Shown here one piece after another: positions 1-64,000 of a stretch of 64,000 nucleotides of DNA. A model generated the notes under the pieces. The model was not told the DNA's origin, ran no database searches, and worked only from the letters and a program-made list of their open reading frames with translations. The DNA is from Mariniflexile litorale (lineage in GTDB: Bacteria > Bacteroidota > Bacteroidia > Flavobacteriales > Flavobacteriaceae): positions 629,501 through 693,500 of the forward strand of contig NZ_CP155618.1 in assembly GCF_031128465.2 (NCBI RefSeq), read 5' to 3'. Position 1 is the first letter of the stretch; each line of letters opens with the position of its first letter. The translations under genes were made by a program, and so were the position numbers.

Positions 1-349
1 TTAATTGTAGTGTTTTCCTCATATTTTTTTTAGTTTAGTTTTTAGTTTAATAAAATGGTTAAGTTTAGTTTTCAAATTTCATAGAAAACTAAGACAGCAT
101 TAGGATACAAATCAGCAAAATAAAGGGTACAATACGACCATTTTAAGTAGAAAAGCAAAATATAATCATATTTTGAGTAAATTGCTGAAAAATAGCTGTG
201 ATATTATCTTTTTAGAATGGGGCTCTTTAAAGGTTTTCAAATAATAAGCATTCCATTATTTGACTTATACTTGATATCCTTTCACCTTCTTTTTGTAAAA
301 TACAATATCTGTTTTTCACATTAATCAACTTGTCTAAATTTTATTATAC
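1..349. other. non-coding stretch upstream of the hybrid two-component gene
   Basis: No convincing ORF or RNA gene is visible in these 349 bases. The sequence is very AT-rich. It presumably holds the promoter of the gene that starts at 350, but no clear TTG / TAnnTTTG pair at standard spacing could be fixed by eye. Confidence 0.4.
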
Positions 350-3300
350 ATGCCAAAAAATCACCTTCTTATTATTTATTTATTTATACTTAATATTTTA
401 GGAACCTTTTGCTATGCTCAAAATGTCAACTCCAACACCTCTATTAATGAAACTAATAATTTAAAATTTGAGTCTTTTAATGTTGAATCGGGTCTTTCTA
501 ATAATATTATCACAGGTCTCGCTCAAGATTCTTTAGGTTATATTTGGGTTTCTACAGTCGACGGACTTAACCGGTATAATGGAAATGAATTTTTAACTTT
601 CAAAAAAGATAATGACTTAGAAAATAGTTTAAACTATAACTTCATTTTAGATATTAAGTTTAACAATAAAGGAAACTTAATGATTGTTACAGGTTTTGGA
701 CTTAATATTTACAATCCTAAATCTGAATCTTTTGACCTCATCGATCAATCAAAGGCTTTAATAAGTAACAGTTTAAGCTGCCTAGAGTTTGGTAAACAAA
801 ACGAATTGATATTTGGCGTATATGGTAATGGACTGCAATTTCACAATCCTGACCAACCTCATAAAGGCATAACACTAAGGCATCATAGTAATGATAAAAA
901 CACGATCTCTTCTAACAATATTTCTGATATAAAATTACAAGGAAAAAACACCGTATGGGTTTCAACTTTCGATAATGGTCTTAATAAAATAGATTATACA
1001 ACTAAAAAGGTTGAACGTATATTATTAGGTAACCATTTAGATCAAGAAATAAATAATATCAGCTGCTTATTTTTAGACAAGGATGATAATTTATGGATTG
1101 GAACAAAAGCAGGAATTATTATTTTAACCAAAGAAAATGAAAAACTACATCTAAGTTCCAATACCAACAAAAACAATAAATTAAGTGATAATGAAATTCT
1201 TTCGTTTGAGGAAGATGATTTTGGTAATGTATGGGTTGGAACTCAAAATGGAGGTCTAAATATTGTAAACCTAAATCTATATAGGTTAAATAAAAAAGCT
1301 ATTAAAACCTATATGCCTAATCAAAATGGCAACGACCTTTTAAGTGCCACCATTTCTGTTATTATGAAAGATAAAGATGGTAGTATGTGGATTGGAACCA
1401 ACCATGGTTTAAACTATGTTAACCCAAAAGAAAATCCTGTTAGATTACTTCAAAAAGAATTTAGCAAAGATCCAAACTCCGTTAGCGACGATAAGATTCG
1501 AGCTCTGGCTGAACGTTTTAATGGAAACATATGGGTAGGTACCGATGGTGGGGGTTTAAATCTTTACAACCCAACACAAGAGAGTTACAAATACTTTAAG
1601 CACATAGAAAATAATCCTTCTAGTCTTTCTAACAACCATGTATCTGCGGTTTTAGAAGATAGTAAAAAACGGGTATGGGTAGGCACTTATAGAGGCGGCC
1701 TAAACCTTCTAGACACACTAAGGGGCACCACTAAAAAATACTTACAGGGTTCTGTAGAAAATGGTTATAAAGTAAACGTAATATTTGAAGATACTCATAA
1801 AAACATCTGGGTTGGCACCAATAGAGGTGGTTTATACCGCTATGTAGAAAGCCATGATGCGTTTAAATATATTTCTATACTTGGAAAAATGGACATTCGC
1901 GATATTACACAAGACGAATATGGGTATTTATGGATGGCTACATATGGGAATGGTATTTTTAAATATAATGAAAAGAAAGCATCTTTTGATTTTTACGATA
2001 TGGGCAATACAAAAGGGATGCCCGGCAATATTACATTTGCCATAGAACAATTACCCGACAAGAATTTTTTAATAGGTTCTGCTTATGGGGGATTGATAAA
2101 ACTTTTTCCTGACAAAAGAGAAATTACCAACTATACCGATAAAGATGGCTTAAGCAACAACACCATCAACAGTATGGTTTTTAGAGATGAAAATGAAATA
2201 TGGTTAGGCACCTACAAAGGACTAAGCTATTTTAATTATAAAACAGGCACTATAAAAAACCTTAGTTCTTTCGACAATATTTCACAAAGTGATTTTAATG
2301 TGGGAGCATCTTTAAAAACTAAAGAAGGAACGCTTTATTTTGGCAGTAATAATGGGCTTTATATTATTGACCCTAACAAAATTTTTAGTAGTAAAACCAA
2401 TTATCCTTTAATTTTTGAAAACCTAAAATTGTTTAACGATAAGGTTGGCATAACCAGCAATAGTTCAAAAGGTATATTAAACAAAACACTGCCATATATA
2501 GACCATATTGAGCTCGACCACAATCAAACATTAATTACTATAGATTTTAGTATATTAAAATATCCTAGTGCTCACAACATTAAATACTCTTATCTATTAG
2601 AAGGGTATCAAGATCAATGGATAAATATAAACAATAGCAATTCCATAAATTTAAGTAAGCTTCCACCAGGCAAGTACAAACTAGTTGTAAAAGGTATTAT
2701 TAACCCCGAAAAGACTGTTAGCAAAACACTTCTAATAACAATAAACCCGCCCTTTTGGAAAACCCTTCCTGCTTATATCACCTATCTCATTTTGCTTTTG
2801 GGAATCCTTTGGATTGCACTGAAATATTACTCTGAACGTATAAAGCTAAAAAACTCATTATTATTTGAAAAGAAACAACGCCAACTAGAAAACGAACTCA
2901 ATTTAGAACGGGTAAGATTCTTTACTAGCTTTTCACATGAACTTAAAACTCCATTAAGCCTCATAATTGCACCCGTTGAAAATCTTATAGGAAAAATTGA
3001 GAAAAAGAAGCAAAAAGAACAATTACAAATGGTTCTTAAAAATTCTAAATACTTACTAAAAAACATACAGAAACTTCTAGAATTTAGAAAATCTGAACTG
3101 GGTTTAAATAAACTTTCAATTGAAAGAATTAATATCTCCGATTACATCAACCAAATTCTTATTAGTTACAAACCTATTGCTAAATCTCGTGGTATCAGTC
3201 TTAAAATTGACAAACCTGAAAACGATATTTACATTTTATGTGATATAGAAAAAATTGAGATTATTACACACAACTTTCTTTCTAATGCTTTTAAATATTC

Positions 3301-4480
3301 AGAAAGAAATGGAAGCATCTCGGTTTCAATTAAAACAAAAAATAAACGGTTATTAATTTCGGTAGCGAACCAAGGCAAAGGGGTTTCAGAGCAAGACCTT
3401 CCTCATATTTTCGACTGGTATTATCAATCGAATACAACAAATAGAAAAAAAGGGTCTGGTATAGGATTGGCTTTATCTAAAATATTTGCCGAACTTCACA
3501 TGGGTACTATTTATGTTGAAAGCAAGCTTAATAAAGAAACAAAATTTACATTAGACATCCCTAATGATGCATTCTTAGAGGAAACCAACAATACCAATTA
3601 TACACCTGCTATAGAAAATGAAGTACAAACAGAACTTAATAGCACTGCTGAAATTTGGGAATACCAAGAACGTTCGTCAGAAAAAGATGTTGTTAAATCT
3701 AAAATAAAGCAAGATAAATCTCGGGAACTTTTATTAATCGTTGATGACAATACAGACATACTCCAATTTTTATCAAGTTTGTTAGAAGATGAATATGATT
3801 TAATATTTGCTGAAAATGGTTCTGTGGGGATTCAAAAAGCCATAAAATATGTTCCAGATTTAATTCTATCCGATGTTATGATGCCAGTAGAAAATGGTAT
3901 TGAACTGTGTAAAACATTAAAAAAAGAACAAACCACATCGCACATCCCCATTATATTACTCACCGCCAAAGGAAATCCAGAAGGCATCACTGAAGGATAT
4001 CAAGAGGGTGCCGATGATTATATCACAAAGCCATTCAACTCTAATATACTCAAAACAAGAATTAGAAATCTTATTCAAAACAGATTAAAATTAAAAGATT
4101 TTTTCAGTAATGACAAAAATGACAGCTCTGATTTTGTACAAAACAATAAAAGTTTACTCGATGGAGAAAAAGCTTTTCTACAAAAATTCGAACAAGTTAT
4201 TGAAGCGCTAATTACCAAAGGAGACGCCAATACTGAAGTTATTTGTGAAGAAATGGGTATGAGTAGAACGTCTCTTTTTAGAAAAATTAAAGTACTTACA
4301 GGAAATAACATAAACGAGTTTGTACGCAAGGTTAGATTAAAAAGAGCTGTTCATCTTATTAAGAATGAAAATTACACCATTTCTGAAGCATCTTTTGAAG
4401 TAGGTTTTAATAGCGTTAAATATTTTAGAAAATTAATTAAAGCGGAATACGGAACACTTCCTTCAAAACTAAATGATTGA
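350..4480 (+). CDS. hybrid two-component system sensor/regulator (HTCS, one-protein)
   Basis: This 1376-aa protein joins a periplasmic sensor, a histidine kinase and a transcription factor. An N-terminal signal peptide (about residues 1-23) is followed by a long two-component-regulator beta-propeller region with repeated W[IV]GT...GGLN motifs (about 45-700), a Y_Y_Y-like domain and one membrane helix near 785-805. The HisKA box FSHELKTPL has His at about residue 863, and an HATPase domain contains GSGIGLAL. A receiver domain follows with LILSDVMMP (phospho-Asp near 1175) and LLTAKG, and then a C-terminal AraC-type helix-turn-helix. In Bacteroidota such HTCS proteins sense oligosaccharides in the periplasm and activate polysaccharide utilisation genes. 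No susCD pair lies within the window, so the regulon is unknown. The domain order is complete and no key residue seems to be missing. Confidence 0.96.
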   Translation: MPKNHLLIIYLFILNILGTFCYAQNVNSNTSINETNNLKFESFNVESGLSNNIITGLAQDSLGYIWVSTVDGLNRYNGNEFLTFKKDNDLENSLNYNFILDIKFNNKGNLMIVTGFGLNIYNPKSESFDLIDQSKALISNSLSCLEFGKQNELIFGVYGNGLQFHNPDQPHKGITLRHHSNDKNTISSNNISDIKLQGKNTVWVSTFDNGLNKIDYTTKKVERILLGNHLDQEINNISCLFLDKDDNLWIGTKAGIIILTKENEKLHLSSNTNKNNKLSDNEILSFEEDDFGNVWVGTQNGGLNIVNLNLYRLNKKAIKTYMPNQNGNDLLSATISVIMKDKDGSMWIGTNHGLNYVNPKENPVRLLQKEFSKDPNSVSDDKIRALAERFNGNIWVGTDGGGLNLYNPTQESYKYFKHIENNPSSLSNNHVSAVLEDSKKRVWVGTYRGGLNLLDTLRGTTKKYLQGSVENGYKVNVIFEDTHKNIWVGTNRGGLYRYVESHDAFKYISILGKMDIRDITQDEYGYLWMATYGNGIFKYNEKKASFDFYDMGNTKGMPGNITFAIEQLPDKNFLIGSAYGGLIKLFPDKREITNYTDKDGLSNNTINSMVFRDENEIWLGTYKGLSYFNYKTGTIKNLSSFDNISQSDFNVGASLKTKEGTLYFGSNNGLYIIDPNKIFSSKTNYPLIFENLKLFNDKVGITSNSSKGILNKTLPYIDHIELDHNQTLITIDFSILKYPSAHNIKYSYLLEGYQDQWININNSNSINLSKLPPGKYKLVVKGIINPEKTVSKTLLITINPPFWKTLPAYITYLILLLGILWIALKYYSERIKLKNSLLFEKKQRQLENELNLERVRFFTSFSHELKTPLSLIIAPVENLIGKIEKKKQKEQLQMVLKNSKYLLKNIQKLLEFRKSELGLNKLSIERINISDYINQILISYKPIAKSRGISLKIDKPENDIYILCDIEKIEIITHNFLSNAFKYSERNGSISVSIKTKNKRLLISVANQGKGVSEQDLPHIFDWYYQSNTTNRKKGSGIGLALSKIFAELHMGTIYVESKLNKETKFTLDIPNDAFLEETNNTNYTPAIENEVQTELNSTAEIWEYQERSSEKDVVKSKIKQDKSRELLLIVDDNTDILQFLSSLLEDEYDLIFAENGSVGIQKAIKYVPDLILSDVMMPVENGIELCKTLKKEQTTSHIPIILLTAKGNPEGITEGYQEGADDYITKPFNSNILKTRIRNLIQNRLKLKDFFSNDKNDSSDFVQNNKSLLDGEKAFLQKFEQVIEALITKGDANTEVICEEMGMSRTSLFRKIKVLTGNNINEFVRKVRLKRAVHLIKNENYTISEASFEVGFNSVKYFRKLIKAEYGTLPSKLND

Positions 4481-4680
4481 TACATTAGATGCCACTACCT
4501 AAGTAATAGAAGCGTATTAAAACAGGTATGATTTAACATTAATTATTACCATTCCGAAAAAAATTACACATTATCAGTGAAGATTTATATCTTGTATTGA
4601 GCCCAACTTACAGAATTTAGAATCCTTCTGTATTTTTAAGATAGGCAGGATGGAAGCTATAATTTAAAATCATAAAAAAA

Positions 4681-4813
4681 AGAGGCTGTCTGAAAAGTGT
4701 AGTTTATTTACTTTGTCAGGTTGAGCTTGTCGAAACCCATATGGATTATCAAGAAGTTTAAATATTTCGACAGGCTCAATATAACATAGAATAATACTTC
4801 TCAGACAGCCTCT
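4681..4813. repeat. repeat A copy 1: 133-bp element with terminal inverted repeats
   Basis: The ends are inverted repeats: AGAGGCTGTCTGAAAAGTG at the left, and a matching TTCTCAGACAGCCTCT at the right. They are flanked by an A-run and a T-run, so either strand could form a long hairpin resembling a bidirectional terminator. An internal pair (GTCAGGTTGAGC...GTCGAAA and TTTCGACAGGCTCAA) is also inverted, so most of the unit can fold back. A second copy lies at 7473-7606. The element looks like a MITE-like or REP-like intergenic repeat. Confidence 0.75.
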
Positions 4814-4910
4814 TTTTAATTTTAAAGCCAAATAAGATTGAGGGAACCTCATTTGGGGTTTTCTACTTAGCTAACCAACCAATAGTAAGTAATAACCATT
4901 ATAAAGATAT

Positions 4911-4977
4911 TTAATAAAGTACAAATTTAGTTACACTTTTATTGGATAAACTTACATAAATTACAGATTTTGATTAC
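4911..4977. repeat. repeat B copy 1
   Basis: A roughly 67-bp AT-rich segment has the core TTACATAAATTACAGATTTT. Related copies are at about 7692-7761 and 9673-9752. All three lie beyond the 3' end of a minus-strand gene. The function is unknown. Confidence 0.5.
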
Positions 4978-4998
4978 ACAAAAGCCGTTTTTAATAGG

Positions 4999-5559
4999 TT
5001 ACAAGTTTTCTAGATTGTTTTTTCTTTGTTGCCCTATTTTTTTATAAAATGAAGGAGATTGACCAGTCACTTTTTTGAATTGATTGGATAAATGCGCCAC
5101 ACTGCTATAATGCAACTTATAAGATATTTCTGTGAGACTTAATTGATCATAAAGGATGAGCTCCTTGACTCTTTCTATCTTATGCTTTATAATGAAATGT
5201 TGTATGGTAACCCCTTTTACCTCTGAAAACATGTTGGACAGATAGGTGTAATCATAGCCCAGTTTTTCACTGATGTATTCAGAATAATTGACTTTAGGAA
5301 CCGCGTCTGCATAATGTATCATTTCTATGATAACATTTTTAATTCTATCAATAAGAATGTTTTTTTTGTTATCCAGTAATTCCAAACCAGAAAGTGCTAG
5401 ATTACGTTTAAGCAGTCTCTTTTGTTGATCGTTTATATTCTCTAAAATTTCAATCATACCAAGTTCAATACTGGTATGAGTAAGTCCGAGTTTTTCCAAC
5501 TCTTGTTTAACCAAAATTTTACATCTTAAACTTACCATATATTTTATATATAATTTCAT
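4999..5559 (-). CDS. AraC-family transcriptional regulator
   Basis: This is a 186-aa protein whose C-terminal half (about 90-180) is an AraC/XylS two-helix-turn-helix DNA-binding domain: YTYLSNMFSEVKGVTIQHF, then LSLTEISYKLHYSSVAHLSNQFKKVTGQSP. The N-terminal half shows no sugar-binding cupin and resembles the short flavobacterial AraC proteins that start with a YIKYMVSLRCK segment. It is monocistronic. The nearest gene upstream, a cupin protein on the same strand, is about 480 bp away. It is expected to act as a DNA-binding regulator in the cytoplasm; the effector and targets are unknown. Confidence 0.9.
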   Translation of the reverse strand: MKLYIKYMVSLRCKILVKQELEKLGLTHTSIELGMIEILENINDQQKRLLKRNLALSGLELLDNKKNILIDRIKNVIIEMIHYADAVPKVNYSEYISEKLGYDYTYLSNMFSEVKGVTIQHFIIKHKIERVKELILYDQLSLTEISYKLHYSSVAHLSNQFKKVTGQSPSFYKKIGQQRKNNLENL

Positions 5560-6035
5560 GTAAAAGTTTTAATTAAATGTTTGGTTGTAATAGCAGGGAC
5601 CTATTAGGATAACTGGTATTTTATATTTAATTGTTTGAATTTTCGACTAAATTATAAAGTATAAAGGTTGATAATTTAGTTTCGAGTGCTACATTGTGTT
5701 ATAGTGTTGGGCCTGTTATTACCAAAAAAACCCTTCTAAAAAGAAAGGTCACAACACACACAGCAAACACCGTACATCTTATATGATTTTTTTAATCTTT
5801 TCCGTTTTTGTAGTTTTTTATTTTCTTTAAAGCTAGTTTCGCTTTCGAATTTGTAGTTGATGTCTCTTTTTAATGACTTCAACTTTATTACATATTCTAG
5901 TCATGTTATTTATGTTTATAAAGGTTAAATTATATAATACAAGATACAATTATTTTATTTATAGTAAGTGTCACCACTTTAAGCATAAATATATAACCCC
6001 CATTTTTATAAACCAAAACACTTTAAAACGAATAA
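5560..6035. other. gene-free stretch, nothing recognised
   Basis: About 475 bases lie between the AraC gene start and the cupin gene end. A 64-codon plus-strand frame overlaps the cupin 3' end and has a low-complexity composition; it was not accepted. No clear terminator or RNA is seen. Confidence 0.5.
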
Positions 6036-6425
6036 CTAATCAAACGCTTCATAACCGCTTTTTATAACCGTAGAGATCATTTTAAATTGCTCTTTGGCTG
6101 TAAAGTGATGTCTTTCGTTACTAGGAATTATAATGCCCTGTCCGAGACCCAGTTCATATTCTTTTTTGTTAATAGTAAGACTGGCGGTACCATCTATAAT
6201 TTGTATATAGGTATCAAAAGGGGAGGTTTTTTCGGCTAGTTCTTCTCCAACGTCAAATGATACAGCAGTAATGTTTCCATTTATTTTTTTTATGATGGTC
6301 TTACTCACCACGGCATTTGGTATATACTGAATAATTTCCACTACAATATGTGGAGCCGCTTTCTCCATTTCATTTTCTACAATTTTTGGAGTCATTTTAT
6401 TAATTTCATTGTTGCTTTTTTTCAT
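6036..6425 (-). CDS. cupin-domain protein
   Basis: This 129-aa single-domain protein carries a cupin-2 beta-barrel pattern: SPFDTYIQIIDGTASLTI in the first conserved box region, and GLGQGIIIPSNERHHFTA in the second, which keeps the G.....P....H layout. The first-motif histidines are not all present, so metal binding may be altered. Close homologues in Bacteroidota are annotated only as cupin-domain proteins. It stands alone on the minus strand. The substrate or ligand cannot be inferred. Confidence 0.85.
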   Translation of the reverse strand: MKKSNNEINKMTPKIVENEMEKAAPHIVVEIIQYIPNAVVSKTIIKKINGNITAVSFDVGEELAEKTSPFDTYIQIIDGTASLTINKKEYELGLGQGIIIPSNERHHFTAKEQFKMISTVIKSGYEAFD

Positions 6426-6644
6426 AAGGTTACTTTTGATTTATCATTAACGTCTGTTATTATTATTTGTTAATACACATGCAATGTTACATCATCTTTA
6501 CAATAAGAAAAATTATTTTGTATTTGCACTTTCTTAAGATTTAGCCGCTCCCCTTAGTTAATATATTCATAGGTGCACGTTTTTAATATTAAAACAGCCC
6601 TTTTTATATTGCATAAAATTTTAAGCGCTTCTTTATTTACCGTA

Positions 6645-7005
6645 TTTTTTTTTGGATATTAATAGCTTGAATAGTTAATCTATTAATTGATTTTCTACAT
6701 CTGCTTTTGAAATTTTGAGAATAAAAAAATAAGTATTTGACACATACTTCGATGTTAAATTATAATGTTATTACAAATAACGACTATTTTCCCAAATATA
6801 TTCCTAGACGCAAAATTTAATTTTGGAACCACAATTTCACTATTGAGTACAGGCGTAAAACCTTCTTTCTTTACTATTTTTTTTAGATATTATAGCTTGA
6901 AACTTGTTGATGCGCTACATTAGTTTATAATATTTCTAGGATAAAAGAATAAGTGTTAGGTAAATAATTTAGATGTTAAATTATAATGATGTTATAGATA
7001 ACTCA
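6645..7005. repeat. pair of imperfect direct repeats, about 140 bp each
   Basis: The first unit is near 6645-6785 and the second near 6875-7005. Both run from a T-rich GATATTA..TAGCTTGAA segment, through a TTGA/TTAG-containing middle, to GATGTTAAATTATAATG followed by AATAACGAC or GATAACTCA. They are spaced about 230 bp apart and contain no ORF. The extent was judged by eye. Confidence 0.4.
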
Positions 7006-7472
7006 TATTTTTATATATAACTATGGATAGTAAAATAAGGGTTGTAAGAATCAAACCAACTAGAACACACCTCATTATTTTATATTTTAAAAAGAATAAT
7101 CCCATTGTGAGTTTTAATATTTAATATTTCAATTTTAATATTTCAATTTTTATGCCAAAAAATGACTCCAATTGAAAATAGATAAATCAACATTATTAAA
7201 ATCGCTGCTTAACCGTTTTTAGTCTCCCTATACCAATCTTCAAAATTAGCACGATCTATATGGCTCGAAATTTCCTTTAATTTGCCGCACCATATTATAT
7301 TCCTCTATGTTGTACAAGTATGAGTATTTATCTCATAATTACACAAGGCGCTGTCTCGGGGTCTATATGAAAATTGGGTGAGGGTTTTTACACCAATACC
7401 ACCGGGCAGTACCAAACAAGGACGTAATTAGTACCTATGTAAAAAACCAAGTTATGTAAAAACAATAAAAAA

Positions 7473-7606
7473 AGAGGCTGTATAAAAAGTGTATTTTATT
7501 TACTTTGTCAGGTTGAACGTGTCGAAACGGATATAGATTATCAAGATGTTTAAATATTTCGACAGGCCCAATATAACACAGAATAACACTTTTTCAGACA
7601 GCCTCT
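7473..7606. repeat. repeat A copy 2
   Basis: This 134-bp relative of 4681-4813 has the same ends (AGAGGCTGT...ACAGCCTCT) and the same internal inverted pair (GTCAGGTTGAACGTGTCGAAA / TTTCGACAGGCCCAA). It differs by scattered substitutions, so the two copies are not recent duplicates. Confidence 0.7.
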
Positions 7607-7691
7607 CCAATGCTAGATTAGATTATTCCCTTCGATTTTTCTAATCAACTACTATTAACCAACTAACCTATTGATATACTGCAGACTCCAA

Positions 7692-7761
7692 TTTAATTAA
7701 TAAACAATACATTAAATTACACTCTTTTGAATTAAATTTACATAAATCACAGATTTCAATT
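7692..7761. repeat. repeat B copy 2
   Basis: It shares TTACATAAATCACAGATTTC with the other two copies and lies about 110 bp beyond the 3' end of the hybrid kinase gene. As with copy 1, a CCAACYAA-type segment and repeat A precede it, so A and B occur here as a composite. Confidence 0.45.
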
Positions 7762-7871
7762 AGACTCAGGTTAAAAACAACCCACTTTTTAAAATACTAA
7801 AAACGTCATTGCTGTTTTATCTCCGTTGGTTTCTTTAAGTGTTTAATTTTCATCAGCTCCAAAAAATAAAA

Positions 7872-9476
7872 TTAGAAATGAATTTTAACAGAGGAATCCA
7901 GCTGATTTTTGGGTCTTAATTTCTCAGACTCATTATATTTATCAAAATATTTTTGTATTAAATTGAGTAATTCGCGTTTTTTAATCGGTTTCGAGATATA
8001 CTCATTACATCCATCATCCATGATCTTTTCTTTGTCTCCTGACAGTGCAAAAGCCGTTTGTGCAATTATAATAACATCCTTGTTAAATTGACGGATTTGT
8101 CGGGTTGCTTCATGTCCGTTCAACATAGGCATTTGAATATCCATCAAAATTAAATCAATGTCCGGATGTTTTCGACACATATCTACAGCCTCTATACCTG
8201 TTTTCGCCTCAAATATCATCATACTATATTCCTTTACAATAGCTGATATAAGCATGGATGATATTGTGTCATCTTCTGCAATTAATATTTTAAGATTGAA
8301 AACTTTGGGATCACGATTATTTTCAACGTTCTCTAATAAAATACCCTTTTTAGTAAAGGGGTTTTCTAGTGGTTGTGTTCGATAAGGGATGGTAAAATAA
8401 AATGTAGAACCTTTCCTTTCTTCACTTTCTACCCAAATTTTGCCTCCAAGCATTTCCACATATGCTTTAGAAATCGACAAACCAAGTCCGGCCCCTTCCA
8501 GTGCCCTTTTATCTCTAATATCGGCCTGTATAAAACGTTCAAATATGGCTGCCTGTTTTTCTTGAGGTATCCCAATCCCTGAATCTTTTACATAAAACTC
8601 CAATTCACTAGACGCGCTTTGTGTTCTTAGCACATAGCCCAACTCGATTGTTCCTTTAACAGAATACTTAATCGCATTTTTAACCAGGTTGGTAAGAATG
8701 GAATAGATTTTTTCACAGTCCGATTTAATAAGCGCCTCTTTTCCAGATAAAGTACTTTTAATAGAAAAACGCATTCCTTTCTCTTTAATCTGAGGTTTAA
8801 AAAAGGTATGGATAAATTCAATTTGCTTATTAATATTCGATTCCTGTATATTAAGTTCCATGGAGCCCGATTCAATTTTCGAAATATTGATAATGTCATT
8901 AATGATATTGAGCATACGCTCTCCACTTTTTTTAATAATACCTATATATTCTTGTTGCTTTTCTCCAGTAAGTTTGGGTTCTCTCAACAAATCGGCAAAA
9001 CCAAGAATACCATTCATTGGTGTTCTTATCTCGTGGCTCATATTGGCTAAAAATGCTGATTTGAGCAAGTCACTTTGTTCTGCTTTTTCCTTAGCCTTAA
9101 CTAATTCTACAGCACGTTTTTTTTTCTCTTCGTTTTGAAAGACGAGTTCTTTATGGGCAATAATCAATTCGGCTGCCCGCTTTGATTTCTCGTTATTTTG
9201 AAAGACAAGTTCTATATTTGCAATAACTAATTCGGCGGCACGTTTTGCCTTTTCTTCGTTTAAGAATTTAAGCTCTAAATTAACAATTATTAATTCGGCG
9301 GCTCGTTTTGCATTCTCTTCGTTTTGTAAAGAAACTCCTTTAAAAGCCATCATCAATTCTTGCTTAAGTTCATTACGCTTTTTGGCGTCAATGTCTTTTA
9401 TTGAGTTTAAAAATTCCAGCTGTATTTCCTTTAATTCCTGTCGGATTTCTTCTTTAGAGGTAATTTTATCACTCAT
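7872..9476 (-). CDS. hybrid sensor histidine kinase with N-terminal coiled repeats
   Basis: This 534-aa cytoplasmic hybrid kinase has no membrane helix. Residues about 50-135 hold four to five tandem units of about 22 aa built on [EN]EKxKRAAELxIAxxEL, likely a continuous coiled coil. The HisKA box FLANMSHEIRTPMNG has His near residue 148. An HATPase domain contains N (LVKNAIKYS), GIGIP and GAGLGLSIS. A C-terminal receiver has LILMDIQMP with Asp near 446 and ends in YISKPI. No output domain is present, so phosphotransfer to another protein or autoregulation is likely. The repeat region is typical of flavobacterial kinases, sometimes fused to PAS domains; here no PAS is seen. It is monocistronic. 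Confidence 0.95.
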   Translation of the reverse strand: MSDKITSKEEIRQELKEIQLEFLNSIKDIDAKKRNELKQELMMAFKGVSLQNEENAKRAAELIIVNLELKFLNEEKAKRAAELVIANIELVFQNNEKSKRAAELIIAHKELVFQNEEKKKRAVELVKAKEKAEQSDLLKSAFLANMSHEIRTPMNGILGFADLLREPKLTGEKQQEYIGIIKKSGERMLNIINDIINISKIESGSMELNIQESNINKQIEFIHTFFKPQIKEKGMRFSIKSTLSGKEALIKSDCEKIYSILTNLVKNAIKYSVKGTIELGYVLRTQSASSELEFYVKDSGIGIPQEKQAAIFERFIQADIRDKRALEGAGLGLSISKAYVEMLGGKIWVESEERKGSTFYFTIPYRTQPLENPFTKKGILLENVENNRDPKVFNLKILIAEDDTISSMLISAIVKEYSMMIFEAKTGIEAVDMCRKHPDIDLILMDIQMPMLNGHEATRQIRQFNKDVIIIAQTAFALSGDKEKIMDDGCNEYISKPIKKRELLNLIQKYFDKYNESEKLRPKNQLDSSVKIHF

Positions 9477-10330
9477 AATTATATCATTTTAATTTGGAAA
9501 ATTTGTAAATTGATTTAAAGTTAAAATGAGAGAGGTTTTGAACGACACCTATTTACCAGCATATTTCCTAGATATTCCAGACCATTATTTAGGTTTTATG
9601 AAACGAATTTTATGCTGCTTTACGATATTTTAGTTTGATTCTAAGAGCCCTTTTAATGGGTGCGTAAGTAATATTTAATAAAAATAAATTATAAATTACA
9701 AATTATAGTTACATTTTGTTTGTATAGACTTATATAAATCACAGATTTCAATTTATATTTTCCCTTAAATAGTTCCATCCTACTTTTTATTAAATGCACT
9801 ACCGACTTCTCTAGAGACAAAATGATTCAGATTAAGGTTCATTTAACCAAACAAAACCTTTGAGTAAATAGCAGTGTTAAACGAGGTGAAAAAGCAAGAA
9901 AGGAAACATACTAAAGCGCCTTGCATCGTGTTATAAAACTTAGCATGTCGATGCCCTGTGCTAGCCATGTGTATATGCAACTTCTGAAAAGAAAGAAGAC
10001 CGCTATCTCTATGACCGAGAAAAAGAAGTATAAGGAAAATAAAAAAATTCGTGATATTTTTTAAGCCAAAATAGAGATGAAATTTAGTTCATTTATTTGA
10101 AAATATTTTTTTTTAATAATTTTTGGCGTCTATCTTAATTTAATTGATAATTCTTTAGTCCCATCAGTAATTTTAAACTCACCTATTTTTAGCATCTTTA
10201 TGATCAATAAACCATCCTAAAACAGACCACATACAAGACATCCAACAGCACTATAAAATACACAACTCGTTTTTAGTGTTCCTATAATATATTTTAACTT
10301 TATGCCATATTCACTTTGGCTTTAATACAA
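9477..10330. other. gene-free stretch with repeat B copy 3 and one doubtful small ORF
   Basis: About 850 bases are without an accepted gene. Repeat B copy 3 is at about 9673-9752. A Lys-rich 37-codon frame on the plus strand (9951-10064, ending KKKYKENKKIRDIF) is present, but it has no clear ribosome-binding site and is only a possible small or remnant gene. Confidence 0.5.
9673..9752. repeat. repeat B copy 3
   Basis: It shares ATAAATCACAGATTTCAATT and a preceding AGTTACATTTTGTT-like segment with the copies at 4911 and 7692. It is not accompanied by repeat A. Confidence 0.45.
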
Positions 10331-10603
10331 TCAGACAACTCCAGCAATGAATTTTTTGCCAATCTTAATAATAGCGCCGCCTACTTTTTCAATATTTTCA
10401 ACCAGTTTTATTTTTTTTTCTTTGTCATCCATATCTAGATTAATTATTTTTAGTAGCTCTTCAAGCTCAACTCTATCAGCTTTTTTTGGAAACAACGTTT
10501 GTATCTCTTCAGAGGTCAGTATGGTTAAACTTGATATCTCATCAGCAAAAGCCTTTTTAGTTTTCTCGCTTGCAAGTTTACCCACGTTTGTCTTTTTAGC
10601 CAT
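10331..10603 (-). CDS. hypothetical small protein
   Basis: This 90-aa protein has no recognised domain. It is rich in Lys and Glu and predicted largely helical, with a hydrophobic C-terminus (GGAIIKIGKKFIAGVV) that might be amphipathic. It lies 38 bp downstream of the lipoprotein gene on the same strand and is probably co-transcribed with it. Start ATG at 10603. Confidence 0.6.
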   Translation of the reverse strand: MAKKTNVGKLASEKTKKAFADEISSLTILTSEEIQTLFPKKADRVELEELLKIINLDMDDKEKKIKLVENIEKVGGAIIKIGKKFIAGVV

Positions 10604-10641
10604 TTTACAAAATTTAAATGTTAGAGTTATTTATAAGAATA

Positions 10642-11205
10642 TTAATCAAGGGTTTCTATTTTAGTTTTCAATTTGCTCTTAGCATTTTCAATAACAGTAT
10701 CAATAGAACTCAAGGAAAAACCAGGCTTTATGGAATTTAACATTGAATCTATTGTTTTACGTTGAGAATCATTTATTTTTTTTAGATTGTCAATCCAATT
10801 CCCCGTTGTTTTATGCAAATCCATTGCATTCGTATATTCTGTGTTTATCGATGTTTTTAAATCAAATCTGATTTTTTCAATTGGCAAAACTTGCTCTTCA
10901 TATTCAGCGACTAAATCATTATATAGTTTGGGGAAATCATATTCTTCTTTATAATCTCTTCCATTTAATTCTTTAAAAGAACCCACCCAATTATTGCGAT
11001 AGACAAGACCGTACTCATTAAAAAAGAAAGTTTCAAAAACTAAAATTTTCTGATCTACATACGAATCTACCATAGCCAAATGTGAGGCTTTAAGTGCTTC
11101 AATTATTTCTAATTCCTTTGAATGAGTTTTTATAATTTCTGGAGGTATTGATATGCAACTAACCGTTGCTACCACAATAAAAAAGCTAATGATTATTTTT
11201 TTCAT
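10642..11205 (-). CDS. hypothetical lipoprotein
   Basis: This 187-aa protein begins with a lipoprotein signal (KKIIISFFIVVATVSC; lipobox Cys at residue 17). The mature part is helical and charged with no family recognised. It probably sits in the periplasm, anchored to a membrane, and forms an operon with the 90-aa gene that follows. Confidence 0.7.
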   Translation of the reverse strand: MKKIIISFFIVVATVSCISIPPEIIKTHSKELEIIEALKASHLAMVDSYVDQKILVFETFFFNEYGLVYRNNWVGSFKELNGRDYKEEYDFPKLYNDLVAEYEEQVLPIEKIRFDLKTSINTEYTNAMDLHKTTGNWIDNLKKINDSQRKTIDSMLNSIKPGFSLSSIDTVIENAKSKLKTKIETLD

Positions 11206-12003
11206 GAATGTTGAATTAAATTAATAACATTTATAGGTCTACAAAATTCAATTAAATATTAATTTTAATCCATTATACTCGCTATTAAAAAATTCAAGGG
11301 AGTATGGTATTGAAAAACGCCCAACTAGTAAATTTAAAAATAAAGTGCGATTTTTCCAAAAAAAGTACTATTATCTTATTTCTTATCTTATGGCGTTCCT
11401 ATTTTCGGAATTAAATACAACTTGTTTATACGCAAAACTTTTATCCTTTTACACATCTGTTTTGGATGCTTAAGTAAAACTTTAGGTTGTTTTATCTTCT
11501 TTTTATCCATGTTTCTTCATTTCAAATTAAGAATAAAAACAATTTAATTATCAAATGTAAATCGCTTTACAAAATATTTAATACGGAAAACCATAAGCGT
11601 TCTGAAATAAAATGCTTAATTACTAATAGGGAGGTATTAAATATACTAAATAATAGTAAGTAATTACTCTACGTTAATAAATAATTTTCTGGGTTTAGAA
11701 TTATTTCGCACAACACTAAAGCCAAGGGCATTCTAACCAATAAGTTGCTGGCTAATAACAACTTACCATTCACCAATACCTTTAAAAACTATTAACAAGA
11801 ACCTATCAAAGAGAGCAACTTTATTTTAATGGTCTAGCAACCCAAAATCAATCTATTTTCCAATCCGTAAATATATTTCCATGCCCTTTATTTAGGAGCT
11901 TTCTAATGGATAAACTATTGTCCATTAGAGAAATAACGTCTTACTAGCTTAAAACATTATTAAAAACCCTTAAATTTGCTCAGTATAATACTCAAAACTT
12001 GTA
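11206..12003. other. gene-free stretch
   Basis: About 800 bases. The only candidate is a 40-codon minus-strand frame (11388-11510, starting MDKKKIKQPKVLLKHPKQMC). It is basic and lacks a convincing ribosome-binding site. No other feature was recognised. Confidence 0.45.
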
Positions 12004-12252
12004 ATGGGCAATATTCAAACATCATATATTTTAGCAGCCAACAGTAAAGCTATGGAACTGATTAAAATATCCACGGAAGCACTTACAGAATCTAATTGCT
12101 ATGATTTTATGGTCTTTAGATTTTCTGACTGGGAGGAAATTTTGAAAGATTTGGAAGCATGGGAAGACTTTGTTCCTATTAATGAATCCACTTATAACAT
12201 ATTACACACAAACCTTTGTATAAAATTAAGGGAGTTTATCAAATATTTATAA
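12004..12252 (+). CDS. hypothetical protein, 82 aa
   Basis: An ATG-started 82-aa acidic protein with no recognised domain (segments such as FRFSDWEEILKDLEAW). It is followed by a convergent small gene. It is plausible as a gene from its codon content, but a family assignment is not possible by eye. Confidence 0.45.
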   Translation: MGNIQTSYILAANSKAMELIKISTEALTESNCYDFMVFRFSDWEEILKDLEAWEDFVPINESTYNILHTNLCIKLREFIKYL

Positions 12253-12296
12253 TTGTGATGGAAAGGATTCTAAACGATAAATTGAATCGTATCAAT

Positions 12297-12647
12297 CTAA
12301 GAATTTGTTGTAATAAACTCATCATTTAATACATCGCTACCATATTTGTTTTCTATTAATTTAAAGAAATCCGATATTTTCACACCTTTATTAAAACATA
12401 TAATTGAAAGTGTCGACAGAGGAATATTATATCCATCTTTATCCATTATTTTTTCAATTATATGATAATTAACACCAAAAAACCTACCATATTCTCTGAT
12501 TGATTTTCCATCATTTAACCATTCTTCATTAATGTACATGCACGTATATTTACATGTATGATATATTTTTTTTTCTAACACTTTTCCTTTCGACATATTA
12601 CAAAGGAAGTAATTAAGCTTTTTATTTTTGAGAGCTATAGCTCTCAA
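12297..12647 (-). CDS. putative small HTH (XRE-like) regulator
   Basis: A 116-aa protein. Residues about 45-100 (GKSIREYGRFFGVNYHIIEK ... IPLSTLSIICFNKGVKISDF) have the layout of a Cro/C1-type helix-turn-helix as found in small flavobacterial XRE regulators. The real start may be a later Met, such as the one in MSKGKVLEKK, which would give about 99 aa. It is divergent from the sigma/dCas12f operon with only about 64 bp between the starts, so it could control that operon. Confidence 0.6.
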   Translation of the reverse strand: MRAIALKNKKLNYFLCNMSKGKVLEKKIYHTCKYTCMYINEEWLNDGKSIREYGRFFGVNYHIIEKIMDKDGYNIPLSTLSIICFNKGVKISDFFKLIENKYGSDVLNDEFITTNS

Positions 12648-12662
12648 TTAAAAGATATATCA

Positions 12663-12670
12663 TATATTTG
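12663..12670 (+). promoter_or_regulatory. possible -7 box (TAnnTTTG) for the sigma/dCas12f operon
   Basis: TATATTTG fits the Bacteroidota -7 consensus TAnnTTTG and lies about 40 bp before the sigma-factor start in the short divergent gap. No clear TTG -33 element at the right spacing was found, so this is a weak prediction. Confidence 0.35.
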
Positions 12671-12711
12671 ATGCAGATTACATGTTTTTGCGATTCTTCA
12701 AATAAAAAATA

Positions 12712-13509
12712 TTGAAGCATTTTATGGTACAGCATGATTTGGAATTATTAAAAAAAGGCGATCCCGCTGCTTTGGTGTATATCCATGCCAAGTACAGCAA
12801 AAGTATCTTTTGGGTAGGTAAGCGCATGATCCATGACCATTTTGTCATAGAATCCTTAGTTCAGGATACGTTTTTAAAATTATGGGAGCATAAAGACAGA
12901 ATCGAAACGCCCAAGCATATCTACTATTTCTTAAGATTTGTGATGAAAAGAGAATGTGTTTCCTACTATGCCAGACCTAAAAATAAGTTTTTTAGGGAAG
13001 TCCATTCGTTAGAGAATTATGAGAATTTCCATGATTATATGGCGGGGTATGATCCTGTAAAAGATGGAGAAACACTAAGCGATCAAGAAGCGGAACAAAA
13101 AGCTTTCGACCATATTAAAAGCGTATTGCCCCTATTGAATGCCGAAAGAAGGCATTTAATAGAACTCTGTTTAACCTATGGTTTTCAATACAAAGCGATT
13201 GCCCAGGTGATGGGGAAGGGCATTACCGAAACCAGTAACGAAATTAAACGCGCTATTGAGGATATCAAAACCATCATTAATCAAGGAAACAGGCTTGAAA
13301 CTATACAAAAGTCCCCTATGGGTATTAAAGTTCATGGTAGTATCACCAAAGAACAAGCAGAAGTGTTAAAGCTGCGATGTGAAAATAAATATTCCTTTAC
13401 GGCTATTGCCAAAACGCTTAATCTAACCGAAAAGGACGTACACCATGAATTTATGATAGCCTATAAACTCCTGCAGCAAAAACATAAACAGCCATTAGAA
13501 CCCGCTTGA
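12712..13509 (+). CDS. ECF-type sigma factor linked to a dead Cas12f-like protein
   Basis: A 265-aa protein. Residues about 8-85 show sigma-70 region 2 character ([19 protein letters not shown], then [20 protein letters not shown] and [16 protein letters not shown]). Residues about 140-185 resemble region 4 ([30 protein letters not shown]). A further 80 residues form a C-terminal extension with a second HTH-like stretch ([28 protein letters not shown]), longer than a standard ECF factor (about 170-200 aa). The stop codon is 1 nt from the start of the Cas12f-like gene, so the two are translationally linked. In recently reported flavobacterial systems such sigma factors are recruited by dCas12f and guide RNA to start transcription. 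Equivalence here is inferred from the gene pair. Confidence 0.88.
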
Positions 13510-13510
13510 T

Positions 13511-14608
13511 ATGGAACCATCAACCCTCAAACTCACCCGAAAGATCCAGTTATGGGTCGACCTCCCGACCCCAGAAGAACGCAAGGAGGTTTTGGACAAA
13601 CTTTACCAATGGCAAAACCGATCTTTTAGAGCGGCCAATCTTATTGTTTCCCATCTGTATGTACAGGAAATGATTAAAGATTTTTTTTATCTTTCAGAAG
13701 GGATAAAGTATAAACTTGCTGATGAAAAAAAAGATAAGGACGGCATCTTGCAACGCTCTCGTATCAATACCACCTATCGCATGGTATCGGATCGCTTTAA
13801 AGGTGAAATCCCTACCAACATATTGTCCAGTTTAAACAATACCCTAATCACAGCTTTTAGAACCAACAGTCCAAAATACTGGAAAGGGGAATGTTCTCTT
13901 AAAAATTTCAAGCGGGATATGGCTTTTCCATTTAGTTTCGAGGGCATCAGCAAATTATCCTATCATGACGAGAAAAAGGCTTTTTGCTTTCGTTTGTTTC
14001 AAATTCCTTTTCGAACGTATTTAGGAAAGGATCATACCGACAAAAAAATACTATTGGAGCGGGTGATAAAAGGAGAGACCAAGCTTTGTACCTCCCGTAT
14101 TAAATTAAAGGACGGCAAAATTTTTTGGCTACCGATATTTGAAATGGAAAAAGAAAAGCATAGCCTCAAACCAGAAGTGATTGCAGAGGCTTCATTGTCC
14201 TTGGAATATCCCCTAGTCGTAAAAATTGGTAAAGACAGGCTTTCTATTGGCACGAAGGAAGAGTTTCTGTATAGAAGATTAGCGATACAAGCAGCCCATA
14301 AAAGGGCACAGATAGGGGCTACCTATTCCAAATCGGGCAAAGGCATCAAAAGGAAACTGAAAGCAATGGACAAATTCAGCCAATCGGAAAGCAATTATGT
14401 ACACCATCGTTTACATGTATACAGCAGGAAGTTGATCGATTTTTGCATCAAACATCAGGCTGGAACGCTCCTTCTGTTAAATCAGGAGGACAAGATAGGC
14501 ATCGCTAAAGAAGATGGATTTGTATTGAGAAACTGGAGCTATTATGAGCTAATGACCAAAATAAAATACAAAGCCGAAAAAGCAGGCATTGAAATTATTG
14601 TAGATTAA
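13511..14608 (+). CDS. nuclease-dead, C-terminally short Cas12f/TnpB-like RNA-guided protein
   Basis: A 365-aa protein. The N-terminal half follows Cas12f/TnpB homologues: an RxxNxxxxH-like helical region near 35-50 and the wedge signature GECSLKNFKRDMAFPF at about 126-141. The RuvC half is degenerate. Where active enzymes have the first Asp (GxDxG) this protein reads VVKIGKDR (Lys near 238). The second-site Glu is replaced in GTLLLLNQED (about 318-327). The chain stops at KAGIEIIVD, before the zinc ribbon and third catalytic Asp. It should therefore bind RNA and DNA without cutting. It is co-directional with, and 1 nt from, a sigma-factor gene and is followed by a structured non-coding stretch. 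An alternative reading is a decaying TnpB, but the tidy loss of all three catalytic residues and the sigma linkage favour exaptation. Confidence 0.85.
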   Translation: MEPSTLKLTRKIQLWVDLPTPEERKEVLDKLYQWQNRSFRAANLIVSHLYVQEMIKDFFYLSEGIKYKLADEKKDKDGILQRSRINTTYRMVSDRFKGEIPTNILSSLNNTLITAFRTNSPKYWKGECSLKNFKRDMAFPFSFEGISKLSYHDEKKAFCFRLFQIPFRTYLGKDHTDKKILLERVIKGETKLCTSRIKLKDGKIFWLPIFEMEKEKHSLKPEVIAEASLSLEYPLVVKIGKDRLSIGTKEEFLYRRLAIQAAHKRAQIGATYSKSGKGIKRKLKAMDKFSQSESNYVHHRLHVYSRKLIDFCIKHQAGTLLLLNQEDKIGIAKEDGFVLRNWSYYELMTKIKYKAEKAGIEIIVD

Positions 14609-14720
14609 CCCATGTGGTTACGAGGGTGCTTGTACACCCGCAAAGTGAGGTGGATGATCGCACTCACTAAATGTGAACAGCATATACAACGCGTGGGCTC
14701 ACTTATTTAATTGATTTTTT
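14609..14720 (+). ncRNA. candidate guide RNA region of the dCas12f-like locus
   Basis: Directly after the stop codon the sequence can fold into a hairpin GGGTG/CACCC (14624-14628 with 14635-14639, loop CTTGTA) and a second stem AGTGAG/CTCACT (14644-14649 with 14663-14668). Then comes ATGTGAACAGCATATACAAC (14671-14690), whose end resembles the ...GCAAC 3' end of known Cas12f repeats. If that is the scaffold end, the guide would begin GCGTGGGCTCACTTATTTAA (14691-14710), just before a T-run at 14715-14720. The scaffold could start inside the protein gene. The boundaries are inferences, and no second repeat unit was found. Confidence 0.45.
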
Positions 14721-14815
14721 ATAAGGTGATGAATCTCGAATGCTTTATTCAAACAGCGCTGATACGGAATAATAGGTTTCTTATCTTTTAATCACCAACG
14801 CTTTAAAGAGGAAGC

Positions 14816-14953
14816 TTGAAAACCACCAATGAGGCACAACACTTCTTTAAACTAAGCCGAAGCACCTTATACCATTGGTGCAAAACCAAACTCCTTCCCT
14901 ATCCCCTGTTAGAGCAGCGTCTAAACAACAATCCTGATGCCTCGTCTTTTTAA
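14816..14953 (+). CDS. short HTH_17/excisionase-like ORF (possible remnant)
   Basis: A 45-codon frame from a TTG start encodes EAQHFFKLSRSTLYHWCKTK followed by LLPYP. This is the hallmark of the HTH_17/MerR-excisionase fold, in which a normal protein is EAAxxLxVSRxTLYxWxKxGxLP. The segment before the HTH is only a few residues long, so the gene may be truncated or begin elsewhere. It lies between the candidate guide RNA and the converging DUF6266-type gene. Confidence 0.4.
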   Translation: MKTTNEAQHFFKLSRSTLYHWCKTKLLPYPLLEQRLNNNPDASSF

Positions 14954-14959
14954 AAATGA

Positions 14960-14991
14960 TAGCAGAGGCCTCCTGTGTGGCGCCTCTGCTA
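14960..14991 (-). terminator. strong intrinsic terminator for the DUF6266-type gene
   Basis: TAGCAGAGGC and GCCTCTGCTA form a perfect 10-bp stem with a 12-nt loop. In minus-strand reading the stem is followed by CATTTTTAAAAAG, giving a T-run, 20 bp beyond the minus-strand stop codon at 15011. Confidence 0.75.
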
Positions 14992-15010
14992 TGTACCTAG
15001 TAAACAAGTT

Positions 15011-15657
15011 TTAAGCTAGCGTTACCGTTCCCAAATAGGTACTAGTAGCCGCCAGTTTTGCATCGGCCGTTACAAAGGTTGCCCACACATCTACTTGCTG
15101 TGCTGTCCAATAGGCCGGTAAGGGTATTTGCAGCGTTGTTAATTCACGGGTGCCCGCAGGGTTAGCCGTTTCAAACAAATCGAGTGCTTTGCAATACATA
15201 CCACCACAACCAAGCCATCGGTAGCCGAGGCATTACCTTGTCCGCTATTGTCGTTCCAGGTAATTGTAAGGGTTTGGTTTGCATCGAGCGCTACCGCCCC
15301 ATTGGAGAGGCCCCGTAAATCGCCCTTGCCAACAAGTACTTTGGGGTAATCAATGGTATACCCCTCTAAAGGGTCTGGCAAAAGGGCGTATTTAATGTGG
15401 TAGCCCGTTGCTAAATTAAAGCTAGACTTGTCGCCTTGCTGTTTACCAAAATACGCCGAAAGGATGTCCTTTATAGGCGTTAAAAACTTTATAACCGTTG
15501 TAAAGCGGTTACGTTGATCCATTTGCGCTTGTGTAGGTCTATAATTACCTCGTGCCGGTAAACTGCGCATAATATCTTTACCGCGCCAACGTGCACCCAC
15601 AACGTTGCCAACTTTTCCGGAGAAACCTCCAAGGATGCCTTTACTAAATGTTCCCAT
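15011..15657 (-). pseudogene. DUF6266-family protein, frameshifted
   Basis: The first part (from ATG at 15657) reads MGTFSKGILGGFSGKVGNVV, a hallmark of the DUF6266 family, then RWRGKDIMRSLP and RPTQAQMDQRNRF. At about 15195-15200, inside a GGTGGT stretch, the frame changes. The family-like C-terminal half (YCKALDLFETANPAGTREL ... STYLGTVTLA) continues in another frame to 15011. One inserted base would restore a protein of about 215 aa. The family has no known function. The gene converges on the sigma/dCas12f operon and ends at a strong terminator. The break may be a real mutation or a sequence error. Confidence 0.8.
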
Positions 15658-16027
15658 GATGTTATAGAATTAGGGGTTAATATGCCGTGAAACTAAAACG
15701 CTTTTACCTCATTTCCAACCACATGACACATATTGAGACGATTTGACACAATTTGACACAATTTGAGACGATTTGAGACGATTTGGGACAAGCGCCAAAA
15801 AAATGGGGGTTTTGTTCGAGTCTTGTTCGGGTCTTGTTCGTCTACCACTCGGCTGTATTTTTTTTAGATGGGGTTTGGCTGAACAAAGGCTGAACCAGAC
15901 CAAACTTAAAAGAAACCGTATTGTTTTTTGAATTAAATGTTTTGCTATGTTGTAAAACATTTTTATATCGTTGATTCCTTTACTGATAAACCATTCAAAG
16001 GAAATCCAACAGGTGAATTTGATAATG
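15658..16027. other. gene-free stretch with a 10-bp-period tandem repeat
   Basis: This is the upstream region of the DUF6266-type gene. It contains the repeat at 15733-15791. A minus-strand 83-codon frame spanning it is a product of the repeat and was not accepted as a gene. Confidence 0.55.
15733..15791. repeat. 10-bp tandem repeat, five to six units
   Basis: Units of ATTTGA[CG]AC[AG] are repeated head to tail: ATTGAGACG, ATTTGACACA twice, ATTTGAGACG twice, then ATTTGGGACA. The 10-bp period puts each unit on the same face of the helix. It lies 75-135 bp upstream of the DUF6266-type start. Confidence 0.7.
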
Positions 16028-16387
16028 CTATTTTTCTTTTCTAATGATTAAAATAGCGTCATTTGAAAATTCCATCCACGCAAAATCATAAACATAATAA
16101 TAGGTCTTACCTTTACTATTTACATACAAATGCGTATGGTACTTAAAAGAAAATCTCTTCTTTTCAAGCACCACGCGCTCTACTGTTATCTGTCCTTTTC
16201 TTTTACCTAAAACTTCTAAAAGAATACTTCTGTTTCTGTGTAGAATGGTATCTAATTCTTTAACCTCCTTATCCGTAACTTTTCTTAAATTAACATGATA
16301 ATAATTTTTACATTTTACAGAACAAAATAACTTATCATTTCTTCCTACAAGAAGTTTACTGCATATTTTACACTTTATTTCGTTCAT
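16028..16387 (-). CDS. zinc-ribbon-like hypothetical protein
   Basis: A 119-aa protein with an N-terminal CxxC...CxxKC pattern (CKICSKLLVGRNDKLFCSVK, residues about 6-25) typical of a small treble-clef/zinc ribbon, followed by about 90 residues with no recognised fold. Similar proteins occur widely in Flavobacteriaceae as unannotated genes. It is monocistronic and divergent from the recombinase gene. Confidence 0.7.
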   Translation of the reverse strand: MNEIKCKICSKLLVGRNDKLFCSVKCKNYYHVNLRKVTDKEVKELDTILHRNRSILLEVLGKRKGQITVERVVLEKKRFSFKYHTHLYVNSKGKTYYYVYDFAWMEFSNDAILIIRKEK

Positions 16388-16638
16388 TATTGTAAAAATA
16401 TAAATTTAAAATACTGATTATTAAACCCTTATACCTAGTCGTTTTTAACGGTTAAAATACTACTATTTATTACAAACCATCCTAGCTTATAGTCTTTTTA
16501 AGTACTTTTAAGTAGGACAAATAAAATTTAAAAATCAATAGCATGCAACCTACTATATATCAACCACTTAAAGAAGCGAAGCGTATTAAAGGTTTTTATA
16601 CCCTATGACATGATTGTGGTTAGGGAGGCTTTAAAAAA

Positions 16639-17649
16639 ATGGATAGCAGTTTTTGGCATCCACATCAAAAACTCTGGTCTGTTATTAATACAGCCCAAAA
16701 TTTTGAACATTTAAAAAAGATTTGTGGTGGAAATTATAACATTGAAAAAGATATCCGTTTTACACCCATACCTAGTGTGCCACTGACTGAAAATGCACTG
16801 GAAGCGCTTTATGAACTTGAAAAAGCACTGGTTTTAAAGCAGTACAGCCATTCAAGCATTCAAGTTTACAAAAAAATGTTTAGTGTGTTTTTGGGCAAAT
16901 TTATGCATAGAAACCTAAAAGAAGTTACAAAAGAAGACATTGAAGGTTTTGTGTATGAACTTATTACCAAGAGTAAGATTAGTGAAAGTTACCAAAATCA
17001 ATTGATCAATGCCATTAAAGCCTATTATGAACACGCTCTAAAAACACCCAGAGAATATTATGATATTCAACGTCCAAAAAAGGCAGTATCCATACCAAAT
17101 GTATTGAGTAAAACGGAGGTATTAAACATCATCCAATCTCCACAAAACATCAAACACAAAGCCATTTTGCATACCATTTATGGCAGTGGATTACGTATAT
17201 CGGAGCTTTTGAATTTACGAATTACAGATATTCATTCTAATGATGGTTATTTATTTATAAAAGATAGTAAAGGTAAAAAAGACAGGAAAACCATATTACC
17301 TGAACAGTTATTAGTATTATTAAGAACTTACTATAAAGCCTATAAGCCATCGTACTGGCTTTTTGAAGGCCAATCGGGTTGCAAATACAGTACCACAAGC
17401 ATACGAGCTATATTTAGAAAAGCGGTTAACGATACAAATTCTAACCCATGGGCAACCGTACATACCTTGCGCCATTCATTTGCCACACATTGTATTGAAA
17501 ACAACATCAATATTCGGCATTTACAGAATATGTTAGGTCATAGTTCCCCAAAAACAACCGAAATTTATACTAAAACTATTGAAATTAATAATAAGACTAT
17601 TATAAGCCCATTGGATACGTTATTAAAAAGTAATATATTGCATCTATAA
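16639..17649 (+). CDS. tyrosine recombinase heading a cassette array (integron integrase-like)
   Basis: A 336-aa tyrosine recombinase. The SAM-like N-terminal domain is at about 50-145. The catalytic domain has Arg186 (YGSGLRISELLNLR), the Lys in KGKKDRK (about 211-217), H275xxR278 (HTLRHSFATH), His301 (LGHSS) and Tyr310. The spacer between the Lys hairpin and the HxxR box is short and lacks the extra helix (patch III region) that defines classical IntI proteins, so by sequence alone it is XerC-like. Context defines it: the 3' end is 47 bp from the first of twelve cassettes with attC-type sites, and it runs in the same direction as the cassettes. Classical intI is divergent, whereas same-direction arrays are known from Treponema-type inverted integrons. 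Substrate choice is inferred. Confidence 0.85.
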   Translation: MDSSFWHPHQKLWSVINTAQNFEHLKKICGGNYNIEKDIRFTPIPSVPLTENALEALYELEKALVLKQYSHSSIQVYKKMFSVFLGKFMHRNLKEVTKEDIEGFVYELITKSKISESYQNQLINAIKAYYEHALKTPREYYDIQRPKKAVSIPNVLSKTEVLNIIQSPQNIKHKAILHTIYGSGLRISELLNLRITDIHSNDGYLFIKDSKGKKDRKTILPEQLLVLLRTYYKAYKPSYWLFEGQSGCKYSTTSIRAIFRKAVNDTNSNPWATVHTLRHSFATHCIENNINIRHLQNMLGHSSPKTTEIYTKTIEINNKTIISPLDTLLKSNILHL

Positions 17650-17702
17650 ACGATATAACTACAATTCTAATGCTATTTATTGTAGTTATACAAGTGTTGG
17701 CA
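17650..17702 (+). other. putative attI / start of cassette 1
   Basis: Between the recombinase stop and the first cassette lies a GTTGGCA core (17696-17702). Crossover is expected between G17696 and T17697. The cassette start TTGGCAGTAATT is complementary to the cassette end (ACTACTGCCA + AC after intron 1 is removed), as expected for an integron cassette. The attI extent is not defined. Confidence 0.6.
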
Positions 17703-17708
17703 GTAATT

Positions 17709-18326
17709 ATGAAACACCTGCACATATTAACGATTTTCATTTTCATTTTGAGTTGTAAGAATGATATCTATTCTGACAAAGAAAAAGTTGTTACCTCAAA
17801 AGACGGAAATACAAATGTATTTTATAAAAACTCGTTTGAAAATGGACTCATTAAAGACTCAATTGCTGCTTTGGACTTTGATAAAGGGATTGAACAAAGT
17901 TCTCGACTGAATTTTGAAAGTGCTAGAGGGTTTTATGAATCTGCAAATAAACTAGAACCCAATAATACAATTATAATCAATGCTCTTGGGAATGTTAGTG
18001 CTGAACTTAAAGACTTTGAAAAATCTTATGAATATTTTGAAAAATCTTTAAGGATTGATAAACTTGACGCAATAACATATTTGAATTATGGATTTTCAAG
18101 AGCAAGAAACGATGAATTTTATAAAGCTATTGAATTATACAAGAAAGGAATTAGTCTTGAAAGAAGTGCAGAAAAAAGAGGTTATTTTCATTATAACATG
18201 TCACGTGCTCATTATCAATTATATGATGATGAAAATGCTAAACTTCACATCAATAAATCAATTGAATTGGTTAACGACCAAGTTTTGAAAAAAGAAATTT
18301 TAAAATTCAGAGAAACAATAAATTAA
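17709..18326 (+). CDS. cassette 1: TPR-repeat lipoprotein
   Basis: A 205-aa protein from ATG 17709, chosen over an upstream Met because it gives a lipoprotein signal (KHLHILTIFIFILSC) and starts 12 nt after the cassette boundary. The mature part contains about three tetratricopeptide repeats (LNFESARGFYESANKLEPNN, FEKSYEYFEKSLRIDKLD, FYKAIELYKKGISLE). A protein-protein scaffold on a membrane is likely. It is the only gene of the cassette, which ends 10 bp downstream in an attC split by intron 1. Confidence 0.8.
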   Translation: MKHLHILTIFIFILSCKNDIYSDKEKVVTSKDGNTNVFYKNSFENGLIKDSIAALDFDKGIEQSSRLNFESARGFYESANKLEPNNTIIINALGNVSAELKDFEKSYEYFEKSLRIDKLDAITYLNYGFSRARNDEFYKAIELYKKGISLERSAEKRGYFHYNMSRAHYQLYDDENAKLHINKSIELVNDQVLKKEILKFRETIN

Positions 18327-18341
18327 AAATAACTACTGCCA

Positions 18342-20196
18342 ATCGAGTAGACGGGTGACGACTTAAAAGTCGTCACTGCGCCTCTCACACCACCGTACGT
18401 ACGGGTCTCGTATACGGCGGTTCACCAAATTGAAGTTTGCGTATTATTAATGTAATCTAACAAAGGTTTATACCCTTTTCGTTTAAGCCTAGAAACTGTA
18501 ATAGTCGTCTTTAAAATAGGACTTTGAGCGACTGCCCAACCTCCCATTCTGGTGCGACTCCAAGCATAGGCTTGTCCGATTTCTATACCTAATCGAATGA
18601 GATTTTTACGTTTCCTCTCTAGCTTTTTCCAATCGTGCCAAATACAATAGCGTAACCGATTTCTTAACCATTCATCTAGCTTTTTAACTTTTGCATAGAT
18701 GTTAGTTAAGCGGTAATTATTCATCCAGCCTCGACAGACTTGATTAAGCCGATCCAGACGTTCGAATAACGACATGGGTTTGGTTTTCTTGGTGATACTT
18801 TTCAAGTTACGTTTAAACTTTGCCCAACCTTTCTTGGTTACCACTAGTGCATATTGTCCTTTTATACCCTTTTTATAAACGGGTACAAATCCATGCCCAA
18901 GTAACTCAAAGTTTACAGGTCTGCGAATGCCGCTTTTGGCTTTATTTATAGGTAGTTTAAGTCTATCTCTTAAAAAGATAAACAGTTTATTTCCTATAGT
19001 TTTTGCCTCGCTTTTACTTTTTGCGTAAACACTAAAGTCGTCTGCGTAGCGAACATAGCGCAAGCCCATGCTTTTCATTTCTTTGTCCAAAACATCTAAC
19101 ATAATGTTAGATAATAAGGGACTAATGGGACTACCTTGAGGGATCCCTTTTCTGCGCTTTTTGAGTGTTCCATCTATTAAGATGGGCGCTCTTAACCATT
19201 TTCGGATTAATCGCAAGGTGGTTGGACATTTTACTTTGCGGTAAATAAGTTGAAGTAAGATACAGTGGTCTACTTCATCAAAGAACCCTTGTAAATCAAT
19301 ATCTACAATATCTTGGTAACCATCATTGATGTAGCCTTGTGCTTGTAATACTGCTTTTTGGATGTTCTTTTGTGGGCGAAATCCATAACTAACAGGTTCA
19401 AAATCATATTCAAAATGAACCATTAATTGTTGACTTACCGCCTGTTGTAGCCACCTATCTACTACTGTTGGTATTCCTAATAATCGGGTTTTACCCGGTC
19501 CTTTTGGAATGGTTACTCCTAAAATTGAATTTGGCACATAGCTATTTGTGCGAATTGTAGATAATATAAGCGAACGGTTTTCCAATATGTATGCCGAAAG
19601 TGCCGTTGTTTTCATACCATCTACGCCGTTCGCTCCTTTATTGCGCTCCACTTGGCGTGTTGCTTTATAAAGGTTTGTTGCTGATAATACCTGTTCAATC
19701 ATAGATTCAATAATTCGTGTACTCCTGTTGGTTTAAAACTAGGCTAGCTAAGCATCCTAATCGAATTCCAACGTAATTTAATGTTTAGTCCTTCCTTACC
19801 CGTGAGACCTGTACAATTCTTGTTGCACCTCGTTTCCTGTAAGTACTATGACTTCTGCTGACTTCTCTACTTAACCAACTCGTAGTTGTAGAGATCTCCC
19901 CAGGTAATGGCATCTTCTTTCTCTCAATCCCTGCCGTATCTACATATTTACCCTTTTGTTAATCTTAGGGCGTTACAATGATGTGCTTGCTTACCCAAGT
20001 AAATATGCCTCTGTATACGGTTTCTGTTCGTCAGTACCGAGTTTTGTAGTTTCGCTTCCTTCACTCCATGTCTCACGACACACGAGCTTGCGACTTACTA
20101 ATGCTTCAGGACGTTACTCCTGCGCATAAGGGACTTGCACCCTATAGATTAATTATTTACCTTTCGGTAAAGAAAAGATGCCCATGCTGGGCACAC
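18342..20196 (-). mobile_element. group II intron copy 1 (group IIC-attC type), 1855 bp
   Basis: In minus-strand reading the element begins GTGTGCCCAGC (5' consensus GUGYG) and ends CTACTCGAT (3' AY). It carries a reverse transcriptase/maturase ORF. Domain V follows immediately (ACCGCCGTATACGAG...CGTACGTACGGTGGT, about 18389-18422), then a domain VI stem (GTGACGACTTTTAAGTCGTC). The ORF-to-end distance is only 80 nt. It splits the attC R'' core TGCCA|AC on the bottom strand at GT^T, the known target of IIC-attC introns, in the orientation opposite to the cassette genes. Boundaries were fixed by comparing six copies and uninterrupted attC sites. Confidence 0.92.
18422..19702 (-). CDS. group II intron reverse transcriptase/maturase, copy 1
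   Basis: A 426-aa protein with an RT domain (YSGFRP-like box as VSYGFRPQKN, GIPQGSPISPLLSN, catalytic YADD near residue 235) and a C-terminal maturase domain (WMNNYRLTN ... WLRNRLRYCIWHDWKK). There is no HNH endonuclease, as expected for group IIC. It helps splicing and reverse splicing of its host RNA. The stop codon abuts domain V. It is intact and identical in sequence to copies 4 and 5. Confidence 0.95.
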   Translation of the reverse strand: MIEQVLSATNLYKATRQVERNKGANGVDGMKTTALSAYILENRSLILSTIRTNSYVPNSILGVTIPKGPGKTRLLGIPTVVDRWLQQAVSQQLMVHFEYDFEPVSYGFRPQKNIQKAVLQAQGYINDGYQDIVDIDLQGFFDEVDHCILLQLIYRKVKCPTTLRLIRKWLRAPILIDGTLKKRRKGIPQGSPISPLLSNIMLDVLDKEMKSMGLRYVRYADDFSVYAKSKSEAKTIGNKLFIFLRDRLKLPINKAKSGIRRPVNFELLGHGFVPVYKKGIKGQYALVVTKKGWAKFKRNLKSITKKTKPMSLFERLDRLNQVCRGWMNNYRLTNIYAKVKKLDEWLRNRLRYCIWHDWKKLERKRKNLIRLGIEIGQAYAWSRTRMGGWAVAQSPILKTTITVSRLKRKGYKPLLDYINNTQTSIW

Positions 20197-20321
20197 ACAT
20201 TGTATAAGCGTAATGCGAGATTTGTTGCTAAATTGGACATTTTTTATCGCAATAAAATTTTGGATAAAATCAAAATCTCGTCTTCGAAAACCCGCACTAC
20301 GCTTATACTTGACCGTTGTGG
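20197..20321 (+). other. attC site 1 (right part; left part at 18337-18341)
   Basis: After intron 1 the site resumes AC ATTGTATAAGCGTAATGCGAG and ends CTACGCTTATACTTGACC GTTGTGG. The arms GTATAAGCG.AATGCGAG and CTCG...CTACGCTTATAC pair. Crossover is expected at G20315|T. Its inner sequence differs from most other sites here. Confidence 0.75.
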
Positions 20322-20339
20322 TTAATTTGAGAAAACCGA

Positions 20340-20828
20340 ATGAATAAAGAAAATGTCTTATTAATATTGTGGATAATCTTCGGATTTATATTCATTAGCG
20401 GAATTGACTCAATCCTATTTTTCATAACTTACCTAATATATTTTGCGAAATCAGAATTGGGACTTTCTTATGGAATTATGAAATACTCAATGCCAATTAT
20501 TACTCTTATTTTATATGTACTGACTACATTTTTGATTTTAAAAAAACTTAAACTAAACTCAAATTCATCAGGAATTTATCTAACTAAATTCCCAAAAAGA
20601 ATATTTATATTACTTGCTCTAATTGCATTGACTTTAAATCCAATAACGCATAAATTATCTGGACTTTACGCAGAACATTCAACTAGAATGGAAAACATTA
20701 ACTCTTCTGATTTTCTTCAAGTTTACGGATGGATGACTTCGGGAATATACTTTTCAAGATGGTTCATTTTAATTGCTCTGTCAATTTTATTTATTAAAAA
20801 ACTAAACGGAATTGAAAATAAAAACTAA
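20340..20828 (+). CDS. cassette 2: hypothetical membrane protein
   Basis: A 162-aa protein with four predicted membrane helices (about 6-30, 45-65, 80-95, 135-155) and no family recognised. ATG 20340 is 24 nt after the cassette boundary. The stop codon touches the R'' core CCACAAC, which mirrors the cassette's own start GTTGTGG. It is a single-gene cassette. Confidence 0.75.
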   Translation: MNKENVLLILWIIFGFIFISGIDSILFFITYLIYFAKSELGLSYGIMKYSMPIITLILYVLTTFLILKKLKLNSNSSGIYLTKFPKRIFILLALIALTLNPITHKLSGLYAEHSTRMENINSSDFLQVYGWMTSGIYFSRWFILIALSILFIKKLNGIENKN

Positions 20829-20961
20829 CCACAACACAGTATATAAAAAATTGCTAGTTTTACCTAAACCAAAGTTAGTTGCGTGTTTGCTTGCTTCTGA
20901 TTTTCCTTCGGAAAATCCTCGCACACAAACACGCAACATTTCATATACGTAAACGTTAGGC
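20829..20961 (+). other. attC site 2, uninterrupted, 133 bp
   Basis: R'' is CCACAAC and R' is GTTAGGC. The arms GTTGCGTGTTTGC and GCACAC/AAACACGCAAC pair over more than 10 bp. The tip is an 8-bp stem GATTTTCC/GGAAAATC with a TTC loop (20899-20917), and the outer arms GTATAT/ATATAC pair. It is a model for the interrupted sites. Confidence 0.85.
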
Positions 20962-20978
20962 ACAAGCTAAAAAAAGGA

Positions 20979-21515
20979 ATGGCGAAAAAATTTAGTCTTT
21001 TAATTTTAATAATATTACTGTCGATAATTCTCGCTTCGATTTACGGATTTTTGCATAACCAAATTTCTTACTCAATCTCAACTGAATATTTTACGGAATT
21101 TAAATTTGACCAATTTTGGTCGGTTAAATACACACTTGACTTTCCACGAATGAGTGCAGGATTAATCGGAATTGCATCAACTTGGTGGTTCGGACTTTTA
21201 ATCGGATTGATAATTGGAATCGTTGGATTTTTTCAACCGACTACCAAAATTATGTGGAAAAGCTCTTACGGAGCAATAATTCGGACTTTGGGAATCGCAA
21301 TCGGAATTGGAATCGTGGGAATTTTGGTTGGTCAGTTTATTATTTCAAACATAAATGCTAATTGGAATCTACCAGCTGAATTGATTGACCGAAAAAGTTT
21401 TTTGACTGCTGGAACTATGCATAATTTTAGCTATCTTGGAGGAGTAATCGGATTGATTTACGGAATAATATATCAACTGAAAATAAAAAAAGCCAGTGCC
21501 CAACACCGTATATAA
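20979..21515 (+). CDS. cassette 3: hypothetical membrane protein
   Basis: A 178-aa protein with four membrane helices (about 6-26, 62-88, 105-128, 150-168), rich in Gly and Ile. No family was recognised. A purine stretch (AAAAAGG) precedes ATG 20979. The frame runs through the R'' core, and its TAA lies inside attC 3, so the last residues (AQHRI) are encoded by the recombination site. Confidence 0.75.
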   Translation: MAKKFSLLILIILLSIILASIYGFLHNQISYSISTEYFTEFKFDQFWSVKYTLDFPRMSAGLIGIASTWWFGLLIGLIIGIVGFFQPTTKIMWKSSYGAIIRTLGIAIGIGIVGILVGQFIISNINANWNLPAELIDRKSFLTAGTMHNFSYLGGVIGLIYGIIYQLKIKKASAQHRI

Positions 21516-21630
21516 AAAATTGCTGGTGTTTGGCTTAAACAAAGGTCGTTGCACGTTTGCTACGTCTGAATTTCCTTCGGAAATTCCTCGCACACAAACC
21601 CGCAACTTTCCATATACAAACACGTTACCA
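21498..21630 (+). other. attC site 3, uninterrupted, 133 bp
   Basis: R'' is GCCCAAC (21498-21504) and R' is GTTACCA (21624-21630). The arms GTTGCACGTTTGC and ACAAACCCGCAAC are near-complementary, with a tip stem around GAATTTCCTTCGGAAATTC. Confidence 0.85.
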
Positions 21631-21635
21631 CACAT

Positions 21636-22283
21636 TTGAGAGCAACATTGAGAAATTGGAATAACATAGAATGGATTTTTGAAAAGGATGGAGCTTTAAG
21701 AGATATTTATGTCCAAAACGCAACGATTTCGGATTGGGAAAAAGTAGTTGATTTATTAAATTCTGAATACGAATTAACTTTTGGAGTTTATGAAGATAAT
21801 TTGATTGACAAAATTGACTTCGGATACGTTAAAACTATGTTTGCGGACGAAACTGGCGAATTGGAAACTAAATCTGCAACTGTTGATTTAAATGGAATTG
21901 TAGTAAAGTGCTACTTTTTCCTCGAAAACCAAATCGAATTTGACATAAATCCAATCGAAATTAAAACAGAATCGGATTTTAATAAGATTACGGATTTTAT
22001 GAAATCCATCAGTTCGAAATTGGAAAAACAGATAACACTTTGTGGAGAAAATCAACCTGAATTTCCACTAATAAAAATTGACTCTAAAAACGGAATTGAA
22101 AAAATACTGACTGAAAAAGAGACTGAAAACTTGTGGAAAAAGTCAGACCAAAATGTTAGCGGATTTACAAAGTTAAAGTCAAAAATAATAATGAAATACT
22201 TTCCTAAAATATTTGAAAAGAAAATTATGGAAAGTGCAAATAGTGAATATAAATCAACACCGAAAGAAAAAAACGTGTGGTAA
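21636..22283 (+). CDS. cassette 4: hypothetical protein (TTG start)
   Basis: A 215-aa soluble protein with no family recognised. The TTG at 21636 is chosen because the ORF fills the cassette from just after the R' core and no early ATG is available. It is acidic, with a helical second half. The TAA stop overlaps the R'' core (TGGTAAC), and its final A is now the first base of intron 2, so the stop is preserved by the insertion. Confidence 0.7.
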   Translation: MRATLRNWNNIEWIFEKDGALRDIYVQNATISDWEKVVDLLNSEYELTFGVYEDNLIDKIDFGYVKTMFADETGELETKSATVDLNGIVVKCYFFLENQIEFDINPIEIKTESDFNKITDFMKSISSKLEKQITLCGENQPEFPLIKIDSKNGIEKILTEKETENLWKKSDQNVSGFTKLKSKIIMKYFPKIFEKKIMESANSEYKSTPKEKNVW

Positions 22284-24135
22284 TCGAGTAGACGGGTGAC
22301 GACTTAAAAGTCGTCACTGCGCCTCTCACACCACCGTACGTACGGGTCTCGTATACGGCGGTTCACCAAATTGAAGTTTGCGTATTATTAATGTAATCTA
22401 ACAAAGGTTTATACCCTTTTCGTTTAAGCCTAGAAACTGTAATAGTCGTCTTTAAAATAGGACTTTGAGCGACTGCCCAACCTCCCATTCTGGTGCGACT
22501 CCAAGCATAGGCTTGTCCGATTTCTATACCTAATCGAATGAGATTTTTACGTTTCCTCTCTAGCTTTTTCCAATCGTGCCAAATACAATAGCGTAACCGA
22601 TTTCTTAACCATTCATCTAGCTTTTTAACTTTTGCATAGATGTTAGTTAAGCGGTAATTATTCATCCAGCCTCGACAGACTTGATTAAGCCGATCCAGAC
22701 GTTCGAATAACGACATGGGTTTGGTTTTCTTGGTGATACTTTTCAAGTTACGTTTAAACTTTGCCCAACCTTTCTTGGTTACCACTAGTGCATATTGTCC
22801 TTTTATACCCTTTTTATAAACGGGTAAAATCATGCCCAAGTAACTCAAAGTTTACAGGTCTGCGAATGCCGCTTTTGGCTTTATTTATAGGTAGTTTAAG
22901 TCTATCTCTTAAAAAGATAAACAGTTTATTTCCTATAGTTTTTGCCTCGCTTTTACTTTTTGCGTAAACACTAAAGTCGTCTGCGTAGCGAACATAGCGC
23001 AAGCCCATGCTTTTCATTTCTTTGTCCAAAACATCTAACATAATGTTAGATAATAAGGGACTAATGGGACTACCTTGAGGGATCCCTTTTCTGCGCTTTT
23101 TGAGTGTTCCATCTATTAAGATGGGCGCTCTTAACCATTTTCGGATTAATCGCAAGGTGGTTGGACATTTTACTTTGCGGTAAATAAGTTGAAGTAAGAT
23201 ACAGTGGTCTACTTCATCAAAGAACCCTTGTAAATCAATATCTACAATATCTTGGTAACCATCATTGATGTAGCCTTGTGCTTGTAATACTGCTTTTTGG
23301 ATGTTCTTTTGTGGGCGAAATCCATAACTAACAGGTTCAAAATCATATTCAAAATGAACCATTAATTGTTGACTTACCGCCTGTTGTAGCCACCTATCTA
23401 CTACTGTTGGTATTCCTAATAATCGGGTTTTACCCGGTCCTTTTGGAATGGTTACTCCTAAAATTGAATTTGGCACATAGCTATTTGTGCGAATTGTAGA
23501 TAATATAAGCGAACGGTTTTCCAATATGTATGCCGAAAGTGCCGTTGTTTTCATACCATCTACGCCGTTCGCTCCTTTATTGCGCTCCACTTGGCGTGTT
23601 GCTTTATAAAGGTTTGTTGCTGATAATACCTGTTCAATCATAGATTCAATAATTCGTGTACTCCTGTTGGTTTAAAACTAGGCTAGCTAAGCATCCTAAT
23701 CGAATTCCAACGTAATTTAATGTTTAGTCCTTCCTTACCCGTGAGACCTGTACAATTCTTGTTGCACCTCGTTTCCTGTAAGTACTATGACTTCTGCTGA
23801 CTTCTCTACTTAACCAACTCGTAGTTGTAGAGATCTCCCCAGGTAATGGCATCTTCTTTCTCTCAATCCCTGCCGTATCTACATATTTACCCTTTTGTTA
23901 ATCTTAGGGCGTTACAATGATGTGCTTGCTTACCCAAGTAAATATGCCTCTGTATACGGTTTCTGTTCGTCAGTACCGAGTTTTGTAGTTTCGCTTCCTT
24001 CACTCCATGTCTCACGACACACGAGCTTGCGACTTACTAATGCTTCAGGACGTTACTCCTGCGCATAAGGGACTTGCACCCTATAGATTAATTATTTACC
24101 TTTCGGTAAAGAAAAGATGCCCATGCTGGGCACAC
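22283..24135 (-). mobile_element. group II intron copy 2, 1853 bp, ORF frameshifted
   Basis: Same boundaries and target (TGGTA|AC) as copy 1. It lacks two bases near 22826-22832 (GGGTAAAATCATG instead of GGGTACAAATCCATG), which shifts the maturase frame. Domain V and domain VI are unchanged, so it may still be spliced by a maturase made from another copy. Confidence 0.92.
22363..23641 (-). pseudogene. group II intron reverse transcriptase/maturase, copy 2 (frameshift)
   Basis: The N-terminal RT part (from 23641) is intact past YADD and breaks after FELLGHDF. The maturase half continues in another frame to 22363. The cause is the 2-bp deficit noted for the intron. Otherwise it matches copy 1. 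Confidence 0.9.
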
Positions 24136-24261
24136 ACACCGTGTATAATTAATGGCTAGTTTTAGCTTGCTTACGAAAATCCTCGCGGATTTTCTATTCG
24201 GTTTTTATTTGCTAAATTAGGTGCTTAAACACGCCACTAATCATACACAAATACGTTACCA
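24136..24261 (+). other. attC site 4 (right part; R'' left part at 22278-22282)
   Basis: It resumes ACACCGTGTATAATTAATGG and ends ACTAATCATACACAAATAC GTTACCA. The arms GTGTATAATTA and TAATCATACAC pair. The inner stem contains AAAATCCTCGCGGATTTT. Nearly the same sequence follows intron 5. Confidence 0.75.
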
Positions 24262-24266
24262 ATAAT

Positions 24267-25286
24267 TTGAACAAACATCAATCTTACATATTAATCTTTC
24301 TGCTTTTCATTGGATTTATTTCCAAAGCGCAATCTGAATTTAATGAAATCGATAAACGTGTAGCTGACATTGGGTTCTTTCCAAAAGACAAACTTGCCGA
24401 AAAAATCACGTCGGAATTAAATACTGATTTAGAAAAAGTTCGTGCATTATTTGTATGGATTACTGACAATATCACTTATGACTTTGAATTATACGAAAGC
24501 GAGAAATTAAAAGAGGAATTTTATATTTCGGAGGTTAACGTAATAAATAAAACTTTAGAACGTAAAAAGGCAATTTGTAGTGGCTATTCTCTTTTATTCA
24601 AAAAACTTTGTGACGACCTCGATATTGAATGCGAAGTCGTTAGTGGATATTCAAAACAATGGCTTGATAGTTTTGTTTCTAAAAACGTTTCTGACCACGC
24701 GTGGAACGCAGTAAAAATCGATAATAAATGGTTTTTAATAGATAATACTTGGGCAAGTAAAAACGAAAATAACGTGGAAAGGGATGACTTTTGGTTTATG
24801 ACAAATCCAGAATTCTTTGTCTATTCTCATTATCCTGAAAACGAAAAATGGACTCTACTTGAAAACGGACTGACTAAAGAACAATTTGACCAATTACCAA
24901 CAATTACTGACCGAAGTTTTTTCGAAGACGGAATTAAAATTTTGGTTCCAACGACAAAAGTAATTGATGTTGAGAAAAGCCGAATTATTAGAGTTGAATT
25001 AGAGACAAATAATACTGAACGTTGGATTTCTTTACGCGGATATCCCTGGGAAACTTACGCTTCGAAAAACAACTTAGAATTTCCAAGCGATGAGGAATAT
25101 GCAAAACTAACTTCTGAGGAAAGGAATAAATACAATCAAGTTATTCCGAGCGTAGAAATAATTAAAACTGAAATAGTTGATAATAGAATTATGATAGAAG
25201 CTCGTTTGACTTCTGAAAACATAAAAGAATTTGAAATAGTGGTGGAAGGAAATAATATCGCAACCATTAAAGTAAATCTGAAATAA
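24267..25286 (+). CDS. cassette 5: secreted transglutaminase-like protein
   Basis: A 339-aa protein with a signal peptide (about 1-21, ending SKAQS) and a transglutaminase-like domain. The catalytic triad is Cys104 (KKAICSGYSLLFKKLC), His144 (SDHAWNAVKI) and Asp159 (WFLIDNTWAS). The C-terminal third (about 215-339) is beta-rich. Such KAICSGY...DHAWN proteins are periplasmic peptidase- or cross-linking-like domains. TTG 24267 is used because it directly precedes the signal sequence. It is a single-gene cassette and intact. Confidence 0.85.
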   Translation: MNKHQSYILIFLLFIGFISKAQSEFNEIDKRVADIGFFPKDKLAEKITSELNTDLEKVRALFVWITDNITYDFELYESEKLKEEFYISEVNVINKTLERKKAICSGYSLLFKKLCDDLDIECEVVSGYSKQWLDSFVSKNVSDHAWNAVKIDNKWFLIDNTWASKNENNVERDDFWFMTNPEFFVYSHYPENEKWTLLENGLTKEQFDQLPTITDRSFFEDGIKILVPTTKVIDVEKSRIIRVELETNNTERWISLRGYPWETYASKNNLEFPSDEEYAKLTSEERNKYNQVIPSVEIIKTEIVDNRIMIEARLTSENIKEFEIVVEGNNIATIKVNLK

Positions 25287-25293
25287 AAACTAT

Positions 25294-25426
25294 TGGTAAC
25301 AACGTGTATAAAAAATTGCTAAATTAGTGCTTAAACAAAGGTCGTTGCATTTTTGTTACGTCTGAATTTCCTTCGGAAATTCCTCGCATACAAAACCGCA
25401 ACTATTCATACACAAGACCGTTGTGC
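25294..25426 (+). other. attC site 5, uninterrupted, 133 bp
   Basis: R'' is TGGTAAC (25294-25300) and R' is GTTGTGC (25420-25426). The internal arms GTCGTTGCATTTTTGTTACG and CAAAACCGCAAC pair, with the tip GAATTTCCTTCGGAAATTC. Confidence 0.85.
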
Positions 25427-25438
25427 ATATATATCCGA

Positions 25439-25905
25439 ATGACGAACCACGAATTGACATTTAGTAAAATAAAGACACTTTTGGAAACCCATTTTCCAGA
25501 AAGGATTTCGGAATTTGAAGATGGAACTCATTTGACTTTGAATTCGGAAAGCGAAGAAGAATCACCAATTTGGATTGAACTTGACGAAGGTGGAATGCTG
25601 ACAGTTGGAATCGGAATTGCGCACAGACATTTTTATCCGAAGATAGACGACTTAAAAGAAGGGTTTAATGAATTTTTACACTTTCTGACCTGTAGAAAAA
25701 AAAGGTTTTTATAAAGGTAAGTTACAGTTTAAAAGTAAATATGATTACGAATTAAAAAACGGAACATATAAAAATTACGGAACAGCGTCTAGTTTAAATT
25801 TATCATTTTGGAAAAAAACAACTAAAAAGACAATCATTCAAAACGGATTCATAGATTACGCGGAAATTGAATCAGAAATTGAGGAAATAAAAAATACTAT
25901 GCACA
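25439..25905 (+). pseudogene. cassette 6: hypothetical protein, frameshifted in an A8 run
   Basis: From ATG 25439 the frame encodes about 91 aa (HELTFSKIKTLLETHFPERI...) to a stop at 25714. In the other frame, after the A8 run at 25696-25703, a protein-like sequence continues (GFYKGKLQFKSKYDYELK ... IIQNGFIDYAEIE) to the cassette end. One A fewer restores a protein of about 157 aa whose native TAA would lie in the attC (CAC AAC AAC GTA TAA). Intron 3 has removed that stop from the reading, and the shifted frame would now end in the intron at 25922. The family is unknown. Confidence 0.75.
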
Positions 25906-27759
25906 ATCGAGTAGACGGGTGACGACTTAAAAGTCGTCACTGCGCCTCTCACACCACCGTACGTACGGGTCTCGTATACGGCGGTTCACCAAATTGAAGT
26001 TTGCGTATTATTAATGTAATCTAACAAAGGTTTATACCCTTTTCGTTTAAGCCTAGAAACTGTAATAGTCGTCTTTAAAATAGGACTTTGAGCGACTGCC
26101 CAACCTCCCATTCTGGTGCGACTCCAAGCATAGGCTTGTCCGATTTCTATACCTAATCGAATGAGATTTTTACGTTTCCTCTCTAGCTTTTTCCAATCGT
26201 CCAAATACAATAGCGTAACCGATTTCTTAACCATTCATCTAGCTTTTTAACTTTTGCATAGATGTTAGTTAAGCGGTAATTATTCATCCAGCCTCGACAG
26301 ACTTGATTAAGCCGATCCAGACGTTCGAATAACGACATGGGTTTGGTTTTCTTGGTGATACTTTTCAAGTTACGTTTAAACTTTGCCCAACCTTTCTTGG
26401 TTACCACTAGTGCATATTGTCCTTTTATACCCTTTTTATAAACGGGTACAAATCCATGCCCAAGTAACTCAAAGTTTACAGGTCTGCGAATGCCGCTTTT
26501 GGCTTTATTTATAGGTAGTTTAAGTCTATCTCTTAAAAAGATAAACAGTTTATTTCCTATAGTTTTTGCCTCGCTTTTACTTTTTGCGTAAACACTAAAG
26601 TCGTCTGCGTAGCGAACATAGCGCAAGCCCATGCTTTTCATTTCTTTGTCCAAAACATCTAACATAATGTTAGATAATAAGGGACTAATGGGACTACCTT
26701 GAGGGATCCCTTTTCTGCGCTTTTTGAGTGTTCCATCTATTAAGATGGGCGCTCTTAACCATTTTCGGATTAATCGCAAGGTGGTTGGACATTTTACTTT
26801 GCGGTAAATAAGTTGAAGTAAGATACAGTGGTCTACTTCATCAAAGAACCCTTGTAAATCAATATCTACAATATCTTGGTAACCATCATTGATGTAGCCT
26901 TGTGCTTGTAATACTGCTTTTTGGATGTTCTTTTGTGGGCGAAATCCATAACTAACAGGTTCAAAATCATATTCAAAATGAACCATTAATTGTTGACTTA
27001 CCGCCTGTTGTAGCCACCTATCTACTACTGTTGGTATTCCTAATAATCGGGTTTTACCCGGTCCTTTTGGAATGGTTACTCCTAAAATTGAATTTGGCAC
27101 ATAGCTATTTGTGCGAATTGTAGATAATATAAGCGAACGGTTTTCCAATATGTATGCCGAAAGTGCCGTTGTTTTCATACCATCTACGCCGTTCGCTCCT
27201 TTATTGCGCTCCACTTGGCGTGTTGCTTTATAAAGGTTTGTTGCTGATAATACCTGTTCAATCATAGATTCAATAATTCGTGTACTCCTGTTGGTTTAAA
27301 ACTAGGCTAGCTAAGCATCCTAATCGAATTCCAACGTAATTTAATGTTTAGTCCTTCCTTACCCGTGAGACCTGTACAATTCTTGTTGCACCTCGTTTCC
27401 TGTAAGTACTATGACTTCTGCTGACTTCTCTACTTAACCAACTCGTAGTTGTAGAGATCTCCCCAGGTAATGGCATCTTCTTTCTCTCAATCCCTGCCGT
27501 ATCTACATATTTACCCTTTTGTTAATCTTAGGGCGTTACAATGATGTGCTTGCTTACCCAAGTAAATATGCCTCTGTATACGGTTTCTGTTCGTCAGTAC
27601 CGAGTTTTGTAGTTTCGCTTCCTTCACTCCATGTCTCACGACACACGAGCTTGCGACTTACTAATGCTTCAGGACGTTACTCCTGCGCATAAGGGACTTG
27701 CACCCTATAGATTAATTATTTACCTTTCGGTAAAGAAAAGATGCCCATGCTGGGCACAC
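25906..27759 (-). mobile_element. group II intron copy 3, 1854 bp, ORF frameshifted
   Basis: It splits the core TGCACA|AC. One G is missing near 26199 (AATCGTCCAAATAC instead of AATCGTGCCAAATAC), breaking the maturase near its C-terminal third. The ribozyme ends and domains V/VI match copy 1. Confidence 0.92.
25986..27265 (-). pseudogene. group II intron reverse transcriptase/maturase, copy 3 (frameshift)
   Basis: The RT domain and most of the maturase domain are intact to LRNRLRYCIW. After the 1-bp deletion the frame ends at TIGKS, and the last 70 or so residues lie in another frame. Confidence 0.9.
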
Positions 27760-27886
27760 ACAACGTATAAAAATAATTGCTATTTTGTGCTTAAATAAAG
27801 GTCGTTGCGTATTTGCTACATCTGAATTTCCTTCGGAAATTCCTCGCACGCAAACACGCAACTATTCTTATACAAAACCGTTAGGC
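27760..27886 (+). other. attC site 6 (right part; R'' left part at 25900-25905)
   Basis: It resumes ACAACGTATAAAAATAATTGC and ends CAACTATTCTTATACAAAACC GTTAGGC (27880-27886). The arms GTTGCGTATTTGC and GCAAACACGCAAC pair, with the tip GAATTTCCTTCGGAAATTC. Confidence 0.8.
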
Positions 27887-27905
27887 ACAAGCAGATAAAA
27901 ACAGA

Positions 27906-28763
27906 ATGACAGAAAATAATCAGCTAATAATAAAATTTGGAGGAGATGGGAATATCAAAGTAGAAACTTTGACTGAATTCTTGGACAACTACAAACAACT
28001 TCTTTATTTGATTAATAGCGAGTTGGGTTACAATCCCGATGATATGATTATTGAAGTTTCACCACCTGAAAATGGGAGCTTCAAAATAAAACTAAAATCG
28101 AAATATAAGGAATTGATTTTAGAAAAAATGGGAGACTTAACAGTTGGCACCCTAGTAGGCTTATTGATTTTATTTACAACTAATGCTTTACAAAACAAAA
28201 CAGAAGAAGAAATAAAAGAAATTCTAAAAGACAAACAAATTGTAGATAAAGAATTACCTAGAATTATTTACAACGTGTCTCAAAACTCTGGTGCAAACCA
28301 AAAAATTCAGCAAACTTTCATAATTGTTAATAGTGATGAAAACGTAAAGGGCTTGAAAATTGAAAGACAAGATGAAGAAGTTATTAATATCAATAGAGAT
28401 GAATTTCCAAAATTGATTGAACAAGGAAAAACTTTGGAGATTGAAGAATTACCAGAAACCGACTTATTAACTGATGAAGCCACTTTAATAATTAAAACAA
28501 TTCATTTCGAGGGGCACGCAAAATGGGCTTTTATTTTTAGGGGTTATCCAATAAAAGCATCCATTAAAGATGATGAATTCTTCGAGCGATTAAAAAATGA
28601 GGCTTTTAGAAAAGGGGATGCTCTAAAAGTAGTTTTGTCCAGAAAACGAAACTTTGATGAAGATTTACAGACTTATATTGTTGACCAAAGTAGCTATGTG
28701 ATTGAAAAAGTAACTGAACATATTTCTAAAACCGACAACCAAAATAGATTGAAATTTGAATAA
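27906..28763 (+). CDS. cassette 7 gene A: hypothetical protein
   Basis: A 285-aa protein with no confident family. The N-terminus (IIKFGGDGNIKVETLTEFLD) is followed by a helical region containing LINSELGYNPDDMIIEVSPP. One possible membrane segment lies near 78-95 (LTVGTLVGLLILFTTNAL), and the C-terminal part is beta-rich. It is the first of three co-directional genes in one cassette, with a 14-nt gap to gene B. Confidence 0.75.
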   Translation: MTENNQLIIKFGGDGNIKVETLTEFLDNYKQLLYLINSELGYNPDDMIIEVSPPENGSFKIKLKSKYKELILEKMGDLTVGTLVGLLILFTTNALQNKTEEEIKEILKDKQIVDKELPRIIYNVSQNSGANQKIQQTFIIVNSDENVKGLKIERQDEEVININRDEFPKLIEQGKTLEIEELPETDLLTDEATLIIKTIHFEGHAKWAFIFRGYPIKASIKDDEFFERLKNEAFRKGDALKVVLSRKRNFDEDLQTYIVDQSSYVIEKVTEHISKTDNQNRLKFE

Positions 28764-28777
28764 AGCGAATAGGATAT

Positions 28778-29670
28778 ATGAAAGCAATTTTACAACATAA
28801 GTCAAAAAGAACAAAATTCCTCTGGATAGTAGGTGTAATTTTATTTATAATATTTTTGATTAGAGTTTATGTTATTCCTACCCACTTTCCGAACAATACA
28901 AATGAAACACTTATATATTTAAAGTCTGTATTAGACAAAATATCTATTTCGCTGATTGTTTCTCTTTTTCTAGGGTGGTTTTTATTCAAAATAGAAGTGC
29001 CTGAAGATGAAAGTAAATTTGAAATTATTGAACCTAAAAGAATTGCTGATTATTTTGACAAAGGTAGAATTAATACGAGTTTTTGGTATTTTTCTGGTGG
29101 TCTTGGGAGATTTACTCGAACTGTAACAATTCCTAAAATTGCAGAACTTTCACAAAACAATAATTCTAGTAAGACTATAAGAATGAATATCATAAACCCT
29201 ATGGATAAGGAATGTACAAATTATTCTGATTTCAAAAATTCTTTAAAGTCAGCAAAAGAATCGAAAATTAATTGGACATCAGATTTTGTAAAAAATCAAA
29301 CATATGCAACAATTTTCAAATCCATAATATACAAATCACATTTTCCGATGCTGGAAATTGATATTTATTTGAAAAAAGTTTTCAATACGACAAGAATTGA
29401 CCAAAACGAATCAAATTGTATCGTTACTAAAGAGGACAAAAGAGATTTAGGCTTAATTTGTACTAAAGATACTTTTCTCTACAAAACGTATAAAGAAGAA
29501 ATTTTTCAAGAATCCAAACAATCGATAAAATTTACTATTGATAAAACAATCGATAATGTGAATTTAAAAAAATCACAGTTGCGAATGTCAAAGATATTTG
29601 CACCCTTTACAAATTAGAATTAGAAGAAGAAGCCATAAAAGAGATAACCAAGTTCTTAAATGATAAATAA
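28778..29670 (+). pseudogene. cassette 7 gene B: membrane-anchored hypothetical protein, C-terminal frameshift
   Basis: From ATG 28778 two membrane helices (about 14-32 and 48-68) precede a cytoplasmic domain of about 200 aa (SFWYFSGGLGRFTR ..., NIINPMDKEC...). As read, the frame ends at 29617. If the A7 run at 29566-29572 had one more A, it would continue as ITVANVKDICTLYKLELEEE and end at 29670, overlapping the ATG of gene C. That overlap and the plausible tail argue that the longer version is native. The family is unknown; helix-anchored proteins of this size occur in defence operons, but no motif proves it. Confidence 0.65.
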
Positions 29671-30242
29671 AGTTTTTTTAGTTCCTTAAGAGAATATTAT
29701 AGAAAAAAAGATATTATCAAAATATCGGAATCTTGTAGTAAAATTATTAAAACCTTGCGAAAAGAGGATTTAATAATCCACCCATTGGGTTTTATTATCA
29801 AACTCTTTTCGAGTTTGATAATAACGAAAAATTCCGAATTCATATTTGGTCAAATAATGCAAAAAGAATTGAACCATTAATGGATATACATAATCATTAT
29901 TATAACGTTATTAGTTATGTTGTGACTGGTCATTTATTTAATACACTTTATAAGTCATCTGAATTATCACCCTATACACATACATTGTATTCTGGTTCGT
30001 ACGATAAAAATGGTAAGAGAATATTAAAGAAAACGAATAAAAACTACAACTTAAAAAAAGTAGCGAAAAATAAAATAAATTCTGGTCAATTATATATAAT
30101 TGATAAATCCGAAATTCACAGAGGAGAAGTTCCAGATTCCGAATTTACAATAACGATAGTTTATACCGAAAAGCCAGTCAGTCCGAACCCATTAGTATTT
30201 GGAGATATTAATGGAAAAAAAGAGTATGAGTTTCATTACTGA
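29660..30242 (+). pseudogene. cassette 7 gene C: cupin-like hypothetical protein, two frameshifts
   Basis: It starts at ATG 29660, overlapping the end of gene B. Restoring one T in the T7 run (29673-29679) and one in the T4 run (29791-29794) gives a single frame: MINKVFFSSLREYYRKKD ... EDLIIHPLGFYYQTLFEF ... IHIWSNNAKRIEPLMDIHNH ... to the stop at 30242. The HNHYYNVISYVVTGHL and HRGEVPDSE segments resemble cupin-type metal-binding boxes. The frame from 29880 on is intact as read. Function is unknown. Confidence 0.6.
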
Positions 30243-30292
30243 AGGTAAATGAAAACGAACTTGAGTATATTATGGAAAAATGCCAGTGCCTA

Positions 30293-32147
30293 ATCGAGTA
30301 GACGGGTGACGACTTAAAAGTCGTCACTGCGCCTCTCACACCACCGTACGTACGGGTCTCGTATACGGCGGTTCACCAAATTGAAGTTTGCGTATTATTA
30401 ATGTAATCTAACAAAGGTTTATACCCTTTTCGTTTAAGCCTAGAAACTGTAATAGTCGTCTTTAAAATAGGACTTTGAGCGACTGCCCAACCTCCCATTC
30501 TGGTGCGACTCCAAGCATAGGCTTGTCCGATTTCTATACCTAATCGAATGAGATTTTTACGTTTCCTCTCTAGCTTTTTCCAATCGTGCCAAATACAATA
30601 GCGTAACCGATTTCTTAACCATTCATCTAGCTTTTTAACTTTTGCATAGATGTTAGTTAAGCGGTAATTATTCATCCAGCCTCGACAGACTTGATTAAGC
30701 CGATCCAGACGTTCGAATAACGACATGGGTTTGGTTTTCTTGGTGATACTTTTCAAGTTACGTTTAAACTTTGCCCAACCTTTCTTGGTTACCACTAGTG
30801 CATATTGTCCTTTTATACCCTTTTTATAAACGGGTACAAATCCATGCCCAAGTAACTCAAAGTTTACAGGTCTGCGAATGCCGCTTTTGGCTTTATTTAT
30901 AGGTAGTTTAAGTCTATCTCTTAAAAAGATAAACAGTTTATTTCCTATAGTTTTTGCCTCGCTTTTACTTTTTGCGTAAACACTAAAGTCGTCTGCGTAG
31001 CGAACATAGCGCAAGCCCATGCTTTTCATTTCTTTGTCCAAAACATCTAACATAATGTTAGATAATAAGGGACTAATGGGACTACCTTGAGGGATCCCTT
31101 TTCTGCGCTTTTTGAGTGTTCCATCTATTAAGATGGGCGCTCTTAACCATTTTCGGATTAATCGCAAGGTGGTTGGACATTTTACTTTGCGGTAAATAAG
31201 TTGAAGTAAGATACAGTGGTCTACTTCATCAAAGAACCCTTGTAAATCAATATCTACAATATCTTGGTAACCATCATTGATGTAGCCTTGTGCTTGTAAT
31301 ACTGCTTTTTGGATGTTCTTTTGTGGGCGAAATCCATAACTAACAGGTTCAAAATCATATTCAAAATGAACCATTAATTGTTGACTTACCGCCTGTTGTA
31401 GCCACCTATCTACTACTGTTGGTATTCCTAATAATCGGGTTTTACCCGGTCCTTTTGGAATGGTTACTCCTAAAATTGAATTTGGCACATAGCTATTTGT
31501 GCGAATTGTAGATAATATAAGCGAACGGTTTTCCAATATGTATGCCGAAAGTGCCGTTGTTTTCATACCATCTACGCCGTTCGCTCCTTTATTGCGCTCC
31601 ACTTGGCGTGTTGCTTTATAAAGGTTTGTTGCTGATAATACCTGTTCAATCATAGATTCAATAATTCGTGTACTCCTGTTGGTTTAAAACTAGGCTAGCT
31701 AAGCATCCTAATCGAATTCCAACGTAATTTAATGTTTAGTCCTTCCTTACCCGTGAGACCTGTACAATTCTTGTTGCACCTCGTTTCCTGTAAGTACTAT
31801 GACTTCTGCTGACTTCTCTACTTAACCAACTCGTAGTTGTAGAGATCTCCCCAGGTAATGGCATCTTCTTTCTCTCAATCCCTGCCGTATCTACATATTT
31901 ACCCTTTTGTTAATCTTAGGGCGTTACAATGATGTGCTTGCTTACCCAAGTAAATATGCCTCTGTATACGGTTTCTGTTCGTCAGTACCGAGTTTTGTAG
32001 TTTCGCTTCCTTCACTCCATGTCTCACGACACACGAGCTTGCGACTTACTAATGCTTCAGGACGTTACTCCTGCGCATAAGGGACTTGCACCCTATAGAT
32101 TAATTATTTACCTTTCGGTAAAGAAAAGATGCCCATGCTGGGCACAC
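30293..32147 (-). mobile_element. group II intron copy 4, 1855 bp
   Basis: It splits the core TGCCTA|AC at the end of cassette 7. It has the same length as copies 1 and 5 and appears identical to them. The ORF is intact. Confidence 0.93.
30373..31653 (-). CDS. group II intron reverse transcriptase/maturase, copy 4
   Basis: An intact 426-aa protein with the same sequence as copy 1 (YADD, GIPQGSPISPLLSN, maturase domain, no endonuclease). Confidence 0.95.
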   Translation of the reverse strand: MIEQVLSATNLYKATRQVERNKGANGVDGMKTTALSAYILENRSLILSTIRTNSYVPNSILGVTIPKGPGKTRLLGIPTVVDRWLQQAVSQQLMVHFEYDFEPVSYGFRPQKNIQKAVLQAQGYINDGYQDIVDIDLQGFFDEVDHCILLQLIYRKVKCPTTLRLIRKWLRAPILIDGTLKKRRKGIPQGSPISPLLSNIMLDVLDKEMKSMGLRYVRYADDFSVYAKSKSEAKTIGNKLFIFLRDRLKLPINKAKSGIRRPVNFELLGHGFVPVYKKGIKGQYALVVTKKGWAKFKRNLKSITKKTKPMSLFERLDRLNQVCRGWMNNYRLTNIYAKVKKLDEWLRNRLRYCIWHDWKKLERKRKNLIRLGIEIGQAYAWSRTRMGGWAVAQSPILKTTITVSRLKRKGYKPLLDYINNTQTSIW

Positions 32148-32332
32148 ACATAGTATATAAAACATAGCTTTTACAGGCTTCCAGTGAGGTTTGAGTATAT
32201 TTATGAAGTCCTCCAAATTTTTTAATTTGGCTTTTTGAGAAAGTAAGATAAAAAGAAAATTAAAAAATTCGGCTCGTGTATAATCCGAAAAGTTAGCGTC
32301 TTTTTACACGCCACGTTTCATATACAAGACCG
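32148..32332 (+). other. attC site 7 (middle part, between intron 4 and IS copy 1)
   Basis: R'' lies at 30287-30292 before the intron, and R' GTTGGCG is displaced by the IS to 34033-34039. The long arm region (TAGTATATAAAACATAGC ... CATATACAAGACC) is larger than in the other sites and contains an AAATTTTTTAATTTG inner stem. This attC is interrupted twice, by an intron in R'' and an IS at R'. Confidence 0.7.
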
Positions 32333-34031
32333 TCAAACTGTCTAAAAACCTATTTTTCAACAACTCATAATTTGCCTTAAAAATCGCTCATTAAAATTGC
32401 GTATATCCTTTGTTTTTCATATTTTTATATATGAAATTCATCAACGGCTCCAACAGAAACCAACTCCCACTTTTTGCTTCTTCAATAGATGATGCCATTG
32501 CCCAAAACAATGAGGTTAGGCTCATAGACCTTTTTGTAGACAGCCTTAAACTCGCTGATTTTGGATTCGATTTCGATTTTGTCGAAAATGGAAGACCAGC
32601 TTACCATCCTTCGGATCTGCTCAAACTATTCATTTACGGATACCTTAATCGCATTCGCTCCTCACGAGTCCTCGAGAAAGAATGTCAACGCAATATTGAG
32701 CTTATGTGGCTCTTAAAAAGACTTGTTCCTGATCATAATACTATTGCTAATTTTCGCAAGGACAATACTAAGCCCATTGCTAAGGTTTTTCGTGCCACAG
32801 TAAAAATGGCCTCGCACTTTGAGCTTATTGGTGGCACATTGGTCGCTGGAGACAGCACAAAACTTAGAGCACAAAATTCCAAGAAAAACAACTTTAACCC
32901 TGCAAAAATAGAACGTCACATTGCATACATTGATGCGCGATTAGAAGAATACGCCTTGGCTTTGTCTAAACAAGATGGAGATACTAATAACAAAAAAGTC
33001 ATAACTAAAAAGATTAGCAAACACCGTTTACAAAAACAAAAATACATCGCATATCAAAATACCATAGACTCCACTGGAGTAACCCAAATATCGACTTCCG
33101 ATCCTGATAGTCGTCAAATCATGACCCGAAACAACATCTCGGAAGTAGCCTATACCGTGCAAACAATTGTTGATGCCCGCCATAACATCCCGATTGATTT
33201 TAAAGTGACCAACCAAAACGATTCCAAGGCCATGGGAGGCATGCTACGCAGAACAAAGACCATTTTAAGAACAAACAATTTTACGGCTCTTTTTGATAAA
33301 GGATATCACACTGGAAGTGAATTTAATGCAGCTCATCAATTAGGTATTAAAACACTCGTAGCCATACCTAGTATAGGCAGGGCTTCACAAGCTCCGGACA
33401 CAAACTACAACTCCGAACACTTTGCCTATTGCAAGGAAAACGACACCTACACATGTCCACAGGGAAATATCCTAAAAAGCAATGGCAGCACTTATAAAGG
33501 CAATAATTACACATTCAAGCAGTACAAGACCAAAAAATGTAAAAACTGTCCCGTTAGAGACCTGTGCACCACTGCCAAAGCCAATGGAAAAGTAATACAA
33601 CGCAGTGAATACCAACATTACATTGAGCAGAATGCCATAAGAATGAAACAAGATCCAAAGGCTTACAAAAAAAGACAGGCTATCGTAGAGCATCCTTATG
33701 GCGTAATAAAAAGACAATGGGGATTTTATTATATCATGACCAAGAAGACCATTGAACATGCCTCGGCAGATGTGGGTCTTATATTTTCTGCATATAACCT
33801 GCGTAGAATATTCAACTTAATTGACCACAATTCTCTAAAAGAGTACCTAAAAAGGCTGTTTTTGATTTTTTACACCTATAGGACTGTTTTTAAAGCCTTT
33901 TGCCAAACCTATATCAATTCCAAAAACCAAAATATTTACCACAAAAAATATTATATGGTAGCTTAAACCACCTATTTTTACTTAATTTTAAATTAAAAAA
34001 ATAAAAAAACGATAGTTTTTAGACAAACTGA
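32333..34031 (+). mobile_element. IS1182-like insertion sequence, copy 1
   Basis: A 1699-bp element with imperfect terminal inverted repeats (left TCAAACTGTCTAAAAAC, right end reversed TCAGTTTGTCTAAAAAC) around one transposase gene. It sits between ACCG and CGTTGGCG, that is at the G|TT crossover point of the attC R' core. CG flanks both sides and may be a short target duplication. Confidence 0.88.
32431..33966 (+). CDS. IS1182-family transposase, copy 1
   Basis: A 511-aa DDE transposase from ATG 32431 (a Met 21 nt upstream is less likely). It has the N-terminal domain of the IS1182/IS5-like family (YHPSDLLKLFIYGYLNRIRS), LVAGDSTKLRA with the first catalytic Asp, a Cys-rich insertion (KKCKNCPVRDLC) and the C-terminal EHPYGVIKRQWGFYYIMTK with the catalytic Glu. 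Intact. Confidence 0.93.
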   Translation: MKFINGSNRNQLPLFASSIDDAIAQNNEVRLIDLFVDSLKLADFGFDFDFVENGRPAYHPSDLLKLFIYGYLNRIRSSRVLEKECQRNIELMWLLKRLVPDHNTIANFRKDNTKPIAKVFRATVKMASHFELIGGTLVAGDSTKLRAQNSKKNNFNPAKIERHIAYIDARLEEYALALSKQDGDTNNKKVITKKISKHRLQKQKYIAYQNTIDSTGVTQISTSDPDSRQIMTRNNISEVAYTVQTIVDARHNIPIDFKVTNQNDSKAMGGMLRRTKTILRTNNFTALFDKGYHTGSEFNAAHQLGIKTLVAIPSIGRASQAPDTNYNSEHFAYCKENDTYTCPQGNILKSNGSTYKGNNYTFKQYKTKKCKNCPVRDLCTTAKANGKVIQRSEYQHYIEQNAIRMKQDPKAYKKRQAIVEHPYGVIKRQWGFYYIMTKKTIEHASADVGLIFSAYNLRRIFNLIDHNSLKEYLKRLFLIFYTYRTVFKAFCQTYINSKNQNIYHKKYYMVA

Positions 34032-34062
34032 CGTTGGCGGTAATTTGAGAGAACTCATCTAA

Positions 34063-35141
34063 ATGAAAGATAACTTTACAATATTTTATTCTTGGCAATC
34101 CGATTTAAAAGGAAAATTTAATAGAAATCTAATAAGTTCATCTATTGAAAAAGCTATAAAAGATTTAAAAAGAAATAGTCAAAATGATTTCAAACTTGAA
34201 ATTAACCTTGACAGAGATACAAAAAACAAAAGCGGAAGTCCATCAATATTTACAAGTGAAAGTAAAATGAAATTTTAGCAGATACCATTTTTGACAAAAT
34301 AGACATTTCAGATATTTTCATTGCAGATGTTAGTCTCATTAATAATTCTATAATAAATAAAGTTTTAAATTCAAGAATCAATCCTAATCCAAATGTCCTG
34401 ATTGAATTAGGATATGCAATTAACAAACTCGGTTGGGAAAGAATTATTTGTATAAATAATCTTAAATATGGAAAAAATGAACTTCTTCCATTTGATATTC
34501 GAGGACATAGAATTACATCATATGATAGTCGACAAAAGAATAGTAAAGAAATACTTAAATCAACTTTAAAATCAGCGTTTTCGTCTATAATAAATGATTA
34601 CACAAACATTGAAGACAGACACAAACTAACCGAATATAGACGTCACGACAAAATTATTTGGGAAAAGTTCACAGCCATTTGTTCTGAAACAATTTTATTT
34701 GATAGTATTTCTTCAGCTGTAAATAGTTTGTTTACTAATAAATATTATTTCGATAAATGGGACAGTTTTGTCGAATTCTATAGAATATCGGAAAATCATT
34801 TTATAGATAGAGATTTAAATCTCAAAACAAATGAATTCTTAAAAAAATTAAATAAGTTTAACTCGATTTGTATGTCAAAGTTTTTCTCTAAAAAAGATGA
34901 TGCTATGGACGAAATAAGAGCTTTAAAAGATGCTGGCGTAGAAATAACAGAAGAAATTAAACTCGAATATTATCAAAGAGTAATTTATATAATAAAAAAA
35001 GACCCATTTCCAACTGAAGAATGGCGTGATGCAGACAAAAGAGTTATGAAAGTACAAGACGAGTTATTTGAAAAAGGAGAGGAACTAAAAGTAGCATATA
35101 GAGAACTTGTTCTAGAAATAAAAAGAAAAGGACTAAATTAA
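34063..35141 (+). pseudogene. cassette 8: TIR-like nucleotide-hydrolase-type protein, broken by a 29-nt insertion
   Basis: From ATG 34063 the protein starts DNFTIFYSWQSDLKGKFNRN and LDRDTKNKSGSPSI, then meets 34249-34277, a 29-nt segment almost identical to part of the parD-like gene in cassette 10, and stops at 34276-34278. Removing exactly these 29 nt gives SPSI-ADTIFDKIDISDIFIADVSL in one frame, then NPNPNVLIELGYAINKLG (with the TIR-type ELGYA Glu) and a helical C-terminal half to 35141, about 350 aa in all. The fold assignment (TIR-like, YSWQSD family) is from motifs. TIR-like effectors often act in phage defence by NAD cleavage; this role is inferred. Confidence 0.7.
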
Positions 35142-35149
35142 AAAACTAC

Positions 35150-35284
35150 CGCCAACACCGTGTATAATTAATTGCTTTTTAAGTGCTTACTTGCGAAAAT
35201 TCCTGCGGAATTTTCTCGGGTTCGTAAAAGTTTGCTAATTTAGTTGCTTAACCACGCAACTAACCATACACAATCACGTTCTAC
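35150..35284 (+). other. attC site 8, uninterrupted, 135 bp
   Basis: R'' is CGCCAAC (35150-35156), mirroring the cassette 8 start GTTGGCG. R' is GTTCTAC (35278-35284). The outer arms GTGTATAATTA and TAACCATACAC pair, with the inner stem GAAAATTCCTGCGGAATTTTC. Confidence 0.85.
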
Positions 35285-35306
35285 GCAATTTGACCAAACC
35301 AAGAAA

Positions 35307-35882
35307 ATGATAGTAAAATATAAAAATTCCGTAATTGAAATAACAAATGAATCTGATTTGGATTCAGCGGAATTTGGTCAGAGATTTAAGAAACAATATC
35401 CAACCGATTTAGGACATAAATTGGAATATCAACCTTCCTCAAAACACGGAATTCGAATAACAGAAAACGGAATTGAAAAGTGTAGCGCATTATTGTTGGA
35501 ATCTGGAGGAGCAACTGGAATTTCTGAAAATTCATTTCTAATTAAGAATGACCGAATTTATATTTGCTGTTCTGACCAAATATATTCTCTGAATTTAACG
35601 AACTTATCAGCTAATTGGAGAAATCAATATGACGTTGCAACTTGTTTCGGAATTTATGAATTTGACGAAGATTTTATCGTTCACGGAGAAATTCAAGTTA
35701 GCCGAATTGATAAAAATGGAGAAACTAAATGGAATTTTAGTGCGAGAGATATTTTTGTAAATCCAGACGGAAAAAAAGAATTTAAAATTGTTGAAAACAG
35801 AATTGAATTAATAGATTGGGAAGGTTATAAATATGAACTGAATGGAGAAGGAAAAATATTAACGGAAATAAAAACTGCGTAG
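35307..35882 (+). CDS. cassette 9: hypothetical protein
   Basis: A 191-aa protein from ATG 35307. The longer frame from 35244 starts inside the attC and is not used. It is beta-rich with repeated F/Y-x-x-x-D/E strands (NDRIYICCSDQIYSLNLTNL, GEIQVSRIDKNGETKWNF), reminiscent of a partial beta-propeller, but no family is certain. The TAG stop lies in R'' (CGTAGAAC). Confidence 0.75.
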   Translation: MIVKYKNSVIEITNESDLDSAEFGQRFKKQYPTDLGHKLEYQPSSKHGIRITENGIEKCSALLLESGGATGISENSFLIKNDRIYICCSDQIYSLNLTNLSANWRNQYDVATCFGIYEFDEDFIVHGEIQVSRIDKNGETKWNFSARDIFVNPDGKKEFKIVENRIELIDWEGYKYELNGEGKILTEIKTA

Positions 35883-35883
35883 A

Positions 35884-37738
35884 ATCGAGTAGACGGGTGA
35901 CGACTTAAAAGTCGTCACTGCGCCTCTCACACCACCGTACGTACGGGTCTCGTATACGGCGGTTCACCAAATTGAAGTTTGCGTATTATTAATGTAATCT
36001 AACAAAGGTTTATACCCTTTTCGTTTAAGCCTAGAAACTGTAATAGTCGTCTTTAAAATAGGACTTTGAGCGACTGCCCAACCTCCCATTCTGGTGCGAC
36101 TCCAAGCATAGGCTTGTCCGATTTCTATACCTAATCGAATGAGATTTTTACGTTTCCTCTCTAGCTTTTTCCAATCGTGCCAAATACAATAGCGTAACCG
36201 ATTTCTTAACCATTCATCTAGCTTTTTAACTTTTGCATAGATGTTAGTTAAGCGGTAATTATTCATCCAGCCTCGACAGACTTGATTAAGCCGATCCAGA
36301 CGTTCGAATAACGACATGGGTTTGGTTTTCTTGGTGATACTTTTCAAGTTACGTTTAAACTTTGCCCAACCTTTCTTGGTTACCACTAGTGCATATTGTC
36401 CTTTTATACCCTTTTTATAAACGGGTACAAATCCATGCCCAAGTAACTCAAAGTTTACAGGTCTGCGAATGCCGCTTTTGGCTTTATTTATAGGTAGTTT
36501 AAGTCTATCTCTTAAAAAGATAAACAGTTTATTTCCTATAGTTTTTGCCTCGCTTTTACTTTTTGCGTAAACACTAAAGTCGTCTGCGTAGCGAACATAG
36601 CGCAAGCCCATGCTTTTCATTTCTTTGTCCAAAACATCTAACATAATGTTAGATAATAAGGGACTAATGGGACTACCTTGAGGGATCCCTTTTCTGCGCT
36701 TTTTGAGTGTTCCATCTATTAAGATGGGCGCTCTTAACCATTTTCGGATTAATCGCAAGGTGGTTGGACATTTTACTTTGCGGTAAATAAGTTGAAGTAA
36801 GATACAGTGGTCTACTTCATCAAAGAACCCTTGTAAATCAATATCTACAATATCTTGGTAACCATCATTGATGTAGCCTTGTGCTTGTAATACTGCTTTT
36901 TGGATGTTCTTTTGTGGGCGAAATCCATAACTAACAGGTTCAAAATCATATTCAAAATGAACCATTAATTGTTGACTTACCGCCTGTTGTAGCCACCTAT
37001 CTACTACTGTTGGTATTCCTAATAATCGGGTTTTACCCGGTCCTTTTGGAATGGTTACTCCTAAAATTGAATTTGGCACATAGCTATTTGTGCGAATTGT
37101 AGATAATATAAGCGAACGGTTTTCCAATATGTATGCCGAAAGTGCCGTTGTTTTCATACCATCTACGCCGTTCGCTCCTTTATTGCGCTCCACTTGGCGT
37201 GTTGCTTTATAAAGGTTTGTTGCTGATAATACCTGTTCAATCATAGATTCAATAATTCGTGTACTCCTGTTGGTTTAAAACTAGGCTAGCTAAGCATCCT
37301 AATCGAATTCCAACGTAATTTAATGTTTAGTCCTTCCTTACCCGTGAGACCTGTACAATTCTTGTTGCACCTCGTTTCCTGTAAGTACTATGACTTCTGC
37401 TGACTTCTCTACTTAACCAACTCGTAGTTGTAGAGATCTCCCCAGGTAATGGCATCTTCTTTCTCTCAATCCCTGCCGTATCTACATATTTACCCTTTTG
37501 TTAATCTTAGGGCGTTACAATGATGTGCTTGCTTACCCAAGTAAATATGCCTCTGTATACGGTTTCTGTTCGTCAGTACCGAGTTTTGTAGTTTCGCTTC
37601 CTTCACTCCATGTCTCACGACACACGAGCTTGCGACTTACTAATGCTTCAGGACGTTACTCCTGCGCATAAGGGACTTGCACCCTATAGATTAATTATTT
37701 ACCTTTCGGTAAAGAAAAGATGCCCATGCTGGGCACAC
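35884..37738 (-). mobile_element. group II intron copy 5, 1855 bp
   Basis: It splits the core CGTAGA|AC. Length and sequence match copies 1 and 4. The 5' junction (GGTGT|GTGTGCCC in minus reading) is especially clear because native ACACCGTGTATAA follows. Confidence 0.93.
35964..37244 (-). CDS. group II intron reverse transcriptase/maturase, copy 5
   Basis: An intact 426-aa RT/maturase with the same sequence as copies 1 and 4. Confidence 0.95.
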   Translation of the reverse strand: MIEQVLSATNLYKATRQVERNKGANGVDGMKTTALSAYILENRSLILSTIRTNSYVPNSILGVTIPKGPGKTRLLGIPTVVDRWLQQAVSQQLMVHFEYDFEPVSYGFRPQKNIQKAVLQAQGYINDGYQDIVDIDLQGFFDEVDHCILLQLIYRKVKCPTTLRLIRKWLRAPILIDGTLKKRRKGIPQGSPISPLLSNIMLDVLDKEMKSMGLRYVRYADDFSVYAKSKSEAKTIGNKLFIFLRDRLKLPINKAKSGIRRPVNFELLGHGFVPVYKKGIKGQYALVVTKKGWAKFKRNLKSITKKTKPMSLFERLDRLNQVCRGWMNNYRLTNIYAKVKKLDEWLRNRLRYCIWHDWKKLERKRKNLIRLGIEIGQAYAWSRTRMGGWAVAQSPILKTTITVSRLKRKGYKPLLDYINNTQTSIW

Positions 37739-37858
37739 ACACCGTGTATAATTAATGGCTAGTTCTCGCCTACTTACGAAAATCCTCGCGGATTTTCTAT
37801 TCGGTTTTTATTTGCTAAATTAGGTGCTTAAACACGCCACTAATCATACACAAAACCG
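37739..37858 (+). other. attC site 9 (middle part, between intron 5 and IS copy 2)
   Basis: Almost identical to attC 4 (ACACCGTGTATAATTAATGG ... TAATCATACACAAAACC). R' GTTGGCA is displaced by the IS to 39559-39565. Like attC 7, it carries both an intron in R'' and an IS at R'. Confidence 0.75.
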
Positions 37859-39557
37859 TCAAACTGTCTAAAAACCTATTTTTCAACAACTCACAATTTG
37901 CCTTAAAAATCGCTCATTAAAATTGCGTATATCCTTTGTTTTTCATATTTTTATATATGAAATTCATCAACGGCTCCAACAGAAACCAACTCCCACTTTT
38001 TGCTTCTTCAATAGATGATGCCATTGCCCAAAACAATGAGGTTAGGCTCATAGACCTTTTTGTAGACAGCTTTAAACTCACTGATTTTGGATTCGATTTC
38101 GATTTTGTCGAAAATGGAAGACCAGCTTACCATCCTTCGGATCTGCTCAAACTATTCATTTACGGATACCTTAATCGCATTCGCTCCTCACGAGTCCTCG
38201 AGAAAGAATCTCAACGCAATATTGAGCTTATGTGGCTCTTAAAAAGACTTGTCCCTGATCATAATACTATTGCTAATTTTCGCAAGGACAATACTAAGCC
38301 CATTGCTAAGGTTTTTCGTGCCACAGTAAAAATGGCCTCCCACTTTGAGCTTATTGGTGGCACATTGGTCGCTGGAGACAGCACAAAACTTAGAGCACAA
38401 AATTCCAAGAAAAACAACTTTAACCCTGCAAAAATAGATCGTCACATTGCATACATTGATGCGCGATTAGAAGAATACGCCTTGGCTTTGTCTAAACAAG
38501 ATGGAGATACTAATAACAAAAAAGTCATAACTAAAAAGATTAGCAAACACCGTTTACAAAAACAAAAATACATCGCATATCAAAATATCATAGACTCCAC
38601 TGGAGTAACCCAAATATCGACTTCCGATCCTGATAGTCGTCAAATCATGACCCGAAACAACATCTCGGAAGTAGCCTATACCGTGCAAACAATTGTTGAT
38701 GCCCGCCATAACATCCCGATTGATTTTAAAGTGACCAACCAAAACGATTCCAAGGCCATGGGAGGCATGCTGCGCAGAACAAAGACCATTTTAAGAACAA
38801 ACAATTTTACGGCTCTTTTTGATAAAGGATATCACACTGGAAGTGAATTTAAAGCAGCTGATCAATTAGGTATTAAAACACTCGTAGCCATACCTAGTAT
38901 AGGCAGGGCTTCACAAGCTCCGGACACAAACTACAACTCCGAACACTTTGCCTATTGCAAGGAAAACGACACCTACACATGTCCACAGGGAAATATCCTA
39001 AAAAGCAATGGCAGCACCTATAAAGGCAATAATTACACATTCAAGCAGTACAAGACCAAAAAATGTAAAAACTGTCCCGTTAGAGACCTGTGCACCACTG
39101 CCAAAGCCAATGGAAAAGTAATACAGCGCAGTGAATACCAACATTACATTGAGCAGAATGCCATAAGAATGAAACAAGATCCAAAGGCTTACAAAAAAAG
39201 ACAGGCTATCGTAGAGCATCCTTATGGCGTAATAAAAAGACAATGGGGATTTTATTATATCATGACCAAGAAGACCATTGAACATGCCTCGGCAGATGTG
39301 GGTCTTATATTTTCTGCATATAACCTGCGTAGAATATTCAACTTAATTGACCACAATTCTCTAAAAGAGTACCTAAAAAGGCTGTTTTTGATTTTTTACA
39401 CCTATAGGACTGTTTTTAAAGCCTTTTGCCAAACCTATATCAATTCCAAAAACCAAAATATTTACCACAAAAAATATTATATGGTAACTTAAACCACCTA
39501 TTTTTACTTAATTTTAAATTAAAAAAATAAAAAAGCGATAGTTTTTAGACAAACTGC
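37859..39557 (+). mobile_element. IS1182-like insertion sequence, copy 2
   Basis: 1699 bp, nearly identical to copy 1 with a handful of substitutions, and inserted at the same point of another attC (ACCG | IS | CCGTTGGCA). Confidence 0.88.
37957..39492 (+). CDS. IS1182-family transposase, copy 2
   Basis: An intact 511-aa protein. It differs from copy 1 by a few residues (for example SFKLTDF for SLKLADF, EFKAADQ for EFNAAHQ). The catalytic regions are unchanged. Confidence 0.93.
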   Translation: MKFINGSNRNQLPLFASSIDDAIAQNNEVRLIDLFVDSFKLTDFGFDFDFVENGRPAYHPSDLLKLFIYGYLNRIRSSRVLEKESQRNIELMWLLKRLVPDHNTIANFRKDNTKPIAKVFRATVKMASHFELIGGTLVAGDSTKLRAQNSKKNNFNPAKIDRHIAYIDARLEEYALALSKQDGDTNNKKVITKKISKHRLQKQKYIAYQNIIDSTGVTQISTSDPDSRQIMTRNNISEVAYTVQTIVDARHNIPIDFKVTNQNDSKAMGGMLRRTKTILRTNNFTALFDKGYHTGSEFKAADQLGIKTLVAIPSIGRASQAPDTNYNSEHFAYCKENDTYTCPQGNILKSNGSTYKGNNYTFKQYKTKKCKNCPVRDLCTTAKANGKVIQRSEYQHYIEQNAIRMKQDPKAYKKRQAIVEHPYGVIKRQWGFYYIMTKKTIEHASADVGLIFSAYNLRRIFNLIDHNSLKEYLKRLFLIFYTYRTVFKAFCQTYINSKNQNIYHKKYYMVT

Positions 39558-39574
39558 CGTTGGCAACAATTTGG

Positions 39575-39587
39575 ATACGATTCGTAT
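39575..39587. promoter_or_regulatory. operator-like palindrome before the ParD-like gene
   Basis: ATACGATTCGTAT is a perfect 6+1+6 palindrome, 32 bp before the antitoxin start. It is followed by a TATATTTAC box that resembles a -7 element. This is typical of an autoregulated toxin-antitoxin promoter, so the cassette brings its own promoter. Confidence 0.55.
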
Positions 39588-39618
39588 TTGGTGTATATTT
39601 ACATCAAATAATTGAATT

Positions 39619-39858
39619 ATGGCAAGACAAAGTATATCATTCACAAAGCCAAACGATGAATGGCTAAAAACTCAAGTGGATAAAAAAGAGTATTCAAGTA
39701 AGAGTGAACTAATAAATGACTTAATTAGACAAGCCCGAAAACAACAAGTTGAAATTAACTGGATTCGCGCTAAATTGGAGAAAGCCGAAAATAGCGGGTT
39801 TACAAGTGAAAGTAAAAATGAAATTTTAGCTCTATCAAAGTCTTTACTTAATGACTAA
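39619..39858 (+). CDS. cassette 10: ParD-like antitoxin
   Basis: A 79-aa protein with the ribbon-helix-helix N-terminus of ParD/CC2985-type antitoxins (SISFTKPNDEWLKTQVDKKE, SSKSELINDLIRQAR) and a C-terminal toxin-neutralising helix. It overlaps the toxin gene by 8 nt. Its segment at 39799-39828 is also found, one base shorter, inside the broken cassette 8 gene. Confidence 0.88.
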   Translation: MARQSISFTKPNDEWLKTQVDKKEYSSKSELINDLIRQARKQQVEINWIRAKLEKAENSGFTSESKNEILALSKSLLND

Positions 39859-40138
39859 ATATAGATTAAGCAATGAAGCTAAAAATGACTTGATACGGAT
39901 TCATCATTACGGTGTGAAAAAATTTGGAATAACTCAAGCGGACAAATACTTTGAATCATTTTTTAAATATTTTGAAATTATTACCCAAAGACCCTTTTCA
40001 TTTGAATCGGTTGACTATATTAAAAAAGACTACAGACGTTGTGTTTGTGAAGTTGATAGCATTTATTTTAAAGTAAATGAGGATATTGTAGAAATAATGG
40101 CAATTGTCGGAAGACAGGATTTGAATGAAAAACTGTAA
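39851..40138 (+). CDS. cassette 10: RelE/ParE-family toxin
   Basis: A 95-aa protein with the ParE layout (YRLSNEAKNDLIRIHHYGVK, YIKKDYRRCVCEVDSIYFKV, IVEIMAIVGRQDL). ParE toxins of this subfamily poison gyrase and stop replication. It is translationally coupled to the antitoxin. Toxin-antitoxin cassettes are known to stabilise long integron arrays. Confidence 0.88.
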   Translation: MTKYRLSNEAKNDLIRIHHYGVKKFGITQADKYFESFFKYFEIITQRPFSFESVDYIKKDYRRCVCEVDSIYFKVNEDIVEIMAIVGRQDLNEKL

Positions 40139-40163
40139 TCTAAATTAATAAAAACTGTTGCCA

Positions 40164-40818
40164 ATCGAGTAGACGGCTGACTACCAAAAAATAGCCAGTG
40201 CGCCTCTCACACCACCGTACGTACGGGCCTCGTATACGGCGGTTCGTAAATCATCATACCAAAGCTCTTTGCACCCTTGGCACTATCTTCTAATTTAAGC
40301 ATAGGCTACCACTAGTGCTCCTATGCGAATTTTGAAGAGAATTACGTTCAGTCCTTCCCTACTTGTGAGTCCATCGGAGGTATTGCCTCTGCTCGTTTCC
40401 TGTAGGTACTATGACCTCTGCTGACTTCTCCAAATAACCAACTCGTAGTTTTGAAGATCTCCCCAGGTAATGACATCTTCTTTCTCTCAATCACTGCCGT
40501 ATCTACATACTTACCCTTTTTATAATCTTGGGGCATTACAATGATGTGCTTGCTTACCCAAGTAAATATGCCTCTGTATACGGTTTCTGTTCGTCAGTAC
40601 CGAGGTTTGTAGTTACCAACGCGCCAGCTGGCTCATTCGCTAAAAATGTCTACAAGACATTTTCTTAACGCTCTGCCCTCTTCAGATAAAACCTCACGGT
40701 TTTCACCCTTGCGACTTACTAATACTTCAAGACGTTACTCCTGCGCATAAGGGACTTGCACCCTCTAGATTAATTATTTACCTTTCGGCAAATAAAATGA
40801 TGCCCATGCTGGGCACAC
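40164..40818 (-). mobile_element. ORF-less group II intron (copy 6), 655 bp
   Basis: It has the same ends as the large copies (minus reading GTGTGCCCAGC...CTACTCGAT) and the same target (TTGCCA|AC). Domain V is nearly identical (with CGTACGTACGGTGGT kept). The domain VI stem has a different sequence but still pairs (CTGGCTA/TAGTCAG with one G-U). The RT ORF is absent. About 40620-40710 contains sequence not found in the other copies. Divergence at many positions shows that it is not a simple recent deletion. Confidence 0.85.
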
Positions 40819-40947
40819 ACAAGGGCTAAAATCAATTGCTTGGGCATCGCTTACATGGAAAATTCCTGCGGAATTTTCCACTGGTTCGTTCCCTTTTGCT
40901 AAATTCACAGCTAAACGTCGCAACAAATCTTAGCCGAAACGTTGTAA
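40819..40947 (+). other. attC site 10 (right part; R'' left part at 40158-40163)
   Basis: It resumes ACAAGGGCTAAAATCAATTGC and ends CAACAAATCTTAGCCGAAAC GTTGTAA (40941-40947). The arms GGCTAAAATCAATTGC and AATCTTAGCC pair. The tip is GAAAATTCCTGCGGAATTTTC. Confidence 0.75.
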
Positions 40948-40981
40948 AACATTTAACACAAATAACTATCAAATTAAACAA

Positions 40982-41587
40982 ATGAAAATTATTAAACTTA
41001 CACTTTTATTTATTGCAATCTCTACATTGACTAATTGTGCATCTGGCTACAAAATGATTGAGCCAAAATCCATTAATTACATTTCGACTAATGAAACCGA
41101 TAATGTAAAACTTGAATACAAATACGATTTACTTGATAAAAAATACGCTAAAAAAGAACTAAAAAAAGGAGTCAAACTTGTTGCTATAAAAATAACTAAC
41201 AATTCTGAAAAAGATATAATGTTTGGAAGAGATACGAAATTGACTTATGCAAATGGAAGTGAAATTTATGTAATGGAAAACGAAAAAGTTTTTAAGACTC
41301 TAAAACAAAGTCCAGCTTCTTATTTATGGTATTTGCTATTAACACCTATGAATTTTTATACGGCTGAAAACGGTCAGCAAACGAGTTCAACACCAATTGG
41401 ACTTATAGTTGGTCCTGGTTTAGCTGGTGGAAATATGATAGCAGCAGGTTCTGCTAATAAAAAGTTTAGAACAGAAGTGTTGGAATATAATATTAATGGT
41501 ACTTTGATTAAAAAAGGAGAAACTAAATATGGATTAATCGGAATTAAATCTGATTCATTCGATTCACTAAAATTGAAAATCGAGTAA
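40982..41587 (+). CDS. cassette 11: hypothetical lipoprotein
   Basis: A 201-aa protein with a lipoprotein signal (LTLLFIAISTLTNC; Cys at residue 19) and a mature domain of mixed beta character, including a glycine-rich hydrophobic stretch (SSTPIGLIVGPGLAGGNMIA). No family was recognised. It is a single-gene cassette and intact. Confidence 0.78.
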   Translation: MKIIKLTLLFIAISTLTNCASGYKMIEPKSINYISTNETDNVKLEYKYDLLDKKYAKKELKKGVKLVAIKITNNSEKDIMFGRDTKLTYANGSEIYVMENEKVFKTLKQSPASYLWYLLLTPMNFYTAENGQQTSSTPIGLIVGPGLAGGNMIAAGSANKKFRTEVLEYNINGTLIKKGETKYGLIGIKSDSFDSLKLKIE

Positions 41588-41596
41588 AAAAACGTT

Positions 41597-41723
41597 TTAC
41601 GACACCTAAAAACAATTGCGGTTTAGTGCTTAATCAATGGTCGTTGCGTGTTTGTAACGTCTGATTTTCCTTCGGAAAATCCTCGTATACAAAACCGTAA
41701 CTATTCTTATATAAACGTTAGTC
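41597..41723 (+). other. attC site 11, uninterrupted, 127 bp
   Basis: R'' is TTACGAC (41597-41603), with the usual AAC changed to GAC. R' is GTTAGTC (41717-41723). The arms GTCGTTGCGTGTTTG and ACAAAACCGTAAC pair partly, with the tip GATTTTCCTTCGGAAAATC. Confidence 0.75.
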
Positions 41724-41747
41724 ACAAGCTGAAAAAAATTGAGACAA

Positions 41748-41762
41748 TTACCAAATTGGTAA
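41748..41762. promoter_or_regulatory. operator-like palindrome before the HigBA-like genes
   Basis: TTACCAAATTGGTAA is a 7+1+7 palindrome, followed by GTGTATTTGCG that contains a TAnnTTG-like -7 box. It is 35 bp before the toxin start, a likely binding site for the HigA-like antitoxin. Confidence 0.55.
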
Positions 41763-41796
41763 CTTTTTTAGTGTATTTGCGTCAAACAAGTATAAT

Positions 41797-42091
41797 GTGC
41801 GAGTAATAGCGAAACGAACTTTACGAGATTTTTGGGAAAAACACGCTGATTGTGAAGAACAATTAAAAATCGTGGTATAGAGAAACCGAAAAATCCGAAT
41901 GGAACAACATCAACGAATTAAAAAGTGACTATCCAAGTGCTAGTATATCAAAAGACAATCGAATTGTTTACAACATTAAAGGTAATAATTATCGTTTGAT
42001 TGTAAAATTCAACTTTGAATACAGAATATGTTGGATAAGGTTTATTGGAACTCACGCAGAATATGACAAAATTGACGCAAATAACATCTGA
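41797..42091 (+). pseudogene. cassette 12: HigB-like toxin, frameshifted
   Basis: From GTG 41797 the frame encodes RVIAKRTLRDFWEKHADCEE, typical of HigB mRNA interferases, and hits a stop at 41878. Removing one A from the A5 run at 41865-41869 restores SWYRETEKSEWNNINELK ... IWIRFIGTHAEYDKIDA to the stop at 42089-42091, about 98 aa. The start is GTG, or an ATG lost by mutation. As read the toxin is dead while the antitoxin is intact. Confidence 0.8.
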
Positions 42092-42093
42092 TT

Positions 42094-42450
42094 ATGAAAA
42101 TATCACCGATTAGAAACGAAAAAGACTATCAAAAAGCACTCGGAAGACTTGAGGATATTTTTGATGCAAAAAAAGGAACGGAAGAAGGTGACGAATTGGA
42201 AATCCTTTCAATCTTGATTGACCGATACGAAAATGAAAATTTTCCAATCGGAATGCCCGATCCAATCGAGGCTATTAAGTTCCGAATGGAACAAATGGGA
42301 ATGAATCAAAAAGATTTAGCAGAAGTTGTTGGATTTAAAAGTAGAGTAAGTGAAATACTAAATAAAAAACGAAAACTGACTTTATCTATGATTAGAAAAC
42401 TGAACACTAATCTACATATACCAACTGAAGTTTTAGTTCAAGATTATTAA
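42094..42450 (+). CDS. cassette 12: HigA-like antitoxin
   Basis: A 118-aa protein with a C-terminal XRE helix-turn-helix (IEAIKFRMEQMGMNQKDLAE, SRVSEILNKKRKLTLSMIRK) and the N-terminal segment found in HigA-type antitoxins encoded after HigB. The gene starts 2 nt after the toxin stop. It is expected to neutralise HigB and bind the palindrome upstream. Confidence 0.88.
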   Translation: MKISPIRNEKDYQKALGRLEDIFDAKKGTEEGDELEILSILIDRYENENFPIGMPDPIEAIKFRMEQMGMNQKDLAEVVGFKSRVSEILNKKRKLTLSMIRKLNTNLHIPTEVLVQDY

Positions 42451-42463
42451 AAATAAAGCCAGT

Positions 42464-42520
42464 GGCTAACACTGTGTCAAATATTACTATTTTAGACTTA
42501 ACTAAAGGTCATTGCCAACA
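42464..42520 (+). other. terminal, degenerate attC remnant
   Basis: R'' GGCTAAC (42464-42470) mirrors the cassette 12 start GTTAGTC with a G-T change. The left arm can be followed (ATTACTATTTTAGACTTAAC, then AAAGGTCATTGCC) by comparison with attC 6, but no tip stem, right arm or R' core follows. It marks the end of the array. Confidence 0.65.
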
Positions 42521-42525
42521 AGAAT

Positions 42526-42764
42526 GGAAAATCCGTTTGACCATTAAAAATAATGAAATATTAAGAGAGCCGATTCTAGAAATAGTGAAAAATCAATTGG
42601 AAAATAATGCCCCTCCTGAAACAAAAATTACATATAACAAATTAACAAAGAATGGATACAATGACTTTCAATCCCGACAGATGATAGGACAATGTGTGGC
42701 TATAGAATTGTTTGAAATTATTAAAATGGGGTTACTATCTAAATATTCACTAAACACTATTTAG
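42526..42764 (+). CDS. hypothetical protein fragment after the cassette array
   Basis: An open frame extends from the attC remnant into sequence reading KIRLTIKNNEILREPILEIV ... NGYNDFQSRQMIGQCVAIEL and ends at 42764. The upstream part of the frame is the attC remnant, so the true N-terminus may be lost or start at a non-ATG codon near 42526. It is likely the chromosomal gene, or an old cassette, truncated at the array end. The family is unknown. Confidence 0.4.
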
Positions 42765-42864
42765 CTTTTAGGCTCTGGCTTTCTATCCATAAGACGGCGC
42801 TTTGTAAGATAGTGTCTTTTTTAAAGAGCATTATAGCTTAAAGTACTCACAATATGGATTATAT

Positions 42865-43965
42865 TTATTTCTGTTCATGTACCCAACTATCCTTAAACAT
42901 ACTCTTGTCTAATTCTGAGTCTCTATACTTATAAGCCTCTGCTTTAGTTTTAAAATACGCAACGCTTATATAATACCTTTTTGTTCTTAGATTTTGAAAA
43001 ACTTCAATATCTATATTATGTTTTTTTAAATTTTCTTTTAGTTTATCAACATTATGTTTATCATACAGTACATGTACTATAACATAATATCCTTGTATTA
43101 TTTTAGATGAGTCTTCTGGGTTTCCAAGAATATTAACTTTATTCTGCTTCACTACTTTTCTATTAATAGAATCAACCTTTTTTTGAAACCTCTCTAATTC
43201 ATCAATTCTATCAATGACTTCTTTTTTAGAAGCTTCTATGGAAATTTTAACTGAATCCAATATTCTATTGAAAGATTGTTGATTCTCAGCTACATTTATT
43301 TTTACTTCTTTATTTTCGGATTCCGATTTTAACAAATGTTCTATTGATTCAAGCTTGGATATAGTGTTTTTTTCAAAGACACTAGACGTCTTTTTTGATA
43401 TAGGATTAATCCCTCGTATCCTCCAAATTAATCCAGTATTAAACTGATAATGATTTCCTAAACCTTCATCATTATTACTATTTAATTTACCTACAATATT
43501 AGTTGAAACTCCAAGTCGTGGTGAAATCCAATATCTAAAACCTCCTGTTAGGTTTAAACTGGTTTTTGTTACATTTCCAATAATATGGGCACCTGTACCA
43601 AAACCTAATAACACATTAAAATTCTCATTGTCAAATAGTAATTTATCTAAATATAGATTAGCAAAAATATCAGCACTATAATAATTTTTTAAACCCTCAT
43701 TTAAATTTAACTTATTTGTAGAGAGGGTGATTGACGTAGACCAGTTACTAGTTATTGATCTTTCTGCTGTAATAAAAAAAGGAGTATTAAAATCTAAATC
43801 AGCTGAATCAAATGGCATTGGACCATTATTACTATTATCTATAAGGTTTGCACCAAATATGATATTGAATGAATAATTATCCACTCTTTTTGAAATCAAT
43901 GATTGTGAGAAACATTTAATTGACGTCATCAACATGAATGGAATTAGTAGCATTTTTGTTTTCAT
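42865..43965 (-). CDS. outer-membrane-type protein with C-terminal SPOR-like domain
   Basis: A 366-aa protein from ATG 43965, chosen because it begins with a signal peptide (KTKMLLIPFMLMTSIKCFSQ); the frame extends further upstream without a signal. Residues about 25-190 look like a small beta-barrel or porin-fold domain, followed by a coiled linker (NTISKLESIEHLLKSESENK). A SPOR-like C-terminal domain (GYYVIVHVLYDKHNVDKLKE ... FKTKAEAYKYRDSE) is presumed to contact peptidoglycan. It is the last gene of the polysaccharide cluster, so a role in anchoring or export is possible. Confidence 0.7.
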   Translation of the reverse strand: MKTKMLLIPFMLMTSIKCFSQSLISKRVDNYSFNIIFGANLIDNSNNGPMPFDSADLDFNTPFFITAERSITSNWSTSITLSTNKLNLNEGLKNYYSADIFANLYLDKLLFDNENFNVLLGFGTGAHIIGNVTKTSLNLTGGFRYWISPRLGVSTNIVGKLNSNNDEGLGNHYQFNTGLIWRIRGINPISKKTSSVFEKNTISKLESIEHLLKSESENKEVKINVAENQQSFNRILDSVKISIEASKKEVIDRIDELERFQKKVDSINRKVVKQNKVNILGNPEDSSKIIQGYYVIVHVLYDKHNVDKLKENLKKHNIDIEVFQNLRTKRYYISVAYFKTKAEAYKYRDSELDKSMFKDSWVHEQK

Positions 43966-43981
43966 AATTTCATTATTTATA

Positions 43982-46336
43982 TTAAAATATATTAAACTTT
44001 TTTTTGTTTTTAGACGTGGCACTGTACCCATATCCATAGCCGTAATTGTATCCATAACCATATCCGTGAGATTTTTTATAATTAACTGCATTAACTACAT
44101 AACCTACATTTTCAATACCTTGTTCTTCAAAAAGTTTTGAAGAATAAGTTATTAGATTCTTTTCCGTATAATCAGATCGAACAATATAGAGTAGCCCGTC
44201 GGCTAATTTGGAAATAATTAAAGTGTCGGACACCAATAGAGTCGGTGCAGTATCAAAGATGATATAATCATATGTTTTTTTTAATTCTTCAACAAGTAAT
44301 TCTAAGCGTTTACTAGATAGAAGTAATGTAGGATTTGGAGGTATTTCACCTGCTAAGAGGATATCAAAATGATTAGACTTTATTGTAACCTTTTCTACTA
44401 AAGATTGCCAGCAAATAGAATCATCAATTAAATAGTTTGATAAGCCCTTGTCTTTTTTTGTTTTCCCAATAAAATTATGTAATTGAGGATTTCTAAAATC
44501 TACTCCCATAAGTAAGACTTTTTTATTTAATTGCGAAAAGCTACTTGCTAAATTAAAAGACACCAATGTTTTACCTTCTCCTTTTATGGCGGAGGTTACA
44601 AAAATCACATTTCCTAAATCTTTTTCTTTTTTAAGTATTATAAACTTAATATTATGGACTAACGTTCTAAAAGCCTCAGCCAGTTGACTGTTTTCTGCTT
44701 TTTTGTCTTGTTCTGTTATTATAGGAAGTTCCACCAAAACAGGCACTGCACTATTTAGCGTTTCAACATCCTTGTTTATAAAAATTTTAGTATTCAATTG
44801 CATTCTTATGTATAAAATCACAAATGGTATTAGCATACCTACAATTATAGCTACCAGATAAATAATTTTTCTTTTTGGAAATACTGGTGTTGAATTGGTA
44901 ATACCATAATCTATAACTTTTAGATTAGATACCGTTACTGCTAAATTAATAGATGCTTCTTCTCTTTTTTGCAATAACAGTAAATACAAGCTTTCTTTTA
45001 AATTCTGTTGACGGTCAATATTTCTTAACACCTTTTCCTTTTGTGGTAGTGTTTTAAACATTCCTACGGCAGCTTGTTGAGCCTTTTCATTGTGTTTGAG
45101 TGTAGTTTCTAATTGAATTGAATAATCTTTTATAGATTTATTTACATTTAATTTTAGATCAACTAATGTTGATTTTAAGTTCTTCAAACTTGGATTATTC
45201 TTTCCTGCACTTTCTTTTATTTTGTTATATTCCAACACTACCACGTTGTATTTCTCGACTAGTTGATTAATAGTTTCACTCGTTAAACCTATGTTAGCTG
45301 GTAAAAGTTTAAAATCTTCTTCATTTTTTATACTAGTTAATAACTCATTAGTCAATAACAACTGTGTTTCAATATTAAATAATGCTTCATCCTTGAATGA
45401 TCTTTTTTGAAGTGTTTCATTGGCATCAACTTCAATAAAACTTAAGCTATTTTCTTGTTTATAATTCTTCTTAGCTCGTTCTATAGAATCTAACTCTTCC
45501 ATTAAATAATCAAATCGCTCATCAACAAAGGCAATTGTACGTTTTGAAACTTCTTGTCTATCAATAATACCGTCTTGTTTATATATATCGATAAGAGTAT
45601 TTAAAACAGACTTAGCATACATGCTATTAGTACTTCGTAACATTAATTTTAAAATATCACTATCCTTACCGTCTGATTCTACTTCTATTGATTCTATTAA
45701 ATTAAAAGTAGCATCTTCAACACTAATTATTTTGACATCAAAATAAGCGTCATGATTTAAGCTTAAGTCATGATTTTCGACAGGAGAAATTATAAAAGGA
45801 AAATCTTCTTTTTTGCCATTATACCAAAAACTGTCTGTTATTAACTCTTTTTCACTTAAAGTATTTGTTATTTTATATCCAGACTTCAAAATCTGGAGGC
45901 TGTATTTTAAGGGCTCTTCAATATTCTTACTAGGAGAAATGTATATTAAATTAAAGGGGGGATTGTAAATTTGCTTTGTTGCCAAGGTATTAGAATCATA
46001 ATAAGCTATATTCAGATTCATTTTTTTAATAACCTGCTCTAATAAACGATAGGATTTTAAAAGTGCAATTTCATTTTCAACATTGATGCTAGATTTATTA
46101 AAAAGCTTATTAACATCTAATGAAAATTCTGGAGCTTCTTTATTATCTAATATTTTCACTTTTGCTTGAGTATTGAAAACCGGAGCTGTAAAACTGAGAT
46201 ATAAATAAGCACCTATCGTTGTGATTAAAACAGAAATTAAAAACCAAGGCCAAAAAATTATAAATTTGCTCAATCGTTCTTTTAAATCAAAATATTCTTC
46301 TTTACTATTTAAATCAAGTTGACTCTTGTTGTTCAT
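43982..46336 (-). CDS. polysaccharide biosynthesis tyrosine autokinase (Wzc-like)
   Basis: A 784-aa inner-membrane protein. The Wzz domain has membrane helices at about 30-50 and 495-515 and a long periplasmic coiled coil between them. The cytoplasmic BY-kinase domain has the Walker A TSAIKGEGKT (about 580), a Walker A' (LLMGVDFRNP) and a Walker B IIFDTAPT. The C-terminus is a Tyr/Gly cluster (GYGYGYNYGYGYGY) for autophosphorylation. It controls polymer length and export with the Wza-like lipoprotein encoded just upstream (15 bp gap). Confidence 0.95.
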   Translation of the reverse strand: MNNKSQLDLNSKEEYFDLKERLSKFIIFWPWFLISVLITTIGAYLYLSFTAPVFNTQAKVKILDNKEAPEFSLDVNKLFNKSSINVENEIALLKSYRLLEQVIKKMNLNIAYYDSNTLATKQIYNPPFNLIYISPSKNIEEPLKYSLQILKSGYKITNTLSEKELITDSFWYNGKKEDFPFIISPVENHDLSLNHDAYFDVKIISVEDATFNLIESIEVESDGKDSDILKLMLRSTNSMYAKSVLNTLIDIYKQDGIIDRQEVSKRTIAFVDERFDYLMEELDSIERAKKNYKQENSLSFIEVDANETLQKRSFKDEALFNIETQLLLTNELLTSIKNEEDFKLLPANIGLTSETINQLVEKYNVVVLEYNKIKESAGKNNPSLKNLKSTLVDLKLNVNKSIKDYSIQLETTLKHNEKAQQAAVGMFKTLPQKEKVLRNIDRQQNLKESLYLLLLQKREEASINLAVTVSNLKVIDYGITNSTPVFPKRKIIYLVAIIVGMLIPFVILYIRMQLNTKIFINKDVETLNSAVPVLVELPIITEQDKKAENSQLAEAFRTLVHNIKFIILKKEKDLGNVIFVTSAIKGEGKTLVSFNLASSFSQLNKKVLLMGVDFRNPQLHNFIGKTKKDKGLSNYLIDDSICWQSLVEKVTIKSNHFDILLAGEIPPNPTLLLSSKRLELLVEELKKTYDYIIFDTAPTLLVSDTLIISKLADGLLYIVRSDYTEKNLITYSSKLFEEQGIENVGYVVNAVNYKKSHGYGYGYNYGYGYGYSATSKNKKKFNIF

Positions 46337-46351
46337 AATTTTGCCGTGTAA

Positions 46352-47128
46352 TTAACGAGTTAAAAGAATAATAGAGCTTAATACTACAGAAGCTACACTG
46401 ACTAAAGTTCCGGCATTACCTACATAACCAGCTGATTTTATTTTAGCAGTATTAGGGTTTACAATTATTATATCATTTGATCTAATAATATAATTACCTC
46501 CTTTCATCCATTCACTATTAGTAAGATCTATATGAATAATATGTCTTTCTCCATTTATTTCTCGTATTAATAACAAATCATTACGCTTGCCATTAATAGT
46601 CAAATCTCCAGCGTATCCTAAAGCTTGAGGAAAAGTAATATACTGTTCTGTAAAACTATAAGTACCAGGATATTTCACTTCTCCCAAAACTGTTACTTTT
46701 GCGTTTAGAATTCTGACAGAAACTGACGGATCCATTAAATGCCCTTGCTTTTCCAAGATATTAATTAATTCCAGTTCCAAATCATTAATACTTTTACCTA
46801 CAACATGAATATTTCCTAAAATTGGGAGAGTGATGTAACCATCAATATTCACTAAATAACCTTGCAGTTTTAATATCTCCAAATTATTCTGTGTACTGCC
46901 CCCAAATGCCAGTACCTGTTTATTATATACCCAACTGGTTTCTGGCACAGACGCACCTATAGTAACACTTAATATATCATTACACTGTATAGGATTACTT
47001 TGGTAATGAATGGTATCAATTTTATTATTGTTAGCATCTTGTAAATAAAGGAGATCCCTTTTTGTAGCACAAGAATTAAGAAAAAATATAAATATTATGA
47101 GTTTGACAACTATAAAATTTTTCTTCAT
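46352..47128 (-). CDS. polysaccharide export lipoprotein (Wza-like)
   Basis: A 258-aa protein with a lipoprotein signal (IIFIFFLNSC; Cys near 20), then the polysaccharide export domain (IQCNDILSVTIGA) and a SLBB domain (KVTVLGEVKYPGTYSF). A C-terminal hydrophobic helix (GTLVSVASVVLSSIILL) spans a membrane. It forms the outer-membrane pore for polymer export and is co-transcribed with the Wzc-like kinase. Confidence 0.93.
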   Translation of the reverse strand: MKKNFIVVKLIIFIFFLNSCATKRDLLYLQDANNNKIDTIHYQSNPIQCNDILSVTIGASVPETSWVYNKQVLAFGGSTQNNLEILKLQGYLVNIDGYITLPILGNIHVVGKSINDLELELINILEKQGHLMDPSVSVRILNAKVTVLGEVKYPGTYSFTEQYITFPQALGYAGDLTINGKRNDLLLIREINGERHIIHIDLTNSEWMKGGNYIIRSNDIIIVNPNTAKIKSAGYVGNAGTLVSVASVVLSSIILLTR

Positions 47129-47344
47129 TTTTTGAATTTAAATTAATTTTTAAACCTACAAAACTAGAGGTAAATGCAGTTACTACAAACACCTAATTAC
47201 ATATTGTAATAAGCGATGAAATAGAGTAAAAAGCGAACATATTATGTTTTAATTGACATGAAGTACCCTGAAAGGATCATCATATTTCTACTGCAGAACT
47301 ATAATATTCATTTATATTATAGATGTTAAGTCTAACAAAAAGAT

Positions 47345-48715
47345 TTAAAAGGCGGAGTTATGTGTTTTCTTACCAAAAATGGTAAGCCAAATAATTTGAA
47401 TATCAAACCAAAATGACCAATTTTCGACATAATATAAATCGAATATAGTTCTATTGGTTTTTTGTTCGATAGTATCTGTTGGCCCCCTCCAACCATTAAC
47501 TTGAGCCCAACCAGTTATACCTGGTTTTAAATAATGCCGTAACATGTAATTTTTTACTTGATTTTGCAATTCTTTGTTTAAATATCCTCTGTGGGGTCTC
47601 GGTCCCACAACACTCATTTGTCCTAAAAAAACATTTAGAAATTGAGGCAATTCATCTATACTCGTTTTTCTAATTATAGCCCCCATTTTAGTAATTCTTG
47701 AATCATTCAATTTAGTACTACTTTTACCCCCACGAACCGAATCGTTTTCTTTCATACTACGAAACTTATACATTTCAAACTCTCTACCATTTCTTCCTAT
47801 TCTGATTGGTTTGTACAATACAGGCCCTTTAGAATCCATTTTAATTAAAATTGCAACAATAATAAAGAGAGGGCTTAATAAAAATAAAACTACAAATGAA
47901 AACAAAACATCAAATATTCGTTTATAGATTAAATAAACCTGCTTATCAAGTGAGTTTTGGCGTAAATTAATTACAGGAATGTCATTATACATTTCAACCT
48001 CAACATTGCTTTTAAGATCATCTAAGAAAGAATAATCTGGAATATATTTTGCTCTTATACCATGATAATTGCATACTTCAATGGTCTGTTTTATTTCTCT
48101 ACTAGACTCATTGGGTAGTGCTACTATAACTTCATCCAAATTAGGATTATCAATTATAAATTTTTCTAGATCTTCAAAATTTTTTGAATTTTTATTTTTT
48201 GAATTGTTAGGATCGATAAATCCAATCACTTGATAACCTGCATCTAAGTTGTCTTTGAAGTAATTCAAGAGTTTAAAAATATTATCTCCATTTCCAACAA
48301 CTATTGATCTTTTAAGATTAAAACCTTTTTTTCGAAAATATCGAGCATATTTTATTACTAAATAATTTGAAATTATTTTTAACGTAAAACACACACATAA
48401 AAAGGTTACTATTAATATGTTAAAATTGAGTTGTGTATTTAGAAAAATTCCTAATGTAAAAACAAATCCAGAAAACAGTATAAATACCTTTAACAAGGAT
48501 TTTAGTTTCCCTTTAAAATTATTATAGAAATATGTTTTGTATAACTTGAGATTAATAGCAATTAAATTCCAAATAAAAAGTATAATAAAAATAAAAGACA
48601 TTTTTTGGATTATTGAATTTGAATAGTAACTAATTAACAAATAAGAACTAATTGCTACTATGAAATTATCTAAAATACTCAATGCCGGTATTAATTTATT
48701 ATTCGATGTATTCAT
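47345..48715 (-). CDS. initiating sugar transferase (WcaJ-type polyprenyl glycosylphosphotransferase)
   Basis: A 456-aa protein with four N-terminal membrane helices, a CoA-binding-like cytoplasmic domain (VGNGDNIFKLL, VIGFIDPNN) and the C-terminal bacterial sugar transferase domain (YKRIFDVLFSFVVLF, PIRIGRNGREFEMYKFRSM, DELPQFLNVFLGQMSVVGPR). It transfers a sugar-phosphate to undecaprenyl phosphate, the first step of polymer repeat synthesis. The substrate sugar is undetermined. Confidence 0.93.
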   Translation of the reverse strand: MNTSNNKLIPALSILDNFIVAISSYLLISYYSNSIIQKMSFIFIILFIWNLIAINLKLYKTYFYNNFKGKLKSLLKVFILFSGFVFTLGIFLNTQLNFNILIVTFLCVCFTLKIISNYLVIKYARYFRKKGFNLKRSIVVGNGDNIFKLLNYFKDNLDAGYQVIGFIDPNNSKNKNSKNFEDLEKFIIDNPNLDEVIVALPNESSREIKQTIEVCNYHGIRAKYIPDYSFLDDLKSNVEVEMYNDIPVINLRQNSLDKQVYLIYKRIFDVLFSFVVLFLLSPLFIIVAILIKMDSKGPVLYKPIRIGRNGREFEMYKFRSMKENDSVRGGKSSTKLNDSRITKMGAIIRKTSIDELPQFLNVFLGQMSVVGPRPHRGYLNKELQNQVKNYMLRHYLKPGITGWAQVNGWRGPTDTIEQKTNRTIFDLYYVENWSFWFDIQIIWLTIFGKKTHNSAF

Positions 48716-48788
48716 ATAAATAAGGGTTTTACGATAAAATCAGTACGTGATTTTACCTAGATGAGTTAATTAAAATTTATAGTGAAAT

Positions 48789-48825
48789 GAAATAAGCTTT
48801 GAGATACTATCTCGAAGCTTATTTC
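48789..48825 (-). terminator. hairpin between the dehydrogenase and sugar transferase genes
   Basis: GAAATAAGCTTTGAG and CTCGAAGCTTATTTC form a 15-bp stem (one G-U pair) with a 7-nt loop, 70 bp after the dehydrogenase stop in minus-strand reading. A clear T-run is lacking, so it may be a partial terminator or a processing site. Confidence 0.5.
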
Positions 48826-48894
48826 GTTTATTTCTAAGATTAAAAGACTATTTACTAGCTCTAGGAGAGGAAGAATTAGGTAATATTAAAATGG

Positions 48895-50259
48895 CTAAAT
48901 TATTACTGTATCTTCTGTTGATATATAAGTATAATTATTTGTACTAAAGTGTCCCCAATTAATACCTATATAATTCTTTTTATTTAAGAAAGTCTCATGT
49001 AATCTTACAAAATCAATAATAATCTTGTCTTCTATTACACTCAATTTTTCAGTAAACTCGTATTCTTTAGTACAAACAATTAAAACTTCATTTTCTGAAA
49101 TTATTGTATCCAAATCCGATACGAGTAGTTTAGACAAATGGGGGATTCGAGCTTCAATATAGTCCTTATTTGTACCTGTTAAAATGGTTAAGTTTATATT
49201 CTTATCGTATATAGATATATCTTTGCCTTGGCCTATTAAAGATTCTATAACTCGAACAGCTGGACTGTTTCTTAAATCGTCTGTCCCTTCTTTAAAGCTC
49301 AAACCTAAAAACCCCATTTTTTTTCCTGCATATTGCTGAATCATCATAATAGCTCGCTCTATTTGATTTTCATTAGTTACACTAATGCCATCAATTACAG
49401 GTGTTTTTACATATAAATCATGCGCTAACATTTGTAAACCTTTTAAATCTTTTGGTAAACATGACCCTCCAAAAGCAAAACCTGGTTTAAAATAATAATT
49501 GGAAATATTCAATTGTTTGTCTTTGCAAAATATACTCATAACCTCATGAGAATCAACTCCTAAAGAAGAACATATATTTCCTACCTCGTTGGCAAATGAA
49601 ATTTTTAAAGCATGGTAAGTATTATTAACATACTTCATAATCTCAGCTACTTCTAAACTTGTTTTTACAATTTCACATGGTAAATTACTGTATAATGAAG
49701 CTATTTTATCAGCAGCATAATCACTATCGGAACCAATTAAAGTGAGAGGTGGATTATAATAATCTTCCACTGCACTTCCTTCTCTTAAAAACTCTGGATT
49801 ATCCACTACCATAAATCCTTCATTTCTCTTTTTTCCTGAAACTTTTTCTATAATGCTTGCGACCTTATCACATGTACCTGGTAGAACCGTGGATCTAATA
49901 GCTATTATATGTATTCCATTTTTTGATATAAGTGCTTCTGCTATATTCTCTGCAACTTTAAAAATATAATTAAAATTTAAATGTCCATTTATTGTAGAAG
50001 GAGTTCCTACTGCAATTATACTCACTTCTGAATCGCGTACTGCCTCACTTGAATCCATCGTAGCTGAAACATTTCCTTTATCAAATTGTTCCTTCAATAT
50101 TTTATCAATATCCTTTTCTATAATGGTGGGCATTCCCTGGTTGATCAAATCAACTTTGTTTTTATTTATATCAACTCCTATTACTTTATGTCCGTTTTTT
50201 GCAAGGCAGCCTAAACTAACACAGCCTACATAGCCGAGGCCGAAAATACTAATATTCAT
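48895..50259 (-). CDS. nucleotide-sugar 6-dehydrogenase (UDP-glucose/GDP-mannose family, AlgD-like)
   Basis: A 454-aa protein. The N-terminal Rossmann fold has FGLGYVGCVSLG. The middle domain has the catalytic Cys in FAFGGSCLPKD, and the C-terminal UDP-binding domain contains FKEGTDDLRNSP. The N-terminal GHKVIGVDINKNKVDLINQG pattern resembles AlgD-type GDP-mannose dehydrogenases more than Ugd, but this is not decisive. It makes a uronic-acid nucleotide donor, so the polymer is probably acidic. Confidence 0.9.
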   Translation of the reverse strand: MNISIFGLGYVGCVSLGCLAKNGHKVIGVDINKNKVDLINQGMPTIIEKDIDKILKEQFDKGNVSATMDSSEAVRDSEVSIIAVGTPSTINGHLNFNYIFKVAENIAEALISKNGIHIIAIRSTVLPGTCDKVASIIEKVSGKKRNEGFMVVDNPEFLREGSAVEDYYNPPLTLIGSDSDYAADKIASLYSNLPCEIVKTSLEVAEIMKYVNNTYHALKISFANEVGNICSSLGVDSHEVMSIFCKDKQLNISNYYFKPGFAFGGSCLPKDLKGLQMLAHDLYVKTPVIDGISVTNENQIERAIMMIQQYAGKKMGFLGLSFKEGTDDLRNSPAVRVIESLIGQGKDISIYDKNINLTILTGTNKDYIEARIPHLSKLLVSDLDTIISENEVLIVCTKEYEFTEKLSVIEDKIIIDFVRLHETFLNKKNYIGINWGHFSTNNYTYISTEDTVII

Positions 50260-50492
50260 ATATTTGTTTTTATTGATTAAGTTTTAAACAGGTACTATTG
50301 TTTCCTTCAAAAAGGGAAAGCTGATAATTTTTATGATTTATTTTGAAAAATATAGAAAGGAAATAGTGCTAAATAAAGAGCATTAACTTCTAAAAAGTAA
50401 AACTTTAAAATTTATATTCTTGACAAAACAACTAGAATTGGTAAAAAAGTTTTATTATTAAACAAAAGATCTATACAATAAAACTCATTATA

Positions 50493-51332
50493 TTATTCTC
50501 TTTTTAATTCGAAAATTGTTATTTCTGGTCTCACATTAAACCTTATTTGCCACAAGTGACCTAGAGCTCTATTAATATATAAAGTTCTTTGCTTAGAGAG
50601 GTTTATTTTTCCTGCTCGGTATGTTTTATTTTTAACTGGTAGAATGGGTGGAGGAAGAAATGGTGGCTTAACTTGACCACCATGTGTATGCCCTGATAAA
50701 ATCCAACTATTATAATTTTTCCATACATTTAAATCACAAACGTCAGGATTATGACATAAAACTAAATTTGCTTTTCGAATATCTAGTTTAGATAAAGCTT
50801 TTTCAGGATGAAAGTTAGTCCCCCACAAATCATCAATCCCAATAATATTTAAACCTTTAATCTCTATCTGCTCATTTCGTAATATCTTAATTCCAGATTC
50901 ATCTAAAATTTTAATAATCGTATTTGCTACACTTTCTTGCCTCCATTTCTTACCATAATCATGATTGCCTAATACCCCAACAGTACCATATTTTCCTATT
51001 ACAGCACTTTCCATTACTATTTTAAGTTGCTCAAACTGTCTATCGTTATAACTTATGTAATCTCCTGTATAAACCACTATATCTGGATTAAACTTTTGAG
51101 CTTTTTTGAAAGAATCGATTAGGTAATTCCAATCAAATCTATTACCAACATGAATGTCACTAATTTGCATTATATGTTTACCAACTAAATCTTCTGGCAA
51201 ATTTTTAATGGGCATTTTTATTCTAACAAAATCGAGCCAAAAAGGTTCAATTTTCCAAGAATATAACGCGGATAAAAAACAAATTCCAAGAGAAGTGAGC
51301 CCTCCTTTTTTGATGAATTTTCTTCTATTCAA
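50493..51332 (-). CDS. metallophosphoesterase (YaeI-like)
   Basis: A 279-aa protein with an N-terminal RRKF-type signal or anchor (NRRKFIKKGGLTSLGICFL). The calcineurin-like core has QISDIHVGN (D-x-H), YTGDYIS, LGNHDYG and ILSGHTHGG. This is the layout of YaeI/YkuE-type membrane-associated phosphodiesterases. It is probably attached to the periplasmic face; a phospholipid head-group target is possible, but its role in this cluster is unknown. Confidence 0.9.
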   Translation of the reverse strand: MNRRKFIKKGGLTSLGICFLSALYSWKIEPFWLDFVRIKMPIKNLPEDLVGKHIMQISDIHVGNRFDWNYLIDSFKKAQKFNPDIVVYTGDYISYNDRQFEQLKIVMESAVIGKYGTVGVLGNHDYGKKWRQESVANTIIKILDESGIKILRNEQIEIKGLNIIGIDDLWGTNFHPEKALSKLDIRKANLVLCHNPDVCDLNVWKNYNSWILSGHTHGGQVKPPFLPPPILPVKNKTYRAGKINLSKQRTLYINRALGHLWQIRFNVRPEITIFELKRE

Positions 51333-51419
51333 TTTTTATTTATATCAAATATGAAAAATTTGGAATAGATTTATAAACTTAAATCAATTTCTATTCTCTC
51401 TGTGTAAACTTTAGGTATG

Positions 51420-52187
51420 TTACTTTAAAATTAGCAGAAACAATAAGCCTATTATAATTCGATAATAACCAAAATATTCAAAACCATATTTTTCAACAAT
51501 TTTCAAAAAAATATTAACGGCTATCCAAGCAGTGCCAAAGGAGATAAATAATCCTAAACTTAAAAAAAAGATTTCTTTGTTTGATATCTCTAAAGGTGTT
51601 TTCAATAAATCATATGTACTAGCTGCAAACATGGTTGGAATTGCAAGCAGAAATGAAAACTCCGTTGCCTGCTTTTTATCCAATCCATTTAATACACCTC
51701 CCACAATTGTAGCTGCGGCTCTAGAAACACCTGGTATCATAGAAAAACACTGCGTCAGCCCAATAATAAAAGCATTTTTATATGAAATATTTTCCAATAT
51801 AGCGGTCTTACTTTTTTGATTAATAACTTTTTTATCAATTAAAATTAAAATTATACCACCAATGATTAATGAAACAGCAACAATGGTGGGATTAAATAAA
51901 TACGTTTTAATAAAATTGTATAATAAAAATCCAATGATTGCTGTGGGTAAAAATGCTACTACTAATTTTCTGTAAATGGCAACTCCTTGTAATAATCTTT
52001 TAGAATAAATCAAAACTATTGCCAAAATCGCTCCTAATTGAATAAAAATCTCAAAAGTTGTAACAAATGCAATACTTTCAATTTTCATTAAGCTCGAAGC
52101 TAAAATCATATGTCCCGTTGAGGATATGGGAAGGAACTCCGTGACTCCTTCAATTATAGCAAGAATTATTGCTTGAATAATATCCAT
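51420..52187 (-). CDS. uppP: undecaprenyl-diphosphatase UppP
   Basis: A 255-aa polytopic membrane protein with both UppP signatures, EGVTEFLPISSTGHMIL near the start and SMIPGVSRAAATIVGG in the middle. It recycles undecaprenyl pyrophosphate, the lipid carrier used for peptidoglycan and for the polymer made by this cluster. It is a little shorter than E. coli BacA (273 aa), normal for Bacteroidota. Confidence 0.96.
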   Translation of the reverse strand: MDIIQAIILAIIEGVTEFLPISSTGHMILASSLMKIESIAFVTTFEIFIQLGAILAIVLIYSKRLLQGVAIYRKLVVAFLPTAIIGFLLYNFIKTYLFNPTIVAVSLIIGGIILILIDKKVINQKSKTAILENISYKNAFIIGLTQCFSMIPGVSRAAATIVGGVLNGLDKKQATEFSFLLAIPTMFAASTYDLLKTPLEISNKEIFFLSLGLFISFGTAWIAVNIFLKIVEKYGFEYFGYYRIIIGLLFLLILK

Positions 52188-52277
52188 GTTTTAATATATT
52201 TTTATATAGTTTCAATTCTTACATTAAGAAAAAACAACCAATTAGTTTTTTCTTAAGAAGTAACATTCATCTGTAAT

Positions 52278-53303
52278 TTATTTCTTAAATTCTATAATTT
52301 TTTGTTCCATAAAATCAACCATGTCATCCCATTCATTGACCAAATTTTCTCTAAATTTCAATTGTAATTCTAAATCATTGGAGGCTTCAATTATGTAGTT
52401 TATTCTAGGTACTGCCGTATCTCCTGGTAAATGTTTAAGCACCCCTTGATTTATAAGAATTTTATTAGCTTTCATTTCCCGAATACCTGTGTAAATACTT
52501 GGAACTCCTAACATAGCCCCTTCTCTTGCCATGCTATCTCCTGAGGAAATAACAAGTTTAGAGTAATACATAAGAGAATGTATATCATCTACAGGCTCTA
52601 CTAAAGGAATCCAATTTCTAGGAAATTTTGTCTGAATATTTTTATCTTCAAGCGATAATATGATGGGTAATTTTTTTGATATTTGTTCTGAAAAGCAACA
52701 AATAATAGCATCTTCCTGATTAAAATAATTGAATGATTTATTACTTACTTCTCTTACAAAAACATATCCATATGGTTTTAATCCATAATTATGAAGTGCC
52801 TTAACATTTGGAGAAAACCGCTTTGGGCTTAAATAACTCCACTCTTTAAGACAATTAAAAGTATCTATTTTTCTGTTTTTTTCTACAATTTCAGGAAAAA
52901 ACAATCGATCGGAAAGGAATGCATTAATTTTATTTATTCTTTTTCTTTCTGGATCATCATAAAATTGAATTATGGGTGTTTTTGTTAATTTACAGGCTAA
53001 GGCTAAAGGAGCGCTACTAGCTGCAATGCAGATATTAAATTTATGTTTTTGAATGAGATGGATAAATTTTGAGGCTCTTTTTACATTACCATCCCAAAAA
53101 ATTGACCATTTAGTACCCTGACTGCTTCCTACAGAAATTAATTCAAAATCTATATATTCTCGCTTTATAATAGCAGGAAGTTTTCCGCGATCCAAATAAC
53201 AAATAAGTACTGTCCATCCTTTATTTTTAAGTTCTAAAGCTAATCCTTTAAATAAATTTAATTGTGCAGGATGTTTAATATCTATAAGTATTTTATAATT
53301 CAT
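52278..53303 (-). CDS. DUF354-family glycosyltransferase-like protein
   Basis: A 341-aa protein with the DUF354 start (KILIDIKHPAQLNLFKGLA) and a GT-B-like fold. It contains IAASSAPLALACKL, FYDDPERKRIN and, near the C-terminus, LVISSGDSMAREGAMLGVPS, where a UDP-sugar-binding loop is found in relatives. Such genes are common in capsule and O-antigen clusters. The reaction is unproven. Confidence 0.85.
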   Translation of the reverse strand: MNYKILIDIKHPAQLNLFKGLALELKNKGWTVLICYLDRGKLPAIIKREYIDFELISVGSSQGTKWSIFWDGNVKRASKFIHLIQKHKFNICIAASSAPLALACKLTKTPIIQFYDDPERKRINKINAFLSDRLFFPEIVEKNRKIDTFNCLKEWSYLSPKRFSPNVKALHNYGLKPYGYVFVREVSNKSFNYFNQEDAIICCFSEQISKKLPIILSLEDKNIQTKFPRNWIPLVEPVDDIHSLMYYSKLVISSGDSMAREGAMLGVPSIYTGIREMKANKILINQGVLKHLPGDTAVPRINYIIEASNDLELQLKFRENLVNEWDDMVDFMEQKIIEFKK

Positions 53304-53474
53304 GTGTGATATATTTCTTAACGTTTTTAGTAACTGTGACAGTGTGCTAGGCCTACTTAATTATAAAGCACATGTATGTCCTCGTCTTGATACGGTTTTC
53401 AGAATTAATTTTAGCATTACTTAAAAAAGGAAAGTATTGATTGATATTATTATATAAAAAACGCACTAGCATTT

Positions 53475-54053
53475 TTAATGAAAAAAGCGTCGGTAATTAT
53501 GTAAATAAGTCAAATGATCAATCTTCCTTTTTCTAATTTTTTTTGCTGGATTTCCTGCATAAATAGTCCATGGTTCTGTGTCTTTTGTTACAACAGAAGC
53601 TAAGGCGGCCACAGAACCTTCCGCAATAGTTCGACCCGGTAAAATACTAGCCCCTGTAAAAAGACTAGCATGATCTTCTATTTTAACTGGTGATCCTTCA
53701 GATTTGTAACCGGGATCATCCAAATTATGCCCTAAAGTAAAAATTTGAACATGTCCTGCTAAGTCAACATTATTTCCAATAGAGATACCACGTCTCCCAT
53801 CTAGCAGACAATCATGGCCAATGGAACAATAAGATCCTATTTTAATTTTCCATGGCGCATATACTCTTATTCCCATTTGAAGATGCGTGTTTTTTCCAAT
53901 TTTCATTCTATAAAAATATTTATAGAATACTTTTCGAATGAAATAACTAGGAATTCTACTCACTACATGATTAGCAAATGACAAATAAAAAAAATGAAAA
54001 AAATCTACAAATTTCCTAATAGAAGTACCTGGTTTTAAAGATAAGTTTGACAT
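53475..54053 (-). CDS. left-handed beta-helix acyltransferase (WcaF-like)
   Basis: A 192-aa protein with a hexapeptide-repeat acyltransferase domain (YAPWKIKIGSYCSIGHDC, GISIGNNVDLAGHVQIFTLG, ILPGRTIAEGSVAALASVVT). It resembles WcaF/WcaB-type acetyltransferases that O-acetylate exopolysaccharide sugars with acetyl-CoA. It lies 4 bp from the next acyltransferase gene, in the same operon. Confidence 0.88.
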   Translation of the reverse strand: MSNLSLKPGTSIRKFVDFFHFFYLSFANHVVSRIPSYFIRKVFYKYFYRMKIGKNTHLQMGIRVYAPWKIKIGSYCSIGHDCLLDGRRGISIGNNVDLAGHVQIFTLGHNLDDPGYKSEGSPVKIEDHASLFTGASILPGRTIAEGSVAALASVVTKDTEPWTIYAGNPAKKIRKRKIDHLTYLHNYRRFFH

Positions 54054-54057
54054 AAAG

Positions 54058-54567
54058 TTACTTTCTGTTTTTTATAAATTTCGCAGGAACTCCACCCCAA
54101 ACGGTATACGGTGGAATATTTTTAGTAACTACGGAGCCTGCTCCAACTATAGCTCCTTTGCCTATACTTAAACCTGGAAGCACAATGGTGCGCAAGCCTA
54201 TCCAAACATCATCACCTACTTCAGAATAAAAATGATCAGAGAAACCTTGCTCCGACATTGGCATACCTTTGGAATCACTATTATGCGTTTTGCCCAGAAA
54301 AACAACTTCTCGTGCAATCATCACATTGTTACCTATACTCACATTGTCTAATCTTACAAACTCATTTATCTGGCAGTTGTTACCAATCTGAACATTATTG
54401 CCAGAGCCTACATATACCTTTTTTTGAATTTTAGAGTGTTTTCCAATTTTTATGAATTTTTTTAAAATAAAGATTCTTAATCCATTATAAATAAAACCAC
54501 CTGGAAACCAATAGCTTGGTAAGTTAAAGGCTAATAAATAATAAATAATGATACTAATTTTTTTCAT
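54058..54567 (-). CDS. left-handed beta-helix acyltransferase
   Basis: A 169-aa hexapeptide-repeat protein ([40 protein letters not shown]) ending [17 protein letters not shown], typical of maltose O-acetyltransferase/NodL-like enzymes. It overlaps the 3' end of the 380-aa gene by 14 bp. It probably acetylates a sugar of the polymer. Confidence 0.88.
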
Positions 54568-55696
54568 TTACTTTCTTATTTGAAAATTCAGTTATAGCTA
54601 AAGCCATCCAAGCTTGCCACCTGACGTAGTTTATTTTTGATTTATATATTTTATTATTAAAGAAATAGAAATAACCTTCTTTTTGATTGTAATATTTGTG
54701 TATGGAATAATTCAAAATGGTTTCTGCTTTGTGTAACATCCCTACTTTTGAGAATAGAATTATAGCATTGGCAATATCTCTTATTTCGGTATAGATAAGT
54801 TTGCTCCTAACATCTTTGGGGTAATGTAATTTATGAAAGTGAAGTGGTATGTTGTCTTTAAAACAGTTTTCAATATAATCTGCTAAACCATTTTCAAACA
54901 TCTCAGTCGAGTTTTGTGTTTTTACCACTTGATGCATATGGTGTATCGATTCTAAAACAAAAGCAGTATGGAAATTATCTACATAGCCGTTTTTTACTGA
55001 ATATCCCCAGGATCCATCGAGACTTTGTACCTTTTCTAAATAATTTAATATTTTTATAATTTTACTTTCAATGGCTTTACTTGGATAAATTTCATAGTAT
55101 AAGGCATAAAAGCGTCCAACCTTTGCCGTTGCGTTATAAACTTCGTCCTTTTGATGGGGTAGGTATGAATACCACAAGGTATTTTCTTCTTCAAACTTTA
55201 GCCACTTTTCTTCTAAAAGTTGTTCAAATGAACAAATAAGCTCTAAAGCCGATTGATCTTTACTAACTTTATAATATTCAAAAAAAGCAAACATGGCGAA
55301 TAAAGAAATAATGAGCGAGGTTTTTCCTGGACCCGAATTATATCTGGTTAAGGCCATTTCAAAAGCAAAACCCAATGAATAATATTTAAACTCTGGACTT
55401 TTGCTGTCTTGAAGCCAATTTTTAAGAAACTTTATTTCTTCAGCATACCTATTGGAGTCCATTAGAGCCATCGCATGAAAAAAAATAGCGTTCGATTTTG
55501 TGTTTTCAGATGGTTCTATTTTTAATAAAGGCCGTAAGTTTATAGGTGATATTTTATTAATAAAAGAAACTTTAGACAAAAGCGCATGGGGCATTTTAAT
55601 ATTTGAACTCGCAAAATCATAAGGGTCTATTCCCTTAAATTTATTTTTTGAGCTATTTTTTATAAGCCTTTCTTGAAAAAGAGCATACTTATCCAT
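54554..55696 (-). CDS. alpha/alpha-toroid-like hypothetical protein of the polysaccharide cluster
   Basis: A 380-aa protein, all-helical, with repeats of the kind seen in six-hairpin glycosidase or lyase folds ([66 protein letters not shown]). It has no signal peptide and is therefore cytoplasmic. It overlaps its neighbours by 8 and 14 bp, so it is made together with the glycosyltransferase. A role in polymer assembly or modification is inferred from position only. Confidence 0.7.
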
Positions 55697-56747
55697 AAAT
55701 ATTTGATTTTATTCTATTTATTAAACTTAAGGGTGTATACAACTCTTGTCCTCTGCTAATATTATTAGAAGCTATTTTTTTTAGCAACTCAAAATCTTTT
55801 ACAGCAAACTCTATTTTGCTTATCAGTTCGGAGGTTAAGGAGTCTTGTAACAGAAAACCCATATCACGATCTTCAAAAAAATCTTTAAGCCCTCCTGCTG
55901 GAGTAACGAAGACAATACAACCTGCTGTAATGGCCTCTAGGATACTAATTGGAAGTCCTTCTGGATGTGTTGTGGGTAAAAGATAGAAATGGGACGCTTT
56001 AAACAAATTTATTTTGGCATCTCCTTCCACACGTCCATGAAAGTTAATAGGTAATTTTCTGTTTTGTGCAATCCATTTTTTCACTTGATCTGTTTCTGTT
56101 CCAGAACCAGCCACATTTAAAATAAAATTGGAATCTTTTTCAAATAAGGTTTTAAATGTTTCTAGCACTGTAAAAATCCCCTTTACCGCTTCTAATCGCG
56201 CTAAAAATAACAGATGAATTGGAGCGTTTGAAAATTTTTTTTCAAACGATTTGAATTCACTAAAAAAACGCTCTTGAACAACAGTATGCTCTACTATGAT
56301 ATCTTTTTCAAAAAAACCTACTGACACCAAACTATCCTTAAAACTTTGAGCTAATACGTAAATTTTTTTTGCCTTAAAAAAAGATGATTTATTGAATTCA
56401 CCTTTTACTTCATCAAAAAAATGAGTATCCCAACCGTGTATAAATAGATAAACATCCTTTTTTAGAAATATTGATATTTTGCAAAATATTTTATCACGGG
56501 TATAAGCTTTTTTATTTAGAGAGGTATTAATAAATACTTTAGAATTTTTATAATACAATAAGCCTAATAAAAAAGTAGACAACTCTACTATAGTATTGAA
56601 GTATTTAGCAAGGTGCTTTCCTCTACCACCTCTATAAAAATAACGTTCATTTACACCCCACTGTCCTTTTAACGATTTCACAAATGTGGCAACACCTCCT
56701 GATAAATCCAGATAAGGTGATAATATTAATAAATTACATTTAGACAT
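55689..56747 (-). CDS. glycosyltransferase family 4
   Basis: A 352-aa GT-B enzyme. The C-terminal half has the GT4 pattern (IHLLFLARLEAVKGIFTVLE, LNVAGSG, LPINFHGRVEGDAKINLF, LLPTTHPEGLPISILEAITA), with the donor-phosphate EGLP...E motif intact. It adds one sugar of the repeat unit at the cytoplasmic side. Donor and acceptor are not predictable. Confidence 0.92.
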   Translation of the reverse strand: MSKCNLLILSPYLDLSGGVATFVKSLKGQWGVNERYFYRGGRGKHLAKYFNTIVELSTFLLGLLYYKNSKVFINTSLNKKAYTRDKIFCKISIFLKKDVYLFIHGWDTHFFDEVKGEFNKSSFFKAKKIYVLAQSFKDSLVSVGFFEKDIIVEHTVVQERFFSEFKSFEKKFSNAPIHLLFLARLEAVKGIFTVLETFKTLFEKDSNFILNVAGSGTETDQVKKWIAQNRKLPINFHGRVEGDAKINLFKASHFYLLPTTHPEGLPISILEAITAGCIVFVTPAGGLKDFFEDRDMGFLLQDSLTSELISKIEFAVKDFELLKKIASNNISRGQELYTPLSLINRIKSNIYG

Positions 56748-56820
56748 TTATATGGATATAAGTTTGAAAAATTTATTTTGCAGAATAAGAGTAAAGTCCA
56801 TTGCTGAGTTGAACTTGAAA

Positions 56821-58050
56821 TTAAATTGTTTTTTTTGCTAAATCATTAGTTGAAAAAAATAGCCCTAAAAACGCTCCAAGGATGCTAAACGTAACGGTTT
56901 TATAGGTGATAGCCCATATGTTTCCTGAGACGCCTATCATGATTATGAGTAAAAAAAGAGTTACATACAGTTGATACATATTTTTTAATCCGTATTTATA
57001 CAGTAAAGGTTTCATTTTCTTTGCTTTATAAAAGAGGTTTTTAAATATGATAATATATAATATTAAGCCTATGATTCCTGTACAGAAGAAAATATAAGTA
57101 TAATCTGAATGGATGGGACGTTCGGAGTCATAGAATCCATAATTACCAATGGTATTAAAAGCTTCTTTTCCGAAAAGATAGTTTAGAGTGTTATCAGCAA
57201 CATAAAATGTATGTAAAACAAATCCTAATTCTAAATAGCGGCCTTCTTTTTCATAAGAGTAATCCTCCTCTGTTAAGTAGTCTCTTTCCGCTAACCGATC
57301 ATTAAACTGCTTTTCTATAAAAGGAAATGTAATTAATAAAAATAGAAATGAGTAAAGTATATATTGAAATATTTTTTTATAATTTCCTGCCAATATATAA
57401 TTAAACACAGGAATAAAAATGATAATAAAGATAGCGGTTCTGCGTATTGTCAAAATTAAAATAATAAGGTTAATAAGTCCTAAAACAGCATAAAGTTTCT
57501 TTTTTCTTATGATATCATTTTTAATTAATAGCGGTAGCATACCAACAAGAAATGCCGGTGTGTATAACTTAGCATCCCCTAAACCTACTCTAAAAACCTC
57601 AGAATCTTCGTTTGAATACCTAACACTACCTGTATTATATAGATTGGATATTATAACAAATACAATATATAGCCCTAAAATAGGGTAGATAGAATTTATA
57701 AAATACTTGAACTTTTCTTTGGTATTTACTAGTAAAAAAGAAACAGGCAAGTACATTAATGAGGTAGAGAATTTAGAAAACTCAATTAATGAGGCCGTAA
57801 TATCTGATGAAAATAGAAGTAAAAAAAAAGAATATAATATCAAAAAATATATGGGTTGAAATACCCCATTTTTAAAATGCAAATGATTCATAAATACAAT
57901 CCCCACAAACAAGATATTTATTCCAATTCTTAAAAGAGATATAATAGACTTTGAATCATCTAAGTAATAAATGAAATCGACAATAAAGTTGAATATAATG
58001 ATATATGAAAAAACCTCTATTAGCTTTGTTTTCAACATGCTTTTTAACAT
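56821..58050 (-). CDS. O-antigen/exopolysaccharide polymerase (Wzy-like)
   Basis: A 409-aa integral membrane protein with about 10-12 helices and one large outer loop (about 240-310, NDRLAERDYLTEEDYSYEKE ... SERPIHSDYTYIF). This is the layout of Wzy/WaaL-family polymerases, with the family's Arg-rich loop. Wzy proteins are poorly conserved, so the call rests on topology and on its place next to the flippase gene. Confidence 0.82.
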   Translation of the reverse strand: MLKSMLKTKLIEVFSYIIIFNFIVDFIYYLDDSKSIISLLRIGINILFVGIVFMNHLHFKNGVFQPIYFLILYSFFLLLFSSDITASLIEFSKFSTSLMYLPVSFLLVNTKEKFKYFINSIYPILGLYIVFVIISNLYNTGSVRYSNEDSEVFRVGLGDAKLYTPAFLVGMLPLLIKNDIIRKKKLYAVLGLINLIILILTIRRTAIFIIIFIPVFNYILAGNYKKIFQYILYSFLFLLITFPFIEKQFNDRLAERDYLTEEDYSYEKEGRYLELGFVLHTFYVADNTLNYLFGKEAFNTIGNYGFYDSERPIHSDYTYIFFCTGIIGLILYIIIFKNLFYKAKKMKPLLYKYGLKNMYQLYVTLFLLIIMIGVSGNIWAITYKTVTFSILGAFLGLFFSTNDLAKKTI

Positions 58051-58141
58051 TATGTATACCTATCAATTTTGATGTTAATTGAAGATTATGGTATTTGTTT
58101 TTTTAATTTATAAACTTAAACCCAATACAAGGTTCAATAAT

Positions 58142-59389
58142 TTAAATACTAAAATGATATGTTTTTTGAATTTTCTTATGAATAAAATAATTCCAAATAA
58201 TTGCTGTAATAAAGTTCGATATAGCTAAAGAAAATAACCCCATGTAGGGAACTAGTAAATATGATAATAAAGCAGATATCAAAATAAATAGCGTAATTAT
58301 CTTTAAAAAATAATTTTTCAAAGTACTTAACTGGGCAAATAGACCTATAGGTCCAAAGTAACAACTAACGGTATTTGCAAGAAGTATAATTATTGCTAGT
58401 GAAACATTTTGAAAATTGATATCATAATCATAAAACTTTAAATAAAAAGGAATCAATAAAATGCAAACGACACTAAATACGTATCCTAAAAACTTAGTAG
58501 TTTTAATTCGCTTTCTTAAATTTTCTGAATATTGGTTTAATCGTATAGAGGATGCAAATTGTTTGGCTATATCTGCATTTAACGCTACTCCGGGTAAATT
58601 GATAAGTTGTCCTAATTTCATTAAAACATCATACATACCAACTATTGTTTTATTAAAAAATATACCAGCCAAAAAAATATCTAAACGAATCTTTAAAAAT
58701 TGACTTGATATGCCTAAAGCAATAGACCAGCCTTTAAAATATAAATCTTTAATAGAAAAATTTATGTCATTTTTTTCAATACCATATTTAAATAAAAGGA
58801 TTATTAAGTAAATAATAATACAACATAGTACAATAGCAGAACTAAGATTTATAAGGTAAACATTGCTTCTTGATGGGATGAAAAAAACAAGTAATAGTAA
58901 TGATACAGATCTTGTTACATCTTTAAGAAAAATATACATATTCCCACTTGTTTTAGACCTAATAACTTCTATTAAAAAAGCACTAAGAGAATATGATACC
59001 AGACCATACATTAAGTGAGTATTCAAAAAACTAAAGTACATATTTGTTATTAGCAAAAGCAATGAAATAAAGCCTAAGTTGATAAATACAGATATAAGTA
59101 ATTTTATTAATATTTTATAATCAAACCCTTTTTTTACAGCACTTTCTTTTAAGGCTATTACACCGTGACCTGAACCAATTAAAGCTGAGATTACAATCAA
59201 ATAACCATTTATAAGAACATAGTCACCATATCTTTGAAACCCTAATTTTGAAATAAAAACTTTTGTTAAGACAAATGTAAAAATGATACTAAAAATTTTA
59301 AAACCTATAGAAAATATTTGCTTTTTTAGAATCTGGAAATCAAGTTTCTTTTTTTTATCATTTAATTGGAATAATACCTTACTAACCAT
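58142..59389 (-). CDS. polysaccharide flippase (Wzx-like, MATE/MVF superfamily)
   Basis: A 415-aa protein with 12 predicted membrane helices. The N-terminus has the typical Wzx pattern (KIFSIIFTFVLTKVFISKLG, YGDYVLINGYLIV). It moves the undecaprenyl-linked repeat unit across the inner membrane. Together with the Wzy-like gene it indicates a Wzy-dependent pathway. Confidence 0.88.
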   Translation of the reverse strand: MVSKVLFQLNDKKKKLDFQILKKQIFSIGFKIFSIIFTFVLTKVFISKLGFQRYGDYVLINGYLIVISALIGSGHGVIALKESAVKKGFDYKILIKLLISVFINLGFISLLLLITNMYFSFLNTHLMYGLVSYSLSAFLIEVIRSKTSGNMYIFLKDVTRSVSLLLLVFFIPSRSNVYLINLSSAIVLCCIIIYLIILLFKYGIEKNDINFSIKDLYFKGWSIALGISSQFLKIRLDIFLAGIFFNKTIVGMYDVLMKLGQLINLPGVALNADIAKQFASSIRLNQYSENLRKRIKTTKFLGYVFSVVCILLIPFYLKFYDYDINFQNVSLAIIILLANTVSCYFGPIGLFAQLSTLKNYFLKIITLFILISALLSYLLVPYMGLFSLAISNFITAIIWNYFIHKKIQKTYHFSI

Positions 59390-59502
59390 TGTTATCTCTA
59401 AATAGTAATTTTTTAATAAAAATTATAGCACATAAAGCTTTCACAAAGTATATGACTAAAAATTTTTTCTATCTTATCCTTGATTTTCAAACAATTGACA
59501 CA

Positions 59503-60486
59503 TTAACGTTTAACAAATGTTTTAAGATATCTAAATTTGGATGCAACTAATTCTGGATTAGAAACAATTATTTTTGAAAAATTTTTTACTGATGTTAATA
59601 TGTAAACTATATGAAGTTTAGCGGACTTAACTGATAATTTGTAAGGGTTAATTTTAATTTTTTCAAAATTAAAATGAGCTATTATATCTTTACAGTAATA
59701 AGAAATTATTTGTATGTCCATTTTAGGGAGCTCTTTTTTCCAAGAGTAAATTTTACTTTCTATAGCGTTAGATTCTACGTTAGTATGTAAATGTCGTTGG
59801 TTAATACCAATTTCTTTAAAATATTTTTTAGTGTTGTTTTTAGAATTACTAACACCTAGAAACCCTAAGCATTTCTCAAGTGTTTCTTTATTTTTTAACA
59901 TTAAATCACAATATCTTATGTTTAATACCTGCTCCTTATTGTTAATTTCAAAATCTAAAACTTTCTTTACTTTATAACGATATTTTAAAGAGGTTTTTAG
60001 TGCATTATTACTAAAAACATCTCCGTTTAAATTTATTGATTTTCGTTTAGAATTATGTACTCCTCTTGGATCCCTCACTAAATGTATGAATTTACATTCC
60101 TGAAACATACGGCTCATAGTGTCTAGATGTTCAAACAAAGGGTGCTTGATTAATATCCAATTAATATCTTTAGTTGTTGTTAGTTGAAGATCTATTATTA
60201 TTTTTATTAAGGACTTATTAGTAAGCTTACCATCATTAATAAGGTTCTTAATTTCAAGTAACAATATATTCTTATCGATTTTTAATTCGATGAAATGAAT
60301 TTCTTTATATAGAAAATCGACTATTAATTCAGGACTAACGTTCTTTGTATGAACTATTTTACTATCAAGAATCCTTGATATAAAGGCACTTTCAGCTGTT
60401 ACAAAAAGATTATCAAATTCATGCAATTGTTTTGATAAAAATGTTGATCCAGATCTTGAATCGTAAATTATAAATCCAATATTCAT
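59503..60486 (-). CDS. PAPS-dependent sulfotransferase
   Basis: A 327-aa protein with the 5'-phosphosulfate-binding P-loop YDSRSGSTFLSKQL at residues about 8-21 and the 3'-phosphate-binding motif FIHLVRDPRGVHNSKRKS near 138-155. This is the sulfotransferase_3/carbohydrate-type arrangement. It would sulfate a sugar of the exported polymer. The four genes upstream on the same strand make PAPS and clear PAP, which supports the assignment. Confidence 0.88.
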   Translation of the reverse strand: MNIGFIIYDSRSGSTFLSKQLHEFDNLFVTAESAFISRILDSKIVHTKNVSPELIVDFLYKEIHFIELKIDKNILLLEIKNLINDGKLTNKSLIKIIIDLQLTTTKDINWILIKHPLFEHLDTMSRMFQECKFIHLVRDPRGVHNSKRKSINLNGDVFSNNALKTSLKYRYKVKKVLDFEINNKEQVLNIRYCDLMLKNKETLEKCLGFLGVSNSKNNTKKYFKEIGINQRHLHTNVESNAIESKIYSWKKELPKMDIQIISYYCKDIIAHFNFEKIKINPYKLSVKSAKLHIVYILTSVKNFSKIIVSNPELVASKFRYLKTFVKR

Positions 60487-60564
60487 TTATTAATTTTTTT
60501 AAAATGCATTAAAAAGCCTTTGCTGTTTTTAATAAGTATTCTTGATTTTTTTTGTATACTTATT

Positions 60565-61356
60565 TCACTGAACTAAAAACCAATTATTCAATAATTCTTT
60601 TCTATTATAGAGCATGTTTTTTTTGCTTTGCCAATCCAATACTTGAAATCCTGCATGCTCACAAATTGCTTGTCCGGCTGCGGTATCCCATTCCATTGTG
60701 GGAGCAAAACGGGGATAGCAATCAGCTTTTCCTTCTGCTACCATACAGAGTTTAAGAGAGCTTCCTTTAGAAATTAAATGAACGTTTCCGTGTTTAATTT
60801 TCATATCGAGTATATAGGCCTCTGTTTCTAGTGACATATGAGAACGGCTTGCTACTACAGTGAATGTTTTGTCTTCACGTTCTAGAGGTAATTTAACAGC
60901 TGAATTTATTAAAGTTTCTATATTTATTTTTTCAGTCTTAGAAAACGTAATTTTAAAAGCACCTTTTTCCTGAGTTGAAAAGTATAAGTCGCCTAAAGCA
61001 GGAACAAAAACAACCCCTAAAACAGGTACTTGATTTTCTATTAACGCAATATTTATAGTAAACTCCCCATTACGTTTTATAAATTCTTTTGTACCATCAA
61101 TTGGATCGACAATCCATAATTTCTTCCACTTTTTTCTTTCTTCATAAGGAATTACATTACCTTCTTCAGAAAGAATTGGAATATTAGTTTTTTCTAAAAA
61201 AGATACTATTTTACTATGGGATGCTACATCAGCTTTCGTTAAAGGTGAGCTATCTCCTTTAAATTGAACACCAAAATCTTCAGATTGGTAAATTTCAAGA
61301 ATATCTTTCCCTGCTTCTAAAGCAGCTTTAATAGCAGTATACAGATGTTTTGTCAT
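60565..61356 (-). CDS. cysQ: 3'(2'),5'-bisphosphate nucleotidase CysQ
   Basis: A 263-aa member of the inositol monophosphatase superfamily, with metal-binding WIVDPIDGTKEFI near 80-92, the LSEEGN box and MEWDTAAGQAI near the C-terminus. It hydrolyses PAP, the product of sulfotransferases, back to AMP. It sits directly after cysN, 58 bp away. Confidence 0.95.
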   Translation of the reverse strand: MTKHLYTAIKAALEAGKDILEIYQSEDFGVQFKGDSSPLTKADVASHSKIVSFLEKTNIPILSEEGNVIPYEERKKWKKLWIVDPIDGTKEFIKRNGEFTINIALIENQVPVLGVVFVPALGDLYFSTQEKGAFKITFSKTEKINIETLINSAVKLPLEREDKTFTVVASRSHMSLETEAYILDMKIKHGNVHLISKGSSLKLCMVAEGKADCYPRFAPTMEWDTAAGQAICEHAGFQVLDWQSKKNMLYNRKELLNNWFLVQ

Positions 61357-61413
61357 TGTATTGTATGATGATAATTAGGGTTTATTATAATTACTTTAAA
61401 TTCAATTATGCTT

Positions 61414-62670
61414 CTAAATAATCATTCCTGCCCCAATAGTTTCATTGGTTTGTTCATCAATGATAATGATACTTCCAGTTTGACGATTTTTTTTATAGGC
61501 ATCATAAAATAAAGGTTTTGAGGTTCTGATAGAAATGCGAGCTATATCATTCATTTCTACGTTATCAATACCTTCTATACGGTGTAGTGTATTAATATTT
61601 ACCTTATATTTCAAGTCCGTTACCATACTAATACATTCATTAGTGGTATGTTTAATAATGACTTTAGTCCTCACTTGTAAAGGTTTAATATTCATCCATG
61701 TTACCAAAACCTCAATATCTTGACCTATTTCTGGTATATTATTTTCACGAGTAATCATATCACCACGACTGATGTCAATTTCATCTTCCAAGGTCATGAT
61801 AACAGACATGGGAGCAAAGGCTTCTGTAATAGATTCACCATTAAGTTCTATGGTTTTAATAGTGGAAACAAAGCCTGAAGGCAATATTTTCACCTTATCC
61901 CCTTCTTTAAAAACACCACCGTCAATGCGACCTGCAAAACCTCTAAAATCTTGTTTTTCTAGGGTGTGTGGACGAATTACCGATTGTATAGGAAAACGAC
62001 AATCAACATGGTTGTAATCACTAGAAATGTGAACCGTTTCTAAGTGATACATCATTGTACTTCCTTTATACCAAGGCATATTCTCTGATTTATTCACCAC
62101 GTTGTCACCAGCCAAAGCAGAAATAGGTATAAATTGAATATCTTTGATATCTAACTTAGATGAGAAAGCTTTAAAATCAGATACGATAGTATTGTAGATT
62201 TTTTGACTATAATCGACTAAATCCATTTTGTTTACACAAACAATAGCATGAGGTATACGTAATAATGATGCTATAAAAGCATGCCTGTGTGTTTGTTCTA
62301 ACATGCCTTTACGGGCATCAATTAAGATAATTGCCAAATTTGCTGTGGAAGCGCCCGTAACCATATTTCTCGTGTACTGTATATGCCCTGGAGTATCTGC
62401 AACAATAAATTTACGCATAGGTGTTGCGAAATAGCGGTAAGCTACATCTATTGTAATTCCCTGCTCACGTTCAGACTTTAATCCATCAGTTAATAATGAC
62501 AAATCGACGTAATCAAAGCCTTTGCTTTTACTTGACGCTTCCACAGCATCCAATTGGTCTTGAAAAATAGATTTACTATCATATAATAGTCGCCCAATTA
62601 AAGTGCTTTTACCATCGTCCACACTTCCTGCTGTAGTAAAACGTAATAACTCTATATCTTGATAATTCAT
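61414..62670 (-). CDS. cysN: sulfate adenylyltransferase large subunit CysN
   Basis: A 418-aa translation-factor-like GTPase with P-loop AGSVDDGKSTLIGRLL, DTPGHIQYTRNM and VNKMDL. It is the regulatory GTPase subunit that drives ATP sulfurylase (CysDN) to make adenosine 5'-phosphosulfate. It lacks the fused APS kinase seen in CysNC, in keeping with a separate cysC upstream. The gap to cysD is 15 bp. Confidence 0.96.
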   Translation of the reverse strand: MNYQDIELLRFTTAGSVDDGKSTLIGRLLYDSKSIFQDQLDAVEASSKSKGFDYVDLSLLTDGLKSEREQGITIDVAYRYFATPMRKFIVADTPGHIQYTRNMVTGASTANLAIILIDARKGMLEQTHRHAFIASLLRIPHAIVCVNKMDLVDYSQKIYNTIVSDFKAFSSKLDIKDIQFIPISALAGDNVVNKSENMPWYKGSTMMYHLETVHISSDYNHVDCRFPIQSVIRPHTLEKQDFRGFAGRIDGGVFKEGDKVKILPSGFVSTIKTIELNGESITEAFAPMSVIMTLEDEIDISRGDMITRENNIPEIGQDIEVLVTWMNIKPLQVRTKVIIKHTTNECISMVTDLKYKVNINTLHRIEGIDNVEMNDIARISIRTSKPLFYDAYKKNRQTGSIIIIDEQTNETIGAGMII

Positions 62671-62685
62671 GTTCTTGGTTTAATC

Positions 62686-63591
62686 TTAAAAATATCCTTG
62701 TTTTTTACGGTCTTCCATCGCTGTTTCGGCTCGTTTATCATCAGCGCGACCACCTCGTTCTGTTGTTCTCGTAGTAGCTATTTCTTCAATGATTTTATCA
62801 AGCGTATTTGCATCTGATTCCACCGCACCAGTAATGGGCATGTCTCCACAGGTGCGGTAACGGACTGTTTTTTCTACAACAACTTCACCTTCTTTTAATT
62901 TTATAAATTCTGAATTTGCTAATATGACATTGTCACGAACGACACACTCGCGTTGGTGCGAAAAGTAAAGACTAGGAAGTTCAATATTTTCAAGTTTTAT
63001 GTATTCCCAAACATCTATTTCTGTCCAATTGGAAATAGGAAAAACTCTAAAATGTTCTCCATATTTTTTTCTGCCGTTAAAAAGGTTCCATAATTCAGGT
63101 CTCTGATTTTTCGGATCCCACTGTCCAAATTCATCACGATGGGAAAAAAAACGTTCTTTGGCACGTGCTTTTTCTTCATCTCGTCTGGCACCTCCAAGAG
63201 CCGCATCTACTTTGTGTGTTTCTAAAGTATCTAGAAGGGATACAATCTGTAGTGCATTCCTAGAAGCATCTGCACCAATTTCTTCATTAACTCGACCTTT
63301 GTCTATAGCTTCTTGTACAGAGCCTACAATTAATTGTACGCCTAGTTTTTTAACCAGTTGATCTCTAAACATAATGGTTTCAGCGAAATTATGACCTGTA
63401 TCGATATGTACTAAAGGAAAAGGTATTTTTGACGGATAGAAAGCTTTTTTTGCTAAATGGGTTAATAAAATGGAATCTTTACCTCCAGAAAACAATAGTA
63501 CCGGGTTTTCAAATTGTGCGGCTATTTCACGGATGACAAAAATAGCTTCCGATTCCAATTCCTTAAGATGACTGATTATGTAGTTACTCAT
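62686..63591 (-). CDS. cysD: sulfate adenylyltransferase small subunit CysD
   Basis: A 301-aa PP-loop ATP pyrophosphatase (LFSGGKDSILLTHLAKKAF), with DTGHNF and GGARRDEEKARAKER, all hallmarks of CysD. It forms the catalytic subunit with CysN. Its ATG overlaps the last codons of cysC. Confidence 0.97.
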   Translation of the reverse strand: MSNYIISHLKELESEAIFVIREIAAQFENPVLLFSGGKDSILLTHLAKKAFYPSKIPFPLVHIDTGHNFAETIMFRDQLVKKLGVQLIVGSVQEAIDKGRVNEEIGADASRNALQIVSLLDTLETHKVDAALGGARRDEEKARAKERFFSHRDEFGQWDPKNQRPELWNLFNGRKKYGEHFRVFPISNWTEIDVWEYIKLENIELPSLYFSHQRECVVRDNVILANSEFIKLKEGEVVVEKTVRYRTCGDMPITGAVESDANTLDKIIEEIATTRTTERGGRADDKRAETAMEDRKKQGYF

Positions 63592-64000
63592 TAATTTTTT
63601 TTATTTTTTGTGAGATATAATTCATTATTTTTTGTAGTGATACTTCTATGGTTTCATTATCCGTTATGATTTCTATATCTGCACAGGTTGGAGGTTCGTA
63701 AGGCGCATTTATGCCCGTCATATTTTGTATTTCACCTGCACGGGCTTTTTTATAAAGGCCTTTAACATCACGGCGTTCGCATTCTTCTAAGCTCGTGTTA
63801 ACGTATATTTCAATAAAATTGTCCGCACCTACCGTTTTTTTTATATTCTCTCTATCTAATAAATAAGGAGATACAAATGCACCTAATACAACGATCCCTG
63901 CATCTATAAATAAATTAGATATTTCAGCAATTCTTCGAATGTTTTCGGTTCTGTCTTCACTAGAAAAGCCTAAATTTTTGTTTATACCTCGTCGTATGTT
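63584..64000 (-). CDS. cysC: adenylylsulfate kinase CysC (3' part; gene runs off the window)
   Basis: The visible 138 C-terminal residues read NIRRGINKNLGFSSEDRTEN, VVLGAFVSPYLLDRE, EIYVNTSLEECERRDVKGLY and NAPYEPP, the standard APS-kinase C-terminal region. The N-terminal P-loop lies beyond 64000. It phosphorylates APS to PAPS. It ends at TAA 63584-63586 and overlaps cysD by 8 nt, showing a tight operon. Confidence 0.95.
   Translation of the reverse strand, partial: NIRRGINKNLGFSSEDRTENIRRIAEISNLFIDAGIVVLGAFVSPYLLDRENIKKTVGADNFIEIYVNTSLEECERRDVKGLYKKARAGEIQNMTGINAPYEPPTCADIEIITDNETIEVSLQKIMNYISQKIKKINE

What the first reader, a model, noticed from the sequence alone, without database searches (positions are those of the whole stretch)
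12712..14608. Sigma factor plus nuclease-dead Cas12f-like protein: candidate RNA-guided transcription system
An ECF-like sigma gene and a Cas12f/TnpB-like gene are 1 nt apart. All three RuvC catalytic positions of the latter appear lost (Lys near 238, Leu/Asn-Gln near 323, chain ends before the third Asp and zinc ribbon). Flavobacterial dCas12f-sigma pairs that recruit RNA polymerase with a guide RNA have recently been described. This locus fits that idea and adds a longer sigma factor and a small divergent HTH gene.
Basis: partly seen in the sequence, partly recalled or inferred. Interest (0 to 1): 0.95.

Follow-up and report, generated by a model that had tools for sequence, protein, structure and literature searches.

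The report
RNA-guided sigma factor targets RNA switch
A bacterium carries a CRISPR-derived protein that seems unable to cut DNA, paired with a sigma factor (a pairing already known), and its guide RNA matches one arm of a likely stop signal inside an uncatalogued RNA switch in front of nutrient-uptake genes, which suggests that guided transcription starts past that stop.

Summary
The sigma/dead-Cas12f pair is real but is a member of a known kind. Its Cas12f matches the solved 'Nuclease-deactivated Cas12f' (9n9c and others) over its length, and its sigma matches RpoE of 9n9q. A sigma homologue lies just upstream of dCas12f in 80 of 80 relatives examined. The sigma is not longer than the known one: it starts at ATG 12724, 261 aa.

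A guide RNA lies just downstream (scaffold 14622-14690, guide from 14691). Its best other match in this genome (16 of 18, after a G) lies in a ~170-nt covarying leader RNA upstream of a SusC/SusD operon. That RNA reached no Rfam family. It has two mutually exclusive helices sharing one strand, the downstream helix followed by a T-rich stretch; the guide matches the shared strand.

In 149 sampled family genomes the RNA occurs in 8 of 8 with dCas12f and 25 of 141 without. I infer that guided initiation bypasses an attenuator. In 60 of 80 relatives sigma has the same leader; here its body appears deleted. Start sites, binding and ligand are untested.

The parts
12297..12596 (-). divergent small regulator gene (99 aa from ATG 12596); XRE/HTH-like by kinship
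   Evidence: ORF; 57% and 51% identical to the divergent genes of L015 and L007; Pfam itself weak for this protein (HTH_48 E 0.071), while 31 of 44 such proteins match HTH_26
12628..12647 (.). perfect 20-bp palindrome TTGAGAGCTATAGCTCTCAA, presumed operator
   Evidence: similar dyad TGAGAGCGTTCGCTCTCA beside the related regulator of L015. Operator role inferred
12663..12670 (+). TATATTTG, presumed -7 box of a housekeeping-type promoter (consensus TANNTTTG recalled)
   Evidence: TANNTTTG found in 50 of 54 upstream regions, 3.8 expected in mononucleotide shuffles, position not enforced
12687..12723 (+). remnant of the leader RNA element (its first ~35 nt) joined directly to the sigma start; element body and guide site missing
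   Evidence: matches the start of the leader at the guide target L086 and in relatives; R1 finds no element in the window and one in the genome, elsewhere
12724..13509 (+). ECF-type sigma factor, 261 aa
13511..14608 (+). nuclease-dead Cas12f (dCas12f), 365 aa
14622..14690 (+). guide RNA scaffold (GAGGGTG...ATACAAC)
   Evidence: 16 predicted pairs in 30 loci, 4 with double changes
14691..14708 (+). guide, GCGTGGGCTCACTTATTT; its 3' limit is not known
   Evidence: position after the conserved scaffold; 16 of 18 match, after G, at C1:3327222-3327239 of the same genome, inside the leader element before susC

Best explanation
A dCas12f-sigmaE RNA-guided transcription system whose guide copies the 5' arm of the terminator-like helix of a conserved attenuator-type leader RNA. 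Shown by sequence: a RuvC-dead Cas12f, its sigma, the guide RNA, and a G-preceded guide match inside a covarying two-state leader upstream of susC and susD (DsbD_N and AhpC/TSA genes follow). Inferred: an HTH repressor on a palindrome controls a promoter that makes the leader; in one fold the leader ends in an intrinsic terminator and keeps susCD off, in the other it reads through, perhaps on a ligand. dCas12f and its guide bind the DNA of that 5' arm and place sigmaE-RNA polymerase downstream, so the transcript lacks the arm, cannot form the terminator, and bypasses both the repressor-controlled promoter and the attenuator. In 60 of 80 relatives sigma-dCas12f sits behind the same leader and could activate itself. 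In this genome the leader body is missing there, so the self-loop is probably lost and one susCD operon is the clear target.
For: Proteins: full-length matches to 9n9c_A and 9n9q_C; linked in 80 of 80 relatives. Guide RNA: conserved scaffold. Target: best off-site match, 2 mismatches in 18 where 0.19 hits are expected, and it falls in the only copy of the leader in the genome (R1, E 1.4e-30), 628 nt before susC. In the genomes of 16 chosen relatives the guide pattern has 67 hits, guides included, against 13 for the reversed pattern; of 39 sites inspected 23 lie in the element and 10 of these have SusC within about 700 nt. The base before the site is G in 53 of 53 aligned elements. Two exclusive helices: covariation 0.298 against 0.116 shuffled and at most 0.062 slid; terminator-like helix 99.5% paired, 12 double-change cells against 1.5. 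Loss of the hairpin in late-starting transcripts: -34.7 against about -0.8 kcal/mol from +46 on. dCas12f genomes hold the element in 8 of 8 sampled, 25 of 141 without dCas12f (P 2.8e-6).
Against: No start site, binding or termination is shown. 18 of 79 loci with a recognised scaffold have no guide like the shared strand, among them four Flagellimonas-type loci whose guide has no other match at 3 mismatches in 20. In Chryseobacterium loci the guide has an extra G and resembles the element for only about 11 nt. Guide and own sigma-leader site do not vary together. The element is equally conserved in genomes without dCas12f, so its conservation is no evidence of targeting. Without the sigma-leader copies the association is weaker: 6 of 8 against 25 of 141, P 0.001. 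Transcripts starting nearer than +46 still fold (-10.6 at +18, -5.2 at +30 and +40). Fourteen of 39 inspected sites are neither element nor gRNA, and two of them (L146, L152) also precede weak SusC-like hits. The T stretch is weak (4-5 T in 9) in 5 of 53.
Confidence: 0.6

Rival explanations
1. The guide RNA acts on RNA: being identical to the 5' arm of the terminator-like helix, it pairs with the 3' arm in the nascent leader and prevents termination; dCas12f carries it, and sigma acts elsewhere.
For: Guide and 5' arm are nearly identical (16 of 17), so pairing with the 3' arm follows.
Against: The solved relative is a DNA-bound complex by its title (9n9m); a G precedes the site in 53 of 53 elements, though that G is also paired in the helix; the obligate sigma partner is unexplained.
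Confidence: 0.12
2. dCas12f-guide binding at the leader mainly blocks polymerase coming from the HTH-controlled promoter (a TldR-like repressor); sigma is used for other sites.
For: The site lies between that promoter and susC; nuclease-dead TnpB relatives act as RNA-guided repressors (abstract and passages of PMC13418256).
Against: Conserved linkage to sigma in 80 of 80; one solved entry holds both proteins.
Confidence: 0.1
3. The conserved segment after the scaffold is mainly a 3' processing or termination signal of the gRNA, or a relic of its origin from the leader, and the likeness to the element has no function.
For: Some guides run into T-rich tails; 18 of 79 loci lack the likeness; no guide/site co-variation.
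Against: The segment differs completely in other loci at the same place after the scaffold, as a guide does; the only element of this genome matches 16 of 18.
Confidence: 0.1
4. The element works as DNA (a hairpin-forming repeat or insertion target), not as a leader RNA.
For: In L119, L120 and L122 an IS110-like element ends within its hairpin; copies occur before unrelated genes (L205-L209).
Against: Several covarying helices with a pseudoknot, a promoter-like box upstream, same orientation as susC in 25 of 37 fetched contexts.
Confidence: 0.07

Closest known systems
dCas12f-sigmaE RNA-guided transcription (PDB 9n9c, 9n9m, 9n9o, 9n9q; papers recalled, none read)
   Same: Cas12f and sigma of the same lengths with full-length matches, genes adjacent, guide RNA downstream, G before the site, target upstream of susCD (the last two recalled as features of the published system).
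   Different: Here the sigma operon lacks the leader and self-site that 60 of 80 relatives carry. The guide target is one arm of a two-state leader RNA; whether the papers describe this is not known to me.
TldR, nuclease-dead TnpB repressors (PMC13418256, abstract and passages only)
   Same: RuvC-dead TnpB/Cas12f relative with an adjacent guide RNA.
   Different: TldR represses and has no sigma partner (recalled); this one is paired with sigma in 80 of 80 relatives.
Cas12f / TnpB nucleases (e.g. 9nzo, 8hr5, 7wju)
   Same: Fold and sequence kinship.
   Different: Catalytic positions and zinc ribbon lost.
Riboswitches and terminator attenuators
   Same: Covarying leader with two exclusive helices, one followed by a T-rich stretch.
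   Different: No Rfam family at gathering score in 12 loci and only sub-threshold chance-level matches in L086; no ligand known; the switching strand is also copied by a trans-acting guide.

Membership tests
dCas12f-sigmaE RNA-guided transcription | Cas12f homologue with inactivated RuvC | tested here: met
   D to S228, E to about L323, no third Asp or zinc ribbon
dCas12f-sigmaE RNA-guided transcription | adjacent sigmaE gene of the matching family | tested here: met
   1 nt apart; 9n9q RpoE E 8e-110; 80 of 80 relatives linked
dCas12f-sigmaE RNA-guided transcription | guide RNA encoded next to dCas12f | tested here: met
   scaffold 14622-14690 with conserved structure; expression not tested
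dCas12f-sigmaE RNA-guided transcription | genomic target with 5'-G motif upstream of a gene | tested here: met
   C1:3327222, G-preceded, 628 nt before susC
dCas12f-sigmaE RNA-guided transcription | sigma-dCas12f complex recruits RNA polymerase; start set by distance from the R-loop | not testable with these tools
   needs biochemistry and 5'-end mapping
TnpB / Cas12f nuclease | intact DED catalytic triad | tested here: not met
CRISPR-Cas type V-F | CRISPR array and adaptation genes beside the effector | not tested
   no array search was made; the ORFs of 9.5-18.5 kb were listed and 8 proteins scanned without a cas1/cas2 match
TldR repressors | acts alone as a repressor without sigma | tested here: not met
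   sigma partner in 80 of 80; repression itself not tested
Known Rfam riboswitch or leader family | match above a family's gathering score | tested here: not met
Terminator attenuator (general kind) | two exclusive conserved helices, one followed by T-rich sequence | tested here: met
Terminator attenuator (general kind) | signal-dependent termination | not testable with these tools
   needs in vitro transcription and a ligand screen

The most novel reading that the evidence does not exclude
An undescribed two-state leader RNA, usually with its own HTH regulator and dyad, controls many SusC/SusD operons of Flavobacteriaceae, and dCas12f-sigmaE is a trans-acting override of it: the guide copies the terminator arm, so guided initiation begins inside the switch and yields transcripts that cannot terminate. 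One guide can open a regulon of such operons and, in most relatives, the system's own operon.
Probability: 0.5. Interest if true: 0.92.

Novelty: new variant of a known kind. Interest (0 to 1): 0.75.

Why it matters
It would give dCas12f-sigmaE systems a concrete job: overriding a riboswitch-like checkpoint on nutrient-uptake operons. It would be a natural case of programmable initiation used to skip a termination signal. It also brings a structured RNA that reached no Rfam family and occurs in 33 of 149 sampled genomes of the family, and makes the question of what these guides are for testable in culturable bacteria.

Tried and rejected
Guide matches with 3 mismatches (L084, L085) were set aside: about 3 are expected by chance, and the genes listed around them are housekeeping-type by my reading.

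A self-target in the window was rejected: the only match at 3 mismatches or fewer is the guide, and no element is found in the window.

Of 39 sites inspected, 23 lie in the element, 2 (L132, L134) follow gRNA-scaffold-like ends and 14 show neither.

No relative of dCas12f was confirmed in viral contigs (close relatives only) and no similar leader in the phage collection. Two plasmids hold it, with no SusC annotated in the stretches shown (that gene table is incomplete).

The predicted dCas12f structure has low confidence (mean pLDDT 56); its fold search served only for entry titles.

The three-sequence alignment meant to show the deletion did not place the 5' side; that inference rests on reading.

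Rows dropped: for the leader alignment I used 53 of 79 pattern hits: 5 looked false and 21 were near-duplicates or degenerate (L053, L057 and L080 among them), so percentages of paired cells lean high. For contexts I fetched 37 of the 62 family matches other than those of the dCas12f loci themselves. For the HTH scan I gave 43 of 72 ORFs plus the window's. The scan for relatives kept the best 80 of 107.

Literature: seven searches of the open library listed no paper on the dCas12f-sigma system or this leader as far as titles and abstract starts show. I read passages of one paper, PMC13418256.

Full report
Observation. The sigma gene and the Cas12f-like gene are present, 1 nt apart, on the + strand. 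The sigma has Sigma70 region 2 and region 4 matches. Aligned to the RpoE chain of PDB 9n9q it starts at ATG 12724 and has 261 aa, the length of that chain; the 265-aa form comes from ORF calling. The second protein, 365 aa, matches the 365-aa 'Nuclease-deactivated Cas12f' of 9n9c, 9n9m, 9n9o and 9n9q over residues 3-364 (E 5e-193). Two titles seen are 'dCas12f-gRNA complex' and 'dCas12f-gRNA-DNA complex (partial R-Loop)'. In the alignment to the Cas12f chain 9nzo the first RuvC Asp falls on Ser228 and the Glu on about Leu323 (catalytic positions recalled), and the chain stops without a CxxC.

Linkage. A scan of one genome per species gave 107 confirmed relatives, of which the best 80 were kept. 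A sigma homologue lies just upstream in 80 of 80; in L006 it is cut by the contig end.

Guide RNA. After the dCas12f stop lies GAGGGTGCTTGTACACCC...GTGAGG...ACTCACTAAATG...GCATATACAAC, also in the relatives. In 30 aligned loci 16 pairs are predicted, 4 with double changes. After ...ACAAC the sequences part, as expected of a guide. In the window this part begins GCGTGGGCTCACTTATTT at 14691. Of 80 loci the script recognised a scaffold in 79; 61 of these have a guide with at least 8 of its first 10 bases like the leader strand described below and 18 do not (L081 looks like a script miss, compare).

Target in this genome. The genome is one contig of 4.52 Mb. At 3 mismatches or fewer the 18-mer has four hits: itself, one with 2 mismatches at C1:3327222-3327239, and two with 3. 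About 0.19 hits are expected at 2 or fewer and 3.1 at 3 or fewer for uniform bases. The 2-mismatch site follows a G and lies 628 nt before a TonB-dependent receptor (SusC) gene, followed by SusD, DsbD_N and AhpC/TSA genes on the same strand.

Sites in relatives. In the genomes of 16 chosen loci, GNGTGGGCTCTCTTATT at 2 mismatches has 67 hits, guides included, against 13 for the reversed pattern. I fetched 38 off-locus sites and looked at them with L086: 23 of 39 lie in one conserved element (three of these, L119, L120 and L122, score only 36-42 bits because an insertion cuts them). Ten of the 23 have SusC within about 700 nt, three more further on; ten have no SusC hit in the stretch fetched. 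Two sites outside elements (L146, L152) also precede weak SusC-like hits. A site 147-214 nt before the sigma start is found in 56 of 80 relatives, and the covariance model finds the element in 60 of 80 relatives' loci, none in the window.

The leader RNA. Fifty-three elements, 33 from sigma leaders and 20 from elsewhere, align over 193 columns. RNAalifold predicts 33 pairs, 17 with double changes. A structure with a pseudoknot that I named (37 pairs) has 96.4% of cells paired, 183 double-change cells against 52.7 in shuffles, and a covariation score of 0.298 against 0.116 shuffled and at most 0.062 slid; the count of further pair types is not unusual (52 against 50.1). A second helix, columns 104-114 with 165-177, has 99.5% of cells paired and 12 double-change cells against 1.5, and a T-rich stretch follows (6-8 T in 9 nt in 48 of 53, 4-5 in 5). 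The strand used by both helices is the G plus the guide match. This is the architecture of an attenuator; termination is not shown. No Rfam family is reached. For L086 the downstream hairpin alone folds at -34.7 kcal/mol; pieces beginning 46 or 50 nt after the first target base keep -0.8 and -0.6, those beginning at +18, +30 and +40 keep -10.6, -5.2 and -5.2. In the full-length leader the minimum-energy fold is the upstream-arm form.

Independence from dCas12f. With a model built from the alignment the element occurs once in this genome, at the guide site. In 149 genomes of the family it is in 33; dCas12f at E 1e-30 or better is in 8, all among the 33, leaving 25 of 141 (P 2.8e-6). Leaving out copies that belong to sigma leaders, 6 of 8 against 25 of 141 (P 0.001; leader copies judged by contig position). 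It is also in 15 of 15 further genomes chosen for having dCas12f. Of 37 contexts fetched (of 62 matches), SusC follows in 21 of 27 from genomes without dCas12f, in 4 of 5 from dCas12f genomes, and in 0 of 5 low-scoring copies (74-104 bits) from genomes without dCas12f. The six without SusC among the 27 are in one genome, before small ORFs of about 80-120 aa that look alike; two were scanned and had no Pfam match. So the RNA exists without dCas12f, and the guides resemble its switching strand.

Regulator. Of 90 element copies, 72 have a divergent ORF of 55-170 aa starting 54-129 nt upstream. Of 44 such proteins scanned, the window's included, 31 match HTH_26 and 26 HTH_3. In 54 upstream regions TANNTTTG occurs in 50 (3.8 in mononucleotide shuffles, position not enforced) and a dyad with arms of 7 or more in 42 (12.6 in shuffles). 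The regulators of the window, L015 and L007 are alike (57% and 51%) and so are their dyads; this was not tested systematically.

The window's peculiarity. Here sigma keeps the regulator gene, a perfect 20-bp dyad, the promoter box and the first ~35 nt of the leader, then goes straight into its ATG. The junction GAAGCATT occurs at the start of the leader in relatives and just before the sigma ATG in L003. L003 appears to be the genome listed as the same genus: contig length 24511 and gene position agree. Deletion between short direct repeats is the simplest reading; it removes attenuator and self-site.

Mechanism and limits. I infer DNA binding at the terminator arm and sigma-driven initiation downstream, giving transcripts unable to terminate. 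This rests on the solved relatives and on the anatomy. Against it: guides without such likeness, short likeness in Chryseobacterium, no co-variation of guide and self-site, and starts nearer than +46 that still fold. Rivals are pairing of the gRNA with the nascent 3' arm, a roadblock, an incidental likeness, or a DNA element.

Literature. Seven searches of the open library listed no paper on the system or the leader. What I say of published dCas12f-sigmaE work beyond the PDB names and titles is recalled, and the leader may be described there.

Noticed in passing
window 18325-40703; L086 562-4928: Five near-identical group II introns (RF02001, a 426-aa reverse transcriptase in the copy at 18422-19702) spaced 3.6-5.6 kb apart, and a sixth diverged one; two more copies lie upstream of the target susCD locus.
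   Followed up: partly
L119 56-1330, also L120 and L122: A sequence with a 331-aa ORF that I recognise as IS110-like (no family search made) ends within the hairpin loop of the leader element; the same flank appears at three elements of one genome.
   Followed up: partly
L025, L032, L034, L035, L076: Two or three tandem guide-RNA scaffolds with different guides downstream of one dCas12f gene; in L132 and L134 scaffold-like ends occur at other places of a genome.
   Followed up: no
L173-L178 and L119: Leader elements before a small (about 80-120 aa) protein family without Pfam match for the two scanned, in one genome followed by a sigma-like fragment at L173.
   Followed up: no
L205-L209: Lower-scoring relatives of the leader element (74-104 bits) before unrelated genes and without the divergent ORF, perhaps a wider RNA class.
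   Followed up: no
L247 4501-4662 and L248 4501-4642: The leader element on a Chryseobacterium and a Rhizosphaericola plasmid.
   Followed up: no
window 14816-14953 and 15139-15657: A 45-aa HTH_17-like ORF after the guide RNA and a DUF6266 gene on the opposite strand.
   Followed up: no
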